Below are positions 1-64,000 of a DNA stretch of 64,000 bases, piece after piece. Origin of the DNA: Acidobacteria bacterium RIFCSPLOWO2_12_FULL_66_21 (GTDB lineage Bacteria; Acidobacteriota; Vicinamibacteria; Vicinamibacterales; 2-12-FULL-66-21); assembly GCA_001767455.1 (NCBI GenBank), contig MELC01000039.1, forward strand, positions 62,001 through 126,000, written 5' to 3'. The notes beneath the pieces are model-generated. The model had not been told where the DNA came from. It made no database searches and was given only the letters and a program-made list of their open reading frames with translations. Position numbers and translations under genes: made by a program. Every line of letters begins with the position of its first letter. The first letter of the stretch is position 1.

Positions 1-883
1 GGATCACGAACGGCTTCGTCCAGGCGCGCCAGCCCTTGACGTCAATAGCCCAGTAGCAGAGCGCGAGCAGCAGCGACGCGCCACCCGCCATGAACACCGC
101 ATACGAGCTGGTCCACAGGTTCTTGTTGATGGGAAACGCGATGTTCCACAGCTCTCCTATCGCGATGCCGAGGACGCCGGTGGCGGCGAGCGCGGCCGCC
201 TTCTGCTTTGGCGTATATCCCGACCCCAGACAGAGCCCCGCGCACACCCCGAACAGCGTCGTCGAGATCGCCGGAATCGTGCTGAGCAGTCCTTCGGGAT
301 CCCATCGCGCCTTCCACAGGTGACCGCCCATCACGGTGCGATCGATGTAGGCGCCGAGATTGCCTTCGGCCGAGAGGTCGCCGGCGAACCCACCCGGCGG
401 CGGCACATGCATCATGACGAGCCAGTACGCGAGCGCCAGCGCCAGCCCGACCGACATCACGATCGCGCCGCGGCGGCGGCGGTCGCCCGCCGTCACGTGA
501 TACAACGCCGCGGCGGCGAGGTAGCACACGCCGATCCGGGCGAGCACGCCGGGAATGCGCCAGTGCGTCACGTCGAACCGCGGGTAGCCGGCGAGAAACA
601 GCCCCAGAGCGATGATGAGCGCGGCGCGCCGCACGATCGAGCCCCAGCTCGCGCTCTTCTTCGACAGCGTGATCGACACGCCGACGATGAAGAGGAAGAA
701 AGGAAAGATCGTGTCGGTCGGCGTCCAGCCGTTCCATTCCGCGTGGAGGAGCGGCCAGTACACGTTGCCCCAGTCCCCCGGGTTGTTCACGATGACCATG
801 GCGGCCATGGTCGCCCCACGAAAGACGTCCAGCGACACGAGGCGGGTGGCGGCGGCCGGCGCGGCGAGGGTGCGTGTGGCCAT
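1..883 (-). CDS. NagX/DUF5009-like membrane acyltransferase (partial)
   Basis: Multi-pass membrane protein of the COG4299 family (heparan-alpha-glucosaminide N-acetyltransferase-like, DUF5009). Characterised relatives move an acetyl group from cytoplasmic acetyl-CoA to an amino sugar across the membrane; that role is inferred here. Translation from the ATG at 883 stays open for 294 codons to the window edge, so the C-terminus is missing. Family marks seen are SLDVFRG at residues 17-23, followed by TDTIFPFFLFIVGVSITLSK. Further hydrophobic helices follow, then KNLWTSSYAVFMAGGASLL near the cut end. A GAGGG tract lies just upstream of the start. The gene is divergent from the ferrochelatase gene. 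The sugar substrate is unknown. Confidence 0.82.
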   Translation of the reverse strand, partial: MATRTLAAPAAATRLVSLDVFRGATMAAMVIVNNPGDWGNVYWPLLHAEWNGWTPTDTIFPFFLFIVGVSITLSKKSASWGSIVRRAALIIALGLFLAGYPRFDVTHWRIPGVLARIGVCYLAAAALYHVTAGDRRRRGAIVMSVGLALALAYWLVMMHVPPPGGFAGDLSAEGNLGAYIDRTVMGGHLWKARWDPEGLLSTIPAISTTLFGVCAGLCLGSGYTPKQKAAALAATGVLGIAIGELWNIAFPINKNLWTSSYAVFMAGGASLLLALCYWAIDVKGWRAWTKPFVI

Positions 884-893
884 CAGGGCCCTC

Positions 894-909
894 ACTATAC
901 CGCTATAAT
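894..909. promoter_or_regulatory. Back-to-back -10 elements between nagX-like gene and hemH
   Basis: A TATAAT hexamer on the plus strand (904-909) and a TATAGT hexamer on the minus strand (899-894) lie four bases apart in a 46-base divergent gap. No good -35 is visible for either. The plus-strand element predicts transcript start near 916, which favours the GTG at 930 over the TTG at 909 as hemH start. The minus-strand element would leave a leader of only a few bases before the ATG at 883. Confidence 0.5.
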
Positions 910-929
910 TGCGGGCGAGATCCCCCTTC

Positions 930-1907
930 GTGGTTCAGGCATTCGACGGCGTGCTCGTGGTGGCGTTTGGCGGCCCGCAGGGGCCGGCCGACATCCGGCC
1001 GTTTCTCGCCAACGTGCTCCGTGGCCGGCGTGTCAGCCCCGAACGCATCGAGGAAGTCGCGCATCACTACGAACCCTTCGGCGGCATATCTCCGCTGACC
1101 GAGCGGACCCTCCGTCAGGCGGACGGACTTCACCGCCGGTTCGCCGACCGCGGTCTCGATCTTCCCGTCTACGTCGGGATGCGCAACTGGCATCCGTATC
1201 TCGAGGACACGCTCGCCAGGATGTCGGCGGATGGCGTGCGGCACGCGGTCGGATTCATCGCCGCCGCGCATCGCAGTTTCTCGGGGTGCTTGCAGTACCG
1301 CGAGAACGTCGCGGCCGCGCGACAGACGCTCGCCGGCCGGGGCCTGGCGGATGTCGACGTCGTGTACGTCGGCGACTGGCACACGTCCGCGGGATTCATC
1401 GACGCGAACGCGCTGCACGTCTGCGAGGCGCTCGGACGGCTGCCGGAAGAGCTTCGGGCCGGCGCGCGGCTGGTGTTCACGGCCCACAGCATCCCCACGG
1501 CGATGGCCGAGCGCTATCCGTACGAACCGCAGCTCCTCGAGTCCGCGGCCGCGGTTGCCGCGGCATGCCGCCGCCCGGACTACGACGTCGTCTACCAGAG
1601 CAGAAGCGGCCGTCCCGAGGATCCGTGGCTGGGTCCGGACGTTCGCGATCATCTCAGGGACTGCGCCCGGCGCGGCGTGCGCAGCGTCGTGCTCTGCCCC
1701 GTCGGCTTCCTCTGCGATCACGTCGAAGTGCTGTACGATCTCGACGTCGAGGCCGCCGGAGTCTGCCGTGAGATCGGCTTGGCGATGGTCCGCGCCGCGG
1801 CCGTCAACGACGACCCGCGGTTCATCGACGCGATGGCCGAGGCGGTGATGCGGACGATGGACCGGTACGGCAGCGGAAGACCCCTGCCGCTGGTGGCACG
1901 ATCATGA
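930..1907 (+). CDS. hemH: Ferrochelatase
   Basis: Inserts ferrous iron into a porphyrin in the last steps of heme synthesis. The sequence starts with the typical VLVVAFGGPQGPADIRPFL strand and has an active-site His in FTAHSIPTAM (about residue 185). The second catalytic acid is in PVGFLCDHVEVLYDLD (about residue 266). At 325 residues it has normal family length. A TTG at 909 in the same frame would add seven residues, but it overlaps the -10 element, so GTG 930 is preferred. No other heme gene is adjacent, so protoporphyrin versus coproporphyrin specificity cannot be decided from context. The stop overlaps the next start (ATGA), implying translational coupling to the P1 peptidase gene. Confidence 0.9.
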   Translation: MVQAFDGVLVVAFGGPQGPADIRPFLANVLRGRRVSPERIEEVAHHYEPFGGISPLTERTLRQADGLHRRFADRGLDLPVYVGMRNWHPYLEDTLARMSADGVRHAVGFIAAAHRSFSGCLQYRENVAAARQTLAGRGLADVDVVYVGDWHTSAGFIDANALHVCEALGRLPEELRAGARLVFTAHSIPTAMAERYPYEPQLLESAAAVAAACRRPDYDVVYQSRSGRPEDPWLGPDVRDHLRDCARRGVRSVVLCPVGFLCDHVEVLYDLDVEAAGVCREIGLAMVRAAAVNDDPRFIDAMAEAVMRTMDRYGSGRPLPLVARS

Positions 1908-2956
1908 TGCGAATGGCACCGGCGAGTGTCGGCCTTGCGATCGTCATCGCGCCGTACGTCATGACGGGAGCCGCCATGCAGACGAACCAGACGCTGACGG
2001 CGGTGGAAGGGATCAAGGTCGGCCATCACACGCTGACGACCCGGCCGACTGGATGCACGGTCATCATCGCGGAGGCGGGCGCGGTGGCCGGCGTCGACGT
2101 GCGCGGCGCGGCGCCTGGCACGCGCGAGACGGACCTCCTCAATCCGGTGAACACGGTCCAGCAGGTGCACGCCATCGTGCTCTCAGGGGGGAGCGCCTTC
2201 GGACTTGCCGCCGCCGACGGCACGATGCGCTATCTCGACGAGAAGGGCATCGGGTTTCCAATCGGCGGCGGCGTCGTCCCCATCGTGACCTCCGCCATCC
2301 TGTACGACCTGAACGTCGGCGACCGGAAGATCCGGCCGGATGCCGCCTGCGGGTACGAGGCCGCGCGTGCCGCAACGAATGCGCCTGTGGCCGAAGGCAA
2401 CGTCGGCGCGGGGGCTGGCGCGACCGTCGGCAAGCTGACGCGAGACGGCAAGGCGATGAAAGGCGGCCTCGGCAGCGCGGCTCTCGCGCTGCCGAACGGC
2501 CTGGTCGTCGCGGCGCTCGTCGCGGTCAACGCGGTCGGCAACGTCGTCGATCCCGCGACCGGACGGACCATTGCCGGCGCGCGCACGGCCGACGGCAAGG
2601 GCTTCGTGGATCTGCGCGCGATGCTGCGCGGCGCGACGGGCGGCGCCATCGAGCCGCGGCCGCTCGAGAACACGACGCTGGCCGTCGTCGCGACCAACGC
2701 GCAACTGACGAAAGTGCAGGCCACGCGCATCGCGCAGCGCGCGCACGACGGCTACGCCCGTGCGATCTATCCGTCCCACACGTCGTTCGACGGCGACGCG
2801 ATCTTCGCGCTGTCCACCGGGACGTGGAAGACGCAGGCGGATGCCGATCACATCGGCAGCCTGGCCGCCGACGCGATCGCCGAGGCGATCGTCCGTGCCG
2901 TTCGCGCGGCCACGAGCATCCCCGGCTACCCCGCCGCGCGCGATCTGAACAAGTGA
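1904..2956 (+). CDS. P1 family peptidase (DmpA-like aminopeptidase/amidase)
   Basis: Member of the S58/P1 (DmpA) family of self-processing N-terminal-nucleophile aminopeptidases. Family marks are GHHTLTTRPTGCTVI near the N-terminus, LSGGSAFGLAAADG (about residues 90-103), GNVGAGAGATVGK and ENTTLAVVATNAQLTK. The last segment is the region where relatives cleave themselves and expose the nucleophilic Thr/Ser. From the ATG at 1904 the first 25 residues are hydrophobic and could be an export signal. A second start at 1976 has a well-placed GGGAG (1966-1970) and would give a cytoplasmic protein. It overlaps hemH by four bases and is followed 10 bases later by a symporter gene. One reading is release of small amino compounds that the neighbour transports, but the substrate is unknown. 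Confidence 0.85.
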   Translation: MMRMAPASVGLAIVIAPYVMTGAAMQTNQTLTAVEGIKVGHHTLTTRPTGCTVIIAEAGAVAGVDVRGAAPGTRETDLLNPVNTVQQVHAIVLSGGSAFGLAAADGTMRYLDEKGIGFPIGGGVVPIVTSAILYDLNVGDRKIRPDAACGYEAARAATNAPVAEGNVGAGAGATVGKLTRDGKAMKGGLGSAALALPNGLVVAALVAVNAVGNVVDPATGRTIAGARTADGKGFVDLRAMLRGATGGAIEPRPLENTTLAVVATNAQLTKVQATRIAQRAHDGYARAIYPSHTSFDGDAIFALSTGTWKTQADADHIGSLAADAIAEAIVRAVRAATSIPGYPAARDLNK

Positions 2957-2966
2957 ATCGGGCCGA

Positions 2967-4340
2967 GTGACGACGACATTCGCGCTGCTCATCGCGTACT
3001 CCGTCGTGCTCGTCGGCACCGGGCTGTGGATCGGACGTCGCGCGCGCGCCAATGACTTCTTCGTCGCCGGGCGCAGCCTCAGCCCCGGGCTCGTCTTCGC
3101 CACGTTCCTCGCCGCCAACATCGGCGCCGGATCGACGGTCGGCGCGACGGGCCTCGGCTGGGAGGACGGGCTCAGCGCCTGGTGGCGGAACGGATCCGCC
3201 GGACTCGGCTCGCTTGCGCTCGCGTTGTGGGTGGCGCCACGCATCTGGCGCGAGGCGAAGGCGCACGACGACTTCACCGTCGGCGATTTTCTCGAGCGGC
3301 ATTACGGCTGCGCGATGCGCGGCCTCGTCGCCGTGTTGATCTGGATCGGGACGCTGTCCATCCTCGCGGCGCAACTGCTCGGGATTGCCGCGGTGCTCCA
3401 AGTCGTCGCCGGGCTCTCGCCGCTGGCCGGCTGCCTGATCGGGTCGCTCGCGACCACGGGCTACTTCATCGCGGGTGGCCTTCTCAGCTCGGCCTGGGTG
3501 AACCGCGTCCAACTCGTCGTCATCCTCGTGGGGTTCGCCGTGGTGTCCGTCATCGCGATTGACGCTGCGGGAGGCTGGCCTGCGCTCGCGGCCGGCGCGG
3601 AGGAGCGGCTCGACGTCCTCGGCGGTTCCCCCGCCGCGCCCGGGTGGCGGTACCTGTTCCTGCTCGGTCCCGCGTTCATCGTGTCCCCGGGGTTGCTGCA
3701 GAAGGCGTTCGGCGCGCGAGATGCGGGCGCCGCCAGGCGCGGCATCGTGTGGAACGGGCTCGTCCTGCTCCTCTTCGCCTGCGCCCCGGCGGTGATCGGT
3801 CTGGCCGCGCGCGAGTTGTACCCGGCGCTGGCGCACCGCGATCTCGCGCTGCCGACGCTGCTCTCGCAGGCGCTTCACCCGGCCGTCGGCGGCCTGGCGC
3901 TGGCGGCCGTCTTCTCCGCCGAGGTCAGCTCGGCGGACGCCGTGCTCTTCATGCTGGCGACGTCCGGTTCGCGCGATTTGTATCGCGGCTTCGTGCGGCG
4001 CGACGCGTCCGACGCCGACCTCCTCCGCGTCGCACGGCAGGCCGCGCTCGTGGGCGCGCTCTGCGGGATCGGCCTCGCGCTCGTCTACAGCTCGGTCATC
4101 ACCGCGCTCGATGCTTTCTACGCCATCCTCACGGTCACGCTGTTCGTCCCCATCGTCGGCGCGCTCTACGTACCAGGCGCCGGCGGGCGCGAAGGGCTGG
4201 CGTCCGTGCTCATCGGCGTGCCGGTCCTGGCCATCGTTCATTTCGCGACCGCCGGTCACGGCTATGGCGTCCTCTCCCCCGCCCTGGCCGGCGTGCTGGC
4301 CAGCGCTGTGGCCTTCGCCGCCGCACGAAGACTGCGGTGA
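2967..4340 (+). CDS. Sodium:solute symporter family protein
   Basis: Inner-membrane transporter of the SSS (SLC5-like) family, 457 residues from a GTG start. It has the usual many-helix pattern. The first helix is followed by RRARANDFFVAGRSLSPGLVFATFLAANIGAGSTVGATG, the conserved loop and helix 2 of SSS carriers that contribute to sodium and substrate binding. A later GLLSSAWVNRVQLVVI matches the helix 5/6 signature. It sits 10 bases behind the P1 peptidase, so the two are probably co-transcribed with hemH. The solute is not predictable from sequence; amino acids, sugars and carboxylates are all possible. Confidence 0.85.
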   Translation: MTTTFALLIAYSVVLVGTGLWIGRRARANDFFVAGRSLSPGLVFATFLAANIGAGSTVGATGLGWEDGLSAWWRNGSAGLGSLALALWVAPRIWREAKAHDDFTVGDFLERHYGCAMRGLVAVLIWIGTLSILAAQLLGIAAVLQVVAGLSPLAGCLIGSLATTGYFIAGGLLSSAWVNRVQLVVILVGFAVVSVIAIDAAGGWPALAAGAEERLDVLGGSPAAPGWRYLFLLGPAFIVSPGLLQKAFGARDAGAARRGIVWNGLVLLLFACAPAVIGLAARELYPALAHRDLALPTLLSQALHPAVGGLALAAVFSAEVSSADAVLFMLATSGSRDLYRGFVRRDASDADLLRVARQAALVGALCGIGLALVYSSVITALDAFYAILTVTLFVPIVGALYVPGAGGREGLASVLIGVPVLAIVHFATAGHGYGVLSPALAGVLASAVAFAAARRLR

Positions 4341-4540
4341 TGCTGTCCCGCTGCCACGCTACCACGCTGTCCCGCTGAACGGGCTGACGGCATTGGTCGC
4401 ACGAAGAACACCAAGGACACGAAGAACACGAAGAAAGAAAGCGAAATAGGTCTTTTCAGTCTTCGTGGACTTCGTGCCGAAAGATCGTGGACGGCGAAGC
4501 CAGCGTGACAGTCTTCGCGGCCGTGACGGCCTTCGTGCGG
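4341..4540. repeat. Intergenic word-repeat cluster (CACGAAGAACAC type)
   Basis: The 275-base gap after the symporter gene holds no gene. It has a 12-base direct repeat GCTGTCCCGCTG at 4342-4353 and 4366-4377. It also has an array of CACGAAGAACAC-like words at 4400-4437, with opposed arms rich in CTTCGTG at 4460-4479 and 4511-4537, so the transcript could fold back on itself. The AT-rich stretch 4546-4562 may hold the promoter for the next gene, but no clear -35/-10 pair is seen. Confidence 0.6.
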
Positions 4541-4615
4541 CAGTTTTTACATAATTAACACGGCCAACGTGTGAGAATCTCTCGACTTCCTGCGTCTTAC
4601 GCTCAGAGGTACTGC

Positions 4616-6460
4616 ATGCGCATTCAGAGAATCGGATCGATTGGCCTGCTGTCGCTCGCTCTTTGTGCCGCCGACGCGGCCGCACAGGGCGGCGGCGGAG
4701 CCGTTGTCGCCCAGGAGCGCCAGGTGATCGTCAACGGCGTCCCTCAGGGAGACATCCAGTTGCCGGGGATGCCCGGCCGGAATTTCAAGACCGGCACGGG
4801 CCGGATCCGGGGGCGCGTCGTCGCGTCGGACAACGGCGCGCCGGTCCGGCGCGCGCAGGTGCGGGTGTCGGGACCGGATATCGCCAGCAAGACAGCGATG
4901 ACCGACGGCGAGGGGCGGTATGCATTCGGCGATCTGCCGGCCAGCCGCTTTACGCTCGCCGCGACGAAGTCCGGCTACGTCAGCGTTCAGTACGGGCAGA
5001 CGCGGCCGTTCGAGTCCGGGAAGCCGATCGAGCTGGCCGAGGCGCAGGCGCTCGACAAGGCGGACATCTCGATGCCGCGCGGCAGCGTCATCTCGGGCCG
5101 CGTGCTCGACGAGTTCGGCGATCCCGTGGCGGACGCCGACGTCACCGCGCTGCGGTCTTCCTGGAGCAACGGCCGGCGCCGGCTCCAGTCGACCGGCCGC
5201 ATCACGCAGACCAACGACCTCGGGCAGTATCGTCTCTTTGGGCTGCCGCCCGGCGACTACTACGTCAACGCGACGCTGCGCGGCGGCGACGCGATGATCA
5301 TGGACCTGGCGCTGGCCGCCGGCGGCACGCCCGGCCCGACCGGGTCGTCGCCGCGGTCGGGCTATGCGCCGACCTTCTTTCCCGGCACGACGGTCCCGTC
5401 CGACGCGCAGAAAATCACGCTCGCCGCCGGACAGGAGGCGCAGGGCACGGAGTTCGCTCTCGCGGCGGTCCGCCTGGCGAAGGTCTCCGGCGTGGTGATC
5501 AACTCCGAGGGCAAACCGGTCGAGGGATCGATGGTGAGCGCCCTGCCGCGCAACCCCGAGGGGGCGGTGATGCTCGGCATGGGGCAGAACTCAGCCCGCA
5601 CCGACAAGAACGGCAACTTCACGCTGAACGGCGTCGTGCCCGGGGAGTACACGCTGCAGACGCGCGCGATGACAATCATGACCTCCAGCGGCGGCGGCGG
5701 CGACAACATGATGTTCGCCGTGCGCATCGGCGGACCCGGCGCGGGCGGCGGCGACGCGGAGTTCGGCTCGGTTCCGCTGAACGTCACCGGCGAGGACGTC
5801 GGCAACCTCGTCGTCATGACGACGAAGGGGACGACGGCGACCGGACGCGTGACGTTCGAAGGGGGCGCGAAGCCGAACGAGACGCCGTCACTGCGGGTCA
5901 CGACCTTCCCCGCCGACAGCCAGGGTGGCATGGTGGGCCGCGGCACGTCCCAGGCGATCAAGCCGGACGGTTCGTTCGAAGTGAAAGGGCTCGCCGGCCC
6001 GCTGATCGTTCGTCCCACGGGCCTCCCAACCGGATGGACGATGAAATCGGTGAAATTGAACGGCGCCGACGTCACGGACAACGGGATCGACTTCAAGCCC
6101 GGGCAGGCAATCGAGGGACTGGAGGTCGTGCTCACCTCGGCGATCAGCCGCGCGAGCGGTACCGTCACGGCCTCGAGCGGAACGCCGGTGAAGGACTACA
6201 CCGTCGTGTTCTTCTCCGACGACCCGCAGCACTGGACCGCGCCGCAGACCCGCTGGGTCATCGGGACGCGTCCGGATCAGGAAGGAAAATTTCAGATTCG
6301 CGATCTGCCGCCCGGCGGCTATTACGCGATCGCGGTGGACTACATCCCGCAGGGGGAATGGGGCGACCCGGAGCTGCTCGATCGCCTGAAGGGCAAGGCC
6401 ACGCGCGTCAGCATCGACGAAGGCGAATCGAAGACCGTGCAACTGAAGATCGCCGGCTGA
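4616..6460 (+). CDS. Secreted five-domain carboxypeptidase-regulatory-like protein (paralogue A)
   Basis: Secreted or periplasmic protein of unknown function, 614 residues. The ATG at 4616 is preceded by AGAGGT, and the signal peptide MRIQRIGSIGLLSLALCAAD ends near AAAQ; the frame is open upstream to 4571, but that part is not signal-like. After the signal come successive transthyretin-fold CarboxypepD_reg-like domains: GRIRGRVVASDNGAPVRRAQ (about 60-150), VISGRVLDEFGDPVADADV (about 155-235), VSGVVINSEGKPVEGSMV (about 290-370), TATGRVTFEGG (about 405-500) and a C-terminal domain with WVIGTRPDQEGKFQIRDLPP. It ends with the family signature W-x-DPELLDRLKGKAT. No catalytic site or membrane anchor is seen. 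It is a diverged, separated relative of the array at 13508-23565. Confidence 0.85.
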   Translation: MRIQRIGSIGLLSLALCAADAAAQGGGGAVVAQERQVIVNGVPQGDIQLPGMPGRNFKTGTGRIRGRVVASDNGAPVRRAQVRVSGPDIASKTAMTDGEGRYAFGDLPASRFTLAATKSGYVSVQYGQTRPFESGKPIELAEAQALDKADISMPRGSVISGRVLDEFGDPVADADVTALRSSWSNGRRRLQSTGRITQTNDLGQYRLFGLPPGDYYVNATLRGGDAMIMDLALAAGGTPGPTGSSPRSGYAPTFFPGTTVPSDAQKITLAAGQEAQGTEFALAAVRLAKVSGVVINSEGKPVEGSMVSALPRNPEGAVMLGMGQNSARTDKNGNFTLNGVVPGEYTLQTRAMTIMTSSGGGGDNMMFAVRIGGPGAGGGDAEFGSVPLNVTGEDVGNLVVMTTKGTTATGRVTFEGGAKPNETPSLRVTTFPADSQGGMVGRGTSQAIKPDGSFEVKGLAGPLIVRPTGLPTGWTMKSVKLNGADVTDNGIDFKPGQAIEGLEVVLTSAISRASGTVTASSGTPVKDYTVVFFSDDPQHWTAPQTRWVIGTRPDQEGKFQIRDLPPGGYYAIAVDYIPQGEWGDPELLDRLKGKATRVSIDEGESKTVQLKIAG

Positions 6461-6476
6461 CGTGAGGCGCTTCACG

Positions 6477-6500
6477 AGGCGGGGCCTGGGGGCCCTGCCT
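6477..6500. terminator. Hairpin between convergent paralogue A and terC
   Basis: AGGCGGGGCC (6477-6486) and GGCCCTGCCT (6491-6500) form a near-perfect 10-bp stem with a TGGG loop between two convergent genes. There is no T-tract on either strand, so intrinsic termination is only a guess; it could act as an RNA-end stabiliser or with Rho. Confidence 0.4.
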
Positions 6501-7231
6501 CAATCCTGGATCAGCAGTTCGGCGGCCTCCCCGTCCTCGAGCTCCGCCGGTCCCACCTGCCGGGCGTACACGTAGGCGACGAGAAACGTCACCGCAATCA
6601 GGCCCAGCGACAGCCACTTCGGCATCTCATACCCGATCCAGCCCATCGCGCGCGCATATTCGAGGAGCAGCTTCAGCCCGACGAGCGCGATGATCACGAA
6701 CGCGCCGTCCACGATCGCGGGATACTTCCGCACGATGGCGAGCAACTGCCCGATGACGACGCGCATCGCGATGATCCCGAGCAACCCTCCCGACAGCACC
6801 ACCCACGTTTTGGGCGACATGGCCACGGCGACGAGGATCGAGTCGACCGAGAACGCGACGTTCACCAGCTCCACCTTGACGATCGTCGCCCACAGGGCGG
6901 GCATGCCCAGCCACGGGCGCGCGGGCCGCGGCTTCGTACGCTCGCCGGCGCCGCCGCCGTGGAAGAAATGCTGGTAGGTGAGATGAAAGAGGTACAGGGC
7001 CCCGAACAGCTTCACCAGGGTGAGCCGGATGAGGTACACGGCCAGGAGGGTCGCGAGGCTCCTCAGCACGAAGGCGCCGACCAGGCCGTACCGAAGCGCC
7101 TGCCGCTGCTGGCGGCGCGGGAGCCCGAGGATCATCACCGCCACGACCAGCGCGTTGTCGGCGCTCAGCAGCCCCTCGAGGACGATGAGGAGGCCGACGG
7201 TGACGAGATCGCTCAACGGGACGTGAGGCAT
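6500..7231 (-). CDS. TerC family integral membrane protein
   Basis: Membrane protein of the TerC family, 243 residues with about seven hydrophobic helices. Family signatures are EGLLSADNALVVAVMILGLP (about residues 19-38) and KVELVNVAFSVDSILVAVAMS (about 119-139). Both carry the conserved acidic residues (E, D and N in SADNA; E and D in the second) thought to bind a metal ion. Relatives export manganese or supply metals to secreted enzymes, and some are linked to tellurite resistance; which applies here is unknown. A poorly conserved linker FHGGGAGERTKPRPARP separates the halves. The start is 18 bases from the HspR operator, so the operator may also affect this divergent gene. No Shine-Dalgarno sequence is obvious. 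Confidence 0.85.
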   Translation of the reverse strand: MPHVPLSDLVTVGLLIVLEGLLSADNALVVAVMILGLPRRQQRQALRYGLVGAFVLRSLATLLAVYLIRLTLVKLFGALYLFHLTYQHFFHGGGAGERTKPRPARPWLGMPALWATIVKVELVNVAFSVDSILVAVAMSPKTWVVLSGGLLGIIAMRVVIGQLLAIVRKYPAIVDGAFVIIALVGLKLLLEYARAMGWIGYEMPKWLSLGLIAVTFLVAYVYARQVGPAELEDGEAAELLIQD

Positions 7232-7248
7232 CAGGAGAAACGGCGGAA

Positions 7249-7278
7249 CTTGACACGATCCATATCAAGGCCTATGTT
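7249..7278 (+). promoter_or_regulatory. hspR promoter with overlapping HAIR operator
   Basis: A TTGACA -35 (7250-7255), a 17-base spacer and a TATGTT -10 (7273-7278) form a good sigma-70-type promoter 33 bases before hspR. Overlapping it is CTTGACA-N7-TATCAAG (7249-7269). This has exactly the 21-base spacing of the HAIR element (CTTGAGT-N7-ACTCAAG) recognised by HspR, with the outer CTTGA and TCAAG intact. Bound HspR would cover the -35 and spacer, giving feedback repression of the hspR-cbpA-clpB unit. Spacing and half-sites are seen; binding is inferred. Confidence 0.75.
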
Positions 7279-7310
7279 GGATCGACGCACGATGTCGGCG
7301 TGAACGGGCC

Positions 7311-7646
7311 ATGGATCAGGACCTTTACTTTATCAGCATGGCTGCCCGGCTGCTGCACATGCACCCGCAGACGCTCCGGAAGTACGAGCGCCTCGGGCTC
7401 GTGCGCCCGAGCCGGACGATCGGCAGCATGCGCCTCTACTCGCAGGACGAGCTCGAGCGGCTGCGGCTGATCAAGCATCTGGTGGACGAGGCGGGGATCA
7501 ATCTCGCCGGAGTCCAGCGCCTGCTGTCGATCGCGGAATCGGTGCAGCGCATCCGCCCGCTGATGAACGCGGCCGCGTCCCGCCCGGACGCGCGCCGGCG
7601 TCTCGCGCACGAGATCAAGCGGATCGGCGAAATGGTCGGACTCTAG
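7311..7646 (+). CDS. hspR: MerR-family heat-shock repressor HspR
   Basis: DNA-binding repressor of heat-shock genes, 111 residues. The N-terminal MerR-type winged helix-turn-helix (YFISMAARLLHMHPQTLRKYERLGLVRPSRTIGSMRLYSQDELERL, about residues 6-51) is close to actinobacterial and deltaproteobacterial HspR. The C-terminal half is a short helical region without metal-binding cysteines, unlike metal-sensing MerR proteins. It lies behind a HAIR-type operator and directly upstream of cbpA and clpB, the arrangement expected of an autoregulated HspR regulon. In other bacteria DnaK acts as co-repressor; no dnaK is in this window. Identification rests on family resemblance plus the operator and neighbours. 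Confidence 0.88.
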   Translation: MDQDLYFISMAARLLHMHPQTLRKYERLGLVRPSRTIGSMRLYSQDELERLRLIKHLVDEAGINLAGVQRLLSIAESVQRIRPLMNAAASRPDARRRLAHEIKRIGEMVGL

Positions 7647-7650
7647 GAGA

Positions 7651-7697
7651 GTTCGTGAATTGGTGAATTGGTGAATTGGTGAATTGGTGAGTTGTGA
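7651..7697. repeat. GAATTGGTG direct-repeat array
   Basis: Four consecutive copies of the 9-mer GAATTGGTG and a fifth imperfect one lie between hspR and cbpA. The same word recurs in inverted arrays at 26537-26695 and 27075-27210. There are no spacers, so it is not a CRISPR array. Confidence 0.8.
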
Positions 7698-7732
7698 AGC
7701 CACAGGCCACGATCGCACGTTCGGACGGATAG

Positions 7733-8752
7733 ATGGAGTTTAAGGACTACTACCAGACGCTCGGCGTCGCCAAGACCGCTTCGGGCAAAGAGCTGAAGCA
7801 GGCGTACCGGAAGCTCGCGCGCAAGCATCATCCGGACGTGAACCCCGGCGACAAGTCCGCCGAATCGCGCTTCAAGGAGATCAACGAGGCGTACGAGGTG
7901 CTCGGCGATCCCGAGAAGCGCCGCAAGTACGACGAGCTCGGCGCCAACTGGCGGATGTACGAGCAGGCGCAGCAGCACGGGCAGCCCTGGCCGGGCGGCG
8001 GTCCGTTCGGCGGCGGCTTTGGCGGCGGCGCGGGCGCTCCCGGCGGCGCGTGGACGATCAACATGGGCGGCGAGCCGGGCGGGTACCGCACCATGAGCGA
8101 AGAGGAGATGCACGAGCTGTTCGGGAACGAGGATCCGTTCTCGGATTTCTTCCGCACCTTCTTCGGCGGGGGCGCGGAAGGCGCGCGCGACGCCACCCGG
8201 GGCCGCACCGGGCGCGCGCCCAGGGCGCAGAAAGGGCGCGACATCGAGCACGAGGTCGAGCTGACGCTCGAGGAGGCGTACCACGGCGCGATGCGCCGCA
8301 TCTCGATCAAGGAAGGCGGCCACGCGCGCAGCGTGGACGTCCGCATCCCCGCCGGCGTGAAGGACGGCTCGCGCGTCCGCGCGGCGGGCGAAGGGGAAAC
8401 GGGGACGCAGGGAGCCGGTTCCGGCGATCTGTACCTGCGCGTGCGGCTCCGGCCGCATCCGGTCTTCGAGCGCAAGGGCTCGGATCTCTACACGAAGATC
8501 GCGCTGCCGGTCACCACGGCCGTCCTCGGCGGCGAGGCGAACGTGCCGACGATCACCGGCTCGGTGCGCCTGAAGATCCCGGAGACCACGCAGAGCGGAC
8601 AGGTCTTCCGCCTGAAAGGCCACGGGATGCCGTCGGTCGGCAAGCCGGACGACAAGGGGGATCTGTACGCGACGGTGGAGATCCAGCTTCCCCGTTCGCT
8701 CACGAAGGACCAGCGCCAGCATTACGAGGCGTTGATGAAGCTGGAGCGCTGA
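7733..8752 (+). CDS. cbpA: DnaJ-family co-chaperone lacking the zinc finger (CbpA-like)
   Basis: Co-chaperone that stimulates Hsp70 ATPase and delivers unfolded clients. The J domain is at residues 4-70, with the HPD motif at 33-35 (RKHHPDVNPG). A Gly/Phe-rich linker spans about 83-115 and contains GGGPFGGGFGGGAGAPGG. The two C-terminal beta-barrel client-binding domains run from about 170 to 330 (GRDIEHEVELTLEEAYHGA, LYLRVRLRPHPVFERKGSDLY). The four CxxCxGxG zinc repeats of DnaJ are absent, so it is a type II protein like CbpA. It is 339 residues long, and it sits between hspR and clpB in a heat-shock block. Confidence 0.9.
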   Translation: MEFKDYYQTLGVAKTASGKELKQAYRKLARKHHPDVNPGDKSAESRFKEINEAYEVLGDPEKRRKYDELGANWRMYEQAQQHGQPWPGGGPFGGGFGGGAGAPGGAWTINMGGEPGGYRTMSEEEMHELFGNEDPFSDFFRTFFGGGAEGARDATRGRTGRAPRAQKGRDIEHEVELTLEEAYHGAMRRISIKEGGHARSVDVRIPAGVKDGSRVRAAGEGETGTQGAGSGDLYLRVRLRPHPVFERKGSDLYTKIALPVTTAVLGGEANVPTITGSVRLKIPETTQSGQVFRLKGHGMPSVGKPDDKGDLYATVEIQLPRSLTKDQRQHYEALMKLER

Positions 8753-8756
8753 GAAG

Positions 8757-8852
8757 AGGTAATTCCCAGTTTCCAGCTCCCGGCTTCCGGCTTCTGTCCC
8801 GCTCTTCAGAAGGCCTGGAAGCTGGAAACTGGAAGCTGGGAACTGGCAACTT
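8757..8852. repeat. CCAGTTTCCAGC/GCTGGAAACTGG inverted word array
   Basis: The gap between cbpA and clpB is filled by words such as CCAGTTTCCAGCTCCCGGC on the left and CTGGAAGCTGGAAACTGGAA on the right. They can fold into a long imperfect hairpin. The right arm abuts the clpB start and no Shine-Dalgarno sequence is visible in it. Related words recur at 49178-49226 and 57535-57552. Confidence 0.75.
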
Positions 8853-8855
8853 GCT

Positions 8856-11471
8856 ATGAACATCAACAAGTACACCGAGAAAGCCCAGGAGGCGATCCTC
8901 GCCGCACAGCAGATCGCCGAGAGCGACGGACATCCGGAGCTGCACCCGGAGCACCTGCTGCTGACCCTCGTCGAGCAGCGCGAAGGCATCGTTCCGGAAA
9001 TCATCCGGAAGATGAACGGTGACCCGGCGGCGATTGCCGGCGCGGTGCGGCAGGAGCTGAACAAGCTGCCGCGCACGCACGGAGGAGCGCAGCCCGGACT
9101 CTCGCCGCGCCTGCGGCAGGTGACCGGCGCGGCGGAGGCGGAGGCCGAGCGGCTGAAGGACGAGTACGTCAGCACGGAGCACCTGTTTCTCGCCATCGCC
9201 GCCGAAGCGGGCAAGTCCGGGTCTTCACGCCTGCTCCAGCAGCGCGGCATCACGAAGGACACGATCCTCGCGGCGATGACGGCGGTGCGCGGATCGCAGC
9301 GCGTAACGAGCCAGACCCCCGAAAGCACGTACCAGTCGCTCGAGCGCTACGGCCGCGATCTCACGGAACTGGCGCGCAAGGGCAAGCTCGATCCGGTCAT
9401 CGGACGCGACGACGAGATCCGGCGCGTGATCCAGGTGCTGTCGCGCCGCACGAAGAACAACCCCGTGCTCATCGGGGAGCCCGGCGTCGGCAAGACCGCC
9501 GTCGTCGAAGGTCTCGCGCAGCGGATCATCCGCCAGGACGTCCCCGAAGGTCTGAAGAACAAGAAGATCGTGGCGCTCGACATGGGCGCGCTCATCGCCG
9601 GCGCGAAGTACCGCGGCGAGTTCGAGGAGCGGCTGAAGGCGGTGCTGAAGGAAGTCGCGGACTCCGCCGGGCAGATCGTCCTGTTCATCGACGAGCTGCA
9701 CACGGTCGTCGGCGCGGGCGCCGCCGAGGGCGCGATGGACGCGTCGAACATGCTGAAGCCGATGCTCGCGCGCGGCGAGCTGCACACGGTCGGCGCGACC
9801 ACCCTCGACGAGTACCGCAAGCACATCGAGAAGGACGCGGCGCTCGAGCGGCGGTTCCAGCCGGTCATGGTTGGCGAGCCGACGGTCGAGGACACGATCA
9901 GCATTCTCCGCGGGCTGCGCGAGCGCTACGAGATCCACCACGGCGTCAAGTTCCAGGACTCCGCCCTCGTCGCCGCCGCGGTGCTGTCGCACAGATACAT
10001 CACCGACCGCTTCCTGCCGGACAAGGCGATCGACCTAATCGACGAAGCGGCGTCGCGCCTGCGCATGGAGATCGACTCGATGCCCGCGGAGCTCGACGAG
10101 GTCCAGCGGCGGATCATGCAGCTCGAGATCGAACGCGAGGCGCTGCGGAAGGAGAAGGACGCGGCGTCGCGGGATCGGCTGGGAAAGCTCGAGAAGGAGC
10201 TCGCCGACCTGAAGGAACAGAAGGGGCAGTTGTCCGCGCACTGGCACCAGGAGAAAGAGACCATTCAGGCCGGCCGCACGCTCAAGGAGGAGCTGGAACG
10301 GGTCCGCCTCGAGATGCAGCGCGCGCAGCAGGCGGGCGACTACGCGAAGGCCTCCGAGCTCCAGTACGGCCGCGTGCCGGAGCTGGAGCGGAAGATCCGC
10401 GACGCCGAGGGACACCTCGCCGACCTCCAGAAGAGCCAGCGCATGCTGAAGGAGGAAGTCGACGAGGAGGACATCGCGGACGTCGTGAGCCGCTGGACCC
10501 ACATTCCGGTCAGCCGGCTGATGGAGGGGGAAATCCAGAAGCTCCTCCGCATGGAAGAGCGCCTGCACCACCGCGTCGTCGGCCAGGACGAGGCGATCGC
10601 GGCGGTGGCGAATGCGATCCGGCGCGCACGCGCGGGGCTGCAGGATCCGAATCGTCCGCTCGGCAGCTTCATCTTCCTGGGACCGACCGGCGTCGGCAAG
10701 ACGGAGCTGGCGCGCGCGCTCGCGGAGTTCCTGTTCGACGACGAGCAGGCGATGATCCGGATCGACATGTCGGAGTACCAGGAGAAGCACACCGTGTCGC
10801 GGATGATCGGCGCGCCTCCCGGCTACGTGGGGTACGAGGAGTCCGGTCAGCTCACCGAAGCCGTCCGCCGGCGTCCGTACTCGGTCGTGCTGTTCGACGA
10901 GATCGAGAAGGCGCACACGGAGGTCCTCAACGTCCTGCTCCAGTTGCTCGACGACGGACGGCTCACCGACGGCAAGGGCCGGACGGTGGATTTCAAGAAC
11001 AGCGTCGTCATCATGACGTCGAACGTCGGTAGCCACGCCATCGCCGAGGAAGCCCTGCGCGCGGGCGGCACGCTCGACGAGCACGTCCGACGGCAGGTCA
11101 TGGACGCCCTGCGGGCCCACTTCCGGCCGGAGTTCCTGAACCGCGTCGACGAGATCATCATCTTCCATTCGCTCAGCCGCGAGCAGATGCGGACGATCAT
11201 CGACATCCAGCTCCGCGGGCTGATGAAGCGGCTGGAGGATCGGAAGATCCGCGTGGACCTGTCGGAGCGCGCCAAGGACCTGTTGATCGCGGAAGGGTAC
11301 GATCCCACGTACGGCGCGCGGCCCCTCAAGCGCACGATCCAGCGGCGCGTGCTCGATCCGCTCGCCATGCGCGTGCTGCAGGGCGAGTTCCGCGAAGGGG
11401 ACGCCGTCCACATCGACGCGCCGCGCGGCGACCTGGAGTTCACGAAGGAAGAACTGGTCGGGCGCGTGTAA
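8856..11471 (+). CDS. clpB: ATP-dependent disaggregase ClpB
   Basis: Hexameric AAA+ chaperone that pulls polypeptides out of aggregates together with DnaK/DnaJ. At 871 residues it has full family length. The N-terminal Clp_N repeat domain begins [36 protein letters not shown]. The first AAA module has Walker A GEPGVGKT near residue 206 and Walker [15 protein letters not shown]. The long charged coiled-coil M domain (about 410-530) separates ClpB from ClpA and ClpC. The second AAA module has GPTGVGKT near residue 608, and the ClpB C-terminal domain follows. It lacks the IGL/F loop needed to dock ClpP, as expected for a disaggregase. It is the third gene behind the HspR-controlled promoter. Confidence 0.97.
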
Positions 11472-11481
11472 GATCAGATTG

Positions 11482-13422
11482 ATGGCCGACGAGAAGCCGC
11501 CCAAACCGTCCGCCCGCACCCGCCGTCTTGGCGAACGCCGCATCCCTCCACGCGGCGGCCCGGGCTCGATGATGTGGGTGATCCTCGGCTTCCTGCTCCT
11601 CCTCGCGCTCGGGCAGGCGTTCTTCTACTCGATGCAGGGCGGCCAGACGATCTCCTACAGCGAGTTCAAGACGCTCGTACGCGAGCACAAGGTCGAAGAG
11701 GTTACGGTTGCGGACGATCGCGTCCGCGGCACGCTCAAGGGCGAGAACGGCGCGGCGGCCCGCCCGTTCACCGCGGTCAGGATCGAGGATCCCAAACTCG
11801 TCGAGGACCTCGAGCAGAACGGCGTCAAATCCACCGGCGAGGTCTCGAGCCGCTGGCTCGGCGAACTGCTCGGCTGGATCATCCCGCTGCTCTTCCTCGT
11901 CGCCCTCTGGGGGTTCTTCTTCCGCCGGATGGGAGGCGCCGAAGGCGGCGTGATGTCCTTCGCGCGCAGCAAGGCGAAGATCTACGCCGACGACGACGTG
12001 AAGGTGCGGTTCGGGGATGTCGCGGGCGTGGACGAGGCTGAGGACGAGCTGCGTGAGATCGTCGAGTTCCTGAAGAACCCGAAGAAGTACACGAGCATCG
12101 GCGGACGGATCCCGAAGGGCGTGCTGCTCGTCGGCCCGCCCGGAACCGGCAAGACGCTTCTCGCGCGGGCCGTCGCCGGAGAAGCCAAGGTCCCCTTCTT
12201 CAGCCTGAGCGGGTCGGAATTCGTCGAGATGTTCGTCGGCGTCGGCGCCGCGCGCGTGCGCGACCTGTTCGCGCAGGCGGTCGTGAAGGCGCCGTGCATC
12301 GTCTTCATCGACGAGCTCGACGCGCTCGGCAAGGCGCGCATCCAGTCGCCGATGGGCAGCCACGAAGAGCGCGAGCAGACGCTGAACCAGCTGCTGGCCG
12401 AGATGGACGGCTTCGACGCGCGCAAGGGGGTCATCATCATGGCGGCGACCAACCGCCCCGAGGTGCTCGACGCCGCCCTGCTCCGCCCCGGCCGGTTCGA
12501 TCGCCAGGTGCTCGTCGACAAGCCGGACGTGCGCGGGCGCGAGGAGATCCTGAAGATCCACGTGAAGACCGTGAAGCTGGCCGACGGCGTCGACCTCAAG
12601 GTGATTGCCGCGCGGACGGCCGGGTTCGCCGGCGCGGACCTCGCGAACCTGGTGAACGAGGCGGCGCTGCTCGCGGCGCGCAAGGACAAGACCGCGGTCG
12701 AGATGAAGGACTTCGAGGAGGCGATCGACCGGCTCATCGCGGGGCTCGAGAAGAAGCGCGTCATGAGCGACAAGGAGCGCCGCATCGTCGCGTACCACGA
12801 GTCCGGCCACGCGATCGTGGCGAGCGTGCTGCCGGGACTCGATCCCGTGCACAAGATCTCGATCGTGCAGCGCGGGTTCGGCGCGCTCGGCTACACGATG
12901 CAGCTCCCGCTCGAGGACAAGTACCTGCTGACGCGCGAGGATCTCGTGAGCCAGTTGTGCGTGCTGCTCGGCGGACGCACCGCGGAGGAGATCGCCTTCG
13001 GTCGCGTCTCGACGGGGGCGCAGAACGATCTCCAGCGCGCGACGGACATCGCGCGCGCGATGGTCACCGAGTTCGGGATGAGCGAGGAACTGGGACTCGT
13101 CAACTATGCCGGGCAGCAGCGGCCGACGTTCATCGATCCCGGGTTCCTGCCCCAGCGTGGGAACTACGCGGAAGAAACGGCGTTGAAGATCGACAACGAG
13201 GTCAAGCGCTTCATCACCGAGGCCCACGACGCGGCGCGCCGCGTGCTGGAGCAGTACCGCGACACGCTCGACCGGCTGTCCGAGCGGCTGCTCGAGAAGG
13301 AAGTGATCGAGTCCGAGGAGCTGAAGGCGATCATGGGCCCCCTCCCGCCGAAGGACTCCGACGCCATTCCGGTCGAAATTCCGCCCGTTGCGCCGCCGGC
13401 CGGGTCGAATTCGTCCCAGTAG
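11482..13422 (+). CDS. ftsH: ATP-dependent zinc metalloprotease FtsH
   Basis: Membrane-anchored AAA+ protease that degrades misfolded membrane proteins and unstable regulators. Two transmembrane helices (about residues 31-52 and 131-150) flank a small periplasmic domain. The AAA domain has GPPGTGKT near 217, Walker [14 protein letters not shown] and the second region of homology ending RPGRFDRQV. The zinc site is HESGH near residue 439. A TTG lies one codon upstream, but the ATG at 11482 is the natural start. The tail is Pro-rich ([12 protein letters not shown]). The gene lies 10 bases after clpB and probably shares its transcript. Length is normal. Confidence 0.96.
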
Positions 13423-13424
13423 CG

Positions 13425-13440
13425 CAGCCCCTCAGGGCTG
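13425..13440. terminator. CAGCCC/GGGCTG hairpin after ftsH
   Basis: CAGCCC (13425-13430), a CTCA loop and GGGCTG (13435-13440) form a short perfect hairpin two bases after the ftsH stop. No T-tract follows. The arms match the core word of the CAGCCCTAAAGGGCTG repeats at 25298 and 51594. It may mark the end of the heat-shock transcript. Confidence 0.35.
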
Positions 13441-13507
13441 CCGTGAGAGGATGAGGCTCGCCGGACGTTATCACCGGATGTAGAATCCCGCCGTCCAGGA
13501 GATTCCC

Positions 13508-15193
13508 ATGCGACTGCTGCTTGCGATCGCTCTCGGGGTTCCGTTGCTCCTGCCGGCGCCGGCTGCCGCGCAGAATCCCCGGGTGTTTGGCGCCCAGCAG
13601 CGCGCGCCCGCCCGCGATCCCTCGACTGAGAAGCCCGGCACGAGCGTCATCCGGGGAAAGGTCACGAGCGGCGACACTGCGCGGCCACTGCGGCGCGCGC
13701 AGATCCGCGTCATGGCGCCCGAGTTGACGGCGGCGCGAACCGCGAGCACGAACACGCAGGGCAACTACGAGATCCGCGATCTGCCGGCGGGCCGCTACAC
13801 CATTACGGTGACGCGCAGCGGGTATCTCCCCATGCAGTACGGGCAGCGCCGCCCCGGCGAGTCCGCGAAGCCCCTGCAAGTCATCGAGGCGCAGACAGTC
13901 GAACGCGTCGACTTCGTGATGCCGCGCGCCGGCGCCATCAGCGGGCGCGTCACGGACGAAACCGGCGAGGCGTTCGCCGCCGTGAACGTCTGGGCGCTTC
14001 AGGCGCAATACTTCCGGGGCCGCCGGCGACTCGTGCCCACCGGCCAGCAGGCGCGGACGGACGATACCGGCCAGTACAGGCTTCTTGCCGTGACTCCGGG
14101 CGACTACGTCATCATGGCGAGAATCCGGGAGACGTGGACGGTCGAGGGGGACGTGAAGGAAGTGTATTCGTACCTGCCGTCTTACTTCCCGGGCACCGGA
14201 AACGCCGCCGAGGCACAGCGCGTGAAAGTCGCGGTCGGCCAGGAAGTCGGCGGCATCGATTTCGCGATGCTGCCGGGACGCGTCGCCTCCGTCTCGGGCA
14301 CGGCCTTTCGCTCTGACGGCGCGCCCCTGTCGAGCGTGATGGTCATGGAGGAGATGACCGGCCGCACGATGATGTCCTCAAGCATGGTCGGCAGCGCCAA
14401 GGTCGGCGCCGACGGCGCGTGGACCCTGAAAGAGGTGCCACCGGGCGAGTACCGCCTTTCGGCCGAGGCGGGCGGCACGGGCGACCCCGGCCGTCCTGCC
14501 GAGAGCGCGACGACGACAATCTCGGTGACCGGGACGGACCTCGATGGAGTCTCGCTCGTGGCCGACGCGGGCGGCGTCATCGCAGGCCAGGTGGTGACCG
14601 ATGATGGAGGTGCGTTGCCGCCCGCGGTCCTGAAAACGCGGGTCTCGGCGCAGAGCCTGGGCGATGCAGGCGTGCGGTTCATGGGCGGCGGCGGGCAGAT
14701 TGACGCCGAGGGCAAGTTCGAGCTGACCGGCGTGCGCGGGCCGTCGCTGATCCGCCTGAACCCGCCGCAGGGCTGGGCCATCAAGAGCGTCGATATCGGC
14801 GGCCGTGATTACGTCGACGCGCCCTTCGAGGTGCGCGGCGGCCGGCGGATCGACGGCGCGAGAATCGTGCTCACCAGCAGGTTCCCCTCGCTCGCCGGCC
14901 GCATCGTCGATGCCCGCGCCAACGCCGCGGACGGCACCGTGATTCTCTTCCCGGCGGACGCGTCGAAGTGGATCGAGGACTCGGGCGCCGCGCGCGGCAG
15001 CCGTCCCGATCAGTCCGGCACGTTCAGGTTCCAGAGCGTGCGTCCCGGCGACTACCTGGTGATCGCGCTCGACTACGTCGAGTCGTGGCAGTGGAGCGAC
15101 CCGGAGTTCCTCGAGAGCCTGCGCGATCGCGCCACGAGGCTGACGCTCGGCGAGGGAGAGATCGAAGCGGTCACGCTCACGCTGAAGAAATGA
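13508..15193 (+). CDS. Secreted five-domain carboxypeptidase-regulatory-like protein (paralogue B)
   Basis: First gene of a tandem array; function unknown, predicted secreted or periplasmic. The start follows a strong AGGAG (13496-13500). The signal peptide is MRLLLAIALGVPLLLPAPAA, ending near AAAQ. Five beta-sandwich modules follow: VIRGKVTSGDTARPLRRAQI (about 38-130), AISGRVTDETGEAFAAVNV (about 137-235), VSGTAFRSDGAPLSSVMV (about 258-345), IAGQVVTDDGGALPPAV (about 357-455) and LAGRIVDARANAADGTVIL (about 462-561). The first module carries DLPAGRYTITVTRSGYLPMQ then YGQRRPGE, nearly invariant across the array. The end carries the family signature SRPDQSGTFRFQSVRPGDYL then WSDPEFLESLRDRAT. No protease, adhesin or barrel domain is recognisable. 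The stop overlaps the next start as ATGA. Confidence 0.87.
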   Translation: MRLLLAIALGVPLLLPAPAAAQNPRVFGAQQRAPARDPSTEKPGTSVIRGKVTSGDTARPLRRAQIRVMAPELTAARTASTNTQGNYEIRDLPAGRYTITVTRSGYLPMQYGQRRPGESAKPLQVIEAQTVERVDFVMPRAGAISGRVTDETGEAFAAVNVWALQAQYFRGRRRLVPTGQQARTDDTGQYRLLAVTPGDYVIMARIRETWTVEGDVKEVYSYLPSYFPGTGNAAEAQRVKVAVGQEVGGIDFAMLPGRVASVSGTAFRSDGAPLSSVMVMEEMTGRTMMSSSMVGSAKVGADGAWTLKEVPPGEYRLSAEAGGTGDPGRPAESATTTISVTGTDLDGVSLVADAGGVIAGQVVTDDGGALPPAVLKTRVSAQSLGDAGVRFMGGGGQIDAEGKFELTGVRGPSLIRLNPPQGWAIKSVDIGGRDYVDAPFEVRGGRRIDGARIVLTSRFPSLAGRIVDARANAADGTVILFPADASKWIEDSGAARGSRPDQSGTFRFQSVRPGDYLVIALDYVESWQWSDPEFLESLRDRATRLTLGEGEIEAVTLTLKK

Positions 15194-16827
15194 GGCAAGG
15201 GCTGACGCTCGCCGTCGCGCTTCTGCTTGCGTTGCCGCCTCTCGCGGCGCAGGCGCCGCAGGCCCCCGCGCCGCCGGGCGCGCCGGCCGGCGCGACGGTG
15301 CGAGGGCGCGTGACCGATGGCGCCACCGGTCGACCGCTGCGGATGGCCCGGGTAGCGCTGACGTCCGTGACCCCCGGGCCGAACGCACTTGAACGATTCA
15401 CGCGCACGGGGCCCGACGGCACGTTCCAATTCAAAGACGTTCCCGCCGCGCGCGTGACGGTCACCGCGTCGAAACCGCGGTACATCACCCTCCAGTACCA
15501 GCAGAAGCTTCCCGAGAAGGCCGGCAGGCCGCTCGACATTGCCGCGGGCCGGACCGTCGACGCGATCGATTTCGTGCTGCTGCGGGCGGCCGCCATCACC
15601 GGCCGCGTGCTTGACGAGCTCGGCGAGCCCGTCAGCAATGCCTGGGTGTCGGCCATGAAGACGGGGTACGACGAACGTGGTCGCGCGCTCGTCTCCGCCG
15701 GCGGCGCCACCACGAACGACCTTGGGGACTATCGCATCAGCCAGTTGCCTCCCGGTGATTACTACGTCGTCGCAGCCGAGCGGCTGGACGGCTTTGGCTC
15801 GGAGATGGATGCGGACATCGGCTTCGTGAAGACGGCATATCCTTCGACCGCCGACCTCAAGGACGCACGCGGCGTGGCCGTTCGCGCGGGGCTGGACACG
15901 GCCGGGATCGACATCGCCCTGCTGCCCGCGCATGCGGCGCGGGTCGCCGGCACCGTCCTTTCCGGCGACGGGCAACCCGCGGCGAACGTCTGGCTCGTGC
16001 TCCAGGCGATTGGGAACGGTCCCGGCGCGGGCATCGGCGCCGACACGTACTCGGGCGCTGACGGCGGTTTCCTGTTGCCTCGCGTGGCGCCGGGCCGATA
16101 CGAGCTGCACGCCCGCATGAACAGCAAGCCCAACGAAGGCGCCGTCGTGCCGCTCGACGTCAGCGGCGACGAGATCACGGGATTGATCGTGCCAATCACC
16201 CGCGGCGGCCGCATGGTTGGACGCGTCGTGCCTCCCGCGGGTGTGCCGCCCGCGCGGGCCGCGGATGCCAAGATCAACGCGGTACCTGTCGGCGACACGC
16301 TCATATTCGGCACGGGCTTCGGCGGCGTCGTGAAGGACGACTGGACGTTCGACTGGGATTTCCTCCTCGGCCCTCGCATCATCCGGCCACAGTCGCTGCC
16401 GCGCGGCTGGTATTTGAAAGCCGTCAGGCGCGGTGAAGAAGACGTCACCGACACGCCGATCGTGTTCCGAGCCGCGGAGGTCGTCCGCGATCTCGAGATC
16501 GTGTTGACGACGGATGACACGACGGTGGATGGATCGGCGGTCACGCGTGACAACAAGCCGGCGGAGCGCTACACAGTCATTGTCTTCCCTGAAGACACCA
16601 GCCTCTGGACGAGCTGGTCGCGATTCGTGAAGACTGCGCGGCCCGATCAGACCGGACGGTTCAGCATCGAAGGTCTGCCGCCGGCGAGATATCGGATCGC
16701 GGCGCTCGCCGAGATCGAGGAGAACCAGTGGAACGACCCGGAGTTCCTTGAACGCCTGCGTTCAACCGCGTCATCCATGACACTCGAGGTGGGGCAGCAC
16801 GTCTCCCTCGTCCTGCACGTGCGATGA
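15190..16827 (+). CDS. Secreted five-domain carboxypeptidase-regulatory-like protein (paralogue C)
   Basis: Second gene of the array, 545 residues from the ATG at 15190, which overlaps the previous stop by four bases; the frame is open far upstream, but that part is antisense-like noise over paralogue B. The signal peptide MRQGLTLAVALLLALPPLAA ends before QAPQAP, followed by a Pro/Ala linker. It is the most diverged copy of the array: YGQRRPGEP is replaced by YQQKLPEKAGRPL, the GRRRLVP motif by ERGRALV, and the PGT/AEAQRVKV segment by PSTADLKDARGVAV. The C-terminal signature is kept (TARPDQTGRFSIEGLPPARY, then WNDPEFLERLRSTAS). Translation is probably coupled on both sides. Confidence 0.86.
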   Translation: MRQGLTLAVALLLALPPLAAQAPQAPAPPGAPAGATVRGRVTDGATGRPLRMARVALTSVTPGPNALERFTRTGPDGTFQFKDVPAARVTVTASKPRYITLQYQQKLPEKAGRPLDIAAGRTVDAIDFVLLRAAAITGRVLDELGEPVSNAWVSAMKTGYDERGRALVSAGGATTNDLGDYRISQLPPGDYYVVAAERLDGFGSEMDADIGFVKTAYPSTADLKDARGVAVRAGLDTAGIDIALLPAHAARVAGTVLSGDGQPAANVWLVLQAIGNGPGAGIGADTYSGADGGFLLPRVAPGRYELHARMNSKPNEGAVVPLDVSGDEITGLIVPITRGGRMVGRVVPPAGVPPARAADAKINAVPVGDTLIFGTGFGGVVKDDWTFDWDFLLGPRIIRPQSLPRGWYLKAVRRGEEDVTDTPIVFRAAEVVRDLEIVLTTDDTTVDGSAVTRDNKPAERYTVIVFPEDTSLWTSWSRFVKTARPDQTGRFSIEGLPPARYRIAALAEIEENQWNDPEFLERLRSTASSMTLEVGQHVSLVLHVR

Positions 16828-18443
16828 TGACCTCCTGCCTCTTGCTTCTGTGCGCGCTCGTCGGGGACCCGCAGCAGCCTGCGCGTGACATCCAGCGCAG
16901 GCCGGCCGTCGCCTCCGGCACGATCTCCGGCACGGTGTACGCAGACGACGGGAAGACGCCGCTCAAGCGGTCGATCGTCCGCGCGTCGGCGGCCGAGCTT
17001 TCTCGGCGACGGACCGTGCGTACCGACATCGAAGGCAAGTTCCGGCTCGCGGATCTTCCCGCCGGCCGCTACACGATCACCGCGAGCAACGCGCAGTATC
17101 TGACGCTCGACTACGGTCAACGCCGGCCGTTCGAGCCAGGGCGCCGCATCGAGCTCGCGGCGGGCGAAACGCTCGCCCGGGTCGACGTGCTGCTGCCGCG
17201 CGCGGCCGCAATCGGCGGCGTCATTCTCGATGACGAGAACGAGCCGGTGAGCCAGATGTGGGTGGTCGCGGCACGATACGCCTTTCGGAACGGCCAGCGG
17301 CGGCTCGTCAGCGTCGCGCGCGGCGTGACGAACGACATCGGCGAGTTCCGGCTCGCCGGACTGGCGCCTGGCGACTATTACGTAATGGCGAGGGAGCGCG
17401 ACATCCGCGTGCGCGCGTTCAGCGACGAACCGTCCGGCTACGGGACGACCTACTACCCAGGGACAACTCAATTTGCGGAAGCGCAAGCAATCCGGGTCAC
17501 GCTGGGACAAGAGATCGTCAATACCTCGCTGCCCGTTATGCCCAGCAGGACGGCGCAGGTGTCGGGCCGCGTGGTCGACGAGACCGGCGCACCGCTCGCT
17601 GTGCGCGTCAGCCTGAATGACGGTCCGGGCACTCCGTTGTTCGGAGGAATCATTGGCGGTGCCGTGGCCAACGCCGACGGCCGGTTCTCCGTCGCCGGCG
17701 TCAGGCCGGGCAACTACGATCTGCTGGCGCGCAGTGAGTCAGGCGCCGACGGATCCGTGTCGATCGAGGTCCGCGACGCCGACCTGACGGGCCTGACGTT
17801 GGTGGTCGGCAGGGGTGCGACGGCAAGTGGGCGCGTCATTTCCGCGTCGGGCACTCCCTTGCCGGTCTCTGTGGATCTGCGCGCAGTCGGTCCGGGCACC
17901 GGCCAGCAGTCGCCCACGGCGCGATTGAGACCCGACGGCTCATTCGAGCTGGGTGCGCTCATCGGGTCGCGCGTGTGGCGCACGCCCAGCATCGCGTCCG
18001 GCTGGTGGCTGAAGGCGGTGATGCTGGGCGACACGGACCTCACGGATCAGCCGATGACGTTCACGCGCGGCCAGCGCGTCACCGGACTCACCGTCGTCGT
18101 CGACGACAAGCCGACAGAGATATCGGGAGAGGTGCACGACGAGGCGGGCCACGCGATTGGCGACTACACGGCGATTGTCTTCTCCGAGGACGCGAGCCGC
18201 TGGAGTCCTGAAACCCGGTTCGTGCGCGCCGACCGGCCGGATCATCGCGGTCTGTTCCGCGTTGCCGGCCTGCCGCCCGGCAAGTACCTCGTTGCCGCTC
18301 TCGATTACGTCGAGGAGGGCCAGTGGCAGGACACGGCCTTTCTCGAGCGTCTGCGGCGTGTCGCGACCAGGGTGACGCTGGAAGCGGCGCAGAAGACAAC
18401 CATCCAGCTTTCCCTTGCGTCCTTAGCCGAGAGAGAGCCCTAG
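16824..18443 (+). CDS. Secreted five-domain carboxypeptidase-regulatory-like protein (paralogue D)
   Basis: Third gene of the array, 539 residues, starting ATGATG with an ATGA overlap on paralogue C. The N-terminus MMTSCLLLLCALVGDPQQPA is short and lacks basic residues, so export is less certain; Cys10 in LLLLC could be a weak lipobox. The first module reads GTISGTVYADDGKTPLKRSI and keeps DLPAGRYTITASNAQYLTLD then YGQRRPFEPG. The second module keeps NGQRRLVSVARGVTNDIGEF then LAGLAPGDYYVMA. It ends with ADRPDHRGLFRVAGLPPGKY and WQDTAFLERLRRVATRVTL, with DTA replacing the usual DPE. The C-terminus carries an extra LASLAEREP tail. Confidence 0.86.
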   Translation: MMTSCLLLLCALVGDPQQPARDIQRRPAVASGTISGTVYADDGKTPLKRSIVRASAAELSRRRTVRTDIEGKFRLADLPAGRYTITASNAQYLTLDYGQRRPFEPGRRIELAAGETLARVDVLLPRAAAIGGVILDDENEPVSQMWVVAARYAFRNGQRRLVSVARGVTNDIGEFRLAGLAPGDYYVMARERDIRVRAFSDEPSGYGTTYYPGTTQFAEAQAIRVTLGQEIVNTSLPVMPSRTAQVSGRVVDETGAPLAVRVSLNDGPGTPLFGGIIGGAVANADGRFSVAGVRPGNYDLLARSESGADGSVSIEVRDADLTGLTLVVGRGATASGRVISASGTPLPVSVDLRAVGPGTGQQSPTARLRPDGSFELGALIGSRVWRTPSIASGWWLKAVMLGDTDLTDQPMTFTRGQRVTGLTVVVDDKPTEISGEVHDEAGHAIGDYTAIVFSEDASRWSPETRFVRADRPDHRGLFRVAGLPPGKYLVAALDYVEEGQWQDTAFLERLRRVATRVTLEAAQKTTIQLSLASLAEREP

Positions 18444-18456
18444 CCCAGGGGCCGCC

Positions 18457-20142
18457 ATGCTGACGCCACTCTGCTTCGCGCTCGCGCTCCTCGCCGCGCA
18501 GGGGTCTCAGGCGACACAGACGCAAACAACCGGCGCGGCGCAATCGCCCGCGCGCGACACCGCGGCGGAGAAAAAAGGGACCGCCATCATCACGGGCCGC
18601 GTCGTCAATGCCGACGGCAGCAAACCATTACGGCGGGCGCAGGTCAGTCTGTCGTCCACGGCGTTGTCCGAGCCACGCAGTGTCAGCACCACGACAGCCG
18701 GAGCCTTCGAGTTCAAGGAACTGCCAGCCGGACGGTACACGGTGACGGCGAGCCGCAGCGGATTCCTCCGGCTCCAGTACGGACAGCGCAGGCCGGGTGA
18801 GCCCGGACGGCCGATTCAGGTCGCGGACGGACAGACCATCGATCGCGTCGAGTTCGCGCTGCCGCGCATGTCCGTCATCACCGGCCACGTGACCGACGAA
18901 GTCGGGGACCCCCTCGCGGGCGTGAGCATCTTTCTCATGCAGGTGAAGTACTTCAGGGGCAAGCGCCGGCTGGTACCCACCTCAGGCGCGGCCTCTACCG
19001 ACGACACCGGTCAATTCAGGCTAATCGGACTGCAGCCCGGCGACTACTACGTCATGGGCACCACTCGCGAGACCTGGACCGTTGAAGGCGATGACACGCA
19101 GCGGACCGGATTCGCTCCCACGTACTATCCGGGAACGCCCGTTCCGGCCGAGGCGCAGCGCGTCAAACTCGGCGTGGGTCAGGAATTGGCGGGGATCGAC
19201 CTTTCTCTGGTGCCCGGACGCGTCGCGACGATTTCGGGCACGGTGATCAGCCAGAACGGCTTGCCCATGACAGGCGAATCGGTATCCGTCACGCAGGAAT
19301 TCGCGGGCCCCGGCAACATGTCGTCGTATGGATTCGGCGGCGGGACGATCAAAGCGGATGGGTCGTTCACGATCAGGAACATCGCGCCCGGCGAATACAA
19401 ACTGTCGGTCCGGCTTGCCGGCGACAAAGACCGCCGGACAGAGATGGCGGAGGCTGTCGTGACGGTGACTGGCGCAGATATCGATGGCGTGTCGCTCGTG
19501 GCCGGATCGGGGGGATTTCTTTCCGGCAAAGTCATCACTGACGACGGCACGCCGCTGACCTCGACCCCACGGATGCGCGTGTCCACACGGTCTGTCGACT
19601 CCAGCGCCGGCAGCGGAAGGTACGATCAGGAGAACGGGCGGGTCCGCGACGACATGACCTTCGAGGTGAGTGAAGTGTTCGGTCGTCAACAGATATCGAT
19701 CGGGCCCCTGCCGTCCGGGTGGGCGGTCAAATCCATCGATCACGAGGGTCATGACTACGCCGATCTGCCGGTCGAGATCGGCAACAGTCAACGGATGGAC
19801 GGGTTGACGATCGTGCTGACGAAGACGCTCCCGGGGGTTCGCGGCACACTGCTCGACGAGAAGGGACAACCGGCCCAGGGACTGGTGATCCTGTTTCCTG
19901 CCGATCCCGCGCTCTGGGTCGAAGGCTCCCGCCTCATACGGACCATCCGTCCGACCCACGCCGGCGCGTTCCAACTGGCAATGCTGCCCGAGGGTGAATA
20001 TCTGGTGGCCGCCCGCGACTTCATCGAGGAGGGATCGTGGAACGATCCCGAGGTGCTCAAAGAGCTCGTCGAGACGGCGACGAAGGTGACGCTGCGGCAG
20101 GGGCAGGGTGCCGCGGCGGTGTCGCTGACGCTGCGGAAGTGA
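18457..20142 (+). CDS. Secreted five-domain carboxypeptidase-regulatory-like protein (paralogue E)
   Basis: Fourth gene of the array, 561 residues, 13 bases after paralogue D. The signal-like start MLTPLCFALALLAAQGSQAT shares its first nine residues with the next gene, which points to recent duplication. Modules are as in the rest of the family: GRVVNADGSKPLRRAQVSL; VTDEVGDPLAGVSIFLMQ then RGKRRLVP; the segment YYPGTPVPAEAQRVKLGVGQ then GIDLSLVPGRVATISG; ITDDGTPLTSTP; and the C-terminal IRPTHAGAFQLAMLPEGEYL then WNDPEVLKELVETATKVTL. RPDQ of the signature is RPTH here. No enzymatic motif is seen. Confidence 0.87.
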   Translation: MLTPLCFALALLAAQGSQATQTQTTGAAQSPARDTAAEKKGTAIITGRVVNADGSKPLRRAQVSLSSTALSEPRSVSTTTAGAFEFKELPAGRYTVTASRSGFLRLQYGQRRPGEPGRPIQVADGQTIDRVEFALPRMSVITGHVTDEVGDPLAGVSIFLMQVKYFRGKRRLVPTSGAASTDDTGQFRLIGLQPGDYYVMGTTRETWTVEGDDTQRTGFAPTYYPGTPVPAEAQRVKLGVGQELAGIDLSLVPGRVATISGTVISQNGLPMTGESVSVTQEFAGPGNMSSYGFGGGTIKADGSFTIRNIAPGEYKLSVRLAGDKDRRTEMAEAVVTVTGADIDGVSLVAGSGGFLSGKVITDDGTPLTSTPRMRVSTRSVDSSAGSGRYDQENGRVRDDMTFEVSEVFGRQQISIGPLPSGWAVKSIDHEGHDYADLPVEIGNSQRMDGLTIVLTKTLPGVRGTLLDEKGQPAQGLVILFPADPALWVEGSRLIRTIRPTHAGAFQLAMLPEGEYLVAARDFIEEGSWNDPEVLKELVETATKVTLRQGQGAAAVSLTLRK

Positions 20143-20154
20143 GGTCAAACAATC

Positions 20155-23100
20155 ATGCTCACGCCTCTCTGCTTCGCGCTCATGCTCCTCACCGCGCAGG
20201 GCTCTCCGCCCGCGCAAGCGCAGAGGCCCGGCCAGCCGCAACCTCCTTCGCCCAACGCGAGCACTGACGTCAAGGGCACGGCCCTCATCAAAGGGCGCGT
20301 CGTCAGCGCCGTCACCGGCAAGCCGCTCCGGCGCGCGCAGATTCGTCTCTCGGCCCCAGAACTGGGGCAGCCGCGTACAACAAGCACGGACATCGATGGT
20401 GAGTACGAGCTCGCCGAGGTCCCTGCGGGACGATACACGGTCAGCGTCACGCGCAGCGGATACATCACGCTCCAATACGGACAGCGGCGTTCGAACGAGC
20501 CCGGGAAACCGCTGGAGATTTCCGACGCCGAGAGGCTCGACAAGATCGACTTCTCGCTTCAGCGCGCCGGCGTGATTACCGGCCGGGTCACCGACGAGAC
20601 CGGCGACACCGTCGCGGGCGCCACCGTCTGGGCGATGCAGCCGCAGTTCTTCCAGGGGCGCCGCCGGCTGGTGCCCATCAGTCCGCCGACGCACGCCGAC
20701 GACGTGGGACAGTTCCGCCTGCTGGGACTGCCCCCTGGCGAATACGTGGTCATGGCCACGCTGCGCGAGACGTGGACGATTGACGGACCCGACAAACAGA
20801 AACAGACTCTGGGGTACACGCCGTCATACTTTCCCGGAACCGCGAACGCCGCGGAGGCGCAGCGCGTCAAGGTCGGCCTCTCCCAACAGGTCGGCCCGAT
20901 TGAATTCGGCCTCGTGCCGATCAAGACAGCCAACGTGTCAGGAACGGCTGTGGGGTCCGACGGACTCCCGCTCGCCGGCAGCACCGTGATGTTGTCGCAG
21001 GAAGTCATGGGACCCGGCGGCGGGATTATGAGCATGGCCGGAAACTCGCGCGTCGCGCCGGACGGGACCTGGACGCTGCGCAACGTTCCCGGCGGTGAGT
21101 ATCAGCTGCAGGTCGCCAGCGTGGACCGCGAGCGGCCCGGCGAGATGGCGTCGCTGACGCTCCAGGTCCAGGGAGTCGATCTCGAGGGAGTGGCGCTCGT
21201 CGCCGACGGCGGCGGCACGCTTGCCGGTCAGGTCGTGACCGACGATGGCAGTCCGCTACCCGAAGCGGCTTCGCCGATCCGCGTGTACGCGCGGCGGATC
21301 GCTTCGGGCATGTCGAGCGGCTCCCGGAGAGGACCCGAGAACAATGGTGTCATCGCCGCGGATGGCCGCTTCACGCTGGAGGCCGTGGCGGGCGGATCGC
21401 TGATTCGCCTGCTGGGGCTGCCGGCCGGATGGGCGCTGAAGGCGATCGAGATCAGCGGCCGCGACTACGCGGACGGGCCGCTGGAGCTCCGCGGCGGGCA
21501 GCGGACCACCGGCGCGCGCCTCATCATCAGCAGAAGCCTGCCATCCATATCGGGACACATTACCGATGAGAAGGACGCTGGCGTCGATGCCTCGGTACTG
21601 CTGTTTGCCGCCGACGCCTCGAAATGGACTGAGGGATCGGGCGCGCTGCGCACCGCGCGTCCGGGAAAGTCGGGCCTGTTCCGCTTCGACGCGGTTCGTC
21701 CGGGCGATTACCTGGTCGTCGCCGTCGAGAACATCGAGCAATGGCAGGCGAACGATCCGGAGTTCCTGGAAGAGTTACGCGACCGCGCCACAAAGGTCAC
21801 GGTTGACACGGGGAGATCCGAAGTCGTGACGCTGAGAGTCAAACGGCAACTCCCGGCCCCCAACTCCCAACCCCCACGTTTGGGAATCGGGCGTTGGGAA
21901 TTGGGAGTTGTGAGCCTCGTTCTCCTTGCGAGCCCGCAGGTGTCGGTCCAGCCCCAGCAGCCGCAACGTCCGAGGCGTGACATCGTCGCACCGCAGAAAG
22001 GCACGGCCATCCTCCGGGGGCACGTGGTTGCGGCGGATACCGAGCGGCCGCTGCGGCGCGTCCGCGTGCGCATTTCGGCGCCCGAATTGTCCGAGCCGAA
22101 GACCGCGAGCACCAACCTGGAAGGCGCCTACGAAGTTCGGGACCTGCCCGCCGGACGCTACACGATCCAGGTGAGCCGCGGCGGATACCTTCCGCTCCAG
22201 TACGGACAGCGGCGCCCCGGCGAGCCGGGGAAGCCCTTGCAGCTCGCCGACGGGGAGACGGTTGACGCGATCGATTTCCGTCTGCCGCGCGCGGGTGCGA
22301 TCACCGGCCAGATCCTCGACGAGACGGGCGAACCGGTCTCCGGTGTCACCGTCGCTGCGATGCAGGTGCAGTTCTTTCGCGGGCGCCGGCGGCTCGTACC
22401 GGTTTCGGACATTACGAACACGGACGACACCGGTCAGTACCGTGTCGGCGCGCTCTCGCCCGGTGATTACGTGATCATGGCGCTCTTTCGCGAATCGTGG
22501 GTCAGCAAGGATCGCGACAGGCAGGTGCTGGGATACGCCACCACATACTTCCCGGGCACCGCGAGCGCGGCCGAGGCGCAGCGCGTCAAGGTCGCGGTCG
22601 GACAGGAGGTGGCCGCGATCGACTTCGCTCTCGTTCCGGGGCGAGCGGCAACCGTCTCAGGCACCGCGCTTCGCTCCGACGGCGCACCGCTCGCCGGCGC
22701 CACCGTCAGTCTGGATCAATACATCAGAGGGCCAGTCTCCAGCATGGCGAGCAGCGTCAGCGGGACCAAGGTGGCCGCGGATGGGTCGTGGACCATTCGC
22801 AACGTTCCTCCAGGCGAATATGAACTGGAGGCCACCGCGACCGATCGGGAGCGCGGAACGGAACGCGCAACAACGATCCTGTTCATGCAGGGCACGGATG
22901 TGGAAGGCATCACGCTGACGACGGGCGCGGCCGGCACATTGTCGGGGCACGTTGTGACCGACGACGGACAGCCGCTCCCCACGTCCGTCACGCGGCTGCG
23001 CGTCGTGCCGGATCCGATCACGCCCGACCGGCAGGCGCCGATGATCGTCATGGGTGACGACAACGGGCTGGTGGGAGCCGATGGGGCTTTCACGTTCAAA

Positions 23101-23565
23101 GGCCTTCTCGGCCCGTCGATCCTGCGCGTCTGGCTGCCAGCGGGATGGGCGGTCAAGAGCATCGAGATCGGCGGGACGGATTACGCCCAGACGCCGCTGG
23201 ATGTCCGCGGAGGACAGCACGTAGCCGGCGCACGCATCGTGATCACGAAGCGCTTTCCCACGATCGCGGGACGCATCACCGACGACAAGGGGAAGCCGGC
23301 GAATGGGACCGTGCTGCTGTTCCCGAGCGATGCATCGAAGTGGTTCACGGCCGCCGACACCCTGCGTTCCGCGCGTCCCGACCAGTCAGGCAACTTCCGC
23401 CTCGAGACGGTCCGGCCAGGCCAGTATCTCGCCATCGCGCTGGACTACGTGCAGACGTGGCAGTTGAACGATCCCGAGTTCCTGGAAGAGCTGCGCGACC
23501 GCGCGACAAAGCTCACGGTTGCTGAGGAATCGATCGGAGAGTTGAATCTCACGGTGAAGAAGTAA
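20155..23565 (+). CDS. Double-length secreted protein: two array modules fused by stop-codon loss (paralogues F1+F2)
   Basis: One open frame of 1136 residues made of two complete paralogues. F1 (residues 1-564) starts MLTPLCFALMLLTAQGSPPA and ends DPEFLEELRDRATKVTVD then VVTLRVKR, where its relatives have a stop. The next codon is CAA (21847-21849), one transition from TAA. It is followed by a 63-base intergenic-type repeat with no stop in this frame, translated QLPAPNSQPPRLGIGRWELGV. F2 then begins at a former start region: GTG 21910, giving VSLVLLASPQVSVQPQQPQR, a hydrophobic remnant of a signal peptide. F2 has five modules and ends DPEFLEELRDRATKLTVAEE then LNLTVKK. A second ribosome entry at 21910 is possible (GGGAG only two bases before it). 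If read through, F2's hydrophobic segment would sit mid-protein. Confidence 0.85.
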   Translation: MLTPLCFALMLLTAQGSPPAQAQRPGQPQPPSPNASTDVKGTALIKGRVVSAVTGKPLRRAQIRLSAPELGQPRTTSTDIDGEYELAEVPAGRYTVSVTRSGYITLQYGQRRSNEPGKPLEISDAERLDKIDFSLQRAGVITGRVTDETGDTVAGATVWAMQPQFFQGRRRLVPISPPTHADDVGQFRLLGLPPGEYVVMATLRETWTIDGPDKQKQTLGYTPSYFPGTANAAEAQRVKVGLSQQVGPIEFGLVPIKTANVSGTAVGSDGLPLAGSTVMLSQEVMGPGGGIMSMAGNSRVAPDGTWTLRNVPGGEYQLQVASVDRERPGEMASLTLQVQGVDLEGVALVADGGGTLAGQVVTDDGSPLPEAASPIRVYARRIASGMSSGSRRGPENNGVIAADGRFTLEAVAGGSLIRLLGLPAGWALKAIEISGRDYADGPLELRGGQRTTGARLIISRSLPSISGHITDEKDAGVDASVLLFAADASKWTEGSGALRTARPGKSGLFRFDAVRPGDYLVVAVENIEQWQANDPEFLEELRDRATKVTVDTGRSEVVTLRVKRQLPAPNSQPPRLGIGRWELGVVSLVLLASPQVSVQPQQPQRPRRDIVAPQKGTAILRGHVVAADTERPLRRVRVRISAPELSEPKTASTNLEGAYEVRDLPAGRYTIQVSRGGYLPLQYGQRRPGEPGKPLQLADGETVDAIDFRLPRAGAITGQILDETGEPVSGVTVAAMQVQFFRGRRRLVPVSDITNTDDTGQYRVGALSPGDYVIMALFRESWVSKDRDRQVLGYATTYFPGTASAAEAQRVKVAVGQEVAAIDFALVPGRAATVSGTALRSDGAPLAGATVSLDQYIRGPVSSMASSVSGTKVAADGSWTIRNVPPGEYELEATATDRERGTERATTILFMQGTDVEGITLTTGAAGTLSGHVVTDDGQPLPTSVTRLRVVPDPITPDRQAPMIVMGDDNGLVGADGAFTFKGLLGPSILRVWLPAGWAVKSIEIGGTDYAQTPLDVRGGQHVAGARIVITKRFPTIAGRITDDKGKPANGTVLLFPSDASKWFTAADTLRSARPDQSGNFRLETVRPGQYLAIALDYVQTWQLNDPEFLEELRDRATKLTVAEESIGELNLTVKK
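21847..21910. repeat. CAACTCCC/GGGAGTTG inverted repeat inside a coding frame
   Basis: CAACTCCCGGCCCCCAACTC on the left and GGCGTTGGGAATTGGGAGTT on the right form an imperfect hairpin of the same word family found between genes at 23566, 31208 and 50508. Here it lies exactly at the junction of two paralogous modules and is read in frame. It marks a former intergenic gap that became coding. Confidence 0.85.
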
Positions 23566-23644
23566 ACTCCCAACTCCCAACGCCCAACTTCCAACCTCAA
23601 AGGTCCATTCGTCGGAAGGTTGGGCGTTGGTAGTTGGGAGTTGA
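23566..23644. repeat. CAACTCCC/GGGAGTTG inverted repeat between convergent genes
   Basis: The left arm is CAACTCCCAACGCCCAACTT then CCAACCT; the right arm is AGGTTGGGCGTTGGTAGTTG then GGAGTTG. Together they give a stem of about 27 bp between the array and rho, which converge here. It overlaps the likely 3' ends of both transcripts and could act as a bidirectional terminator or RNA-end stabiliser; there is no T-tract. Confidence 0.75.
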
Positions 23645-23648
23645 TCCC

Positions 23649-25112
<1,464 letters not shown>

Positions 25113-25297
25113 GAGACTACTGGCGCTGTCGGTCAATCAAGAGGTTGTAGGTTGTCTGGCAGTGTCGACTTTATTGCTGGCGGGGCGGGAAGAATGAGGC
25201 GGCCGGCGCGAGCCCCGCGGGACAGAGGAAATCAGGAAATCGCTGATGTTGTGTTCGTACTCCGGGAAGTATAGGCACCGGCCGGGACCGTGTCAAG

Positions 25298-25403
25298 GCA
25301 GCCCTAAAGGGCTGCGCAACACGCGAGGCAGCCCTAACCAGCCTTCGCCAAGGCTACGGCGGTCCGCCGAAGCGCTTCGCGCGAAGGCGGAAGGGCTGCG
25401 CAA
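25298..25403. repeat. CAGCCCTAAAGGGCTGCGCAACA repeat cluster
   Basis: The 269-base gap between rho and the radical SAM gene contains no gene. It holds GCAGCCCTAAAGGGCTGCGC at 25299-25318, a second GCAGCCCTAA at 25328, a palindrome-rich centre (GGCGGTCCGCC, GCGCTTCGCGC) and a closing AGGGCTGCGCAACA. The same core flanks the gap before RNase J at 51594-51660. The rest of the gap (25137-25297) shows nothing recognisable beyond presumably the rho promoter. Confidence 0.75.
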
Positions 25404-25405
25404 CA

Positions 25406-26536
25406 TTACACCAGGCGAAACCGCCGGGTGCCCGGGAGGAACGGGGTCGCGGCCACCTGGCCGTCGAAGGCGCGTCCCCAGCGGCCCGGGATGACGGTGG
25501 CGCACTGAGGGCAGGTGCCCTCCGGCGTCAGCCGGTACTCCTGGATGAAGTACCCGTATCGCTCGACGAGGAGCGCGCCGCAGTTGTGGCACCGCGTGTT
25601 TTCCAGATCCCCCACGCGTCCCGGCAGGTTGCCCGCGTAAACGTAGCGCAGCCCGTTGCGCTTGGCCGTGTCAGCCGCGCGCATGAGCATCTCCGGCGTC
25701 GTGTTTTCCGGATCGTTCATCCGGTAGTCCTTGTGGAACGCCGTCACATGCCACGGAATATCGGGCGAGACGCCTGCGATGAAGCTGGTGAGCCCTTCTA
25801 TCTCGTCCTGCGAATCGTTGAAGCCCGGAATGAGCAGCGTGACGATCTCGAGCCAGATGCCCATCTCGTGCAGCGTGCGGATCGTGTACAGAATGGGCTC
25901 GAGCCGGCCGCCCAGCTCGCGGTAATGGCGGTCGGCGAAACTCTTGAGGTCCACCTTGTACAGATCCACCCACGGCCGGATGTAGTCCAGGACGCGCGGC
26001 GTGCCGTTCCCGTTCGACACGTACGCGGTCATCAGCCCCGCGGCTTTGGCCTCCCTGAAAATCGCGACCGCCCACTCGCTCGTGATGAGCGGCTCGTTGT
26101 AGGTGCTGACGACCACACGCGAGTTCAAGCGCTTCGCTTCGGCGACGATGGCGTCAGGATCGGCATCGAGCGGCGGAGAGATCGCCTCCGGATCCCGCAG
26201 CGCCTGCGAGGTGACCCAGTTCTGGCAGTACGAGCAGTGCAGGTCGCATCCCAGCATCCCGAAGCTGAACGCGAGCGCGCCCGGGCGCGCGTGGAAGAAC
26301 GGCTTCTTCTCGATCGGGTCGCACTGCACGCCGCCCACGTACCCAAAGGGCACGCGCAGCACGCCGCCGCGGTTGAACCGGACCTTGCACACGCCGACGG
26401 CGCCGTCGGGGATCGGACATTCGTGGCCGCACGCGTAGCAGCGGATGCGCTCCTTCGAGATGTGTTCGACCAACTCAGGAGCGGCCTCGGCTGTTCTCTC
26501 CTCGAGGACCTCAGCCAGCGTCGCCATACAGACCAT
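25406..26536 (-). CDS. AmmeMemoRadiSam-type radical SAM enzyme
   Basis: Radical S-adenosylmethionine protein related to pyruvate-formate-lyase activases, 376 residues from the ATG at 26536 (a second ATG lies three codons later). The 4Fe-4S site is CDLHCSYC (Cys97, 101, 104). An N-terminal Cys cluster CYACGHECPIPDGAVGVC (33-50) and a C-terminal zinc-ribbon-like pair CHNC and CPQC (about 326-353) flank the barrel. STYNEPLI and YVSNGNGT are typical barrel motifs of this subfamily. Members are usually encoded with AMMECR1 and Memo proteins, forming a trio of unknown function; neither partner is in this window. The frame upstream of 26536 only translates intergenic repeat. Confidence 0.88.
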   Translation of the reverse strand: MVCMATLAEVLEERTAEAAPELVEHISKERIRCYACGHECPIPDGAVGVCKVRFNRGGVLRVPFGYVGGVQCDPIEKKPFFHARPGALAFSFGMLGCDLHCSYCQNWVTSQALRDPEAISPPLDADPDAIVAEAKRLNSRVVVSTYNEPLITSEWAVAIFREAKAAGLMTAYVSNGNGTPRVLDYIRPWVDLYKVDLKSFADRHYRELGGRLEPILYTIRTLHEMGIWLEIVTLLIPGFNDSQDEIEGLTSFIAGVSPDIPWHVTAFHKDYRMNDPENTTPEMLMRAADTAKRNGLRYVYAGNLPGRVGDLENTRCHNCGALLVERYGYFIQEYRLTPEGTCPQCATVIPGRWGRAFDGQVAATPFLPGTRRFRLV

Positions 26537-26695
26537 TGTAATTGGTGAATTCGTGAATTGGTGAATTACTGAAATCGCTGAATTGCCGGCATCCGGCCGA
26601 GTTCGTCCGTCCGAACGGCGGTGCCGGTTGCTCCTCAACTCGCTTATTCACCAACTCACTAATTCACCAATTCACAAACTCACAATTACAATGGG
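26537..26695. repeat. GAATTGGTG/CACCAATTC inverted word array
   Basis: The divergent gap between the radical SAM gene and the CoA-binding gene has GAATTGGTG-type words on the left (26538-26570) and CACCAATTC-type words on the right (26650-26690). The 75-base centre has a different composition. The arms can pair over about 35 bases. Any promoters for the two genes must lie within or between the arms; none is clear. Confidence 0.75.
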
Positions 26696-26698
26696 GTG

Positions 26699-27070
26699 AT
26701 GTCGAAGATCGTGGCGGTGATTGGCGCCTCGAGCAATCGCGGCAAGTTCGGCAACAAGGCCTTGCGCGCCTTCGAGCGCCAGGGCTACACCGTCATTCCG
26801 ATCAATCCGAACGAGCCGGACGTCGAGGGGCACAGGACCTACGCGTCCGTGCTCGACGTGCCCGGGACGATCGACCTGGCGACGGTCTATGTTCCGGGGA
26901 GCGTGGGCGTGAAGGTCGTCGAGGAGCTCGCGCGCAAAGGCGTGCCGGAAGTCTGGCTGAATCCCGGCGCCGACGACGATGAAGTGGTCGAACGCGCGCG
27001 GGAGCTGGGCCTCAAGACGATCCAGGCGTGCAGCATCATCGGCATCGGGGAGAGCCCGGCGCGGTACTGA
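26699..27070 (+). CDS. CoA-binding (YccU-like) protein
   Basis: Small Rossmann-fold protein of the CoA_binding_2 family, 123 residues. It opens with the nucleotide-binding strand-loop KIVAVIGASSNRGKFGNKAL (residues 3-22). It continues with YTVIPINPNEPDVEGHRTYASVLDVPGTIDLATVYVP and a conserved PEVWLNPGADDDEV segment. The ATG at 26699 follows GGGGTG; a GTG one codon upstream is an alternative. Relatives bind CoA or acyl-CoA, but their role is not established. The intact frame ends just before another repeat array. Confidence 0.88.
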   Translation: MSKIVAVIGASSNRGKFGNKALRAFERQGYTVIPINPNEPDVEGHRTYASVLDVPGTIDLATVYVPGSVGVKVVEELARKGVPEVWLNPGADDDEVVERARELGLKTIQACSIIGIGESPARY

Positions 27071-27074
27071 CGCG

Positions 27075-27210
27075 TGCAATTGGTGAATTCGTGGGTTAGT
27101 GAATTGGTGAATTGGTGGGTGGGGGGGTGGTGAATTTGTGGCAAGTTGGTGAATGTAGCCACGTCGTCAATTCACTAATTCACCAACTCACGAATTCACC
27201 AATTTCCATG
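27075..27210. repeat. GAATTGGTG/CACCAATTC inverted word array supplying the RES stop codon
   Basis: The left arm has AATTGGTGAATTCGTGGG-like words; the right arm has AATTCACCAACTCACGAATT. The right arm overlaps the 3' end of the RES toxin gene, whose last residues KLVNS and stop are encoded by the repeat. The array separates two convergent genes. Confidence 0.75.
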
Positions 27211-27874
27211 TCGCCCTGCCGCCCCTCGTGACGTCGAGCTTCCATCGGTCAGACTTCCTGACGTGGCCGACGAGCGCGGGGCGGAAGCACGCGAGGCACG
27301 TGCCGCCTGACCGGCGCACGCTCGGATAGACGATCCCCAGCGAGCCCGCCTCGAGGAGCGTCTCCGCGAGCGCCTGCGACGCTACGTAGCTGTCAGGGTC
27401 GAGCACCGCGCGGACTCCGCGTGCGCCGCGCAGGTCGTGGAACTCCGCGTTGAAGTCCGCCAGGTGGTCCTCGTACGCAACCGACTCCTCAGGCCACCCC
27501 ACCTCGGCGAGCTCGACGGATTTGTGAAACGCCACCTCGGCCTGCGCGGTCTCGATTTCGAAGCCGGCGTACCACGCGCCGCGATCGGGTCCGTTGAAGC
27601 GCGCGCCCAGCGGATGCGGATGACAGAACACGGCATTGACGACCGCGGCGCACGGCACGGCCGCGACCAGCTCCTCGGGACCGATGCCGGCGCCCCGGCC
27701 CCGCTCGGCGCTCAGCCGCTCGTTCGTGATGGCGTCCAGCTCGAAGATCGCCGCCAGGTGCGCGTCATCGTCGGCAATCCGCGTGAGAACGCTGTCGCCG
27801 CCGGGCAGATACCGGCACGGAACGAGACGATGGGTGTCGGACTGCCGCAGCGGCCGGGCCGGTGGGATCGCCAT
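27188..27874 (-). CDS. RES-domain toxin (NAD+-degrading family)
   Basis: Toxin of a type II RES/Xre module, 228 residues. Characterised RES toxins break down NAD+. The three residues that name the domain can be placed: Arg in HPLGARFNGP, Glu in WYAGFEIETAQAEVAFH and Ser in IVYPSVRRSGGTCLACFRPA. The conserved GG and the CFRPA strand follow the Ser as in the family. The ATG at 27874 shares its A with the antitoxin stop (TGATG), so the pair is translationally coupled. The frame continues upstream into antitoxin DNA, but that reading is Arg/Pro-rich noise. The C-terminal KLVNS is repeat-derived. Confidence 0.88.
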   Translation of the reverse strand: MAIPPARPLRQSDTHRLVPCRYLPGGDSVLTRIADDDAHLAAIFELDAITNERLSAERGRGAGIGPEELVAAVPCAAVVNAVFCHPHPLGARFNGPDRGAWYAGFEIETAQAEVAFHKSVELAEVGWPEESVAYEDHLADFNAEFHDLRGARGVRAVLDPDSYVASQALAETLLEAGSLGIVYPSVRRSGGTCLACFRPALVGHVRKSDRWKLDVTRGGRATWKLVNS

Positions 27875-28320
27875 CAACCCGCGCGCCGGGCGTCCAGCAG
27901 CCGCCTGACCGTCAGCAACGCGGGGACGCCGCCGTGCGACAGATAGTCGAGCGGCGTGGCGCCCGCGAACACGCGATTCGTGTTCGGCAGGTGGATCCAG
28001 TGATCGGCAAGCGTCCGGGAATAGAGCACGTTGAGCGCCTTGAAGATGCCGACGAGCAGCGAGACGCGCGTGAGGCGATCGACGTCGAGGACGCGGTCGG
28101 GGTCGCGCTTCCACTCGTAGTAGGGCCCGTTGGTCATGCCGCCAAGGAGCGCGCGGGCGTCCTCGTCGCGGACCTTCCAGCGCGCCATGATGTTGAAGAA
28201 GGCCCGCAGCGCGGGGCCGCTCAGCCGGTCGCGCGTCGCGCGATCCGCCAGGTCCGGCGCGGATCCTGGATCGTGGCGGGACTGCGGGTAGCGGAGCGCG
28301 GGGCGGCGGGCGGCGGGCAT
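27874..28320 (-). CDS. Xre/MbcA/ParS-type antitoxin (DUF2384)
   Basis: Antitoxin partner of the RES toxin, 148 residues. A central helix-turn-helix-like segment (LRAFFNIMARWKVRDEDARALLGGMTNGPYYEWKRD, about residues 38-75) is followed by the toxin-binding MbcA/ParS/Xre domain. That domain has VSLLVGIFKALNVLYSRTLADHWIHLPN and the hallmark NRVFAGATPLDYLSHGGVPALLTVRRLLDA. It is encoded first and ends in a one-base overlap with the toxin, the usual order for this module. A 16-base perfect palindrome on the promoter just upstream is its likely operator. Confidence 0.9.
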   Translation of the reverse strand: MPAARRPALRYPQSRHDPGSAPDLADRATRDRLSGPALRAFFNIMARWKVRDEDARALLGGMTNGPYYEWKRDPDRVLDVDRLTRVSLLVGIFKALNVLYSRTLADHWIHLPNTNRVFAGATPLDYLSHGGVPALLTVRRLLDARRAG

Positions 28321-28327
28321 GGGCGTA

Positions 28328-28369
28328 ACTCCTGATCAGGAGTGTAGCTGCTCCGGCCCGGCCGGTCAA
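28328..28369 (-). promoter_or_regulatory. RES/Xre operon promoter with palindromic operator
   Basis: On the minus strand, TTGACC (28369-28364), a 17-base spacer and TACACT (28346-28341) form a sigma-70-type promoter. The 16-base perfect palindrome ACTCCTGATCAGGAGT (28328-28343) covers the -10 edge and predicted start, eight bases before the antitoxin ATG. This fits autorepression by the antitoxin. The promoter begins right after the stop of the DsbA-like gene. Confidence 0.72.
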
Positions 28370-28370
28370 G

Positions 28371-29126
28371 TCACTTCGCCGCGAGGGTCGCGTCGATCTT
28401 GTCCTTGAACGCGGCGAACGGCTGGGCCCCTTCCAGGCTCGACAGCGCCTTGAACGGCTGGCCGGGCGCCGGCGTGCGGCCGACGAGGAACATCGGCGTG
28501 CCCGAGACGCCGAGCTGCTGAATGCGCTGGACGCTCGCCTTCACCTCGCCGGCGTGCCTCCCTGCGTCGAAGCACGCGCGGAACGCGGCCATGTCGAGCC
28601 CCGCGTCGCTCGCGCGCGCGGCGAGATCGACCGGCGTCCGGGCGGGCGACTCGAACAGCTTCGCGTGGAGCTGCCAGAACTTCCCCTGGTCGCTCGCGCA
28701 CATCGCCGCCTCGTGCGACCGGAACGCATCCGGATGGAGCTGGTCGATCGGGAAGTGCAGGAACACGTACCGGACCTTCCCCGTGCTGATGAACTCGGCG
28801 TTGATCTGCGGCTGCGTCTGCTGGAAGTGCCGGCGGCAGAACGGGCAGTGATAGTCGGAGATCTCGACCAGCGTCACCGGCGCGGTCGGCGACCCGTTGA
28901 CCGGCGCGCCCGACAGATCGAGGGTGCTGTTCGTGACCGTCGGCGCCCCGTAGCGCCCGCCGGTCGCGGCCTTCAGGAAGGTCTTGATCTCGTCGAGGTC
29001 CTTCTGCATCGCCTCGATCTGCTTCTTGAGCGCGTCGATGTCCTGCTGCGACTGCGCGGCCGGACGGCTGCAGGCGAGCATCACCACCACCGGGACGAGC
29101 AAGAGGGCACGGAGTGTCTTGGGCAT
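28371..29126 (-). CDS. DsbA-like thioredoxin-fold lipoprotein
   Basis: Predicted envelope thiol oxidoreductase, 251 residues from the ATG at 29126. The signal MPKTLRALLLVPVVVMLACS ends in a lipobox (LAC), so it is probably a lipoprotein. A short coiled coil (QQDIDALKKQIEAMQKDLDE) spaces the catalytic domain from the membrane. The DsbA-type domain has LVEISDYHCPFCRRHFQQTQ with the CPFC redox pair and a cis-Pro segment GVSGTPMFLVG. Such proteins form or isomerise disulfides in secreted proteins. It lies between the toxin-antitoxin operon and a permease pseudogene, and no partner membrane oxidase is nearby. Confidence 0.88.
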   Translation of the reverse strand: MPKTLRALLLVPVVVMLACSRPAAQSQQDIDALKKQIEAMQKDLDEIKTFLKAATGGRYGAPTVTNSTLDLSGAPVNGSPTAPVTLVEISDYHCPFCRRHFQQTQPQINAEFISTGKVRYVFLHFPIDQLHPDAFRSHEAAMCASDQGKFWQLHAKLFESPARTPVDLAARASDAGLDMAAFRACFDAGRHAGEVKASVQRIQQLGVSGTPMFLVGRTPAPGQPFKALSSLEGAQPFAAFKDKIDATLAAK

Positions 29127-29144
29127 AAGCAAAAAGAATAGCAC

Positions 29145-29225
29145 GCCGGACGGCTGCGGCCGGGGCTCAGAGCCCCGGCCTACATGTAGGGCGGGCCTCT
29201 TAGGCCCGCCAGGCTATGAGCCTCT
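29145..29225. repeat. Double hairpin CCGGGGCTCAGAGCCCCGG type
   Basis: CCGGGGCTCAGAGCCCCGG (29161-29179) is followed by CCTACATGTAGG and then GGGCGGGCCTCTTAGGCCCG with CC. Together they make three short palindromes in a row. A variant of the same set is at 37148-37212 on the other flank of the permease region. Confidence 0.7.
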
Positions 29226-29242
29226 CAGGGGCGCCGTGGTCG

Positions 29243-31187
29243 CTATTGTCGTCGCAGCGTCGCGACGGGATCGAGGCGTGCCGCGCGGCGCGCGGGGAAG
29301 AAAGAGGCCACCAGCGCGACCGCGCCGAGCAGCGCCGCGACGCCCAGGAAGGCGGCCGGATCGAACGGTGAGATGCCGAGGAGCAGGGCGCGCCCGCCGT
29401 ACGCCGCGATCGCCGCGAGCGCGAGGCCCGTCGCCATGCCGCTGGCGGACAGTTTCATGCCCTCCCCGAGCATCAGCCGCAGCAACTGCGTGGCGCTGGC
29501 GCCGAGGGCAAGCCGGATCGCCATCTCATGGCGCCGTCGCGCCACGACGAACGCCATGAGCGCGTAGAGTCCCCCGGCGGCGAGCACGAGGGCCACGATG
29601 CCCATCGCGGCGAGGCCGGTCGCGATCCAGCGTCCGGGTCCCAGGGCGTGATCCCGCCACGTCTCCACGGGCGCCGCCCTGAGCAAGGGCAACCGGGAAT
29701 CCATGTCGCGTACCACCGCGCGCACATGCGGCAACACCTGCGCCGGATCGCCCGAGGTCCGGATCCAGAGCGTGAACGCCGAGTCGTAGTTCAGCGGCAC
29801 CGGCAGGTAGATGGCTTTGGCCGCGCGCTCGCCCCTGCTGAACAGGCGCGTCTTCACGTCGGCGCAGACGCCGACGATCGCGACCTCGAAGCGCGGACGA
29901 TCGCCGTCGGCGATGAACAGCCTCTGGCCGAGAGGCTCGCCACCGGGAAAGAGCCGGTTCGCCAGCCCCTGGCTGATCACGGCGGCGGCCGGTGTGGCCT
30001 GCCGGCGATCGGCATCGCTGAAGGTGCGTCCCGCCAGCACGCGTATCCCGGCGGTCTCGAGGAAGCGTCCGCGCAGGGCGCCACCCTCCGCGTAATTGAA
30101 ATCAGGATGCCGGCTGGAAGGGTCCCGAAAGGTGATGCCGGTCGTACCGCCGAACGGCTCGAATGGGGCGATGGCCGCCGAGGTCACCCCCGGAAGCGCC
30201 TCGACCCGCGCCAGCAGCTCGTCCTGAAACGCGCGCCCGCGCTCCGGGGTGTACTGCAACACGTCGAGACGGAGCGTGGCGGCCGCCACGTGCGCGAAAT
30301 CGCGTTCGGCATCGCTGCCCTGCAGCCCCTGCAGGGTGCATCGCAAGGGGGAGCCAGAGCTGCGGTTTCTCCGCGCGCTCGTCCCCGACGCCGGCGATGC
30401 GGTGGCCGATGAAGCCCGCCGGAGTGACGCCGACGATCTGCAGCGTCTGCCCGTTGACCGAGAGCGCGTGTCCGAGTGCATGGTCTCGGCCGCCAAAGTG
30501 TTTCACGGCAAAGGCGTGACTGACCGCCGCGATCGGCAGCGCCGCCCTCGTGCCGTCGGTCAGACGACCGGCGGCCGGCGGGGTGCCGAGCACCTCGAAG
30601 TAGTTCGGCGAGGCGAATACGGCGCGTGCGACGAACGGCTCGCCGCCCACGCCGGCAGCCACGGTCGTTTCCGCAAATGCGGCGAGGCCTGAGAAGGCCG
30701 GCAGTGCCTCGCGGAGCCTCTCGTAATCCTCAGCGCGCGCCGCGGGCCCGGCGAGCCACGGCGCCTTCAGGTACACGTGCGCGAGCTGCGCGGGGTCGCG
30801 GACGGCCGGGACGGACCGGAGCAGGATCGCGTTGATGGCGCTGAAGGTTGCCGTTGTGGCTGCCAGTCCGATCGAGAGCGACGCCACGGCGGCAAGGGCG
30901 AATCCGGGAGCGCGGCGCAACATGCGCACGCCGTACCGAATATCCTGCCAAAGGCTCTCTAGGCGCGACTCCCAGCCGATGTCGCGCACCCAGTCCTTGA
31001 CCGCGGCGGGACTGCCCATTTCGACGCGTGCCTGGCGTACCGCTTCCTCGCGGCTCGATCCACTCGCCACCTTCGTGTCCACCGCCTCGGCGAGATACTC
31101 ACGAAGCTCCTCGTCGAGCTCCGCGTCCTCACGGTCGCGGCGAATCATCGCGCGGAAAGCACTGGCGAATCGTCTGAGGATTCGCAT
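29243..31187 (-). pseudogene. ADOP-type MacB/FtsX permease, frameshifted and internally deleted
   Basis: Broken member of the acidobacterial duplicated orphan permease group. The first frame (ATG 31187, behind AAAGGAGTGGG) has the N-terminal DEELREYL domain, first transmembrane helix and MacB-like periplasmic domain up to PQLWLPLAMHP. The second frame picks up near 30330 with GSDAERDFAHVAAATLRLDV and runs through the second periplasmic half and final FtsX helices to VATLRRQ. The intact neighbour has roughly 250 extra residues between these points, including the LIACVNLANLLLARG helices and the mid-gene membrane block. The junction holds two CTGCAG sites nine bases apart (30320-30334) in a short direct repeat. 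Loss of function is likely. Misassembly is the alternative. Confidence 0.8.
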
Positions 31188-31202
31188 CCCACTCCTTTCT
31201 GG

Positions 31203-31269
31203 CACGGTCGATTCCCGACTTCCAACCCTTGCTTCGTTTTGGGAGTTGGAAGTGGAAGTTGGGAGTTGT
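31203..31269. repeat. CCCAACTTCC/GGAAGTTGGG inverted words
   Basis: A gap between two permease loci on the same strand contains CGACTTCCAACCCTTG opposed to TTTTGGGAGTTGGAAGTGGA then AGTTGGGAGTTG. The words are related to those at 21847, 23566 and 50508. The right end abuts the stop of the next permease gene. Confidence 0.65.
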
Positions 31270-33885
31270 CTACTCCGCCCGTAACGCGACGATCGGATCG
31301 ACGCGCGCCGCGCGGCGCGCGGGCACGTACGCGGCCGCGATGCCGACGGCCAGCAGCGTCAAAACGACAACCACGAAGGTCAGCGGATCGTACGGCGTCA
31401 CGTCGTACAAGAGGCTCTGGAGCCGTTTGGTCAGCAGGAACGCGCCGGCGAGGCCGACGCCGACGCCGGCGAGCAGCGGGATCGACGCCTGCCGGATGAC
31501 GAACCCCTTCAACTGCCCGGGCTCGGCGCCGAGGGCGAGCCGCACGCCCAGCTCCCGGGTGCGGCCGCTGACCCAGTGCGCCATGACCCCGTAGATGCCC
31601 ACGGCCGAGACGAGCAGCCCAACGAACCCGAATAGCGCGAAGAGCCACGTCTGAAACTGTGGATCGACGATGCCCCGCGCGAGCGACGCGCGGACGGTCC
31701 GTGGCGGTGCGACGACGATGCGCGGGTCGAGCCGCTGGACGATGGCTCGCAGCGCGCGGCCGAGCGCGTCCGGATCCCCTGACCCGCGAGCGACGATCGT
31801 GCTCGTGCGGAAGCGATCGCGTGCGAGCGGGCGGTAGACCGCCGGGCGGATGCGTCCGCCGTAGCCGCCGCGCACGTCGCGAGCGACGCCGATCACCGTG
31901 AGCGACGGCAGCCGATCGGCGCGGAGCACACGGCCGATCGGGCTCTGTCCCGGCCACATCGCGCGCGCGACCGACTCGCTGACGATAGTCACGGGCGCGT
32001 CCGCGCGAATCTCTTCCTCCGCAAAATCGCGCCCATCGGTCAACGGGACCCCCAGCGTTGCGAAATACCCACGCGTGACGCTCCAGACCCCGGTCGCCTC
32101 CGGCAACCCTTCGGCGACGGCATGCATCATCGGCGCAGCGCCGCCGAACGGCGTGAAGTCGATGGCCGCGGCTTCGACCCCCGGCATCCGGCGGACGTCC
32201 TCGAGCACGCGCGCCCGGAAATCGAACATGTGCTGGGGCGTAGGGTACCGCGACACAGGCGTCCCGAAGTTCAGGACCAGAGCGTCCTTGTGCGTGAACC
32301 CGAGGTCGACGGTCCGTCGCCGAATCAGGCTGTTCGCCGTGAGGCCGGTCCCGGCGAGCAGCACGAGGCAGAGCGAGACCTGGATCGCCACGAGCAGTGC
32401 GCCGGTCTTCATCCCCAGGGGCCGCGACGCGCCGGCCCGGCACGTCTCGCGCATGGCGGCGCTCGCGTCCGACTTCGCCAGCCGGAACGCGGGGAACACG
32501 CCGAAGAAGATGCTCGCCCCGATGGACAGGAGCAGCGTGAACCCGGCCGTCCTCGCATCGAGCCCGGACGGCACCAGCCGGTAACGCGACGGCACGTACT
32601 CCGTCAGGGCGTCGAACGCCAGCGCCGCGAGCACCAGGGCGAGGCCGCCCGCGAACAGGCCGAGGACGATGCTCTCGATGAGGAGCTGCCGCGCGACCCG
32701 GGCCCGCGAGGCGCCAATCGCGGTGCGGATGCCGATCTCGCGCTCACGGGCCGCGCCGCGCGCGAGCAGCAGGTTCGCGAGGTTGACGCACGCGATCAAC
32801 ATCACCCCGCCGGCAGCGGCGATGAGGAGCCAGAGCAGCGAGCGGCTCAGCTCGAAGAGCGCAAACTGCAGGTTCGCGACCCGCAGCGCACGATCCTGCG
32901 GCGTGGACGGGAACTGCCGCGCCGCACGGCCGACCAGGACGTCGATCTCGGTCTGCGCCTGCGCGATCGAGACCCCCGGCTTCAGTCTGGCGATCGGGGT
33001 CCACACGCCGGATCTCGGATCGGCCGCCTCCCTGGGATCGAGTGGCTCGACGAAGAACAGATCGCCGTCCGCGAGTGAACCCTGCAGCGGAAAAATGAAG
33101 CGGCGCGGCAGAACGCCGACGATCTGGACGCGCCGCTGCTCGAAGCTCAGCGTGCGGCCGACGACGGACGCATCCGCGCCGAAGCGGCGCTGCCAGGCGT
33201 CGAAGGTCAGCATCGCCGCCTGCGGCTCCAGCAGCTCGTCGCCCGGACGGAGCGGACGGCCGATGTGCGCGCCGACGCCCAGCAGCTCGAGCAGGTTCGG
33301 GGTCCCGACCGACGTCCGGAGCGACTCGGCGCCGTCGCTCCCGATCCATGTCAGGGCGGTGTCGAAGGTCGCCGTCGCGATGCCCTCGATGCCACTGTGC
33401 TGATTCTGCAGCTGCTCGAAATCGACGCGAAGGACACGCGTGTACGCCTGCGCCTGCTTGACCGAGTAGCCCTGGATCATGACGAGGCGCTGGGCGTCAC
33501 GGTACGGCAGCGGCCTGAAGAGCATCCCGTCGGACAGCGCGAAGATGGCGACGTTCGTCCCGAGCCCGAGCGCGAACGTGGCGACGGCGACGGCGGTGAA
33601 GCCGGGCGAGCGGCGCAGGACGCGAACGGCATAGCGCGCGTCCTGCCAGACGGACTCGAGCCGCGATTCCCACCCGACGTCGCGGACCCAGTCCTTGGCG
33701 GCCGCCGCACTGCCGAACTCCGCGCGCGCCCGCCGGAGCGCCTCCTCGCGGTCCACGCCGGCGGCCACCTTGCCGTCAACGGCGCTGGCGAGGTACGCGC
33801 GGAGCTCCTCATCGAGCTCGGAGTCCGCACGCGTCCGGTGAACGAGGGCCGACAGACCGGCGAGGATCCGTCTCGTTCGGCGCAT
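31270..33885 (-). CDS. ADOP-type MacB/FtsX permease (intact)
   Basis: Inner-membrane permease of the acidobacterial duplicated orphan permease type, 871 residues. It has a cytoplasmic N-domain (DSELDEELRAYLASAVDGKV), then two FtsX/MacB repeats. The first has GFTAVAVATFALGLGTNVAI, a MacB-like periplasmic domain and LLWLLIAAAGGVMLIACVNL then EREIGIRTAIGASRARVARQ. The second repeat ends GVRLALGAEPGQLKGFVIRQ and VPARRAARVDPIVALRAE. No ABC ATPase is adjacent, as is typical of the orphan type. The start ATG at 33885 shares its A with the stop of padR (TGATG), so the two are co-translated. The transported substrate is unknown; MacB relatives handle drugs, peptides or lipoproteins. Confidence 0.9.
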   Translation of the reverse strand: MRRTRRILAGLSALVHRTRADSELDEELRAYLASAVDGKVAAGVDREEALRRARAEFGSAAAAKDWVRDVGWESRLESVWQDARYAVRVLRRSPGFTAVAVATFALGLGTNVAIFALSDGMLFRPLPYRDAQRLVMIQGYSVKQAQAYTRVLRVDFEQLQNQHSGIEGIATATFDTALTWIGSDGAESLRTSVGTPNLLELLGVGAHIGRPLRPGDELLEPQAAMLTFDAWQRRFGADASVVGRTLSFEQRRVQIVGVLPRRFIFPLQGSLADGDLFFVEPLDPREAADPRSGVWTPIARLKPGVSIAQAQTEIDVLVGRAARQFPSTPQDRALRVANLQFALFELSRSLLWLLIAAAGGVMLIACVNLANLLLARGAAREREIGIRTAIGASRARVARQLLIESIVLGLFAGGLALVLAALAFDALTEYVPSRYRLVPSGLDARTAGFTLLLSIGASIFFGVFPAFRLAKSDASAAMRETCRAGASRPLGMKTGALLVAIQVSLCLVLLAGTGLTANSLIRRRTVDLGFTHKDALVLNFGTPVSRYPTPQHMFDFRARVLEDVRRMPGVEAAAIDFTPFGGAAPMMHAVAEGLPEATGVWSVTRGYFATLGVPLTDGRDFAEEEIRADAPVTIVSESVARAMWPGQSPIGRVLRADRLPSLTVIGVARDVRGGYGGRIRPAVYRPLARDRFRTSTIVARGSGDPDALGRALRAIVQRLDPRIVVAPPRTVRASLARGIVDPQFQTWLFALFGFVGLLVSAVGIYGVMAHWVSGRTRELGVRLALGAEPGQLKGFVIRQASIPLLAGVGVGLAGAFLLTKRLQSLLYDVTPYDPLTFVVVVLTLLAVGIAAAYVPARRAARVDPIVALRAE

Positions 33886-34229
33886 CACAGCTCTCCAGGG
33901 GACGCTTTCAGGATCAGATTGATGGCGCCGGCCTGTGACTCCCACTCGCGGGTCTGGGCCTTGAGGGCCGCGCGGCCCGGCGCGGTGAGCGAGTAGTACC
34001 GCGCGCGGCGGTTGTTTTCGGTGGCATGCCAGTCGCCCTTGATGAGGCCGTCCCGCTCGAGGCGGCGCAGCGCCGGGAAGAGCGAGCCCGCGTTGACGTT
34101 GAAGACGCCGCGGCTGATTTGCGTCAGCCGGGTGCCGATCCCGTAGCCGTGCATCGGCTCCAGCGCCAGCGTCTTCAGGATCAGCATGTCCAGCGTGCCC
34201 TGGACCAGACCACGTTCTTCAGACGGCAT
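33885..34229 (-). CDS. PadR-family transcriptional regulator
   Basis: Winged-helix repressor, 114 residues, from an ATG with a textbook AGGAGG five bases upstream. The sequence LVQGTLDMLILKTLALEPMH then GYGIGTRL and VNAGSLFPALRRLERDGLIK is the PadR N-domain, followed by ARYYSLTAPGRAALKAQ. It is the acidobacterial form that precedes ADOP permeases. The one-base overlap with the permease gene shows they form one unit. It probably binds the perfect inverted repeat at 34250-34280 in its own promoter. The inducer is unknown. Confidence 0.92.
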   Translation of the reverse strand: MPSEERGLVQGTLDMLILKTLALEPMHGYGIGTRLTQISRGVFNVNAGSLFPALRRLERDGLIKGDWHATENNRRARYYSLTAPGRAALKAQTREWESQAGAINLILKASPGEL

Positions 34230-34249
34230 CCGCGCCTCCTCTAGACGCA

Positions 34250-34288
34250 CTAGAGAACACACGATATACCTGTTCTCTAGATTGTCAA
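34250..34288 (-). promoter_or_regulatory. padR promoter with perfect 10-bp inverted repeat operator
   Basis: CTAGAGAACA (34250-34259) and TGTTCTCTAG (34271-34280) are perfect inverted repeats with an 11-base spacer. On the minus strand a TTGACA -35 (34288-34283) lies just outside. TATCGT (34266-34261, 16-base spacing) or TATATC serves as -10 inside the spacer. A dimeric repressor here would block the promoter, so PadR autoregulation is the natural reading. Confidence 0.72.
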
Positions 34289-34358
34289 GAGGACGCCGCC
34301 GGCTCGGCTGTTGGCCGTCTCCATCGAGCGGGGTGCTGCCGGCATCCGTCCAGCGACC

Positions 34359-34388
34359 TAGACACATCAAGGCCTGCGACGCTATACT
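34359..34388 (+). promoter_or_regulatory. hicA promoter
   Basis: TAGACA (34359-34364), an 18-base spacer and TATACT (34383-34388) precede the hicA ATG at 34396 by seven bases. Transcription would therefore begin at or next to the start codon, giving a leaderless mRNA. No Shine-Dalgarno sequence is present. Confidence 0.55.
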
Positions 34389-34395
34389 CGTGGCG

Positions 34396-34602
34396 ATGCG
34401 GGCGAGAGAACTCCGGCGCGTCCTCAAAGAGAGGGGCTGCGTCGAAGCGCGTCAGAGGGGATCTCACCTGCGCATCGAGTGTGGTTCGTGCGTGACAACC
34501 GTGCCCGTCCATTCGGGCGAAGAGATTGGCCCAGGCCTGCCGCGGCGCATTGAGCGAGACCTTGAACCGTGCCTGGGTAAAGGCTGGCTGAGGAAATCAT
34601 GA
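34396..34602 (+). CDS. hicA: HicA-family mRNA-interferase toxin
   Basis: Small dsRBD-like toxin that cleaves mRNA, 68 residues. The family pattern is complete: MRARELRRVLKERGCVEARQ, then the catalytic His in RGSHLRIECG, then TTVPVHSGEEIGPGLPRRIE. It precedes hicB and overlaps it by four bases (ATGA), the standard order. An in-frame GTG two codons upstream is an alternative start. The pair sits between two permease loci and faces away from padR. Confidence 0.88.
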   Translation: MRARELRRVLKERGCVEARQRGSHLRIECGSCVTTVPVHSGEEIGPGLPRRIERDLEPCLGKGWLRKS

Positions 34603-34988
34603 ACGCGTGTCACGTGACTTACGCGCGGGACGAATCGGGGTGGTGGGTTGCGTCCATTCGGGAGGTGCGCGGGTGTCACACTCAGGGCCGCACCGTGGAC
34701 GAAGCGCGAAGGCGCATCCGCGAAGCGCTGGCCTTGTTTGTCGATGACGCTGCGTCTGCGAAGCTGATCGACAACGTGAAGTTGCCCGCGACCGCTGTGA
34801 AGGCGATTCGCGCTTATGCCACCCTTCGGAAGCGGGCGGACCAGGAAGACCGCCGCGCGGCGCTTGCCGCGAGGCGCGCCGTGCGCCTGTTGCGCGGCGG
34901 CAAACTCAAGATGAGCGCACGAGACGCCGCCCGTTTACTCGGTGTCTCGCACCAGCGCGTTCATCAACTCGCTCACGACGAAGGCTGA
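34599..34988 (+). CDS. hicB: HicB-family antitoxin with C-terminal helix-turn-helix
   Basis: Antitoxin of the HicAB pair, 129 residues. The N-terminal partially degraded RNase H fold reads VTYARDESGWWVASIREVRGCHTQGRTVDEARRRIREALALF (residues 6-47). It is followed by a linker and a basic C-terminal region with a predicted helix-turn-helix (SARDAARLLGVSHQRVHQLA, about 106-125). The HTH suggests the antitoxin represses its own operon, as in HTH-bearing HicB proteins. Start and overlap with hicA imply coupled translation. Confidence 0.88.
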   Translation: MNACHVTYARDESGWWVASIREVRGCHTQGRTVDEARRRIREALALFVDDAASAKLIDNVKLPATAVKAIRAYATLRKRADQEDRRAALAARRAVRLLRGGKLKMSARDAARLLGVSHQRVHQLAHDEG

Positions 34989-35002
34989 AGTACGCGCAGG
35001 CC

Positions 35003-37123
35003 TCACTCGGCGCGAAGGACGACGATTGGATCGACCCTCCCGGCGCGTCGGGCGGGCAACCACGCGCCCACGAGCGCGGCCATCTCGAGCGCGCACACCG
35101 CGGCCACGATCGCGGCTGGGTCGCGCGGCGACACCTCGTACAGCAGGCTGGCGAGGAGCCGCGATGAGGCGAAAGCCAGCAGCACTCCGGCTGCGAGGCC
35201 GGCCGATACCACCCGCGCCATCCGCCACAGCACATCGATCTCCATGCGTGCCGACGTTGCGCCGAGCGCAATCCGAATCCCGAGCTCTCGTTGCTGCCTG
35301 GCGACCGCGTACGCGAATACGCTGTACACACCCAGCGCACAGAGGACCGCCGCGATGCCGGCAAACAGCCCGAGCAGCGTCGCGCTATACCGCGACTCCG
35401 CCGTTGCCTGGTCCACGGTGTCGCTGAGCGGCCGGATCGCAAACACCGGCACGCCGGAATCGAACGCCTGCACCACGTCGCGGATCTCCGTCGCGACACG
35501 CTGTGGAGCGATCGACGTTCGAAGCATCACGTCGAACACGCTGTGCGGATACTGCCACGAGGCACGGTACACCTCGGGCTTCACCGGCACGTCCACCCCA
35601 GCGTGTCTGATGTCGGCGACCACGCCGATCACCTCCGCCCACGGTTCGTCGAAGACGGCTCTCCGCCGGCTTCCGAAGTTGACGCGCCGGCCGATCGGAT
35701 TCTGTCCGGGCCAGTGCACCCGCGCCATCGTTTCGTTGACGATGACCCGGCGCGGAGCAGTGAAGTCGTCGCCATCGCTGAACTCGCGCCCGGCGAGTAT
35801 CCGAACGCCGTGCACCCGGAAGTACTTCGGGCCCACGAAGTGAAGCCCTGGCGCCAGCGGCAGGTCCTTCGGATTGCCGTTGAGGAGCCTCCTCCCATCG
35901 TCGAAGCTGACCGACGTTCGCCGGTCATTACCGGGAAGGAAAACGGCGTTGCCGATCGAGGCGGCTTCGACGCCGCCGATGCCGCTGAGGCGTTCGAGCA
36001 TCTCCCGTTGTGCCGGAAGGTAGCGTGGATCATCCGTGCCGGCCGCCTTGCCGTAGCGCGCCTCCGGAAGGCTCACGCGGAAGACAAGGACGCGAGCGGG
36101 ATCGAAGCCCAGGGGTACCTGCTTCATGCGCCAGACGCTCTTCGCGAGCAGCAGCGCGCCGACGAGCACCACGAGGGCGCATGCGATCTGAACGGCGATG
36201 AGCGCGCCCGTGAGATGACGCCCGGACGGGCGGCGCTCGTGCCACCTGCGCGCGAACGCGAGGCTGGAGCTGCGGATGGCCGGCAGCGTCCCGAACAAGA
36301 CAAGACGCTCGACCCGGGCGGGTACGACGTCGTGACGCAGGGTGACCAGCCGCACAGACGAACCGTCGGCAGGAGTCAGCCTCATCTCGTCGCCAACCGC
36401 GAGTTCGCGATCGACCCCGGCGAGACGATCGCCTGCGACCGCTGCCGCCCCATGGGGATGCAAGCGCCCGATTGGCGTCGCGATGTGATAGCCGGGCGAA
36501 GCAAGAATCGAGGGCGCGCGGACCTCCTCCAGGGGAACCCAGATGTGCGCTTCCCCGCGCCAGCGGTCGAACCGCGGCGGCATGACGCCGACGATCGTCA
36601 AGTGACCCTCACCGGCGCGCACGGGTCGACCGATGATCGCCGGGTCGGCGGCAAAACGCCGACGCCACAACGCATCGCTGATGACGGCCGGCGTCGGTGC
36701 GCCAGCGGCGTCCGCAGCGGTCAACGTGCGGCCAAGCGCAGCGTTCGCACCGAGGACCCGGAAGAAGTTCCCGGTGACGCCGGCGGACCGCACTCGCTCC
36801 GCGACGCCCTCCTCCAGGTCGAAGGCGGCGGACGTCACCGCTGCCAGATCCTCGAATGCGCCGCTGTCGCGCCATGCGACATATCTCGGGTAGGAGATCG
36901 GAGCGTCGCGCCGGATACCGTCGACCGCGTACGCCACGACCAATGAGCCTTCGTCTCGAACAGGCAGCGGACGCAGCAGGACACCATACACGACTGCATA
37001 TGTCGCCGTCGTCGCGCCAATCCCCAGGGCGATTGTCAGGCTCGCGCCAATCGCGAACGCCCGGTTCCGGCGCAGAACGCGAAATGCGTAGATGATGTCG
37101 GCTGTCAGCTGGGAGCTAGACAC
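35003..37123 (-). CDS. MacB/FtsX-like permease lacking the central membrane block
   Basis: Permease related to the ADOP proteins, 706 residues from a GTG start, without the cytoplasmic DEELR N-domain. Transmembrane helix 1 (RNRAFAIGASLTIALGIGAT), a MacB-like periplasmic domain and the C-terminal FtsX half (FAGIAAVLCALGVYSVFAYA, then LPARRAGRVDPIVVLRAE) are intact. Between VERLVLFG and TLPAIRSSSLAFARR, about residues 275-290, the family's LLIACxNVANLLLAR block with roughly 150 residues of helices 2-4 is missing, in frame. GALIAVQIACALVVLVGALL then resumes normally. It may be a decaying copy or a shortened functional permease. No ATPase or PadR is attached. Confidence 0.82.
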   Translation of the reverse strand: MSSSQLTADIIYAFRVLRRNRAFAIGASLTIALGIGATTATYAVVYGVLLRPLPVRDEGSLVVAYAVDGIRRDAPISYPRYVAWRDSGAFEDLAAVTSAAFDLEEGVAERVRSAGVTGNFFRVLGANAALGRTLTAADAAGAPTPAVISDALWRRRFAADPAIIGRPVRAGEGHLTIVGVMPPRFDRWRGEAHIWVPLEEVRAPSILASPGYHIATPIGRLHPHGAAAVAGDRLAGVDRELAVGDEMRLTPADGSSVRLVTLRHDVVPARVERLVLFGTLPAIRSSSLAFARRWHERRPSGRHLTGALIAVQIACALVVLVGALLLAKSVWRMKQVPLGFDPARVLVFRVSLPEARYGKAAGTDDPRYLPAQREMLERLSGIGGVEAASIGNAVFLPGNDRRTSVSFDDGRRLLNGNPKDLPLAPGLHFVGPKYFRVHGVRILAGREFSDGDDFTAPRRVIVNETMARVHWPGQNPIGRRVNFGSRRRAVFDEPWAEVIGVVADIRHAGVDVPVKPEVYRASWQYPHSVFDVMLRTSIAPQRVATEIRDVVQAFDSGVPVFAIRPLSDTVDQATAESRYSATLLGLFAGIAAVLCALGVYSVFAYAVARQQRELGIRIALGATSARMEIDVLWRMARVVSAGLAAGVLLAFASSRLLASLLYEVSPRDPAAIVAAVCALEMAALVGAWLPARRAGRVDPIVVLRAE

Positions 37124-37147
37124 TCGCGTTGGGCCTGCGGTTGGCTA

Positions 37148-37209
37148 AACAACCCCGCCGGGGCTAAGAGCCCCGGCCTACGTCAGAACGCCGGCCTGAG
37201 AGGCCCGGT

Positions 37210-37212
<3 letters not shown>
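37148..37212. repeat. GGGGCTAAGAGCCCCGG double hairpin
   Basis: CCGGGGCTAAGAGCCCCGGC and GCCGGCCTGAGAGGCCCGG are consecutive near-palindromes between the third permease and the glcD-like gene. The set resembles 29161-29210. The right edge meets the stop of the glcD-like gene. Confidence 0.65.
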
Positions 37213-38592
<1,380 letters not shown>

Positions 38593-38611
38593 CGTGTCTT
38601 CGGAGGTGACG

Positions 38612-38815
38612 GAGAGCGCGGAGACGATCTTACACGGAGACGCGGAGATCACGGAGACGCACGGAGAAGCCGCAGCGCGGCTCGCGGTTGGCACCTCGGA
38701 GGTTCAGACCACCTTTGACGCCGGCCGAAGGCCGGCGCAGACGGGCCGCCGCCCTCCGCGTGACTCCTCCGTGCGTCTCCGTGCGCTCCGTGCCTCCGTG
38801 TGAACGTCCCCGTGT
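38612..38815. repeat. CACGGAGACG/CGTCTCCGTG inverted word array
   Basis: Fills most of the 238-base gap between the aminotransferase and glcD-like genes. The left arm has CACGGAGACGCGGAGATCAC then GGAGACGCACGGAG; the right arm has CTCCGTGCGTCTCCGTGCGC then TCCGTGCCTCCGTGTG. The centre holds CCGGCCGAAGGCCGG. The arms could pair over more than 35 bases. No gene or clear promoter is seen in it. Confidence 0.75.
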
Positions 38816-38830
38816 CCTCCGTCGCCTCCG

Positions 38831-40030
38831 CTACCCCACGGCGCGGCCCCGTGTCTCCAGCGCGCGCACGAACTCGAGGATGGTGCGGATACCGCGCCGG
38901 AGGACGTCGAGCGACGTCGCGTACGAGATGCGGATGAACCCCGGCGCGTCGAACGCCTCGCCCGGCGTCACCGCCACGCGCGCCTCGTCGAGCAGCGCCT
39001 CGGCCAGCGCGGCGGACGTGCGGATACCGTCGGGCGACAGGAACTCGCTGACGTCCACGAAGAGGTAGAACGCGCCGGCCGGCTTGCGCAGGCGCAGCCG
39101 CGGCTCCGCGGAGAGCCATTTCACGGTCTGGTCCCGCCGGTGCCGGTACTCGTCGAGCATCGCGGTCACGCACGACTGCGGCCCGGTCAAGGCCGCCACC
39201 GCGGCCTTTTGCGTGATCGAGCACACGTTGGAGGTCGAGTGGCTCTGGATCGCGTTACAGGCGTTCACCAGGTCCGCGGGTGCCAGCGCCCAGCCGCAGC
39301 GCCAGCCGGTCATCGCGTAGGCCTTCGACGCGGAGCCGCAGAACACCGACCGATCCCGATGGCGCGCGGCGAGGATGCCCGGCAGGTTGTGCGGCGTGGG
39401 ATCGTAAATCAGCTTCTCGTAGCACAGATCGAGCAGTAGCCAGATGCCGCGCCGTGCCGCCTCGTCCGCCACCGCCGCCATGTCGGCTTCCGAGATCAGC
39501 GCGCCGGTCGGATTGCCTGGAGAATTGATCACGATGCCGCGCGTCCGTCCCGTGATCGCGCGAAGGATCGCGTCGGCGCGCAGCTCGAAGCCGTCCTCCG
39601 CATGCGTGCGCACGACGACGGGGGTCGCGTCGGCGAGCTTGATCTGCTCGACGAGCGTGGGCCATCCCGGCATGTGCGTGATGACCTCGTCGCCGGGCCC
39701 GAACAGGCACATCGCCGCGTTGAAGAGCGCCTGCTTGCCCCCGGCTGTGATGATCGTCTCGGCGGTCGAGTATTCGACGCCGTAGTCCGCCTTGTAGCGC
39801 GCGCAGACGGCGCGCTTCAGCTCCTCGGTGCCCGAGTTGCTGGTGTACTTCGTGAAGTTGGCGTCGATGGCCGCGTGCGCCGCAGCCGAGACGTGCGGCG
39901 GCGTCGGGAAGTCGGGCTCCCCCGCCCCGAGGTCCACGACGTCAATCCCCTGCGCCTTCAGCCGCAGGGCGTCCGCCGCCACCTTCATCGTTGGAGACAC
40001 CGCTATCCGGGTGGTGCGATTCGCCAGCAT
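38831..40030 (-). CDS. Class I pyridoxal-phosphate aminotransferase (aspartate-type)
   Basis: Aminotransferase of fold type I, 399 residues. It has MKVAADALRLKAQGIDVVDL then GAGEPDFPTPPHV near the N-terminus, as in type I-beta aspartate transaminases, and KYTSNSGTEELKRAVCARY. INSPGNPTGALIS carries the conserved Asn and Gly. The Schiff-base lysine is in SASKAYAMTGWRCGWALAP (about residue 238), and RISYATS carries the substrate carboxylate Arg. The likely reaction is aspartate/2-oxoglutarate transamination, but prephenate or other acceptors are possible. It lies seven bases after coaD, so rsmD-coaD-aminotransferase is probably one operon. Confidence 0.9.
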   Translation of the reverse strand: MLANRTTRIAVSPTMKVAADALRLKAQGIDVVDLGAGEPDFPTPPHVSAAAHAAIDANFTKYTSNSGTEELKRAVCARYKADYGVEYSTAETIITAGGKQALFNAAMCLFGPGDEVITHMPGWPTLVEQIKLADATPVVVRTHAEDGFELRADAILRAITGRTRGIVINSPGNPTGALISEADMAAVADEAARRGIWLLLDLCYEKLIYDPTPHNLPGILAARHRDRSVFCGSASKAYAMTGWRCGWALAPADLVNACNAIQSHSTSNVCSITQKAAVAALTGPQSCVTAMLDEYRHRRDQTVKWLSAEPRLRLRKPAGAFYLFVDVSEFLSPDGIRTSAALAEALLDEARVAVTPGEAFDAPGFIRISYATSLDVLRRGIRTILEFVRALETRGRAVG

Positions 40031-40036
40031 GTCCTG

Positions 40037-40540
40037 CTAGGCCCTCAGCGTCTCGCGCGCGAGCTTCTTCTCGCGCAGACGCGCTTCGACGCTGTCGGGG
40101 ACCAGTCCGCGGACCGATCCGCCGAGCGCCACGACTTCCTTGACCAGGCGGGAACTAACGTAGGTATAAGGCTCGGCGGGCATCATGAAGACGGTCTCGA
40201 CGTCGGGGTTCAGCCGGCGGTTCATCAGCGCCATCTGCAGCTCGTACTCGAAGTCCGACACGGCGCGCAGGCCCCGGACGATGACGCTGGCGTCCTTGCG
40301 GCGGGCGTAGTCGACGAGCAGGCCGTCGAAGGTGTCCACCTCGACGTTGGCCCAGCCGCGGAACACCTCGCGCGCCAGATCGACGCGCTCGGGCACCGTG
40401 AAGAGCGGCGCCTTCTCGAGGTTCACCAGCAGGGCGATGACAATGCGATCGAAGAGCCGCGATCCGCGCTGGATGATGTCGACGTGACCGTTGGTCAGCG
40501 GATCGAACGACCCGGGATAGATCGCGACAACGTCCTTCAT
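40037..40540 (-). CDS. coaD: Phosphopantetheine adenylyltransferase
   Basis: Makes dephospho-CoA from 4'-phosphopantetheine and ATP, the fourth step of CoA synthesis. At 167 residues it has normal length. It has the nucleotidyltransferase signature IYPGSFDPLTNGHVDIIQRG (residues 7-26) with the T/HxGH equivalent TNGH, then VIVRGLRAVSDFEYELQMAL then MNRRL, and YTYVSSRLVKEVVALGGSV with the SSxxVKE motif. It overlaps rsmD by four bases (ATGA), a gene order conserved in many bacteria. Confidence 0.96.
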   Translation of the reverse strand: MKDVVAIYPGSFDPLTNGHVDIIQRGSRLFDRIVIALLVNLEKAPLFTVPERVDLAREVFRGWANVEVDTFDGLLVDYARRKDASVIVRGLRAVSDFEYELQMALMNRRLNPDVETVFMMPAEPYTYVSSRLVKEVVALGGSVRGLVPDSVEARLREKKLARETLRA

Positions 40541-41100
40541 TGAATCTCCGGTCTGCTCTGCTCCGCTCTACGGTAGAACGCCAGCGCGCTGTCCCCCGAG
40601 TGCAGCACGCGCGTTCGTTGGAGGGTTCCGGCGGCGTCCGGCGCGGGATCGCGCCGGGCGTGTTCGACGACCAGCAGCGTCGCCGGGCCCACGAGCGGGT
40701 CGGCGGCGGTCAGCGCCTCGAGCAGTTCCGCGGCGCCGTACGGCGGGTCGATGAAAACGACGTCGAACGGGGTCCCCGAAAGACGCCTCCCCGCGCCTTC
40801 GAACCCCATGCGGATGATAGCATGCCGGTCGGTCACGCCGCAGGCGGCGAGATTCTCCGCGATGAGATCGGCGGCGCGCGGATCGCGCTCGACAAACGTG
40901 ACGTGCGAGGCGCCGCGGCTCAGTGCCTCGATGCCGACCGCGCCGGTTCCCGCGCAGGCGTCGAGGAGCCGCGCGCCGCGCACCGTGGGACCGAGCACGT
41001 TGAACAGCGTCTCGCGCAGCTTGTCTGACGTGGGGCGCAGTCCCGGCCAGTCCGGCGCCTTGAGACGGCGTCCCTTCAACGAGCCGGCAATGATCCGCAC
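40537..41100 (-). CDS. rsmD: 16S rRNA (guanine966-N2)-methyltransferase RsmD
   Basis: Methylates G966 of 16S rRNA in the assembled 30S subunit. From the GTG at 41100 it has 187 residues (VRIIAGSLKGRRLKAPDWPG); an ATG seven codons upstream gives a less typical start. SAM-binding motif I is LLDACAGTGAVGIEALSRGA (about 45-64), the acidic loop is VTFVERDPRAADLIAENL, and the catalytic N-methylase motif is VVFIDPPYG (DPPY). It is coupled to coaD. The region upstream is repeat-rich. Confidence 0.94.
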   Translation of the reverse strand: MRIIAGSLKGRRLKAPDWPGLRPTSDKLRETLFNVLGPTVRGARLLDACAGTGAVGIEALSRGASHVTFVERDPRAADLIAENLAACGVTDRHAIIRMGFEGAGRRLSGTPFDVVFIDPPYGAAELLEALTAADPLVGPATLLVVEHARRDPAPDAAGTLQRTRVLHSGDSALAFYRRAEQSRPEIQ

Positions 41101-41155
41101 GATGCTAGACCACGGAAGCACACGGGCTTAAACCACCGAAAAACACGGAAGTACA

Positions 41156-41265
41156 CGGTTTCCTGATCGGTGTGTTTCTGTGTTCTTCCGTGGTGGTACC
41201 TCCGTGGTCCCGGTTTCCTGATCGGTGTGTTTCTGTGTTCTTCCGTGGTAGTACCTCCGTGTTCT
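41156..41265. repeat. Tandem duplication of a 55-base unit (CTTCCGTGGTGGTACCTCCG type)
   Basis: Two adjacent copies, 41156-41210 and 41211-41265, each begin CGGTTTCCTGATCGGTGTGT. They differ at only a few positions. The preceding 41111-41155 carries the opposed words CACGGAAGCACACGG and CACGGAAGTACACGG, so each copy can pair with it. The block fills the gap between recG and rsmD and contains no gene. Confidence 0.85.
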
Positions 41266-41270
41266 CCGCG

Positions 41271-43385
41271 TTACCCGATGCCCGCCAGTCCAAACCGCTG
41301 CTCCCAGCCCGTGCGCACCAGCGCCGCGAGCGTCTCCGCCTGGCGCCGGTCGTCGAGCGCGGCGACCGCCTCGCGCCGCGCGGCTTCCATGATCGCGTGA
41401 TCGCGGACGAGGTCCCCGACCCGCAGCGTCGGCATCCCGGACTGCCGCGTGCCGAAGAAATCGCCGGGGCCGCGCAGCTCGAGATCCTTTTCCGCGATGA
41501 CGAACCCGTCGGTGGTTTCCGTGAGCGCCTTCAGCCGCTCGCGCGCCTGGTCGCTCAGCGGAAACTGGTACAGCAGCACGCAGTACGAGAGGTGCGGCCC
41601 ACGGCCGACGCGGCCGCGCAGCTGGTGCAGTTGCGACAGCCCGAAACGCTCCGCGTGTTCGACGAGCATCACGGACGCGTTCGGCACGTCCACGCCGACT
41701 TCGACGACGGTCGTCGAGACGAGGACGTGGGTGTCGCCGCGCGCGTAGGCGCCCATCACGCGTTCCTTCTCCTCCTGCTTCAGGCGGCCGTGCAGGAGCG
41801 CGACGCGGTACTCCGGAAAGATGTCCGCCGCGAGATGGTCGGCCATCTCCGTCGCCGCCTTGACGTCGATCTTCTCCGATTCCTCGATGAGCGGATAGAT
41901 CACGTACACCTGGCGGCCCTCGTCCATCTGCTTCCGGACGAACGCGTAGATCTCCTCCCGCCGCGCCTCGGGCTTGGCGATCGTCTTGATCGGATGACGT
42001 CCCGGGGGCATCTCTCGCATGACCGAGACGTCGAGATCGCCGTACGTGGTCAGGGCGAGCGTCCGCGGGATTGGCGTCGCGGTCATCACGAGGACGTCCG
42101 GATGCAGTCCTTTCGTTCGGAGCGTCGCGCGCTGGAGGACGCCGAACCGGTGCTGCTCGTCGATGATGGCGAGCCCCAGGTCGTGAAACGCCACGGGGTC
42201 CTGCACGAGGGCGTGCGTGCCGACGACCATGTGAATCGAGCCCGCGGCAAGCTCCGCCTGTGTCTCGCGCCGCTTGCGCGCCGGCGTCGCGCCGGTCAGC
42301 AGCGCGATACGGAACCGCGAGGCCTCGAGCAGCTTGCGGATCGTGATGAAGTGCTGGTCGGCGAGGATCTCGGTCGGGGCCATGAAGGCCACCTGGAGGC
42401 CGTTCTCCATCGCGACGAGCGCCGCCATGAGCGCGACGATCGTCTTGCCGGAGCCGACGTCCCCCTGGAGCAGCCGGTTCATCGGCTGCGGCCGCTTCAT
42501 GTCCTCGACAATCTCCGCGATGACTTTCTTCTGATCGCCGGTCAGCCTGAACGGAAGCACGCGCCGCGCCGACTCGCGGATCTCGTCGGTGACCACGACC
42601 GCGCGCGCCTTCCGCTCGTCATCCGCCTTGCGCCGCTTGAGCACCAGCCCGAGCTGGAAGAGGAAGAACTCCTCGAAGATCAGCCGCCGCTGCGCCGGCG
42701 ATCGGAACGCGTTCAACTCGCCGATTGGCGTGCCCGCGGGCGGGAAGTGGACGTCGACGAGCGCCGCGCGGCGATCGACGAGCTGTTCCCGCGCGCGGAT
42801 GTCGGCCGGCAGGGGATCCTGAATGGCGGCCGGCAGTCCGGCGAGCGCGCGATGCACGATGACCCGCTGCATCCGGGTCGTCAGCGTGCCGGTCTTCTCG
42901 TACACCGGCACGATGCGCCCGGTGTGCAGCGTGTCGTCGTCCGCGTCCGGCGCGGCTGGGGCGTCACCGGCCTCCTGCCGCAGGATTTCGTACTGCGGGT
43001 TCTGGAGCTGCAAGCCGTGGGCGCTCAGCTCGAGCTTGCCGAACAGGATGACGCGCTGGTGCGGATGGAAGACGTCGGAGAGAAACGGCTGGTTGAAGAA
43101 GACGGCGCGCAGCGAGCCGGTGAGGTCGCGCACGAGCAGCTCGAAGATCTTGAAGCGCGGCCGCCGCGTCGGCCGCACCCCGCAGCTCACCACCTCACCC
43201 GCGATCGACGCCGCCGTTCCCGGGCGCAGCGACGCAATCGTCGCGAAGCTGCCGCGATCCTCGTAGCGAATGGGAAACCGGTACAGGAGATCTTCGACGG
43301 TCTGAAGGCCCACGCGCTGCAGGTCCGCCGCCCGGCGTGGCCCCACGCCTTTCAGGAACTGCAGCGGCGTATCGAGGGGGATCAA
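41271..43385 (-). CDS. recG: ATP-dependent DNA helicase RecG
   Basis: Branched-DNA helicase that remodels stalled forks and Holliday junctions. It has 704 residues from a TTG preceded by AAAGG. The wedge/OB domain opens LQFLKGVGPRRAADLQRVGL (residues 8-27). The helicase core has Walker A QGDVGSGKTIVALMAALVAM (about 298-317), motif II IIDEQHRFG, motif III VMTATPIPRTLALT, and the C-terminal ATTVVEVGVDVPNASVMLVE then HAERFGLSQLHQLRGRVGRG. The TRG motif region LELRGPGDFFGTRQSG is present. It is full length, and it is the only gene between the secreted hypothetical and rsmD. Confidence 0.96.
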   Translation of the reverse strand: MIPLDTPLQFLKGVGPRRAADLQRVGLQTVEDLLYRFPIRYEDRGSFATIASLRPGTAASIAGEVVSCGVRPTRRPRFKIFELLVRDLTGSLRAVFFNQPFLSDVFHPHQRVILFGKLELSAHGLQLQNPQYEILRQEAGDAPAAPDADDDTLHTGRIVPVYEKTGTLTTRMQRVIVHRALAGLPAAIQDPLPADIRAREQLVDRRAALVDVHFPPAGTPIGELNAFRSPAQRRLIFEEFFLFQLGLVLKRRKADDERKARAVVVTDEIRESARRVLPFRLTGDQKKVIAEIVEDMKRPQPMNRLLQGDVGSGKTIVALMAALVAMENGLQVAFMAPTEILADQHFITIRKLLEASRFRIALLTGATPARKRRETQAELAAGSIHMVVGTHALVQDPVAFHDLGLAIIDEQHRFGVLQRATLRTKGLHPDVLVMTATPIPRTLALTTYGDLDVSVMREMPPGRHPIKTIAKPEARREEIYAFVRKQMDEGRQVYVIYPLIEESEKIDVKAATEMADHLAADIFPEYRVALLHGRLKQEEKERVMGAYARGDTHVLVSTTVVEVGVDVPNASVMLVEHAERFGLSQLHQLRGRVGRGPHLSYCVLLYQFPLSDQARERLKALTETTDGFVIAEKDLELRGPGDFFGTRQSGMPTLRVGDLVRDHAIMEAARREAVAALDDRRQAETLAALVRTGWEQRFGLAGIG

Positions 43386-43391
43386 TACCTT

Positions 43392-44000
43392 TCACTGCAC
43401 CACGGTTGCGGTGCCGGTTCCGACGCGGATCTCGCGGATGCGCGACGGCAGCTCGAACGGATCGTCCATGTTGATGCCGTCGGGATCCTCGGGCGTGCGC
43501 GAATAGTAGCCGAGCAGCTCCTGAAGCACGGCCTTCGGCACCGGCACGCCGGAGATCGCGGCCGCCTCGAGCTGGAAGCGTCCGACACCCTTGCCGGTCG
43601 TCAGCCGTCCGGTCGCGGTGACCGGCAGCCGTCCGGTGAGGTACCCCATCGGATCCAGCCAGCCGCGTGGCTTCTGCTTGCGTACGGCGTCGAGATCGAC
43701 GACCGCGCGTCCGCCGACGCGCCCGTTGCCGAGGGCGTTGAGCGTCGGCTCGACGATGCCCGTTGGGATCTGCGCGCCTGCGCCGTAGCGGAGGTACGAG
43801 TTGACCTCGACGTCCGTGAGTGGCGTCGTCAGCGGCGGCGTCCGCTTGCCTGCCGGCGTGCTGCCGACCTGGAGGATGCGGTCGAGCTTCGCGCGGAAGC
43901 GGTCCGCGTCCTGCTTCGTGAACCGCGGCGCGGCCGCGAGCGTCGCGAACGCGACCGAGACTGCGAGGGACGCCGGAACAACACGGCGCGTGACGCGCAT
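43392..44000 (-). CDS. Secreted hypothetical protein
   Basis: I do not recognise this family. The product has 202 residues with a signal peptide (MRVTRRVVPASLAVSVAFAT then LAAAP). It has a predicted alpha/beta body with DVEVNSYLRYGAGAQIPTGI, GNGRVGGRAVVDLDAVRKQK, GYLTGRLPVTATGRLTTGKG and PFELPSRIREIRVGTGTATV. The pattern of an early helix with VNSYL followed by paired beta strands resembles lipid-binding DUF2993-like proteins, but this is weak. It ends six bases before recG on the same strand, so the two may be co-transcribed. Confidence 0.7.
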   Translation of the reverse strand: MRVTRRVVPASLAVSVAFATLAAAPRFTKQDADRFRAKLDRILQVGSTPAGKRTPPLTTPLTDVEVNSYLRYGAGAQIPTGIVEPTLNALGNGRVGGRAVVDLDAVRKQKPRGWLDPMGYLTGRLPVTATGRLTTGKGVGRFQLEAAAISGVPVPKAVLQELLGYYSRTPEDPDGINMDDPFELPSRIREIRVGTGTATVVQ

Positions 44001-44069
44001 GGCTCGATTGTAACGCAGCTATCCGCGATCCGCTCTCAGCTTTCAGTTGCTGACTGCTGAGAGCTTCGT

Positions 44070-44618
44070 CTACGACCCCCCGCGGCGAGCGCCCTGGCGG
44101 GCGCGCATCAGGAGGTCGAGCTTGCGGCGCTCGATGGTCTCCTCGAACATGCGGAACCGCGCCTGCTGGCGCACGTCCATGACTTCGTCGAGCGCGTCGG
44201 CGGCGTGCCGCAGCTCGAGGGCGGCGCGATCGTCGATCTCCCGCAGCGTCTTGAGCCGCTCGCGAATGGCGCTCTCGTCAACCTCAGGGCCCGCCTGCGG
44301 GCCGGCGAGCTTCCGCAGTTCCTGGATGACCTTGTTGCGCGCCTGCTGATTGCGTCGCCGCGTTTCCTGGAGCTTCCGCAGGCGCGTGACGAAGGGACCG
44401 TACTGTGCGTCGGTCAGCGCCAGCGCGTCCTGCGCCTGGACGACCGCGTAGGCATCGAGCATCCCGACGACCTCCGCCGGAGACAACGGTCCGGCGGCCC
44501 GGTTCGCCCGCGGTTCCGCCTGCGCGCCTCTGCGCGCCTGCGATGCGCCCGAAGGCGTGGCCCCCAGAAGTACGGCCGCCACCGCGACGGCAATGATGAA
44601 GACCGACGTTCGCAGCAT
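44070..44618 (-). CDS. Periplasmic Spy/CpxP-like stress protein
   Basis: Third gene of an ECF sigma operon, 182 residues. The signal peptide is MLRTSVFIIAVAVAAVLLGA then TPSGA. The mature part is highly charged and helical, with ALALTDAQYGPFVTRLRKLQ then ETRRRNQQARNKVIQELRKL, a heptad-rich stretch. DVRQQARFRMFEETIERRKLDLL is an LTxxQ-like end. Charged helical periplasmic proteins of this kind act as chaperones or feedback sensors for envelope-stress sigma factors. The ATG at 44618 follows GGGAGAG. The role is inferred from fold pattern and operon position. Confidence 0.7.
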   Translation of the reverse strand: MLRTSVFIIAVAVAAVLLGATPSGASQARRGAQAEPRANRAAGPLSPAEVVGMLDAYAVVQAQDALALTDAQYGPFVTRLRKLQETRRRNQQARNKVIQELRKLAGPQAGPEVDESAIRERLKTLREIDDRAALELRHAADALDEVMDVRQQARFRMFEETIERRKLDLLMRARQGARRGGS

Positions 44619-44647
44619 GAGTGCTCTCCCCGGCCCGAGCGACGGCC

Positions 44648-45262
44648 CTACGCGCCCGTCCGTTTGATTTCCTCGTCCAGCAGCCGGCGAAGTTCCGCGC
44701 GCTCGTCCGCGTTCAGCTCGAGCGCGACGCGCTCGGCCGATCCGGGGCGTGGCGCGATCCCGGCACGGTGCACGTCTTCCCACGTCACGCCTTCAACCGC
44801 GGTGCGCACCACCGCCCACGCGGTATCGGCCTCCACGTCGTCGATCACCACCGAGGCGCTGTTCCTCGCGGCCTCTCGCGTGTCGGGCGTCGACACCGAC
44901 GAGGTCGGCGGCGCCGGGGCGTGCAGCGTCGCGCGCCAGGCCACCGCGACGAGCATCAGCATCGCCACCGATGCGGCCGCCGCCCACGCGGACGCCGGAT
45001 CGCGCAGCCACGCGCGCCACGACGACGGTTCGGAGGCCGGAACGGGTTCTTCGCGGACCGCCTGCCCGACGCGCGCCGCGAAGTGATCCCAGAAGAGCGG
45101 CGACGGTTCGTGCCCTTCGTCGGCGCTCGCCCGTGACCGCGCCGCGCCGAGCGCGTCGGCCAGCGCCCGGCACTCGTCGCACTCGTCGGCGTGCTCCGCG
45201 CGAATCGCGGGCAGCCGCCCCTCGATCAGATCCACGAACTCGGCTTCGCTGAAATGTCTCAT
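44648..45262 (-). CDS. Zinc-finger anti-sigma factor with one transmembrane helix
   Basis: Likely inhibitor of the ECF sigma factor encoded just upstream, 204 residues. The N-terminal zf-HC2-like motif is HADECDEC (H-x3-C-x2-C, about residues 24-31). A single transmembrane helix (AWAAAASVAMLMLVAVAW, about 93-110) places the N-domain in the cytoplasm. The C-terminal part, outside the membrane, ends in a conserved-looking helix ELNADERAELRRLLDEEIKR. It overlaps the sigma gene by four bases (ATGA), the usual sigma/anti-sigma arrangement. Confidence 0.85.
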   Translation of the reverse strand: MRHFSEAEFVDLIEGRLPAIRAEHADECDECRALADALGAARSRASADEGHEPSPLFWDHFAARVGQAVREEPVPASEPSSWRAWLRDPASAWAAAASVAMLMLVAVAWRATLHAPAPPTSSVSTPDTREAARNSASVVIDDVEADTAWAVVRTAVEGVTWEDVHRAGIAPRPGSAERVALELNADERAELRRLLDEEIKRTGA

Positions 45263-45915
45263 CCGTCTTCCTTCAGCAGCTTCTTCAGATTCGCAAGGGC
45301 ATGAAAGAAATTCGCCTTCACCGCGCCGACCGAGTTCCCGAGGATCGCCGCGATCTCCTCGTGCGGCAGCTCATGATAGACGCGAAGGATGAGCGTGGCG
45401 CGCTGTTTTTTCGGCAGCCGCGCGATGGCGGCGCGCACGACGGCCTTCCGCTCGTCGCGCAGCAGCGCCGCGTCGGCGCGATCGCCGCGCTCGTCGACCG
45501 TGCCGGCCGCGTCGAACGGCTCCAGCCGGGGGGTCTTGACGCTGACACGATTGAGGCACACGTTCACGCTGATGCGGTACAGCCACGTGCCGATCGCCGA
45601 CTGCCCCTTGAACCCGCGCAGCCCGCGGTAGGCGCGCACGAACGCGTCCTGCGCGAGGTCGCTGGCGTCTTCGTGGTTGCCCATGAAGCGGTAGCAGACC
45701 TGGTACACGTGGCGCTGATGGCGCTGCACGATGATGTCGAACGCCTCGCGCCGGCCCGCCAGGCAGGCCTCGACGAGCGCCCGATCGTCAGCCTGCAGCA
45801 GCGACTCGCCGGCTGGCGTCGCGGAGCGTGCCCGGCGCTCACCCGACACGTGGACATCCCAGCCCGGCGCCGCGACGGCCGCCCAGGCTCGGTCGAGCGT
45901 GCATCCTTCGCCCAT
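45259..45915 (-). CDS. ECF sigma factor (RpoE-like)
   Basis: Alternative sigma factor of the extracytoplasmic-function type, 218 residues. It has region 2 (FDIIVQRHQRHVYQVCYRFM, then DASDLAQDAFVRAYRGLRGF) and region 4 (RLPKKQRATLILRVYHELPH then EEIAAILGNSVGAVKANFFH), with no region 3. The N-terminal 40 residues are not conserved, and a later start is possible. It is divergent from lexA across a 92-base gap. It is coupled to an anti-sigma gene and a Spy-like gene, so an envelope-stress response is the probable role. Its own target promoter motif was not identified. Confidence 0.9.
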   Translation of the reverse strand: MGEGCTLDRAWAAVAAPGWDVHVSGERRARSATPAGESLLQADDRALVEACLAGRREAFDIIVQRHQRHVYQVCYRFMGNHEDASDLAQDAFVRAYRGLRGFKGQSAIGTWLYRISVNVCLNRVSVKTPRLEPFDAAGTVDERGDRADAALLRDERKAVVRAAIARLPKKQRATLILRVYHELPHEEIAAILGNSVGAVKANFFHALANLKKLLKEDG

Positions 45916-45963
45916 TCACTTCGGTTAGACCCGCCACCGCCGGGGAATGTAAAGACCGAGCTG

Positions 45964-46001
45964 AACCATTCGTTGACTTTCGCTTTTCCTTTGCGTATAG
46001 T
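45964..46001 (+). promoter_or_regulatory. lexA promoter, leaderless, with possible operator
   Basis: TTGACT (45973-45978), a 17-base spacer and TATAGT (45996-46001) are a strong sigma-70-type pair. The ATG at 46008 lies seven bases past the -10, so the mRNA should start at the start codon. TGAAC-N5-GTTGA (45963-45977) is an imperfect inverted repeat overlapping the -35 and could be a LexA site; the half-sites differ from the classic boxes. Confidence 0.65.
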
Positions 46002-46007
46002 GCCCGC

Positions 46008-46613
46008 ATGCTGCCATTAACCAAGCGCCAGCGGGAGATCCTGGACTTCCTGAACGAGTTCATCCAGCAGCACGGCTACGCCCCCAGCCTCGAGGAAATC
46101 GGCCGCCGCTTCGGGCTGTCGTCGCTCGCCACCGTGCACAAGCACCTCACGAACCTGCAGGAAAAAGGCTTCATCAAACGCGCCTGGAACCGGAGCCGGT
46201 CGGTCGAGATGGTGGCCGCCCGTCTGGGTGGCCGCGCCGTCGAGCTGCCGATGCTCGGCTACGTCGCGGCCGGCTCGCCCATCGAGGCGGTCGTCGGCAC
46301 CGAGACGATTGCCGTCCCCGAAGACCTCGTCGGGAAGCGCGAGTCGTACGTCCTCCGCGTCAAGGGGGATTCGATGATCGACGAGCAGATCCGCGACGGC
46401 GACTTCGTCATTGTGGAGGATCGCCGCACGGCTGACAACGGCGAGATGGTGATCGCGCTGCTGAACGGGTCGGACGTCACGCTGAAGAAGCTGTATCGCG
46501 AGCAGGGCCGCATCCGGCTGCAGCCGGCCAACCCCGCGCTCCAGCCGATGCTCTTCACTCCCGACCAGGTGCAGGTCCAGGGGGTCGTCGTCGGCGTCAT
46601 GCGCAGATATTGA
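46008..46613 (+). CDS. lexA: SOS repressor LexA
   Basis: Repressor of DNA-damage genes that cleaves itself when RecA filaments form. From the ATG at 46008 it has 201 residues; the frame is open upstream, but that part is antisense to the sigma gene. The N-terminal winged helix is MLPLTKRQREILDFLNEFIQ then YAPSLEEIGRRFGLSSLATV. The cleavage site is Ala-Gly in GYVAAGSPIEAVVG (about residues 86-87). The catalytic Ser is in VKGDSMIDEQI (about 123) and the Lys in GSDVTLKKLYRE (about 160). All peptidase S24 features are intact. Confidence 0.95.
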   Translation: MLPLTKRQREILDFLNEFIQQHGYAPSLEEIGRRFGLSSLATVHKHLTNLQEKGFIKRAWNRSRSVEMVAARLGGRAVELPMLGYVAAGSPIEAVVGTETIAVPEDLVGKRESYVLRVKGDSMIDEQIRDGDFVIVEDRRTADNGEMVIALLNGSDVTLKKLYREQGRIRLQPANPALQPMLFTPDQVQVQGVVVGVMRRY

Positions 46614-46747
46614 TCCGGGGGGCTTCGCCCCGCCGGACCCCCCAACTCACTCGCGCGCGGGGACCCCTGCGCCCCGCTCCGCTCGTGAGGCTCGCTCGCG
46701 CTGCTCGCTCGCGCTGTTTTTCGGGCGGTGCTACAGTGGCGGTCATC
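46614..46747. other. Intergenic GGGGGGCTTCGCCCC hairpin and GCTCGCTCGCGC direct repeats
   Basis: GGGGGGCTTCGCCCC just after lexA, with a later CCCCCC run, can form alternative GC-rich hairpins and may end the lexA transcript. GCTCGCTCGCGC is directly repeated near 46691-46716. TACAGT at about 46733-46738 may be a -10 for the next gene. No coding sequence is seen. Confidence 0.45.
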
Positions 46748-47059
46748 ATGAACGACCGCAAACAGATCAACTTCACCATCGTGCCGGACGACAGCACCGA
46801 TCTCCCCCGCACGTACGCCAACTTCTGCGCGATTTCGCACACGCCATTCGATTTCACGCTGGCCTTCTGCGAGGTGCTGCCCCTGTCGGAGCGCGACATC
46901 CACGCGGCCGAGGCGGACCACGTCGTCCGCGCTCCCGTCCGCGCGAAGATCGTCGTCCCTCTGCAGGTCGTTCCGAACCTGATTGCCGCGCTGCAGGAGC
47001 ACATGCGCGTCTACTCGGAATCGACGGGCACGAGCTGGGACAAGGGGCCTGTTCACTGA
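46748..47059 (+). CDS. DUF3467 domain protein
   Basis: Small cytoplasmic protein of the DUF3467 family, function unknown, 103 residues from the ATG at 46748. The family pattern is visible: MNDRKQINFTIVPDDSTDLP, then RTYANFCAISHTPFDFTLAF then CEVLP, then VRAKIVVPLQVVPNLIAALQ then EHMRVYSE. The open frame upstream of the ATG is Arg-rich repeat translation and is not included. It is monocistronic by appearance, between lexA and ECF operon 2. Confidence 0.85.
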   Translation: MNDRKQINFTIVPDDSTDLPRTYANFCAISHTPFDFTLAFCEVLPLSERDIHAAEADHVVRAPVRAKIVVPLQVVPNLIAALQEHMRVYSESTGTSWDKGPVH

Positions 47060-47119
47060 CGCCACCGCAGCGCGCATCTCGCAACTCGCACCTCGGCCCC
47101 AGCAGCCCGGCAGCGTGAC

Positions 47120-47165
47120 GGTGGGACACACGAGCCACGAGCCGCGAGCAACGAGCGGCGGCATA
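47120..47165. repeat. CGAGCCACGAGCCGCGAGC words
   Basis: A short run of CGAGCCACGAGCCGCGAGCA then ACGAGCGG in the gap before ECF operon 2. The opposite orientation (CGTGGCTCGTGGCTCG) stands after the same operon at 49112, so the two could be paired flanks. Confidence 0.6.
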
Positions 47166-47206
47166 GGTCACCAACAATATTCACCGGAGACACGTCTACC
47201 GCTGTG

Positions 47207-47776
47207 ATGGACGGACAGGCGATCGCGATGCCGGCCGCGCTCGACCGGCCCCTCGCCGAGGCTCGTGACCAGCCGGAAGACGGCGCGGCGGTGCGGGTTG
47301 GCGCACTGTTCGACGCCCATCATCAGCGGATCTACGTCATGGCGCGCCGGCTCACCCGCGGCTCTGAAGACGCGCGCGACGTCGTGCAGGAGACCTTCCT
47401 TCGGGCGGCGCGGTCGCCGCATTCCATCCCCCACGGCGCGTCGAACGAGGAGGCCTGGCTCGTTCGGGTCCTGATCAACATCTGCCGCGACCGCTGGCGC
47501 CACGCGGAGGTGCGCACGCGCGCGGTCCTCGCGGGACATGTGCGCGCGGCAGAGGCTTCGAGCCCGGAGCCCGGCCTGCTGGCGCGCGCGATGGTGCGTG
47601 AGGCGCTCGAGCGGCTGACGCCGCGCCGGCGTGCGATCCTCGTCCTGTATGAACTGGAAGGCGCGACGATCCCGTCGATCGCCCGGATGCTTCGCGTCAC
47701 GCCGGTCACCGTCCGGTGGCATCTCTCGATGGGACGCCGCGAGCTCGCGAAGGCACTGGGAGGAAACACGACATGA
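47207..47776 (+). CDS. ECF-type sigma-70 family factor
   Basis: Second ECF sigma factor of the window, 189 residues from the ATG at 47207 (a GTG one codon earlier is possible). Region 2 is LFDAHHQRIYVMARRLTRGS then EDARDVVQETFLRAARS. Region 4 is ALERLTPRRRAILVLYELEG then ATIPSIARMLRVTPVTVRWH. The TVRWHLSMGRRELAKAL helix is typical of the sigma-24 C-terminus. It overlaps the next gene by four bases, and its targets are unknown. Confidence 0.87.
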   Translation: MDGQAIAMPAALDRPLAEARDQPEDGAAVRVGALFDAHHQRIYVMARRLTRGSEDARDVVQETFLRAARSPHSIPHGASNEEAWLVRVLINICRDRWRHAEVRTRAVLAGHVRAAEASSPEPGLLARAMVREALERLTPRRRAILVLYELEGATIPSIARMLRVTPVTVRWHLSMGRRELAKALGGNTT

Positions 47777-48111
47777 ACACATGGCAGGAGATTCTGCGCG
47801 ACGTCGATCCTGCCGGCGAGCGGCTGGCGCCCGACGAGTCGGCGAGGATTCGCCGGCACGTCATGGCCGCGGCGCGCGAGCGCGCCACCGACGCGCGCGT
47901 CTGGCCGCGGCCCCTGGCCCTGGCCGCGGTCGTCCTCGCGATGGTGGCTGCGGGCGCGCTGTTCGCCGAACGGCAGGGCGCTCCACCCCAGCGGGTCACG
48001 CCGCCGCCGCAGACCGGCGAGCGGCGGCAGTTGCAGTTCGACACGCCGGGCGGTACGCGCATCATCTGGATCTTCAACTCCGAATTCGATCTGAAAGCGA
48101 CAAATCCATGA
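47773..48111 (+). CDS. Small membrane protein, probable anti-sigma factor
   Basis: A 112-residue product with a cytoplasmic N-terminus (MNTWQEILRDVDPAGERLAP then DESARIRRHVMAAARERA), one transmembrane helix (PLALAAVVLAMVAAGALFAE, about 47-66) and a short outer part ending TPGGTRIIWIFNSEFDLKAT. It lacks a zinc motif. The position directly behind the sigma gene with an ATGA overlap, the single helix and the helical N-domain suggest an anti-sigma role; homology is not recognised. Confidence 0.7.
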   Translation: MNTWQEILRDVDPAGERLAPDESARIRRHVMAAARERATDARVWPRPLALAAVVLAMVAAGALFAERQGAPPQRVTPPPQTGERRQLQFDTPGGTRIIWIFNSEFDLKATNP

Positions 48112-49103
48112 ACAGGACCAATCTTTTCATCGCGTGCGCCGTCCTCATCGCGCTATCGCCCCGAGCTTCGCTGGCGCAGCCGACGCCTTCGCCGCAAGCA
48201 GCACCACCGGCGCGGCCGGTCGCCGTACAGCCAACACCGTCGCCGCAGGCGCAGTTGCCGGCACAGCCTCATCCGACGCAAAACACCGGCGCGCAGGCGA
48301 CTTCGGTGCCACCGCAGCCGGCGCGGGCCATTCCCGGGCAGGCCGGCCGTCGGCCTGGCGACGACGACCGCCGCGGCCCCCAGGGTTTCAGCGTCGTCCT
48401 CGTGCTCGGCAGCATGCAGCCGGGCGGGCAGGACGACGTGCCGCCGGCGGCGCGGAAGGCGCTCGCCGACATGAAGGACTTCCTGCCCTACAAGAGCTAC
48501 AAGCTGCTCGACACCCAGTGGTCGCTCTGCTGCGGACACGGCGGCGGCGGCAGCATCAGCCGCCTTCGCGGTCCGGACGACCAGGATTTCGAGTTGCGCC
48601 TCGAGGCGGGGGTCGCCGGCGGCGGCGAGAACCGCGCTGTGATCAATGTCCGGTTCAATCTGACGGAGCCGACCACCTCGCGCGCTGATGATACCGATGC
48701 CGCCACGCGCGCACGCGTCGCGGATCTCGAACGGCAGCTTGCAGCGTTGCGGGCGCAGCGGCAGGAGCTCGCGGACAAATACACAGCGAACGCCCCGCAG
48801 GTCCGAAACAACGAGTCGCAGACGCAGGCCATCCAGCACGAGATCGAGTCGGCACGAACCCGGCCCACGCGTGGAACGGGAGCCGGGGCCGGACGCGGAA
48901 CGGGGACCGGGACCGGGGCCTGGGCCGGCACCGGGACCTGGGCTTCGCCGTTTTCTGCGTCCCGCTCGTCAATCATGGACGCGACCTTCCGCATGGAGGT
49001 TGGCGAAACGGTCGTCGTCGGCACGTCGCGGCTCAAGGGGGGCGACAGGGCGCTCATCGCGCTGCTGACGGCGGTGCCCCAAAAGAGCCCGGGTGAGAGA
49101 TAG
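48108..49103 (+). CDS. Secreted low-complexity protein of ECF operon 2
   Basis: Unrecognised secreted protein, 331 residues, coupled to the anti-sigma gene by ATGA. The signal peptide is MNRTNLFIACAVLIALSPRA then SLAQ. A Pro/Gln-rich region has repeated QPTPSPQ units (about 24-75). A folded part (about 93-185) contains FSVVLVLGSMQPGGQDDVPP, LADMKDFLPYKSYKLLDTQW and the odd CCGHGGGGS. A coiled coil has RVADLERQLAALRAQRQELA. A Gly-Thr-rich tract (TGAGAGRGTGTGTGAWAGTG, about 256-276) follows, and then a final beta part MDATFRMEVGETVVVGTSRL. It is probably the output or sensor of this sigma system. Confidence 0.7.
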   Translation: MNRTNLFIACAVLIALSPRASLAQPTPSPQAAPPARPVAVQPTPSPQAQLPAQPHPTQNTGAQATSVPPQPARAIPGQAGRRPGDDDRRGPQGFSVVLVLGSMQPGGQDDVPPAARKALADMKDFLPYKSYKLLDTQWSLCCGHGGGGSISRLRGPDDQDFELRLEAGVAGGGENRAVINVRFNLTEPTTSRADDTDAATRARVADLERQLAALRAQRQELADKYTANAPQVRNNESQTQAIQHEIESARTRPTRGTGAGAGRGTGTGTGAWAGTGTWASPFSASRSSIMDATFRMEVGETVVVGTSRLKGGDRALIALLTAVPQKSPGER

Positions 49104-49107
49104 AGCA

Positions 49108-49226
49108 ATTACCCGTGGCTCGTGGCTCGTGGCTCGAAAGACGTAGAGCATCGCGGCTCGCAGCTCGGTGCTCGACGTCTGCTTCACTGGAAGCTGGAAG
49201 CTGGAAACTGGCAATTGGAAACTGCA
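49108..49226. repeat. CGTGGCTCGTGGCTCG and GGAAGCTGGAAACTGG word runs
   Basis: Two word families stand side by side in the 138-base gap before nth: CGTGGCTCG repeats (49112-49136), then GCGGCTCGCAGCTCGG, then GGAAGCTGGAAGCTGGAAAC (49191-49210). TAGAAT at 49230-49235, seven bases before the nth ATG, may be a -10. Confidence 0.65.
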
Positions 49227-49241
49227 ATGTAGAATGTCTCC

Positions 49242-50108
49242 ATGTCGAAGAGCGCGAAAGCGCGCGCCGGGGCGACACCCACGAAGTCGGCGGCCGAAAC
49301 ACGCGCCGTCCTCTCGAAGCTGGAAAAGCAGCACCCGAACGCCGACACCGAACTGAATTACTCCAACCCATACGAGCTGCTCGTCGCCACGATCCTGTCC
49401 GCGCAGTGCACGGACGAACGCGTCAACCAGGTCACGCCCGCCCTCTTCAAGCGCTACCCCGATGCGCGGGCCCTGGCCCGGGCATCCACCGACGACCTCG
49501 AGCCGCAGATCCAGCCCACCGGCTTCTTCCGTGCGAAGTCGCGCTCCCTTCACGGCATGGCCACGGCCGTCGTCGAAAAGCACGGCGGCGAGATCCCGAA
49601 GACGATGGACGGCCTCGTGGAACTGCCCGGCGTCGGACGCAAGACTGCGAACGTGGTTCTCGGCCACGCGCTCGGCGTGCCGGGGCTGCCGGTCGACCGC
49701 CACGTGCTCCGTGTCGCCAATCGCATCGGCATCGCGCGGTCCGAAGATCCTGAAATCGTCGAGCGGCAGCTCTGCGCCGCGCTGCCGCCGAAGCGGTGGA
49801 CGCGGTCGTCCGACGCGCTGATTCTCCACGGCCGCCGCATCTGCCGGCCCAAGCCGCTGTGCGACCGGTGCGCCGTCCGGCAGGACTGCGATTACTACAG
49901 AGCTCTCGGGCCGAGCGCCCCGGTGCGCTCGCCGTGGGTTCGTTCTGAAAGCGGAACGGTGTTCGAGGAGCGCCGAGCGGCGATGCCGCGAGGTACAGGT
50001 CGTGGGGGTGCCCGCCTCCGCCAAGGCTCCGGCGAGGTCTCGCCGAAGCTCGCCAGCGGACAAGGCGAGCGCAGGCGGAGGGCCCCACGACAAGCAAAGA
50101 AAAGATGA
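49242..50108 (+). CDS. nth: Endonuclease III
   Basis: Base-excision-repair DNA glycosylase/AP lyase, 288 residues. The helix-hairpin-helix and catalytic Lys are in LPGVGRKTANVVLGHALGVP (Lys about 133), and the catalytic Asp in VDRHVLRVANRIG. The iron-sulfur loop reads C-RPKPL-C-DR-C-AVRQD-C, that is C-x5-C-x2-C-x5-C, one residue shorter in the first gap than the Escherichia coli spacing. The first 25 residues are a basic extension. The last 60 residues (from about 229) are unlike the family and are encoded by a GC-rich inverted repeat (50010-50095). The stop overlaps the next start (ATGA). Confidence 0.93.
   Translation: MSKSAKARAGATPTKSAAETRAVLSKLEKQHPNADTELNYSNPYELLVATILSAQCTDERVNQVTPALFKRYPDARALARASTDDLEPQIQPTGFFRAKSRSLHGMATAVVEKHGGEIPKTMDGLVELPGVGRKTANVVLGHALGVPGLPVDRHVLRVANRIGIARSEDPEIVERQLCAALPPKRWTRSSDALILHGRRICRPKPLCDRCAVRQDCDYYRALGPSAPVRSPWVRSESGTVFEERRAAMPRGTGRGGARLRQGSGEVSPKLASGQGERRRRAPRQAKKR
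50010..50095. repeat. Inverted repeat forming the 3' end of nth
   Basis: GTGGGGGTGCCCGCCTCCGC on the left and GCAGGCGGAGGGCCCCAC on the right flank a centre of CTCCGGCGAGGTCTCGCCGA then AGCTCGCCAGC. It looks like an intergenic hairpin element but is read in frame as the Arg-rich tail of endonuclease III. Confidence 0.65.
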
Positions 50109-50503
50109 CGCGGGAACGGTTCACGAAGCTGGTCGAGGAGGCGCTGCGCGAGATCCCCCGGCGGTTTCGCGACGAGATGAAGAACGTCGCGGTGATCGTC
50201 GAAGACGAGCCACCGGCGCACATTCTCGCTGAGATGGAAATCGAGCCGCCGGATTCGCTCTTCGGCCTGTACCAGGGCACGCCGCTGCCCGAGCGGAGCT
50301 GGGGCTACGGCAACACGCTTCCCGATCGTATTTCCATCTACCAGGGGCCGATCGAGGATGCGTGCGAGGACGATGAAGAGATCCGGGACTGCGTCGCGGA
50401 GACCGTCATCCACGAGTTCGGGCACTACTTCGGCATGGACGAGGACCAGATCGAGGAGATCGAGGAGAAGTACTGGCGCGGGGAGTCGTTGGATGAAATC
50501 TGA
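50105..50503 (+). CDS. Metallopeptidase family (zincin-like) protein
   Basis: Small predicted zinc protein, 132 residues, of the minimal zincin family. The zinc motif is HEFGHYFGMDEDQIEEIE (HExxH at about residues 102-106, followed by a conserved Asp-Glu). It is preceded by VISIYQGPIE-like strands (LPDRISIYQGPIEDACEDDE). The N-terminal helix is MTRERFTKLVEEALREIPRR. Members have no established substrate. It is translationally coupled to nth, though a DNA-repair link is only positional. Confidence 0.86.
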   Translation: MTRERFTKLVEEALREIPRRFRDEMKNVAVIVEDEPPAHILAEMEIEPPDSLFGLYQGTPLPERSWGYGNTLPDRISIYQGPIEDACEDDEEIRDCVAETVIHEFGHYFGMDEDQIEEIEEKYWRGESLDEI

Positions 50504-50507
50504 GTTC

Positions 50508-50596
50508 GGATCAACTCCCAATTCCCAACGCCCAACTCCCAATCTCCCCGCTGCCAACGCCTTGGGAGTTGGCAGTTGGGAGTTGGGAGTTGATCC
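50508..50596. repeat. GGATCAACTCCCAA/TTGGGAGTTGATCC long inverted repeat
   Basis: The outer arms GGATCAACTCCCAA (50508-50521) and TTGGGAGTTGATCC (50583-50596) are perfect inverted repeats. The inner words continue the pairing, giving a stem of about 35 bp that fills the gap between the zincin gene and ksgA. Confidence 0.82.
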
Positions 50597-50608
50597 AGCG
50601 CTCCCGTC

Positions 50609-51397
50609 ATGCGAGCGCTGAAGAGGTTCGGCCAGCACTTCCTGGAGCCGGCCTGGGCCGACAAGCTCGTTGCCGCGATCGAGCCGGACGCGGGCGATCG
50701 TTTTCTCGAGATCGGCCCCGGTCCGGGCGTGCTGACGCTGCGCCTCGCGCCGCTCGTCGAGCACATCACCGCGGTCGAGCTCGACCGCGACCTGGTCGCG
50801 GTCCTGGCGCCGCGGCTGCCAGCCAACGTCACCCTCGTCCAACGCGATTTCCTGGACTTCGATCTTGCGGATCTCGCGCCGCAGATGCCGGTGCGGGTGG
50901 CGGGGAATCTGCCCTACAACGTGTCGGCTCCGATCCTCTTTCGATTGATCGACGCGCACCGCCGCCTGGGAGGGATCGTGGACGCGAGCGTGATGCTGCA
51001 GCGGGAGGTCGCCGCGCGCATCACCGCGGCGCCGGGGACGGGAGACTACGGCGTGCTGGCGATTCTCGTGCGGCTGCACACCGACGTGCGGCCGCTCCTG
51101 CAGCTCCCGCCGGGAGCGTTTCGGCCGCCGCCGAAGGTGCGTTCCACGGTGTTGCACCTGCGGTTCCGGCGGCCGGCCGTGGAGCTGAGCGACCCCTCGG
51201 GGTTCGAGGAGATGGTCCGGTCGATGTTCACCCAGCGCCGGAAGACCCTGGCCAACGCCCTGCAGCCTTACGCCGCCTCCCGAGGCGCCGAGGCGGCTAC
51301 GGCCCTGGCCCGGGCCGGGATCGACCCGCGGCGACGGGCCGAGACGCTGCAACTCTCAGAGCTGGCGCGGCTTGCAGAGTTTTTTGCTACGAGCTGA
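50609..51397 (+). CDS. rsmA: 16S rRNA (adenine1518/1519-N6)-dimethyltransferase
   Basis: KsgA/RsmA, which dimethylates two adjacent adenines near the 3' end of 16S rRNA, a late 30S quality step. It has 262 residues. It starts LKRFGQHFLEPAWADKLVAA with the QHFL motif. The SAM site is LEIGPGPGVLTLRL, the acidic motif is ITAVELDRDLVAVL, and the catalytic motif is VAGNLPYNVSAPILFRLI (NLPY). The C-terminal domain has FRPPPKVRSTVLHLR and FTQRRKTLANALQPY. All motifs are intact. Confidence 0.95.
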   Translation: MRALKRFGQHFLEPAWADKLVAAIEPDAGDRFLEIGPGPGVLTLRLAPLVEHITAVELDRDLVAVLAPRLPANVTLVQRDFLDFDLADLAPQMPVRVAGNLPYNVSAPILFRLIDAHRRLGGIVDASVMLQREVAARITAAPGTGDYGVLAILVRLHTDVRPLLQLPPGAFRPPPKVRSTVLHLRFRRPAVELSDPSGFEEMVRSMFTQRRKTLANALQPYAASRGAEAATALARAGIDPRRRAETLQLSELARLAEFFATS

Positions 51398-51677
51398 CGT
51401 TCAGCTGTGCTATAGTTTGCTCGTTTTTGCACACGTCCCTGCGGGCTGTCCCAGCGGCCTTCAGGTGGACACTTCGACGAGCGGCTCTCCGCCGCCCGCG
51501 CCCCGGCTCCGTCGCCATGACGGCTCTCCGGATGCGCCGTGTCCTCCGACAACGTGCCCGTTGTACTGGGATATCTGTTTTCTGATTTCTGAAGGCAGCC
51601 CTAAAGGGCTGCGCTACACGCCTTGGCCGGGTTCCTGTAGCGCAGGGCTTTAGCCCTGCCCCACAGCAGGTTGCTCT
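51398..51677 (+). other. Intergenic region upstream of RNase J with inverted repeat
   Basis: The gap has 280 bases and no gene. TATAGT at 51411-51416 is a possible -10 without a clear -35. A GC-rich stretch 51430-51560 has several possible hairpins but no known RNA signature. The last part is an inverted repeat: 25-base arms at 51594-51618 and 51636-51660 begin GGCAGCCCTAAAGGGCTGCG and TGTAGCGCAGGGCTTTAGCC. If transcription starts near 51423, RNase J has a leader of about 250 bases. Nothing resembling SRP RNA, 6S RNA or tRNA is visible. Confidence 0.5.
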
Positions 51678-53348
51678 TTGGATGATGCACTCGGCGGATC
51701 GGCGCCTCCGGTCGAGCTGATCCCGCTCGGCGGGCTCGGCGAGTTCGGCATGAACATGATGGTGGTCGCCTGCGGCGACACGGCCATCCTGGTCGATGCG
51801 GGCGTGATGTTCCCCGAGCCGGAGCTGCTCGGCGTCGATCTGATCATTCCGGACCTGCGGCAGCTGACGCAGTACCACCTCGCGGCGCTGGTGCTGACGC
51901 ACGGCCACGAGGATCACATCGGCGCGGTGGCGCACGTGCTGCCGTACATCAACGGCCCGATCTACGGGACGGCGCTGACGCTGGCGTTCGTCGAGCCGAA
52001 GCTGGAGGATCTCGGCGCCGAGGCGCGGCGGCGCCTCGTGGTGGTGAAGCCGCGCGATCGCGTGACGGTCGGCGCGTTCACGATCGAGTTCCTTCGCGTG
52101 ACGCACAGCATTCCGGACTGCGTCGCGCTCGCGATCGAGACGCCGCGCGGGGTGGTGATCCACACCGGCGACTTCAAGATCGACCAGACGCCGCTCGACG
52201 GCGAGCACGTGGACTTCCACCGGCTCGCCGAGCTGGGCTCGAAAGGGGTCCTCGCGCTGCTCGGCGACAGCACGAACATCGAGCGCAAGGGGTTCACGGG
52301 CTCCGAGATCGAGGTCGTCGACGCGTTCGAGGAGATCTTCACGAGCGCGCCCGGGAAAATCATCGTCGCGATGTTCGCGTCGAGCCTGTACCGCATGCAG
52401 ATCCTCGCCGATCTGGCGGCGCAATTCGAGAAGCACCTCGCGTTTGTCGGGCGCGGCGTCATCGAGAATTCGGAGATCGCGCAGCGGCTCGGGTACCTGC
52501 GGATGCCGGCCGGCGTCCAGATTCGGGATTCGGAGATCCGCAACTACCCGTCGCAGGACGTCGTCTGCATCTGCACCGGGTCGCAGGGAGAGCCCGCGGC
52601 GGCGCTGCCGCGCATCGCGATCGACGACCACCGGCACGTCAAGCTCGACTCGAACGACGTGGTGGTGTTCTCGGCACGGGAGATCCCGGGCAACGAGAAA
52701 GCGATCGGCCGCGTGATGAACCACATCGCGCGGCGCAAGGCGGAGGTCGTCTACGAGGGGATCAAGCACGTCCACGTGTCGGGCCACGGGAGCGAGGAGG
52801 AGCTCAAGCTCATGCTGTCGCTGGTCAGGCCGCGCCACTTCGTGCCGATACACGGAGAGTACAGGCAGCTCGCGCGCCACGCGCGGGTGGCGGCCCGCGT
52901 CTCGAGGGACACGAAGGTGCTGCTGGCCGAAAACGGCCACGTCATCAGGTTCGACGACGCGGGAGGCCGGATTGCGGGGACGGTGCCGGCCGGCCGGATT
53001 CTGATCGACGGCACCCGCAGCGGCGAGGTGGGCGACGAGATCCTGCGCGACCGGCGCCACCTGGCGGGCGACGGCCTGGTCGTGCCGGTCGTGACCATCG
53101 GGGAGCACTCCGGGGTGCTCGAAGAGCCGCCCGACGTGATTACCCGGGGCTTCGTGCTCGACGCGCGGACCGAGGCGCTCCTGAAGGAAGTGCCCGCGCT
53201 GCTCGCGGCGACACTCGAGGCGGCCAGCATCGAAGAACGCACGGACCCTGGATTGATCAAGGAGAAGATTCGCGTGGACCTTCAGCGGTTCTTCCGCAAG
53301 CGTTCAGGACTCCGGCCGCTCGTGCTGCCGGTGGTGATGGAGATCTGA
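51678..53348 (+). CDS. rnj: Ribonuclease J
   Basis: Metallo-beta-lactamase-fold ribonuclease with endo- and 5'-exonuclease activity in RNA processing and decay. It has 556 residues from a TTG start; the ATGs nearby are out of frame. It has IPLGGLGEFGMNMMVVACGD (residues 13-32) and the zinc motif LVLTHGHEDHIGAVAHVL (HxHxDH, about 72-89). Further marks are IHTGDFKID, LLGDSTNIERKGFTGSE, CTGSQGEP and the beta-CASP H-motifs HVSGHGSEEELKLML and HFVPIHGEYRQLARHA. The C-terminal domain is complete. It lies five bases before ftsK. Confidence 0.94.
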   Translation: MDDALGGSAPPVELIPLGGLGEFGMNMMVVACGDTAILVDAGVMFPEPELLGVDLIIPDLRQLTQYHLAALVLTHGHEDHIGAVAHVLPYINGPIYGTALTLAFVEPKLEDLGAEARRRLVVVKPRDRVTVGAFTIEFLRVTHSIPDCVALAIETPRGVVIHTGDFKIDQTPLDGEHVDFHRLAELGSKGVLALLGDSTNIERKGFTGSEIEVVDAFEEIFTSAPGKIIVAMFASSLYRMQILADLAAQFEKHLAFVGRGVIENSEIAQRLGYLRMPAGVQIRDSEIRNYPSQDVVCICTGSQGEPAAALPRIAIDDHRHVKLDSNDVVVFSAREIPGNEKAIGRVMNHIARRKAEVVYEGIKHVHVSGHGSEEELKLMLSLVRPRHFVPIHGEYRQLARHARVAARVSRDTKVLLAENGHVIRFDDAGGRIAGTVPAGRILIDGTRSGEVGDEILRDRRHLAGDGLVVPVVTIGEHSGVLEEPPDVITRGFVLDARTEALLKEVPALLAATLEAASIEERTDPGLIKEKIRVDLQRFFRKRSGLRPLVLPVVMEI

Positions 53349-53352
53349 CGGG

Positions 53353-55695
53353 ATGGGATCAACGCTGTCGAGGCGTCTCAGCGAATTCATCGGGGTGGCC
53401 CTGTTCGCGCTCGCGCTCATCTGGGTCATCTCCCTGGCCAGCTACAGCCCGTCGGACCCCGTGTGGTTCTTCAACACGGGGGCGGATCTGCCGCCGGCGA
53501 ATTTCGTGGGCCGCGTCGGCGCGTTCATGGCGGAGCTCTCGTATCAGCTTCTCGGCTACTCCGCCTACCTGATTCCGGTGGTCCTGGTCGTCGTGGCCTG
53601 GCACTACTTCTGGTGCCGCGCGCTCGACGCCGCGTACACCAAGCTCGTGGGAGCCACGCTTCTGCTCTGCTGCACGTCCTCGTTCCTCTCGCTGGCGTTC
53701 GGCACGCTGGAGGGACCCGGGGCGGCCGGTACCCGCGCCGGAGGCTATCTCGGGCAGGGGCTGGAGGCGGTGCTCAAGGAGTATCTCAATCGCACCGGCT
53801 CGATCATCCTGATTCTGACGTTGTTGTTCCTGGCCATCGTCCTGTCCACGCAGTTCTCGTTCGGCCGCGTGTTCGCGGCGATCGACCAGTCGATCCGCGA
53901 CCGCTGGGCCGCGATGAGAGGCAGCCTCCACGAATGGCGCGAGGAGCGCCGCCGCGCGAAGCAACGACAGGAAGTGCTGAAGAAGCACCTCGACAAGATT
54001 CCGAAGGAGGCACGCCCGGCTCCCGAGGCGGCGAAGGCCAACGGCGAGGCGCCCGATCCGGCAACGAAGCCGTCGCGCACGGCGTCGGTCGTCGGCGCGG
54101 CGGCCGCGGCGCTGAAGGCCGCATCCGCCCGGCCCACACCCCCGCCTCCGATCAAGCGGCCGCCCGCCACGCCCGTCGAGGCGCCGCTGCCGCTGGCCGA
54201 CGTGGAGAGGGCCCCCGCCGAGCGCAAGAAAGGCGCGTACGTCGCGCCCCCGCTGGCGCTCCTCGACTCGCCGAAGGGGGAACGCAAGATCGACGAGCGC
54301 GAGCTGATGGAAGGCGCGCGGCTGCTCGAGGAAAAGTGCCGCGAGTTCTCGGTTGAAGGCTCTGTCGTGCAGATCCATCCGGGTCCGGTCGTCACGACCT
54401 ACGAGTTCAAGCCCGACGCGGGCGTGAAGTACAGCAAGATCACCGGCCTTGCCGACGACCTCTGCCTCGCGATGCAGGCCGAATCGGTCCTCATCGATCG
54501 CACCCCGGGCAAGTCGACCGTCGGCATCCAGATCCCGAACCCGAACCGCGAGCTGATCTCGATGCGCGAAATGCTGGAGTCCGACGCCTACAAGCGGTCG
54601 CCGTCGAAGCTGAGTCTCGCGCTCGGCAAGACGATCCACGGCGAGCCGTTCGTGAGCGACCTCGCGACCATGCCGCACCTGCTGATCGCCGGATCGACCG
54701 GGACCGGCAAATCGGTCAGCGTGAACGCGATGCTGTGCAGCATCCTGTTCCGGAGCTCGCCGGAAGACGTGCGGCTGATCATGATCGATCCCAAGCGGCT
54801 GGAGCTCGGGATGTACGAGGAGATCCCCCACCTGCTGACGCCGGTGGTGGTCGATCCGAAGATGGCCGCGAACGCGCTGCGCTGGGCGGTTCGCGAGATG
54901 GAAGACCGGTACAAGACGCTCGCCGCGGTCGGCGTCCGGAACATCGACCAGTACAACCGCAACCTGCGGCTGGCCCAGGCCGAGCACAAGGGGCCCGTCA
55001 CCGACGACCACGGCAACGAGATCAAGACGCTTCCCTTCATCGTCGTGCTGATCGACGAGCTCGCGGATCTCATGATGGTGGCCAGCAACGAGGTCGAGGA
55101 ATCAATCTGCCGGCTCGCGCAGATGGCGCGCGCCGTCGGCATCCATCTCATTCTCGCGACGCAGCGTCCGTCGGTCGACGTCATCACGGGGTTGATCAAG
55201 GCGAACCTGCCCGCGCGCATCTCGTTCCGCGTCTCGTCGAAGATCGACTCGCGGACGATTCTCGACGGCAACGGCGCCGAACAGCTGCTCGGCAAGGGCG
55301 ACATGCTGTACCTGCCGCCCGCCTCCTCGCGGCTCGTGCGCCTCCACGGCCCGTATATCTCGGAGCAGGAGTGCGCCAGGCTCGCCAGCTTCCTCCGCAA
55401 GCAGGGGAAGCCGACCTACGACACGTCGATCACCGAGGACGAGAAGAAGTCCGCGGGCGAGCTGGAGATCGAGAAAGACGACCTGTACGACGAGGCGGCC
55501 CGCATCATCGTGTCGAGCGGCCAGGCGTCCATCTCGTACCTGCAGCGGCGGCTGCGGATCGGATTCAGCCGCGCGGCGCGCCTGGTCGACATGATGGAGG
55601 CCGAAGGGATCGTGTCGAGCGCCACCGGCAGCAAGGCGCGCGAGGTCCTGGTGAAGCCGGACTACTTCGACGAAGTGGACGCGCAACTGCGGTGA
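53353..55695 (+). CDS. ftsK: DNA translocase FtsK/SpoIIIE
   Basis: Septal DNA pump that clears chromosomes before division, 780 residues. It has four N-terminal transmembrane helices (about 16-35, 60-83, 95-115, 137-160). A basic Ala/Pro-rich linker (about 195-300) is shorter than in Escherichia coli. The motor has Walker A AGSTGTGKSVSVNAMLCSIL near 447 and Walker B FIVVLIDELADLMMVASNEV near 562. LATQRPSVDVITGLIKANLP and FRVSSKIDSRTILDGNGAEQ then LLGKGDMLY follow. The gamma winged-helix (about 715-778, ISYLQRRLRIGFSRAARLVD) reads the polar KOPS-type sequences. It is followed seven bases later by a cell-wall amidase, fitting a division role. Confidence 0.96.
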   Translation: MGSTLSRRLSEFIGVALFALALIWVISLASYSPSDPVWFFNTGADLPPANFVGRVGAFMAELSYQLLGYSAYLIPVVLVVVAWHYFWCRALDAAYTKLVGATLLLCCTSSFLSLAFGTLEGPGAAGTRAGGYLGQGLEAVLKEYLNRTGSIILILTLLFLAIVLSTQFSFGRVFAAIDQSIRDRWAAMRGSLHEWREERRRAKQRQEVLKKHLDKIPKEARPAPEAAKANGEAPDPATKPSRTASVVGAAAAALKAASARPTPPPPIKRPPATPVEAPLPLADVERAPAERKKGAYVAPPLALLDSPKGERKIDERELMEGARLLEEKCREFSVEGSVVQIHPGPVVTTYEFKPDAGVKYSKITGLADDLCLAMQAESVLIDRTPGKSTVGIQIPNPNRELISMREMLESDAYKRSPSKLSLALGKTIHGEPFVSDLATMPHLLIAGSTGTGKSVSVNAMLCSILFRSSPEDVRLIMIDPKRLELGMYEEIPHLLTPVVVDPKMAANALRWAVREMEDRYKTLAAVGVRNIDQYNRNLRLAQAEHKGPVTDDHGNEIKTLPFIVVLIDELADLMMVASNEVEESICRLAQMARAVGIHLILATQRPSVDVITGLIKANLPARISFRVSSKIDSRTILDGNGAEQLLGKGDMLYLPPASSRLVRLHGPYISEQECARLASFLRKQGKPTYDTSITEDEKKSAGELEIEKDDLYDEAARIIVSSGQASISYLQRRLRIGFSRAARLVDMMEAEGIVSSATGSKAREVLVKPDYFDEVDAQLR

Positions 55696-55702
55696 AGCAG
55701 CC

Positions 55703-57505
55703 ATGCATGTGAAGCCCGGCGCCGCGCTCCTGGTCGTCCTGGCCCTCGCCTCCGGCGCAGCTCCCGCCTTTGCGGCTCAGTCGGCCGCGCGGTTGTACAC
55801 GCAGGCGCTCGGCCGCGAGCGGGTCGTGCGCGACGTCGCGCGCAAGTCGACGCTCGCCCAGATCCGCGCGGTCATCAAGTCCTACGATGCGATCGTGCGG
55901 CGCTATCCGGCGAGCGGCTACAGCGACAACGCGCTCTGGCAGGCCGGCAACCTCGCGCTGCTCGCCTTCGATCGCTTCGGGGATCCCGCGGACAGGCGCA
56001 TGGCGGCCCGCCTCCTGACCGAGCTGAAGAACCGCTACCCGAGCAGCTCGCTGGTGGCCCGCGTCGATTCGGCGCTCCAGCGCACGATGGTTCCGGCTGT
56101 GTCGCTGCCGGCGCCGGCGGCCGCCGTCGCTCCAGCCGGGGAGAAGCCGGCCCCCTCCGCGGAAACTGTGGCCGTCGGCGTTCCGGTCGCCATCAGGGAC
56201 ATCAAACGTTCGCCGCTGCCCGATGGCGTCCGCGTCAGCATCGAGATGGATCGTGAGTCCACGTGGCACGCCGAACGGCTCGATGGCCCGCCGCGGGTCT
56301 TCTTCGACCTCTACGGCGCGCGACCCATCGCGGCCCTTCTGGACGCGACGCTGCGTTACAGCAGCGACGTCGTCAAGGAGATACGGCTCGGCAGGCATCC
56401 ACAGAACACCACCCGCGTCGTGATGGACCTGACAGGGGTGGAGAGCTACAGCGTCTTCACGCTTTACAACCCGTTCCGACTCATCATCGATTTCAAGGCC
56501 GCGGCGGCTCCGGCGACACTTTCTGCGCCGGCCGCGAGCCAGCCGGCTCCCGCCGCACGCCCGACCCCGCCGCCGGTCCCCGCTCCGCCGCCGCCCTCGA
56601 CGCAGGGGACGCCGGCATCCGAGCCCTCGTCCACGCACCCGGCGATTCCGCCGGCCGCCCAGGCCGCCATCGCGCAGGCTCCGCTCCACACAAAGCCGAT
56701 CGCCTCCCGTCCGGTGATCGCGTCGCCGCCGGCGTTGCCCGCCGCGAATTCCGACGGCAAGTTCTCGCTCGCCCGCCAGCTCGGACTTGGCGTCTCGCGC
56801 ATCGTCATCGACGCCGGGCACGGAGGCCACGACCCCGGAGCGCAAGGAAACGGCGTCGTCGAGTCGGAACTGGTCCTCGACGTGGCCCAGCGGCTGGAGA
56901 AGCTCATCAAGAAGCAGACGGCGGTCGAAGTGGTGATGACGCGGGACGGCGACGTCTTCATCCCGCTCGAGGAACGCACGGCGATCGCCAACCGCGAGGG
57001 AGCCGACCTGTTCCTCTCCATTCACGCCAACGCGAGCCGCAACAAGTCGGCGCGCGGCATCGAGACCTACTTCCTCAACTTCGCGTCGAACCCGGAGGCG
57101 GAAGCGGTCGCGGCGCGCGAGAACTCGGCCTCGGGCCGGACGATGCACAGCCTGCCGGACATCGTGAGGGCAATCGCGCTCAACAACAAGATCGACGAGT
57201 CGCGCGATTTCGCGGAGATCGTGCAGCGCTCGATGGTGCGCAGGATTGCCGTCCGCAACAAGCAGGTGAAGGATCTCGGCGTGAAGCAGGCTCCCTTCGT
57301 CGTGCTGATCGGCGCCGCGATGCCGAGCGTGCTCGCGGAGATTTCCTTCGTGACCCACCGCCAGGAAGGCCAGCTTCTGAAGTCGGCCTCGTACCGCCAG
57401 CAGATCGCCGAAGCGCTCTTCGACGCGGTGCTCCGCTACCAGCAGTCGCTCAAGAAGTTGAAGACGGTGCGGACATCGACGAAGGCAGGGCGCGAACAAA
57501 GATGA
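55703..57505 (+). CDS. N-acetylmuramoyl-L-alanine amidase with AMIN domain
   Basis: Exported AmiC-like amidase that cuts peptide stems off murein, probably at the septum, 600 residues. The signal peptide is MHVKPGAALLVVLALASGAA then PAFA. A helical TPR-like region (about 27-125) comes first. The AMIN domain (about 160-265: RDIKRSPLPDGVRVSIEMDR, YSVFTLYNPFRLIIDF) targets the wall. A Pro/Ala linker leads to the Amidase_3 domain (about 363-590). The zinc ligands are seen in VIDAGHGGHDPGAQG (His), VVESELVLDVAQ (Glu) and LFLSIHANASRN (His); the catalytic Glu is in VLAEISFVTHRQEGQLL. It is downstream of ftsK, probably co-transcribed. Confidence 0.92.
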   Translation: MHVKPGAALLVVLALASGAAPAFAAQSAARLYTQALGRERVVRDVARKSTLAQIRAVIKSYDAIVRRYPASGYSDNALWQAGNLALLAFDRFGDPADRRMAARLLTELKNRYPSSSLVARVDSALQRTMVPAVSLPAPAAAVAPAGEKPAPSAETVAVGVPVAIRDIKRSPLPDGVRVSIEMDRESTWHAERLDGPPRVFFDLYGARPIAALLDATLRYSSDVVKEIRLGRHPQNTTRVVMDLTGVESYSVFTLYNPFRLIIDFKAAAAPATLSAPAASQPAPAARPTPPPVPAPPPPSTQGTPASEPSSTHPAIPPAAQAAIAQAPLHTKPIASRPVIASPPALPAANSDGKFSLARQLGLGVSRIVIDAGHGGHDPGAQGNGVVESELVLDVAQRLEKLIKKQTAVEVVMTRDGDVFIPLEERTAIANREGADLFLSIHANASRNKSARGIETYFLNFASNPEAEAVAARENSASGRTMHSLPDIVRAIALNNKIDESRDFAEIVQRSMVRRIAVRNKQVKDLGVKQAPFVVLIGAAMPSVLAEISFVTHRQEGQLLKSASYRQQIAEALFDAVLRYQQSLKKLKTVRTSTKAGREQR

Positions 57506-57509
57506 TCGC

Positions 57510-57552
57510 CGCGGCTCGCGGCTCGCAGCTCGTGAACACTGGAAACTGGAAA
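57510..57552. repeat. GGCTCGCGGCTCGCAGCTCG and CTGGAAACTGGAAACT words
   Basis: A 47-base gap between convergent genes consists of two word families also seen at 47120, 49108 and 8757. The stop of the small membrane protein gene abuts the right edge. Confidence 0.6.
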
Positions 57553-57780
57553 CTACACGTAAGGCGAGATGTGAATCACGTCTGATTCCATCGTCGTGTC
57601 CGCGCCGCGGCGGGCGCGGAGCAGCTTGAATCCGATCAGGGCCCCCCCGAGTACCGCCCCGAGCAGCAACGCCACCAGAATCAGCACGCCAGTCAGGCCG
57701 AACGCGCCGATGAGCACGTCGCCGATCGTCGTCGACTCGACGGGCGGCTCGACGACGTGGACGATGATGGGCTGCTGCAT
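57553..57780 (-). CDS. Small single-span membrane protein
   Basis: A 75-residue hypothetical product: a short N-terminal segment MQQPIIVHVVEPPVESTTIG, one long Gly-rich hydrophobic helix (VLIGAFGLTGVLILVALLLG then AVLGGALIG, about 22-50), and a basic tail KLLRARRGADTTMESDVIHI. No family is recognised. It lies nine bases after pepA on the same strand, so it is probably the end of that transcript. Coding potential is supported by tight spacing and a well-formed membrane segment. Confidence 0.6.
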   Translation of the reverse strand: MQQPIIVHVVEPPVESTTIGDVLIGAFGLTGVLILVALLLGAVLGGALIGFKLLRARRGADTTMESDVIHISPYV

Positions 57781-57789
57781 GGACCTCCC

Positions 57790-59328
57790 TCAGACCGGCT
57801 CTTCAGGCTTTGACACCGCCTGGGACCATTCTGCGCTGGTAAAGGGCAGCTGCGCCAGCGTACGCACCGCCACGCCGCTCGCCCCCTTGGGCTGCCACGG
57901 CTTCGCCTCGTCGGCCCACGCGGTGCCCGCGATGTCCAGATGGACCCACGGCAGGTCACCGGCGAATTCCTTGATGAACGTGGCCGCGGTGGCTGCGGCG
58001 GCGGGGCGTCCGCCCACGTTGACGAGGTCGGCGATCTCGCTGCGCAGCTGGTCCGCGTACTCATCGTAGAGCGGCAGCGGCCAGCAGCGGTCTCCCGCCG
58101 CGTCAGCGGTGCGGCGGACGACAGCCACCCAGGACTCCGGGCGGCCGAAAATACCCGACGCGGCCTTGCCGAGCGCGACGACGCACGCGCCTGTGAGGGT
58201 GGCGACGTCCACGAGGTGGGTCGCGCCGAGCTGCCGGGCGTACCAGAGGCCGTCAGCCAGAATCAGCCGCCCCTCCGCGTCGGTGTTGATGACTTCAACC
58301 GTTTTTCCGCTGGCCGAGGTCAGGACGTCGCCCGGCTTGAGCGCCCGACCACCCGGCATGTTCTCCGTCGTCGGCACCACGCCGATGACACGAATCGGAG
58401 CGTTCAGCAGCCGGATGGCGCGCATGGCGCAGATTACGGCGGCGCCGCCAGCCATGTCGTCCTTCATCCGCTCCATGCCGTCCGCGGGCTTGATTGAAAT
58501 GCCTCCGGTGTCGAAGGTGATCCCCTTGCCGACGAGACCAAGCACCGGAAACGCCGGCGCCCCGGGCGGGTCGTGACGCATCACGATGACACGCGGCGGC
58601 TCCGCGCTCCCGCGCGAGACGCCGAGGAGCAGTCCCATGCCGAGCGCGCCGATTGCGCGCTCGTCGAGCACCTCGATGGGAATACCGGCCTCGCCCGAGA
58701 TGCGCTGCGCTCGCTCGGCAAACACCGACGGCGTGAGGACGTTCGACGGCTCGTTGCAGAGCTCACGCGCGAGATTGCTCGACTCGGCCAGAATCAGCCC
58801 ACGTTCGACGGCCGCCTCGAGCGCCCCGGCGTCTGGCGTGGCAGGTACAACCACCTGCACGTCTTCCGGCGGCGGACCGCCGCGCTCCCCGCTCTTGTAG
58901 GTGTCGCCGCTGAAGCGCGCGAGCACGAGACCTTCGGCGGCTGCCTGGACTTCGACTGCGGTCGCCTGACCGCGGATCAGCCACGCGACGCGCGGAACGC
59001 GCCGCTGGCGCGCCTGAAGCGCCGCCGCCGTCGCAACACGGCGCAGCCTTTCCGTGCCGAAATCCGCTCTCGTACCGGCGCCGACGATCGCGACGCGCGA
59101 AGCGCGCCAGCCGGCGACCGGCGTGACCAGCGTCTCGTAGGCCTTTCCCCGCGCTTCGCCGGACGCGATGGCGCGCCCGAGCACACCGCCGGTGGCGCCA
59201 TCGATGTCCTGAAGCTCTCCCTGAAGCCCCTCGCCTTCGAACAGCGGAACCATGAGAAGGTCGGTATCGATCTCTGGCAGCGCCGCCGTCCACAGCCGCA
59301 CGGCGCGAGAGGAAGCAGTCGGCTTCAT
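57790..59328 (-). CDS. pepA: Leucyl aminopeptidase (M17)
   Basis: Cytoplasmic dizinc aminopeptidase, 512 residues from the ATG at 59328. The N-terminal domain is variable. The catalytic domain has GLVGKGITFDTGGISIKPAD then GMERMKDDMAGGAAV (Lys and Asp ligands), and the signature NTDAEGRLILADG with the second set of metal ligands and catalytic Arg. WVHLDIAGTAW is conserved near the C-terminus. It releases N-terminal amino acids in peptide turnover. Thirteen codons upstream of the ATG are open but lie before the -10 element. Confidence 0.95.
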   Translation of the reverse strand: MKPTASSRAVRLWTAALPEIDTDLLMVPLFEGEGLQGELQDIDGATGGVLGRAIASGEARGKAYETLVTPVAGWRASRVAIVGAGTRADFGTERLRRVATAAALQARQRRVPRVAWLIRGQATAVEVQAAAEGLVLARFSGDTYKSGERGGPPPEDVQVVVPATPDAGALEAAVERGLILAESSNLARELCNEPSNVLTPSVFAERAQRISGEAGIPIEVLDERAIGALGMGLLLGVSRGSAEPPRVIVMRHDPPGAPAFPVLGLVGKGITFDTGGISIKPADGMERMKDDMAGGAAVICAMRAIRLLNAPIRVIGVVPTTENMPGGRALKPGDVLTSASGKTVEVINTDAEGRLILADGLWYARQLGATHLVDVATLTGACVVALGKAASGIFGRPESWVAVVRRTADAAGDRCWPLPLYDEYADQLRSEIADLVNVGGRPAAAATAATFIKEFAGDLPWVHLDIAGTAWADEAKPWQPKGASGVAVRTLAQLPFTSAEWSQAVSKPEEPV

Positions 59329-59334
59329 GTCGGA

Positions 59335-59340
59335 ATTATA
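59335..59340 (-). promoter_or_regulatory. pepA -10 element, probable leaderless start
   Basis: A perfect TATAAT on the minus strand (59340-59335) ends seven bases before the pepA ATG at 59328, placing the predicted transcript start on the start codon. No consensus -35 is seen 16-18 bases upstream. Confidence 0.5.
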
Positions 59341-59450
59341 TGGTGAATTCCGCATCCGGCCGTCCATGCGAGGCGCGGACGGTGAAACAGAGGATGGAGA
59401 ACGTAGACTGCAGAATGCGGAATCGGGGGTAGTAGTGAGGACTCCGCATT

Positions 59451-59852
59451 CTACGTTTCACAGAATTCCAACTCCCCTTCCACCGCTTCCCCCGAGCGAA
59501 TGTGATATCCCCGAACCTCCGGCGCAGGTCCTGCGAGCGAAACAATCAGATGAAGGAACTCGGGATAGTGCGCCTCGGCGATGTCGGTCGCTGACGGCAA
59601 AGCCGCGCTGTGCGGGTGTGAGTGGTAGGCGCCCAGGATCTCGCGTCCCTCAGCGCGCGTGCGCCGGATGGCCGCGAAGTGATCGACGGGATCGACCTGA
59701 AAGGCGGCCGGACTGCGCCGGACGTTCCGCGCCGGCAGCGCCTCGTCAATCGCGCCGGCCCGCCCGAGGAGGAGCCCGCAACACTCATTCGGCGCCTCCG
59801 CCCGGGCGTGCGCGACGACGGCGTCGAGCACGTGCTGCGGGATTGAAATCAC
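59451..59852 (-). CDS. JAMM/MPN domain metalloprotease (M67 family)
   Basis: Small zinc isopeptidase-like protein, 133 residues from the GTG at 59852, which overlaps the thiolase stop by four bases (GTGA). The JAMM motif is complete: Glu in EAPNECCGLLLGR (about residue 23) and HSHPHSAALPSATD (H-x-H-x10-D, about 74-87). Bacterial relatives remove ubiquitin-like sulfur carriers or cysteine from protein conjugates. No ThiS/MoaD or E1-like gene is nearby, so the substrate is unknown. The long open frame upstream is a shifted reading of thiolase. Confidence 0.85.
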   Translation of the reverse strand: MISIPQHVLDAVVAHARAEAPNECCGLLLGRAGAIDEALPARNVRRSPAAFQVDPVDHFAAIRRTRAEGREILGAYHSHPHSAALPSATDIAEAHYPEFLHLIVSLAGPAPEVRGYHIRSGEAVEGELEFCET

Positions 59853-61027
59853 GTTTCCACGATCAGCGCCGTCCCCATCCCTCCGCCGATGCACAGCGCC
59901 GCGGCTCCCCTGCCGCCGCCCCGCGCCTGCAGCGCGTGCACGAGCGTCGTCAGGATCCGCGCGCCGCTGGCGCCGATCGGATGGCCGAGCGCGATTGCGC
60001 CGCCGTGGACGTTCACCTTCGCCGGATCCAGCTTCAGCTCGCGGACGACGGCGAGCGACTGCGAGGCGAAGGCTTCGTTGAGCTCGAACAGGTCGAGATC
60101 GTCGAGCGTGAGGTTCGCGCGCTTCGCCGCGCGGCGCAGCGCTTCGACCGGGCCCATGCCCATGATCATCGGGTCGACGCCCGTCGTGCAGTACGCGAGG
60201 ATGCGCGCGAGCGGCGTGTGGCCGAGATCCCGCGCCTTCTTCTCCGCTGCAATCACCAGCGCCGCCGCGCCGTCGTTGATCCCCGACGCATTGCCGGCGG
60301 TGACCGTGCCTTCCTTTGCGAAGGCCGCCTTCAGAACGCCGAGCTTCTCGGCCGTCGTGCCGGCGCGCGGGTACTCGTCCTTCGTGACTTTCAGCGGCGG
60401 CCCCTTCCGCTGGGGGACGTCGACAGCCACGATCTCGCGCTCGAAGACGCCGGAACCGACGGCTTGCTCGGCGCGCCGCTGGCTTTCCGCGGCGAACGCG
60501 TCCTGATCGGCGCGCGACACCGCGTAGCGCTTGGCGACCTCCTCGGCGGTCATCCCCATGTGGCAGCCGTTGATGGCGCAGGTCAACCCCTCCTGGATCA
60601 TCGAATCGACGACCTCCGCATTGCCCATCCGGTAGCCCCAGCGGGCGCCCTTCAGCAGGAAGGGCGCGTTGCTCATCGACTCGGTGCCGCCCGCGAGGAT
60701 CAGATCGATGAAGCCGGCCTTGACGGCCTCGACGGCGTGCACGACCGCCTGGAGGCCTGAGCCGCACACGCGATTGACCGTCTCAGCGGGGACCTCCACC
60801 GGCACGCCGGCCTTGAGCGCCGCCTGCCGCGCGACGTTCATCCCCGTGCCGGCCTGGAGCACGCAGCCCATGATGACGTCGCCGATGTCCTTCGCGTCAA
60901 CGCCGGCCCGCGCCACGGCTTCACGGAGGACCACCGCGGCGAGATCGACCGCCGACAGGTCCTTGAATACACCACCGAACGACCCGATCGGCGTCCGGCA
61001 CGCGCTGAGAATGACTGCTTCGTCCAT
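59849..61027 (-). CDS. Acetyl-CoA C-acetyltransferase (thiolase)
   Basis: Biosynthetic/degradative thiolase interconverting acetoacetyl-CoA and two acetyl-CoA, 392 residues. The acyl-enzyme Cys is in VNRVCGSGLQAVVHAVEAVK (about residue 88). The active-site His and Cys are in GGAIALGHPIGASGARIL (about 348) and CIGGGMGTALIVE (about 378). NEAFASQSL carries the conserved Asn-Glu-Ala-Phe. The start is preceded by a strong GGAGGTT. It is divergent from atoE, and with the CoA-transferase genes downstream makes an acetoacetate-type degradation set. Confidence 0.94.
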   Translation of the reverse strand: MDEAVILSACRTPIGSFGGVFKDLSAVDLAAVVLREAVARAGVDAKDIGDVIMGCVLQAGTGMNVARQAALKAGVPVEVPAETVNRVCGSGLQAVVHAVEAVKAGFIDLILAGGTESMSNAPFLLKGARWGYRMGNAEVVDSMIQEGLTCAINGCHMGMTAEEVAKRYAVSRADQDAFAAESQRRAEQAVGSGVFEREIVAVDVPQRKGPPLKVTKDEYPRAGTTAEKLGVLKAAFAKEGTVTAGNASGINDGAAALVIAAEKKARDLGHTPLARILAYCTTGVDPMIMGMGPVEALRRAAKRANLTLDDLDLFELNEAFASQSLAVVRELKLDPAKVNVHGGAIALGHPIGASGARILTTLVHALQARGGGRGAAALCIGGGMGTALIVET

Positions 61028-61107
61028 ATGAACCTCCGACAGCCGACATTATGACTACAATGCCACCCGGTTCGTGAACTGTTCCACGCGACCATCTGAG
61101 GGGCTTT

Positions 61108-62532
61108 ATGACGAGATCGGCCGACGCGGGCGGTGTTTCAGGCCGAACGGCGAACGCCGTCGAGCGATTCGCCGAGCGCGCGACGGCGTGGACCGAGCGA
61201 TGGATGCCGGACGCGTTCGTGTTCGCGCTTGCCGCGACCTTCGTCGTGCTCGTCGCCGCGTGGGCCGTCGATCCCGCCGTTCGCCAGTCGCCGATCCGGC
61301 TGGTCGATACGTGGGGCGCCGGGTTCTGGGCGCTGATCCCTTTCACGCTGCAGATGACGATGATCATCATCGGCGGCTATGTCCTGGCCAGTTCGCCGCC
61401 GGTCTTTCGCGTGATCTGCCGGCTGGCGGCGTGGCCGCGATCGGCCAAAGGGGCGGTGCTGCTCGTGGCGGTCGTGGCGATGTCGACGTCGCTCGTCAAC
61501 TGGGGCTTCAGCCTGATTGCGAGCGCCGTCCTCGCCCGCGAGGTCGCGCGCCGGGTGCCGGGCGCCGACTACCGCGCGCTCGGCGCGAGCAGCTTCCTCG
61601 GCCTCGGCACGGTGTGGGCGCAGGGACTCAGCGGATCGGCCGCCCTCCAGATGGCCCGCGCCTCGTCGATGCCGCCGAAGCTTGCGGCGATTGTCGGCGA
61701 GATTCCGCTCACGGAGACCATCTTCCGCTGGGAGAGTCTCGTGTGCGTGGCCGTCGAGATGGCCGTGGTGTCGGCGGTCGTGTGGCTGATCGCGCCAGGA
61801 GAAGGCCGCGGGCGTCCTGCCGCGGCGATGGGCATCGACCTCGGTCCGTCCGCGCCGGCGCCGCTGCCGCGACCCACGGTGCCGGGCGAGCGCCTGGAGC
61901 ACAGTCCCCTCTTGTTGGTGCCGGTCGCCCTCCTCGGATTCGCGTACCTGGCGCGGGTCTTCGCGGCGCGCGCCTCGAGCGTGCCGGAAGCATTGAACGC
62001 GCTCGACTTCAACACCGTGAACCTGTTCCTGCTCGCGACGGGCGCGCTGCTGCACTGGACGCCGGCCGCGCTCGTGCGGGCGGTTAAAGAGGCCACGCCG
62101 GCGGCGTCGGGCGTTCTCCTCCAGTTTCCCTTTTATGCGGGCATCTTCGGCATCATGACAGGCACGCAGTTGTCCGACGCGATTGCCGGACTGTTCGTGC
62201 GTGCCTCGAGCGCCGTGGCGTTTCCCGGGATGATCCTGGGGTATTCGGCTGCGCTGGGTGTGTTCGTTCCCTCCGGTGGGGCCAAGTGGGTCATCGAGGC
62301 GCCCTACGTGCTGCAGTCGGCGCGGGCACTCGGCGTCCACAGCGGGTGGATGGTCGTCACCTACGATCTCGGCGAGGCGATTGCCAACCTGGTCCAGCCG
62401 TTCTGGATGCTCCCCATCCTCGCGCTGCTCGGCCTGCGCGCCCGCGACATCATGGGCTACACCTACGTGATTGCGCTCGTGCTCTTTCCCGTCGCCCTCT
62501 TGCTCGTCACACTCCTGCGTCCGGCGCTCTGA
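61108..62532 (+). CDS. atoE: Short-chain fatty acid transporter (AtoE family)
   Basis: Inner-membrane carrier, 474 residues, with about 10-12 hydrophobic helices. Family marks are WMPDAFVFALAATFVVLVAA (about 32-51), a membrane segment IPFTLQMTMIIIGGYVLASS, STSLVNWGFSLIASAVLARE and PSGGAKWVIEAPYVLQSARA. Characterised AtoE proteins take up short-chain fatty acids such as acetoacetate or butyrate. The ATG follows GAGGGG. Its position beside a thiolase and CoA-transferase subunits supports the assignment. Confidence 0.9.
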   Translation: MTRSADAGGVSGRTANAVERFAERATAWTERWMPDAFVFALAATFVVLVAAWAVDPAVRQSPIRLVDTWGAGFWALIPFTLQMTMIIIGGYVLASSPPVFRVICRLAAWPRSAKGAVLLVAVVAMSTSLVNWGFSLIASAVLAREVARRVPGADYRALGASSFLGLGTVWAQGLSGSAALQMARASSMPPKLAAIVGEIPLTETIFRWESLVCVAVEMAVVSAVVWLIAPGEGRGRPAAAMGIDLGPSAPAPLPRPTVPGERLEHSPLLLVPVALLGFAYLARVFAARASSVPEALNALDFNTVNLFLLATGALLHWTPAALVRAVKEATPAASGVLLQFPFYAGIFGIMTGTQLSDAIAGLFVRASSAVAFPGMILGYSAALGVFVPSGGAKWVIEAPYVLQSARALGVHSGWMVVTYDLGEAIANLVQPFWMLPILALLGLRARDIMGYTYVIALVLFPVALLLVTLLRPAL

Positions 62533-62571
62533 GCCAACACGCGCGAAGAAACACGCACGGTGACCGGCGGG

Positions 62572-62577
62572 TATAAT
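62572..62577 (+). promoter_or_regulatory. -10 element upstream of CoA-transferase genes
   Basis: A perfect TATAAT lies 52 bases before the subunit A start; no matching -35 is visible. It suggests the CoA-transferase pair can be transcribed separately from atoE. Confidence 0.45.
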
Positions 62578-62628
62578 AATGCGCCCCGGAACAATTGCTT
62601 TGAACGTCGCTTCAAGGACCATCACACC

Positions 62629-63324
62629 ATGAACAAGGTGCTGCCCAGCGCGGAAGCCGCCGTCGCGCTCATCCCAGACGGCGCGACCATCATGTTCGGC
62701 GGGTTCGGCCTCTGTGGAATTCCCGAGAACCTGATCCGGGCCCTGCACGATCGAGGCACGAAAGGGCTGACCGCCATCAGCAACAACGCCGGCGTCGACG
62801 AGTTCGGCCTGGGTATCCTGCTTCGCTCCCGCCAGATCAAGAAGATGATCTCCACCTATGTCGGCGAGAACAAGGAGTTCGAGCGCCAGTTTCTCAGCGG
62901 GGAGATCGAGGTGGAGCTGGTGCCGCAAGGCACGTTCGCCGAGCGGATTCGCGCCGGCGGCGCGGGCATCGGCGGGTTCTTCACCCCCACGGGATACGGC
63001 ACCCTGGTCGCTGAAGGCGCCGAGACGCGCATCATCGACGGGAAGCCGTACGTGTTCGCGACGCCGCTGCGGGCGGACTTCGCGCTCGTCAAGGCCTGGA
63101 GGGGGGACCGGGTCGGCAACCTCGTGTACCACCGCACGACGCGCAACTTCAACCCGATGATGGCCACGGCCGGGCGCGTCACGATTGCCGAAGTGGAACA
63201 CCTGGTGGAACCGGGGGAACTCGATCCGGACCACGTCGTCACGCCCGGCATCTTCGTCAAGCACGTCATTCAGGGCAACCACTATGACAAGCACATCGAA
63301 AAGCGGACCGTCCGACCCGCGTGA
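62629..63324 (+). CDS. 3-oxoacid CoA-transferase subunit A
   Basis: Alpha subunit of a class I CoA transferase (AtoD/ScoA type), 231 residues. It begins [20 protein letters not shown] then [19 protein letters not shown], with the typical glycine-rich CoA-binding loop, and has [19 protein letters not shown] and GSxxE-like downstream segments ([20 protein letters not shown] then [15 protein letters not shown]). It transfers CoA from succinyl- or acetyl-CoA to a short-chain acid. Upstream open codons start before the promoter region and are not used. Its end overlaps the start of subunit B by 41 bases. Confidence 0.94.
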
Positions 63325-63958
63325 GCGCATCGTCAGGCGTGTCGCTCGTGAGCTGAAGGACGGCGACTACGTGAACCTCGGCATCGGCATGCCGACGCTG
63401 GTGGCCGGGTACGTGCCGCCCGGCGTCGATATCACGCTGCATGCCGAGAACGGCATGCTCGGCGTGGGGCCCTATCCGCTCGAGTCGGACGTCGATCCCG
63501 ACTTGATCAACGCGGGCAAGGAAACCGTCAGCGAGACGCCCGGGTGCTCGTACTTCAGCAGCGCCGATTCGTTTGCGATGATCCGGGGCGGCCACATCGA
63601 TGTGACGGTCCTTGGCGCGCTACAGGTGGACCAGGAGGGTAACCTCGCCAACTGGATGATCCCCGGCAAGATGGTCAAGGGCATGGGCGGCGCGATGGAT
63701 CTCGTCGCCGGGGCGAAGAAAGTGATCGTGGCCATGGAGCACACCACGCGCGATGGCGGGGCCAAGATCCTGAAGACGTGCACGCTGCCGCTCACGGGAC
63801 TCCACGTCGTCAACATGATTGTGACAGAGATGGCCGTCTTCGATATCACTCCGGCCGGGCTCATGCTGCGCGAGATTGCGGCGGACACGACCGTCGATGC
63901 CGTCAAAGCCGCCACCGACGCGGAATTGATCGTGGAAGGTACGCCCGGCGTCTTCTGA
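63284..63958 (+). CDS. 3-oxoacid CoA-transferase subunit B
   Basis: Beta subunit partner, 224 residues from the ATG at 63284. The catalytic glutamate that forms the glutamyl-CoA thioester is in [20 protein letters not shown] (about residue 53). It has [57 protein letters not shown] then [20 protein letters not shown], all standard for ScoB/AtoA. The long overlap with subunit A implies tight coupling. The substrate choice (acetoacetate versus butyrate) cannot be read from sequence. Confidence 0.94.
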
Positions 63959-64000
63959 CCGGCTCTCACAGGAGCAGGAGAGGCCGTCACGAGAGTCAAA

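Follow-up and report, generated by a model that had tools for sequence, protein, structure and literature searches.

A stop-free heptad hairpin at the junction of two fused CarboxypepD_reg paralogues in an Acidobacteria genome

The window (the whole stretch analysed here, 64,000 nucleotides of contig MELC01000039.1 from Acidobacteria bacterium RIFCSPLOWO2_12_FULL_66_21) carries a tandem array (13508-23565) in which four paralogue genes are followed by F1 and F2, and then, on the opposite strand, by rho (Table 1). In agreement with the original prediction, open-frame reading and alignment with the sister proteins place F1 and F2 in one frame of 1136 residues, whose codon 565, aligned to the stop site of the sisters, is CAA. 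The sister proteins end at this position in ...LTLKK, ...LTLRK or ...LTVKK followed by a stop codon, and the fused ORF reads ...LRVKR-Q; the fused ORF is confirmed as real. All array paralogues and both halves of the ORF carry CarboxypepD_reg domains in Pfam, and the whole 1136-residue protein matches PF13620 in eight stretches with 234.7 bits (curated cut-off 32.3). Elsewhere in the genome, CarboxypepD_reg paralogues account for 68 matches. The F2 half ends in AAG TAA (23560-23565), followed directly 3' by ACTCCCAACTCCC, a further copy of the repeat found at the junction, as had been described beforehand.

Table 1. Features of the window, with positions counted from its first nucleotide.
Feature	Position	Strand	Basis
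Tandem paralogue P0004, closest to F2 (55%)	13508..15193	+	
Tandem paralogue P0005, start taken as ATG 15190	15190..16827	+	
Tandem paralogue P0003	16824..18443	+	
Tandem paralogue P0002	18457..20142	+	
Fused ORF, 1136 aa	20155..23565	+	Open-frame reading
F1, residues 1-564: signal peptide and CarboxypepD_reg / transthyretin-like beta-sandwich repeats	20155..21846	+	Pfam PF13620; predicted fold
CAA at the sister stop site, with which the repeat arm begins	21847..21849	+	
Heptad hairpin element, whose translation is the linker QLPAPNSQPPRLGIGRWELGVV	21847..21910	+	Folding; pLDDT
F2, about residues 586-1136: second CarboxypepD_reg array, preceded by a truncated signal-peptide-like start	21910..23565	+	
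Fused-gene stop TAA (23563-23565) and the following hairpin element copy, which it overlaps	23563..23642	+	
rho, synteny anchor	23649..25136	-	Named from sequence by the author; aligned to G010
Heptad element copy, single arm, 2 nt from stop codon	31241..31267	-	
Hairpin element copy between co-directional genes, 9 nt past stop codon	50513..50591	+	

The two halves are joined by a hairpin that contains no stop in the reading frame (CGG CAA CTC CCG GCC CCC AAC TCC CAA CCC CCA CGT TTG GGA ATC GGG CGT TGG GAA TTG GGA GTT GTG AGC). The original prediction had placed a stop-free hairpin of 63 bases after the CAA codon; the absence of stops stands, but the hairpin measures 64 nt, C21847 being paired with G21910, and hence CAA lies within the repeat. 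Folding of positions 21846-21911 gives -38.3 kcal/mol (z -2.8 against 200 shuffles). The hairpin was rejected as an intrinsic terminator, since no T run comes after it (the sequence from 21910 is GTGAGCCTCGTTC), and Rfam returned no match above gathering score within 13000-26000.

The AlphaFold2 model, computed from an alignment of 14 paralogues, shows two beta-rich halves of fair to good confidence (mean pLDDT 75.5). Residues 565-612 fall below pLDDT 50, beginning exactly at the lost stop, and are thus predicted to form a disordered linker between the two folded halves; together with the translation, this bears out the expectation of a flexible linker rich in Pro, Asn and Gly.

The arms of the element are tandem heptads, (AACTCCC)n...(GGGAGTT)n. 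Because seven is prime to three and the heptad is stop-free on both strands, all six frames stay open through perfect arms. A run of three units completes seven codons, so that a tandem array reads the same in each of the three frames: AACTCCC translates as NSQLPTP and GGGAGTT as GSWELGV. The common variants AACGCCC, AACTTCC, AATTCCC and AACCCCC are likewise stop-free in every phase on both strands and, among the single-change variants found, 104 are stop-free and 3 contain a stop. We set this avoidance of stops aside as evidence of selection, as 16 of the 21 single changes that are possible would leave the heptad without a stop in any case, and the variants spread as copies. Nor are stop-free heptads rare, making up 50% of all heptads and 73% when weighted by G+C. 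Any stop in an element has to arise from its edge or from a damaged unit, and a C at the edge, which most copies have, forms none there.

A search of the genome with AACTCCCAACTCCC (two heptads, at most one mismatch) gave 186 matches, and the reversed control pattern gave none, so the repeat occurs far more often than chance would allow. From regions fetched around the genome matches, at least 49 distinct copies of 21-126 bp were catalogued, 20 as hairpins and 29 as single arms, frequently in the context GTC/AACTCCC...GGGAGTT/GAC, where the slashes mark the element edges. With gene boundaries taken from a codon-usage gene finder written for this analysis, so that counts are approximate, most copies are intergenic, and in 23 of the 49 an end lies no more than 25 nt from a stop codon. 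The base immediately outside AACTCCC is C at 57 of 69 ends and T at 6 (P 3e-17 against a C frequency of 0.33). Two other copies have a TAA stop that overlaps the element edge: one at L089 (T/AACTCCC, -2 nt) and the one at the end of the fused gene (TA/AACTCCC, -1 nt). Across the class, the double heptad is present in 17 of 193 genomes. Two named genomes, both Acidobacteria assemblies, were found to have the hairpin form. Six IMG/VR viral contigs (L218-L223) contain at least three AACTCCC heptads, and one of these, L218, has only 33% G+C.

Translation of the element is not confined to the junction, 11 of the 49 copies lying wholly within ORFs, the fused gene included, and at least nine other, unrelated genes being involved; the original prediction had noticed neither this nor the genome-wide spread of the family. 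Internal copies occur in YbeY, a prolyl oligopeptidase, an acetolactate-synthase-like enzyme, a CocE-type hydrolase, a LarC-type nickel insertion protein and an alpha-L-fucosidase; the copy in an HI0933-like protein is N-terminal, and those in PurD, an M28 peptidase and a glycosyltransferase form C-terminal tails. Such C-terminal heptad tails are seen at L106, L112, L090 and L082. PurD (437 residues) has its tail beyond the homologous end, its homologues stopping at residue 423-428, and the C-terminus of the glycosyltransferase (L112 13700-15088) reads through both hairpin arms, like the fused gene, but with a stop soon after. Single arms predominate among the copies in genes, and in all nine single-arm copies within genes the sense strand is the C-rich strand (P 0.004). 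A heptad hairpin is also translated in frame within a penicillin amidase (L146:1465-1516) from a different family in the same order. The NSQLPTP insert is absent from the YbeY and prolyl oligopeptidase sites of relatives, the length of the YbeY loop varying across the class. This DVLSF...LGD loop (L111:2974-3001, L161-L186) is a hot spot of low-complexity inserts in the class, and its repeat-like peptides differ between genomes (for example RIPNP in L168 and ASAKASAGK in L184).

We propose, with a probability of about 0.68, that a copy of this genome-wide stop-free heptad hairpin filled the last gap of the array and covered the F1 stop, giving one exported two-module protein of 1136 residues. 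The copy would occupy the last gap of a six-paralogue CarboxypepD_reg array next to rho, its boundary C-AACTCCC would cover the F1 stop site, and translation would run through the repeat into F2. The predicted product is a single exported protein whose two beta-sandwich modules are joined by some 48 disordered residues. As C is the normal edge base of the family and pairs with G21910, the copy may itself have brought the CAA codon, and the stop may in this way have been overwritten by the repeat. The original prediction had instead attributed the fusion to a single TAA-to-CAA transition. An element lying between two genes, with an ancestral TAA at 21847 that one T-to-C change removed, would yield the same fused product and differ only in the manner of stop loss. 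Such an origin is conceivable given the two copies whose stop TAA overlaps the element edge, and the change would extend the hairpin by one C-G pair; with C the usual base at this edge, however, no substitution is needed, and we regard the transition as unlikely. Removal of the stop by the element, through insertion or homogenisation of its edge, thus seems the better account than a random transition.

Comparison with relatives sets the fusion in context. The rho gene is 89% identical to that of G010, where a single stand-alone paralogue with its own GTG start adjoins rho, against six tandem CarboxypepD_reg paralogues here. No relative exceeds 48% identity at the locus, and a GTDB scan with the protein gave no close relative; the ancestral state is therefore unseen. 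The units are of single length in relatives and share one frame here, which matches the pattern of fusion by stop loss. Long open frames in relatives were considered as further fusions and rejected, the candidates having no double paralogue frame. At L131, a TAG parts the two genes and a new signal peptide is present.

The start of F2 bears on whether one protein or two are made. The G010 orthologue, which is the stand-alone gene adjoining rho, starts VTSCLAVMLLVAQATSYQ, 27 residues ahead of a shared RD motif, whereas F2 read from GTG 21910 has about 22 residues before this motif and a weak hydrophobic core. Little of a normal signal peptide is left in F2, and the truncated, signal-peptide-like stretch at its start is in keeping with the predicted readthrough into a remnant signal peptide. 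A start at TTG 21880, within the repeat, gives MGIGRWELGVVSLVLLA, with a hydrophobic core of 2.96 against 2.6-3.3 in the sisters, as measured on the plain Kyte-Doolittle scale rather than with a signal-peptide predictor. Since this core is as hydrophobic as those of the sisters, it keeps alive the reading in which a base-call or assembly error conceals a TAA at 21847 and two proteins are made, F2 starting from TTG 21880 or GTG 21910 with the 3' arm of the repeat supplying the start of the signal peptide. The ORF does depend on the single base at 21847, in a 91-contig assembly and at the foot of a strong hairpin. Yet there is no independent sign of error, F2 has no well-placed Shine-Dalgarno sequence, and the in-frame translation of the repeat in at least nine other genes cannot all be due to errors. 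We consider such an error improbable; the base call at 21847 is presumably right and a single product is presumably made.

The truncation of the F2 signal peptide would also be expected at a decaying locus, where the fused ORF exists, its second half is unneeded and readthrough is neutral damage; the many paralogues in the genome could make F2 redundant. But F2 retains a full-length, stop-free frame with a GC3 of 0.81, close to the 0.82 of F1, its predicted fold is confident, and it keeps 55% identity to its closest paralogue, P0004, which makes decay quite improbable.

The heptad family combines traits of several known systems. The Rickettsia palindromic elements (RPE) are multicopy palindromes lying in frame within unrelated protein genes, to which they add a peptide insert (Ogata 2000, 2002, as reviewed in PMC10969869); each unit spans about 150 bp and contains an ORF that encodes a conserved peptide (PMC10969869). 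The heptad element is likewise a short multicopy palindrome found in frame in unrelated genes, but it is set apart by make-up and length: its tandem-heptad arms are open in all frames, it spans 21-126 bp, and single arms outnumber hairpins. Its heptad composition and its length speak against homology with a known RPE sequence. Heptameric G-rich repeats, GGGNATC or GGGGAYT, occur near stop codons in Xanthomonas and Nostoc (Rehm 2015, PMC4692102), and cyanobacterial STRR are hairpin-forming heptameric repeats (PMC2670836). The present family shares with both a 7-nt unit of GGGN4 type repeated a few times, a mostly intergenic location with fewer copies in genes, and frequent placement no further than 50 nt from a stop codon, which is sometimes overlapped; its copies are tandem arrays of 7-nt units, each with three or more consecutive Gs, and lie mostly between genes and near stops. 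It differs from them in its unit, GGGAGTT, in the often paired inverted arms with a C boundary, and in the consistent C-rich sense strand of its nine in-gene single arms.

As with QMITE2 at enhC of Coxiella, a MITE that gives a strain-variable C-terminal extension (PMC5896051), an element at a gene end here displaces the stop and lengthens the protein by a translated tail; unlike QMITE2, the heptad element is read on into an entire second gene, with no target-site duplication or transposase link in evidence. It also resembles REP/REPINs as a short extragenic palindrome between genes but, unlike them, is built from a tandem heptad and has no copies around Y1_Tnp (RAYT) genes: three such genes were found, with no heptad copy in the surrounding loci (about 3.3 kb each). 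A limited literature search turned up no paper describing the AACTCCC/GGGAGTT heptad, nor any on repeats of this kind in Acidobacteriota.

These observations describe a concrete route from intergenic repeat to protein, namely a stop-free unit, prime to three in length, that is readable in any frame. A single genome offers intergenic, stop-overlapping, C-terminal-tail and internal-linker copies as well as one gene-gene fusion, so that the steps of fusion can be directly compared, and gene calls in such assemblies hinge on the edges of the repeat. We tentatively raise, as a broader possibility, that Acidobacteriota-type genomes harbour a self-spreading heptad hairpin family, open in six frames by construction, which can enter genes, stops and operon gaps whatever the frame or orientation. 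If this is true, such a family would add linkers and tails to proteins and, as here, fuse whole genes.
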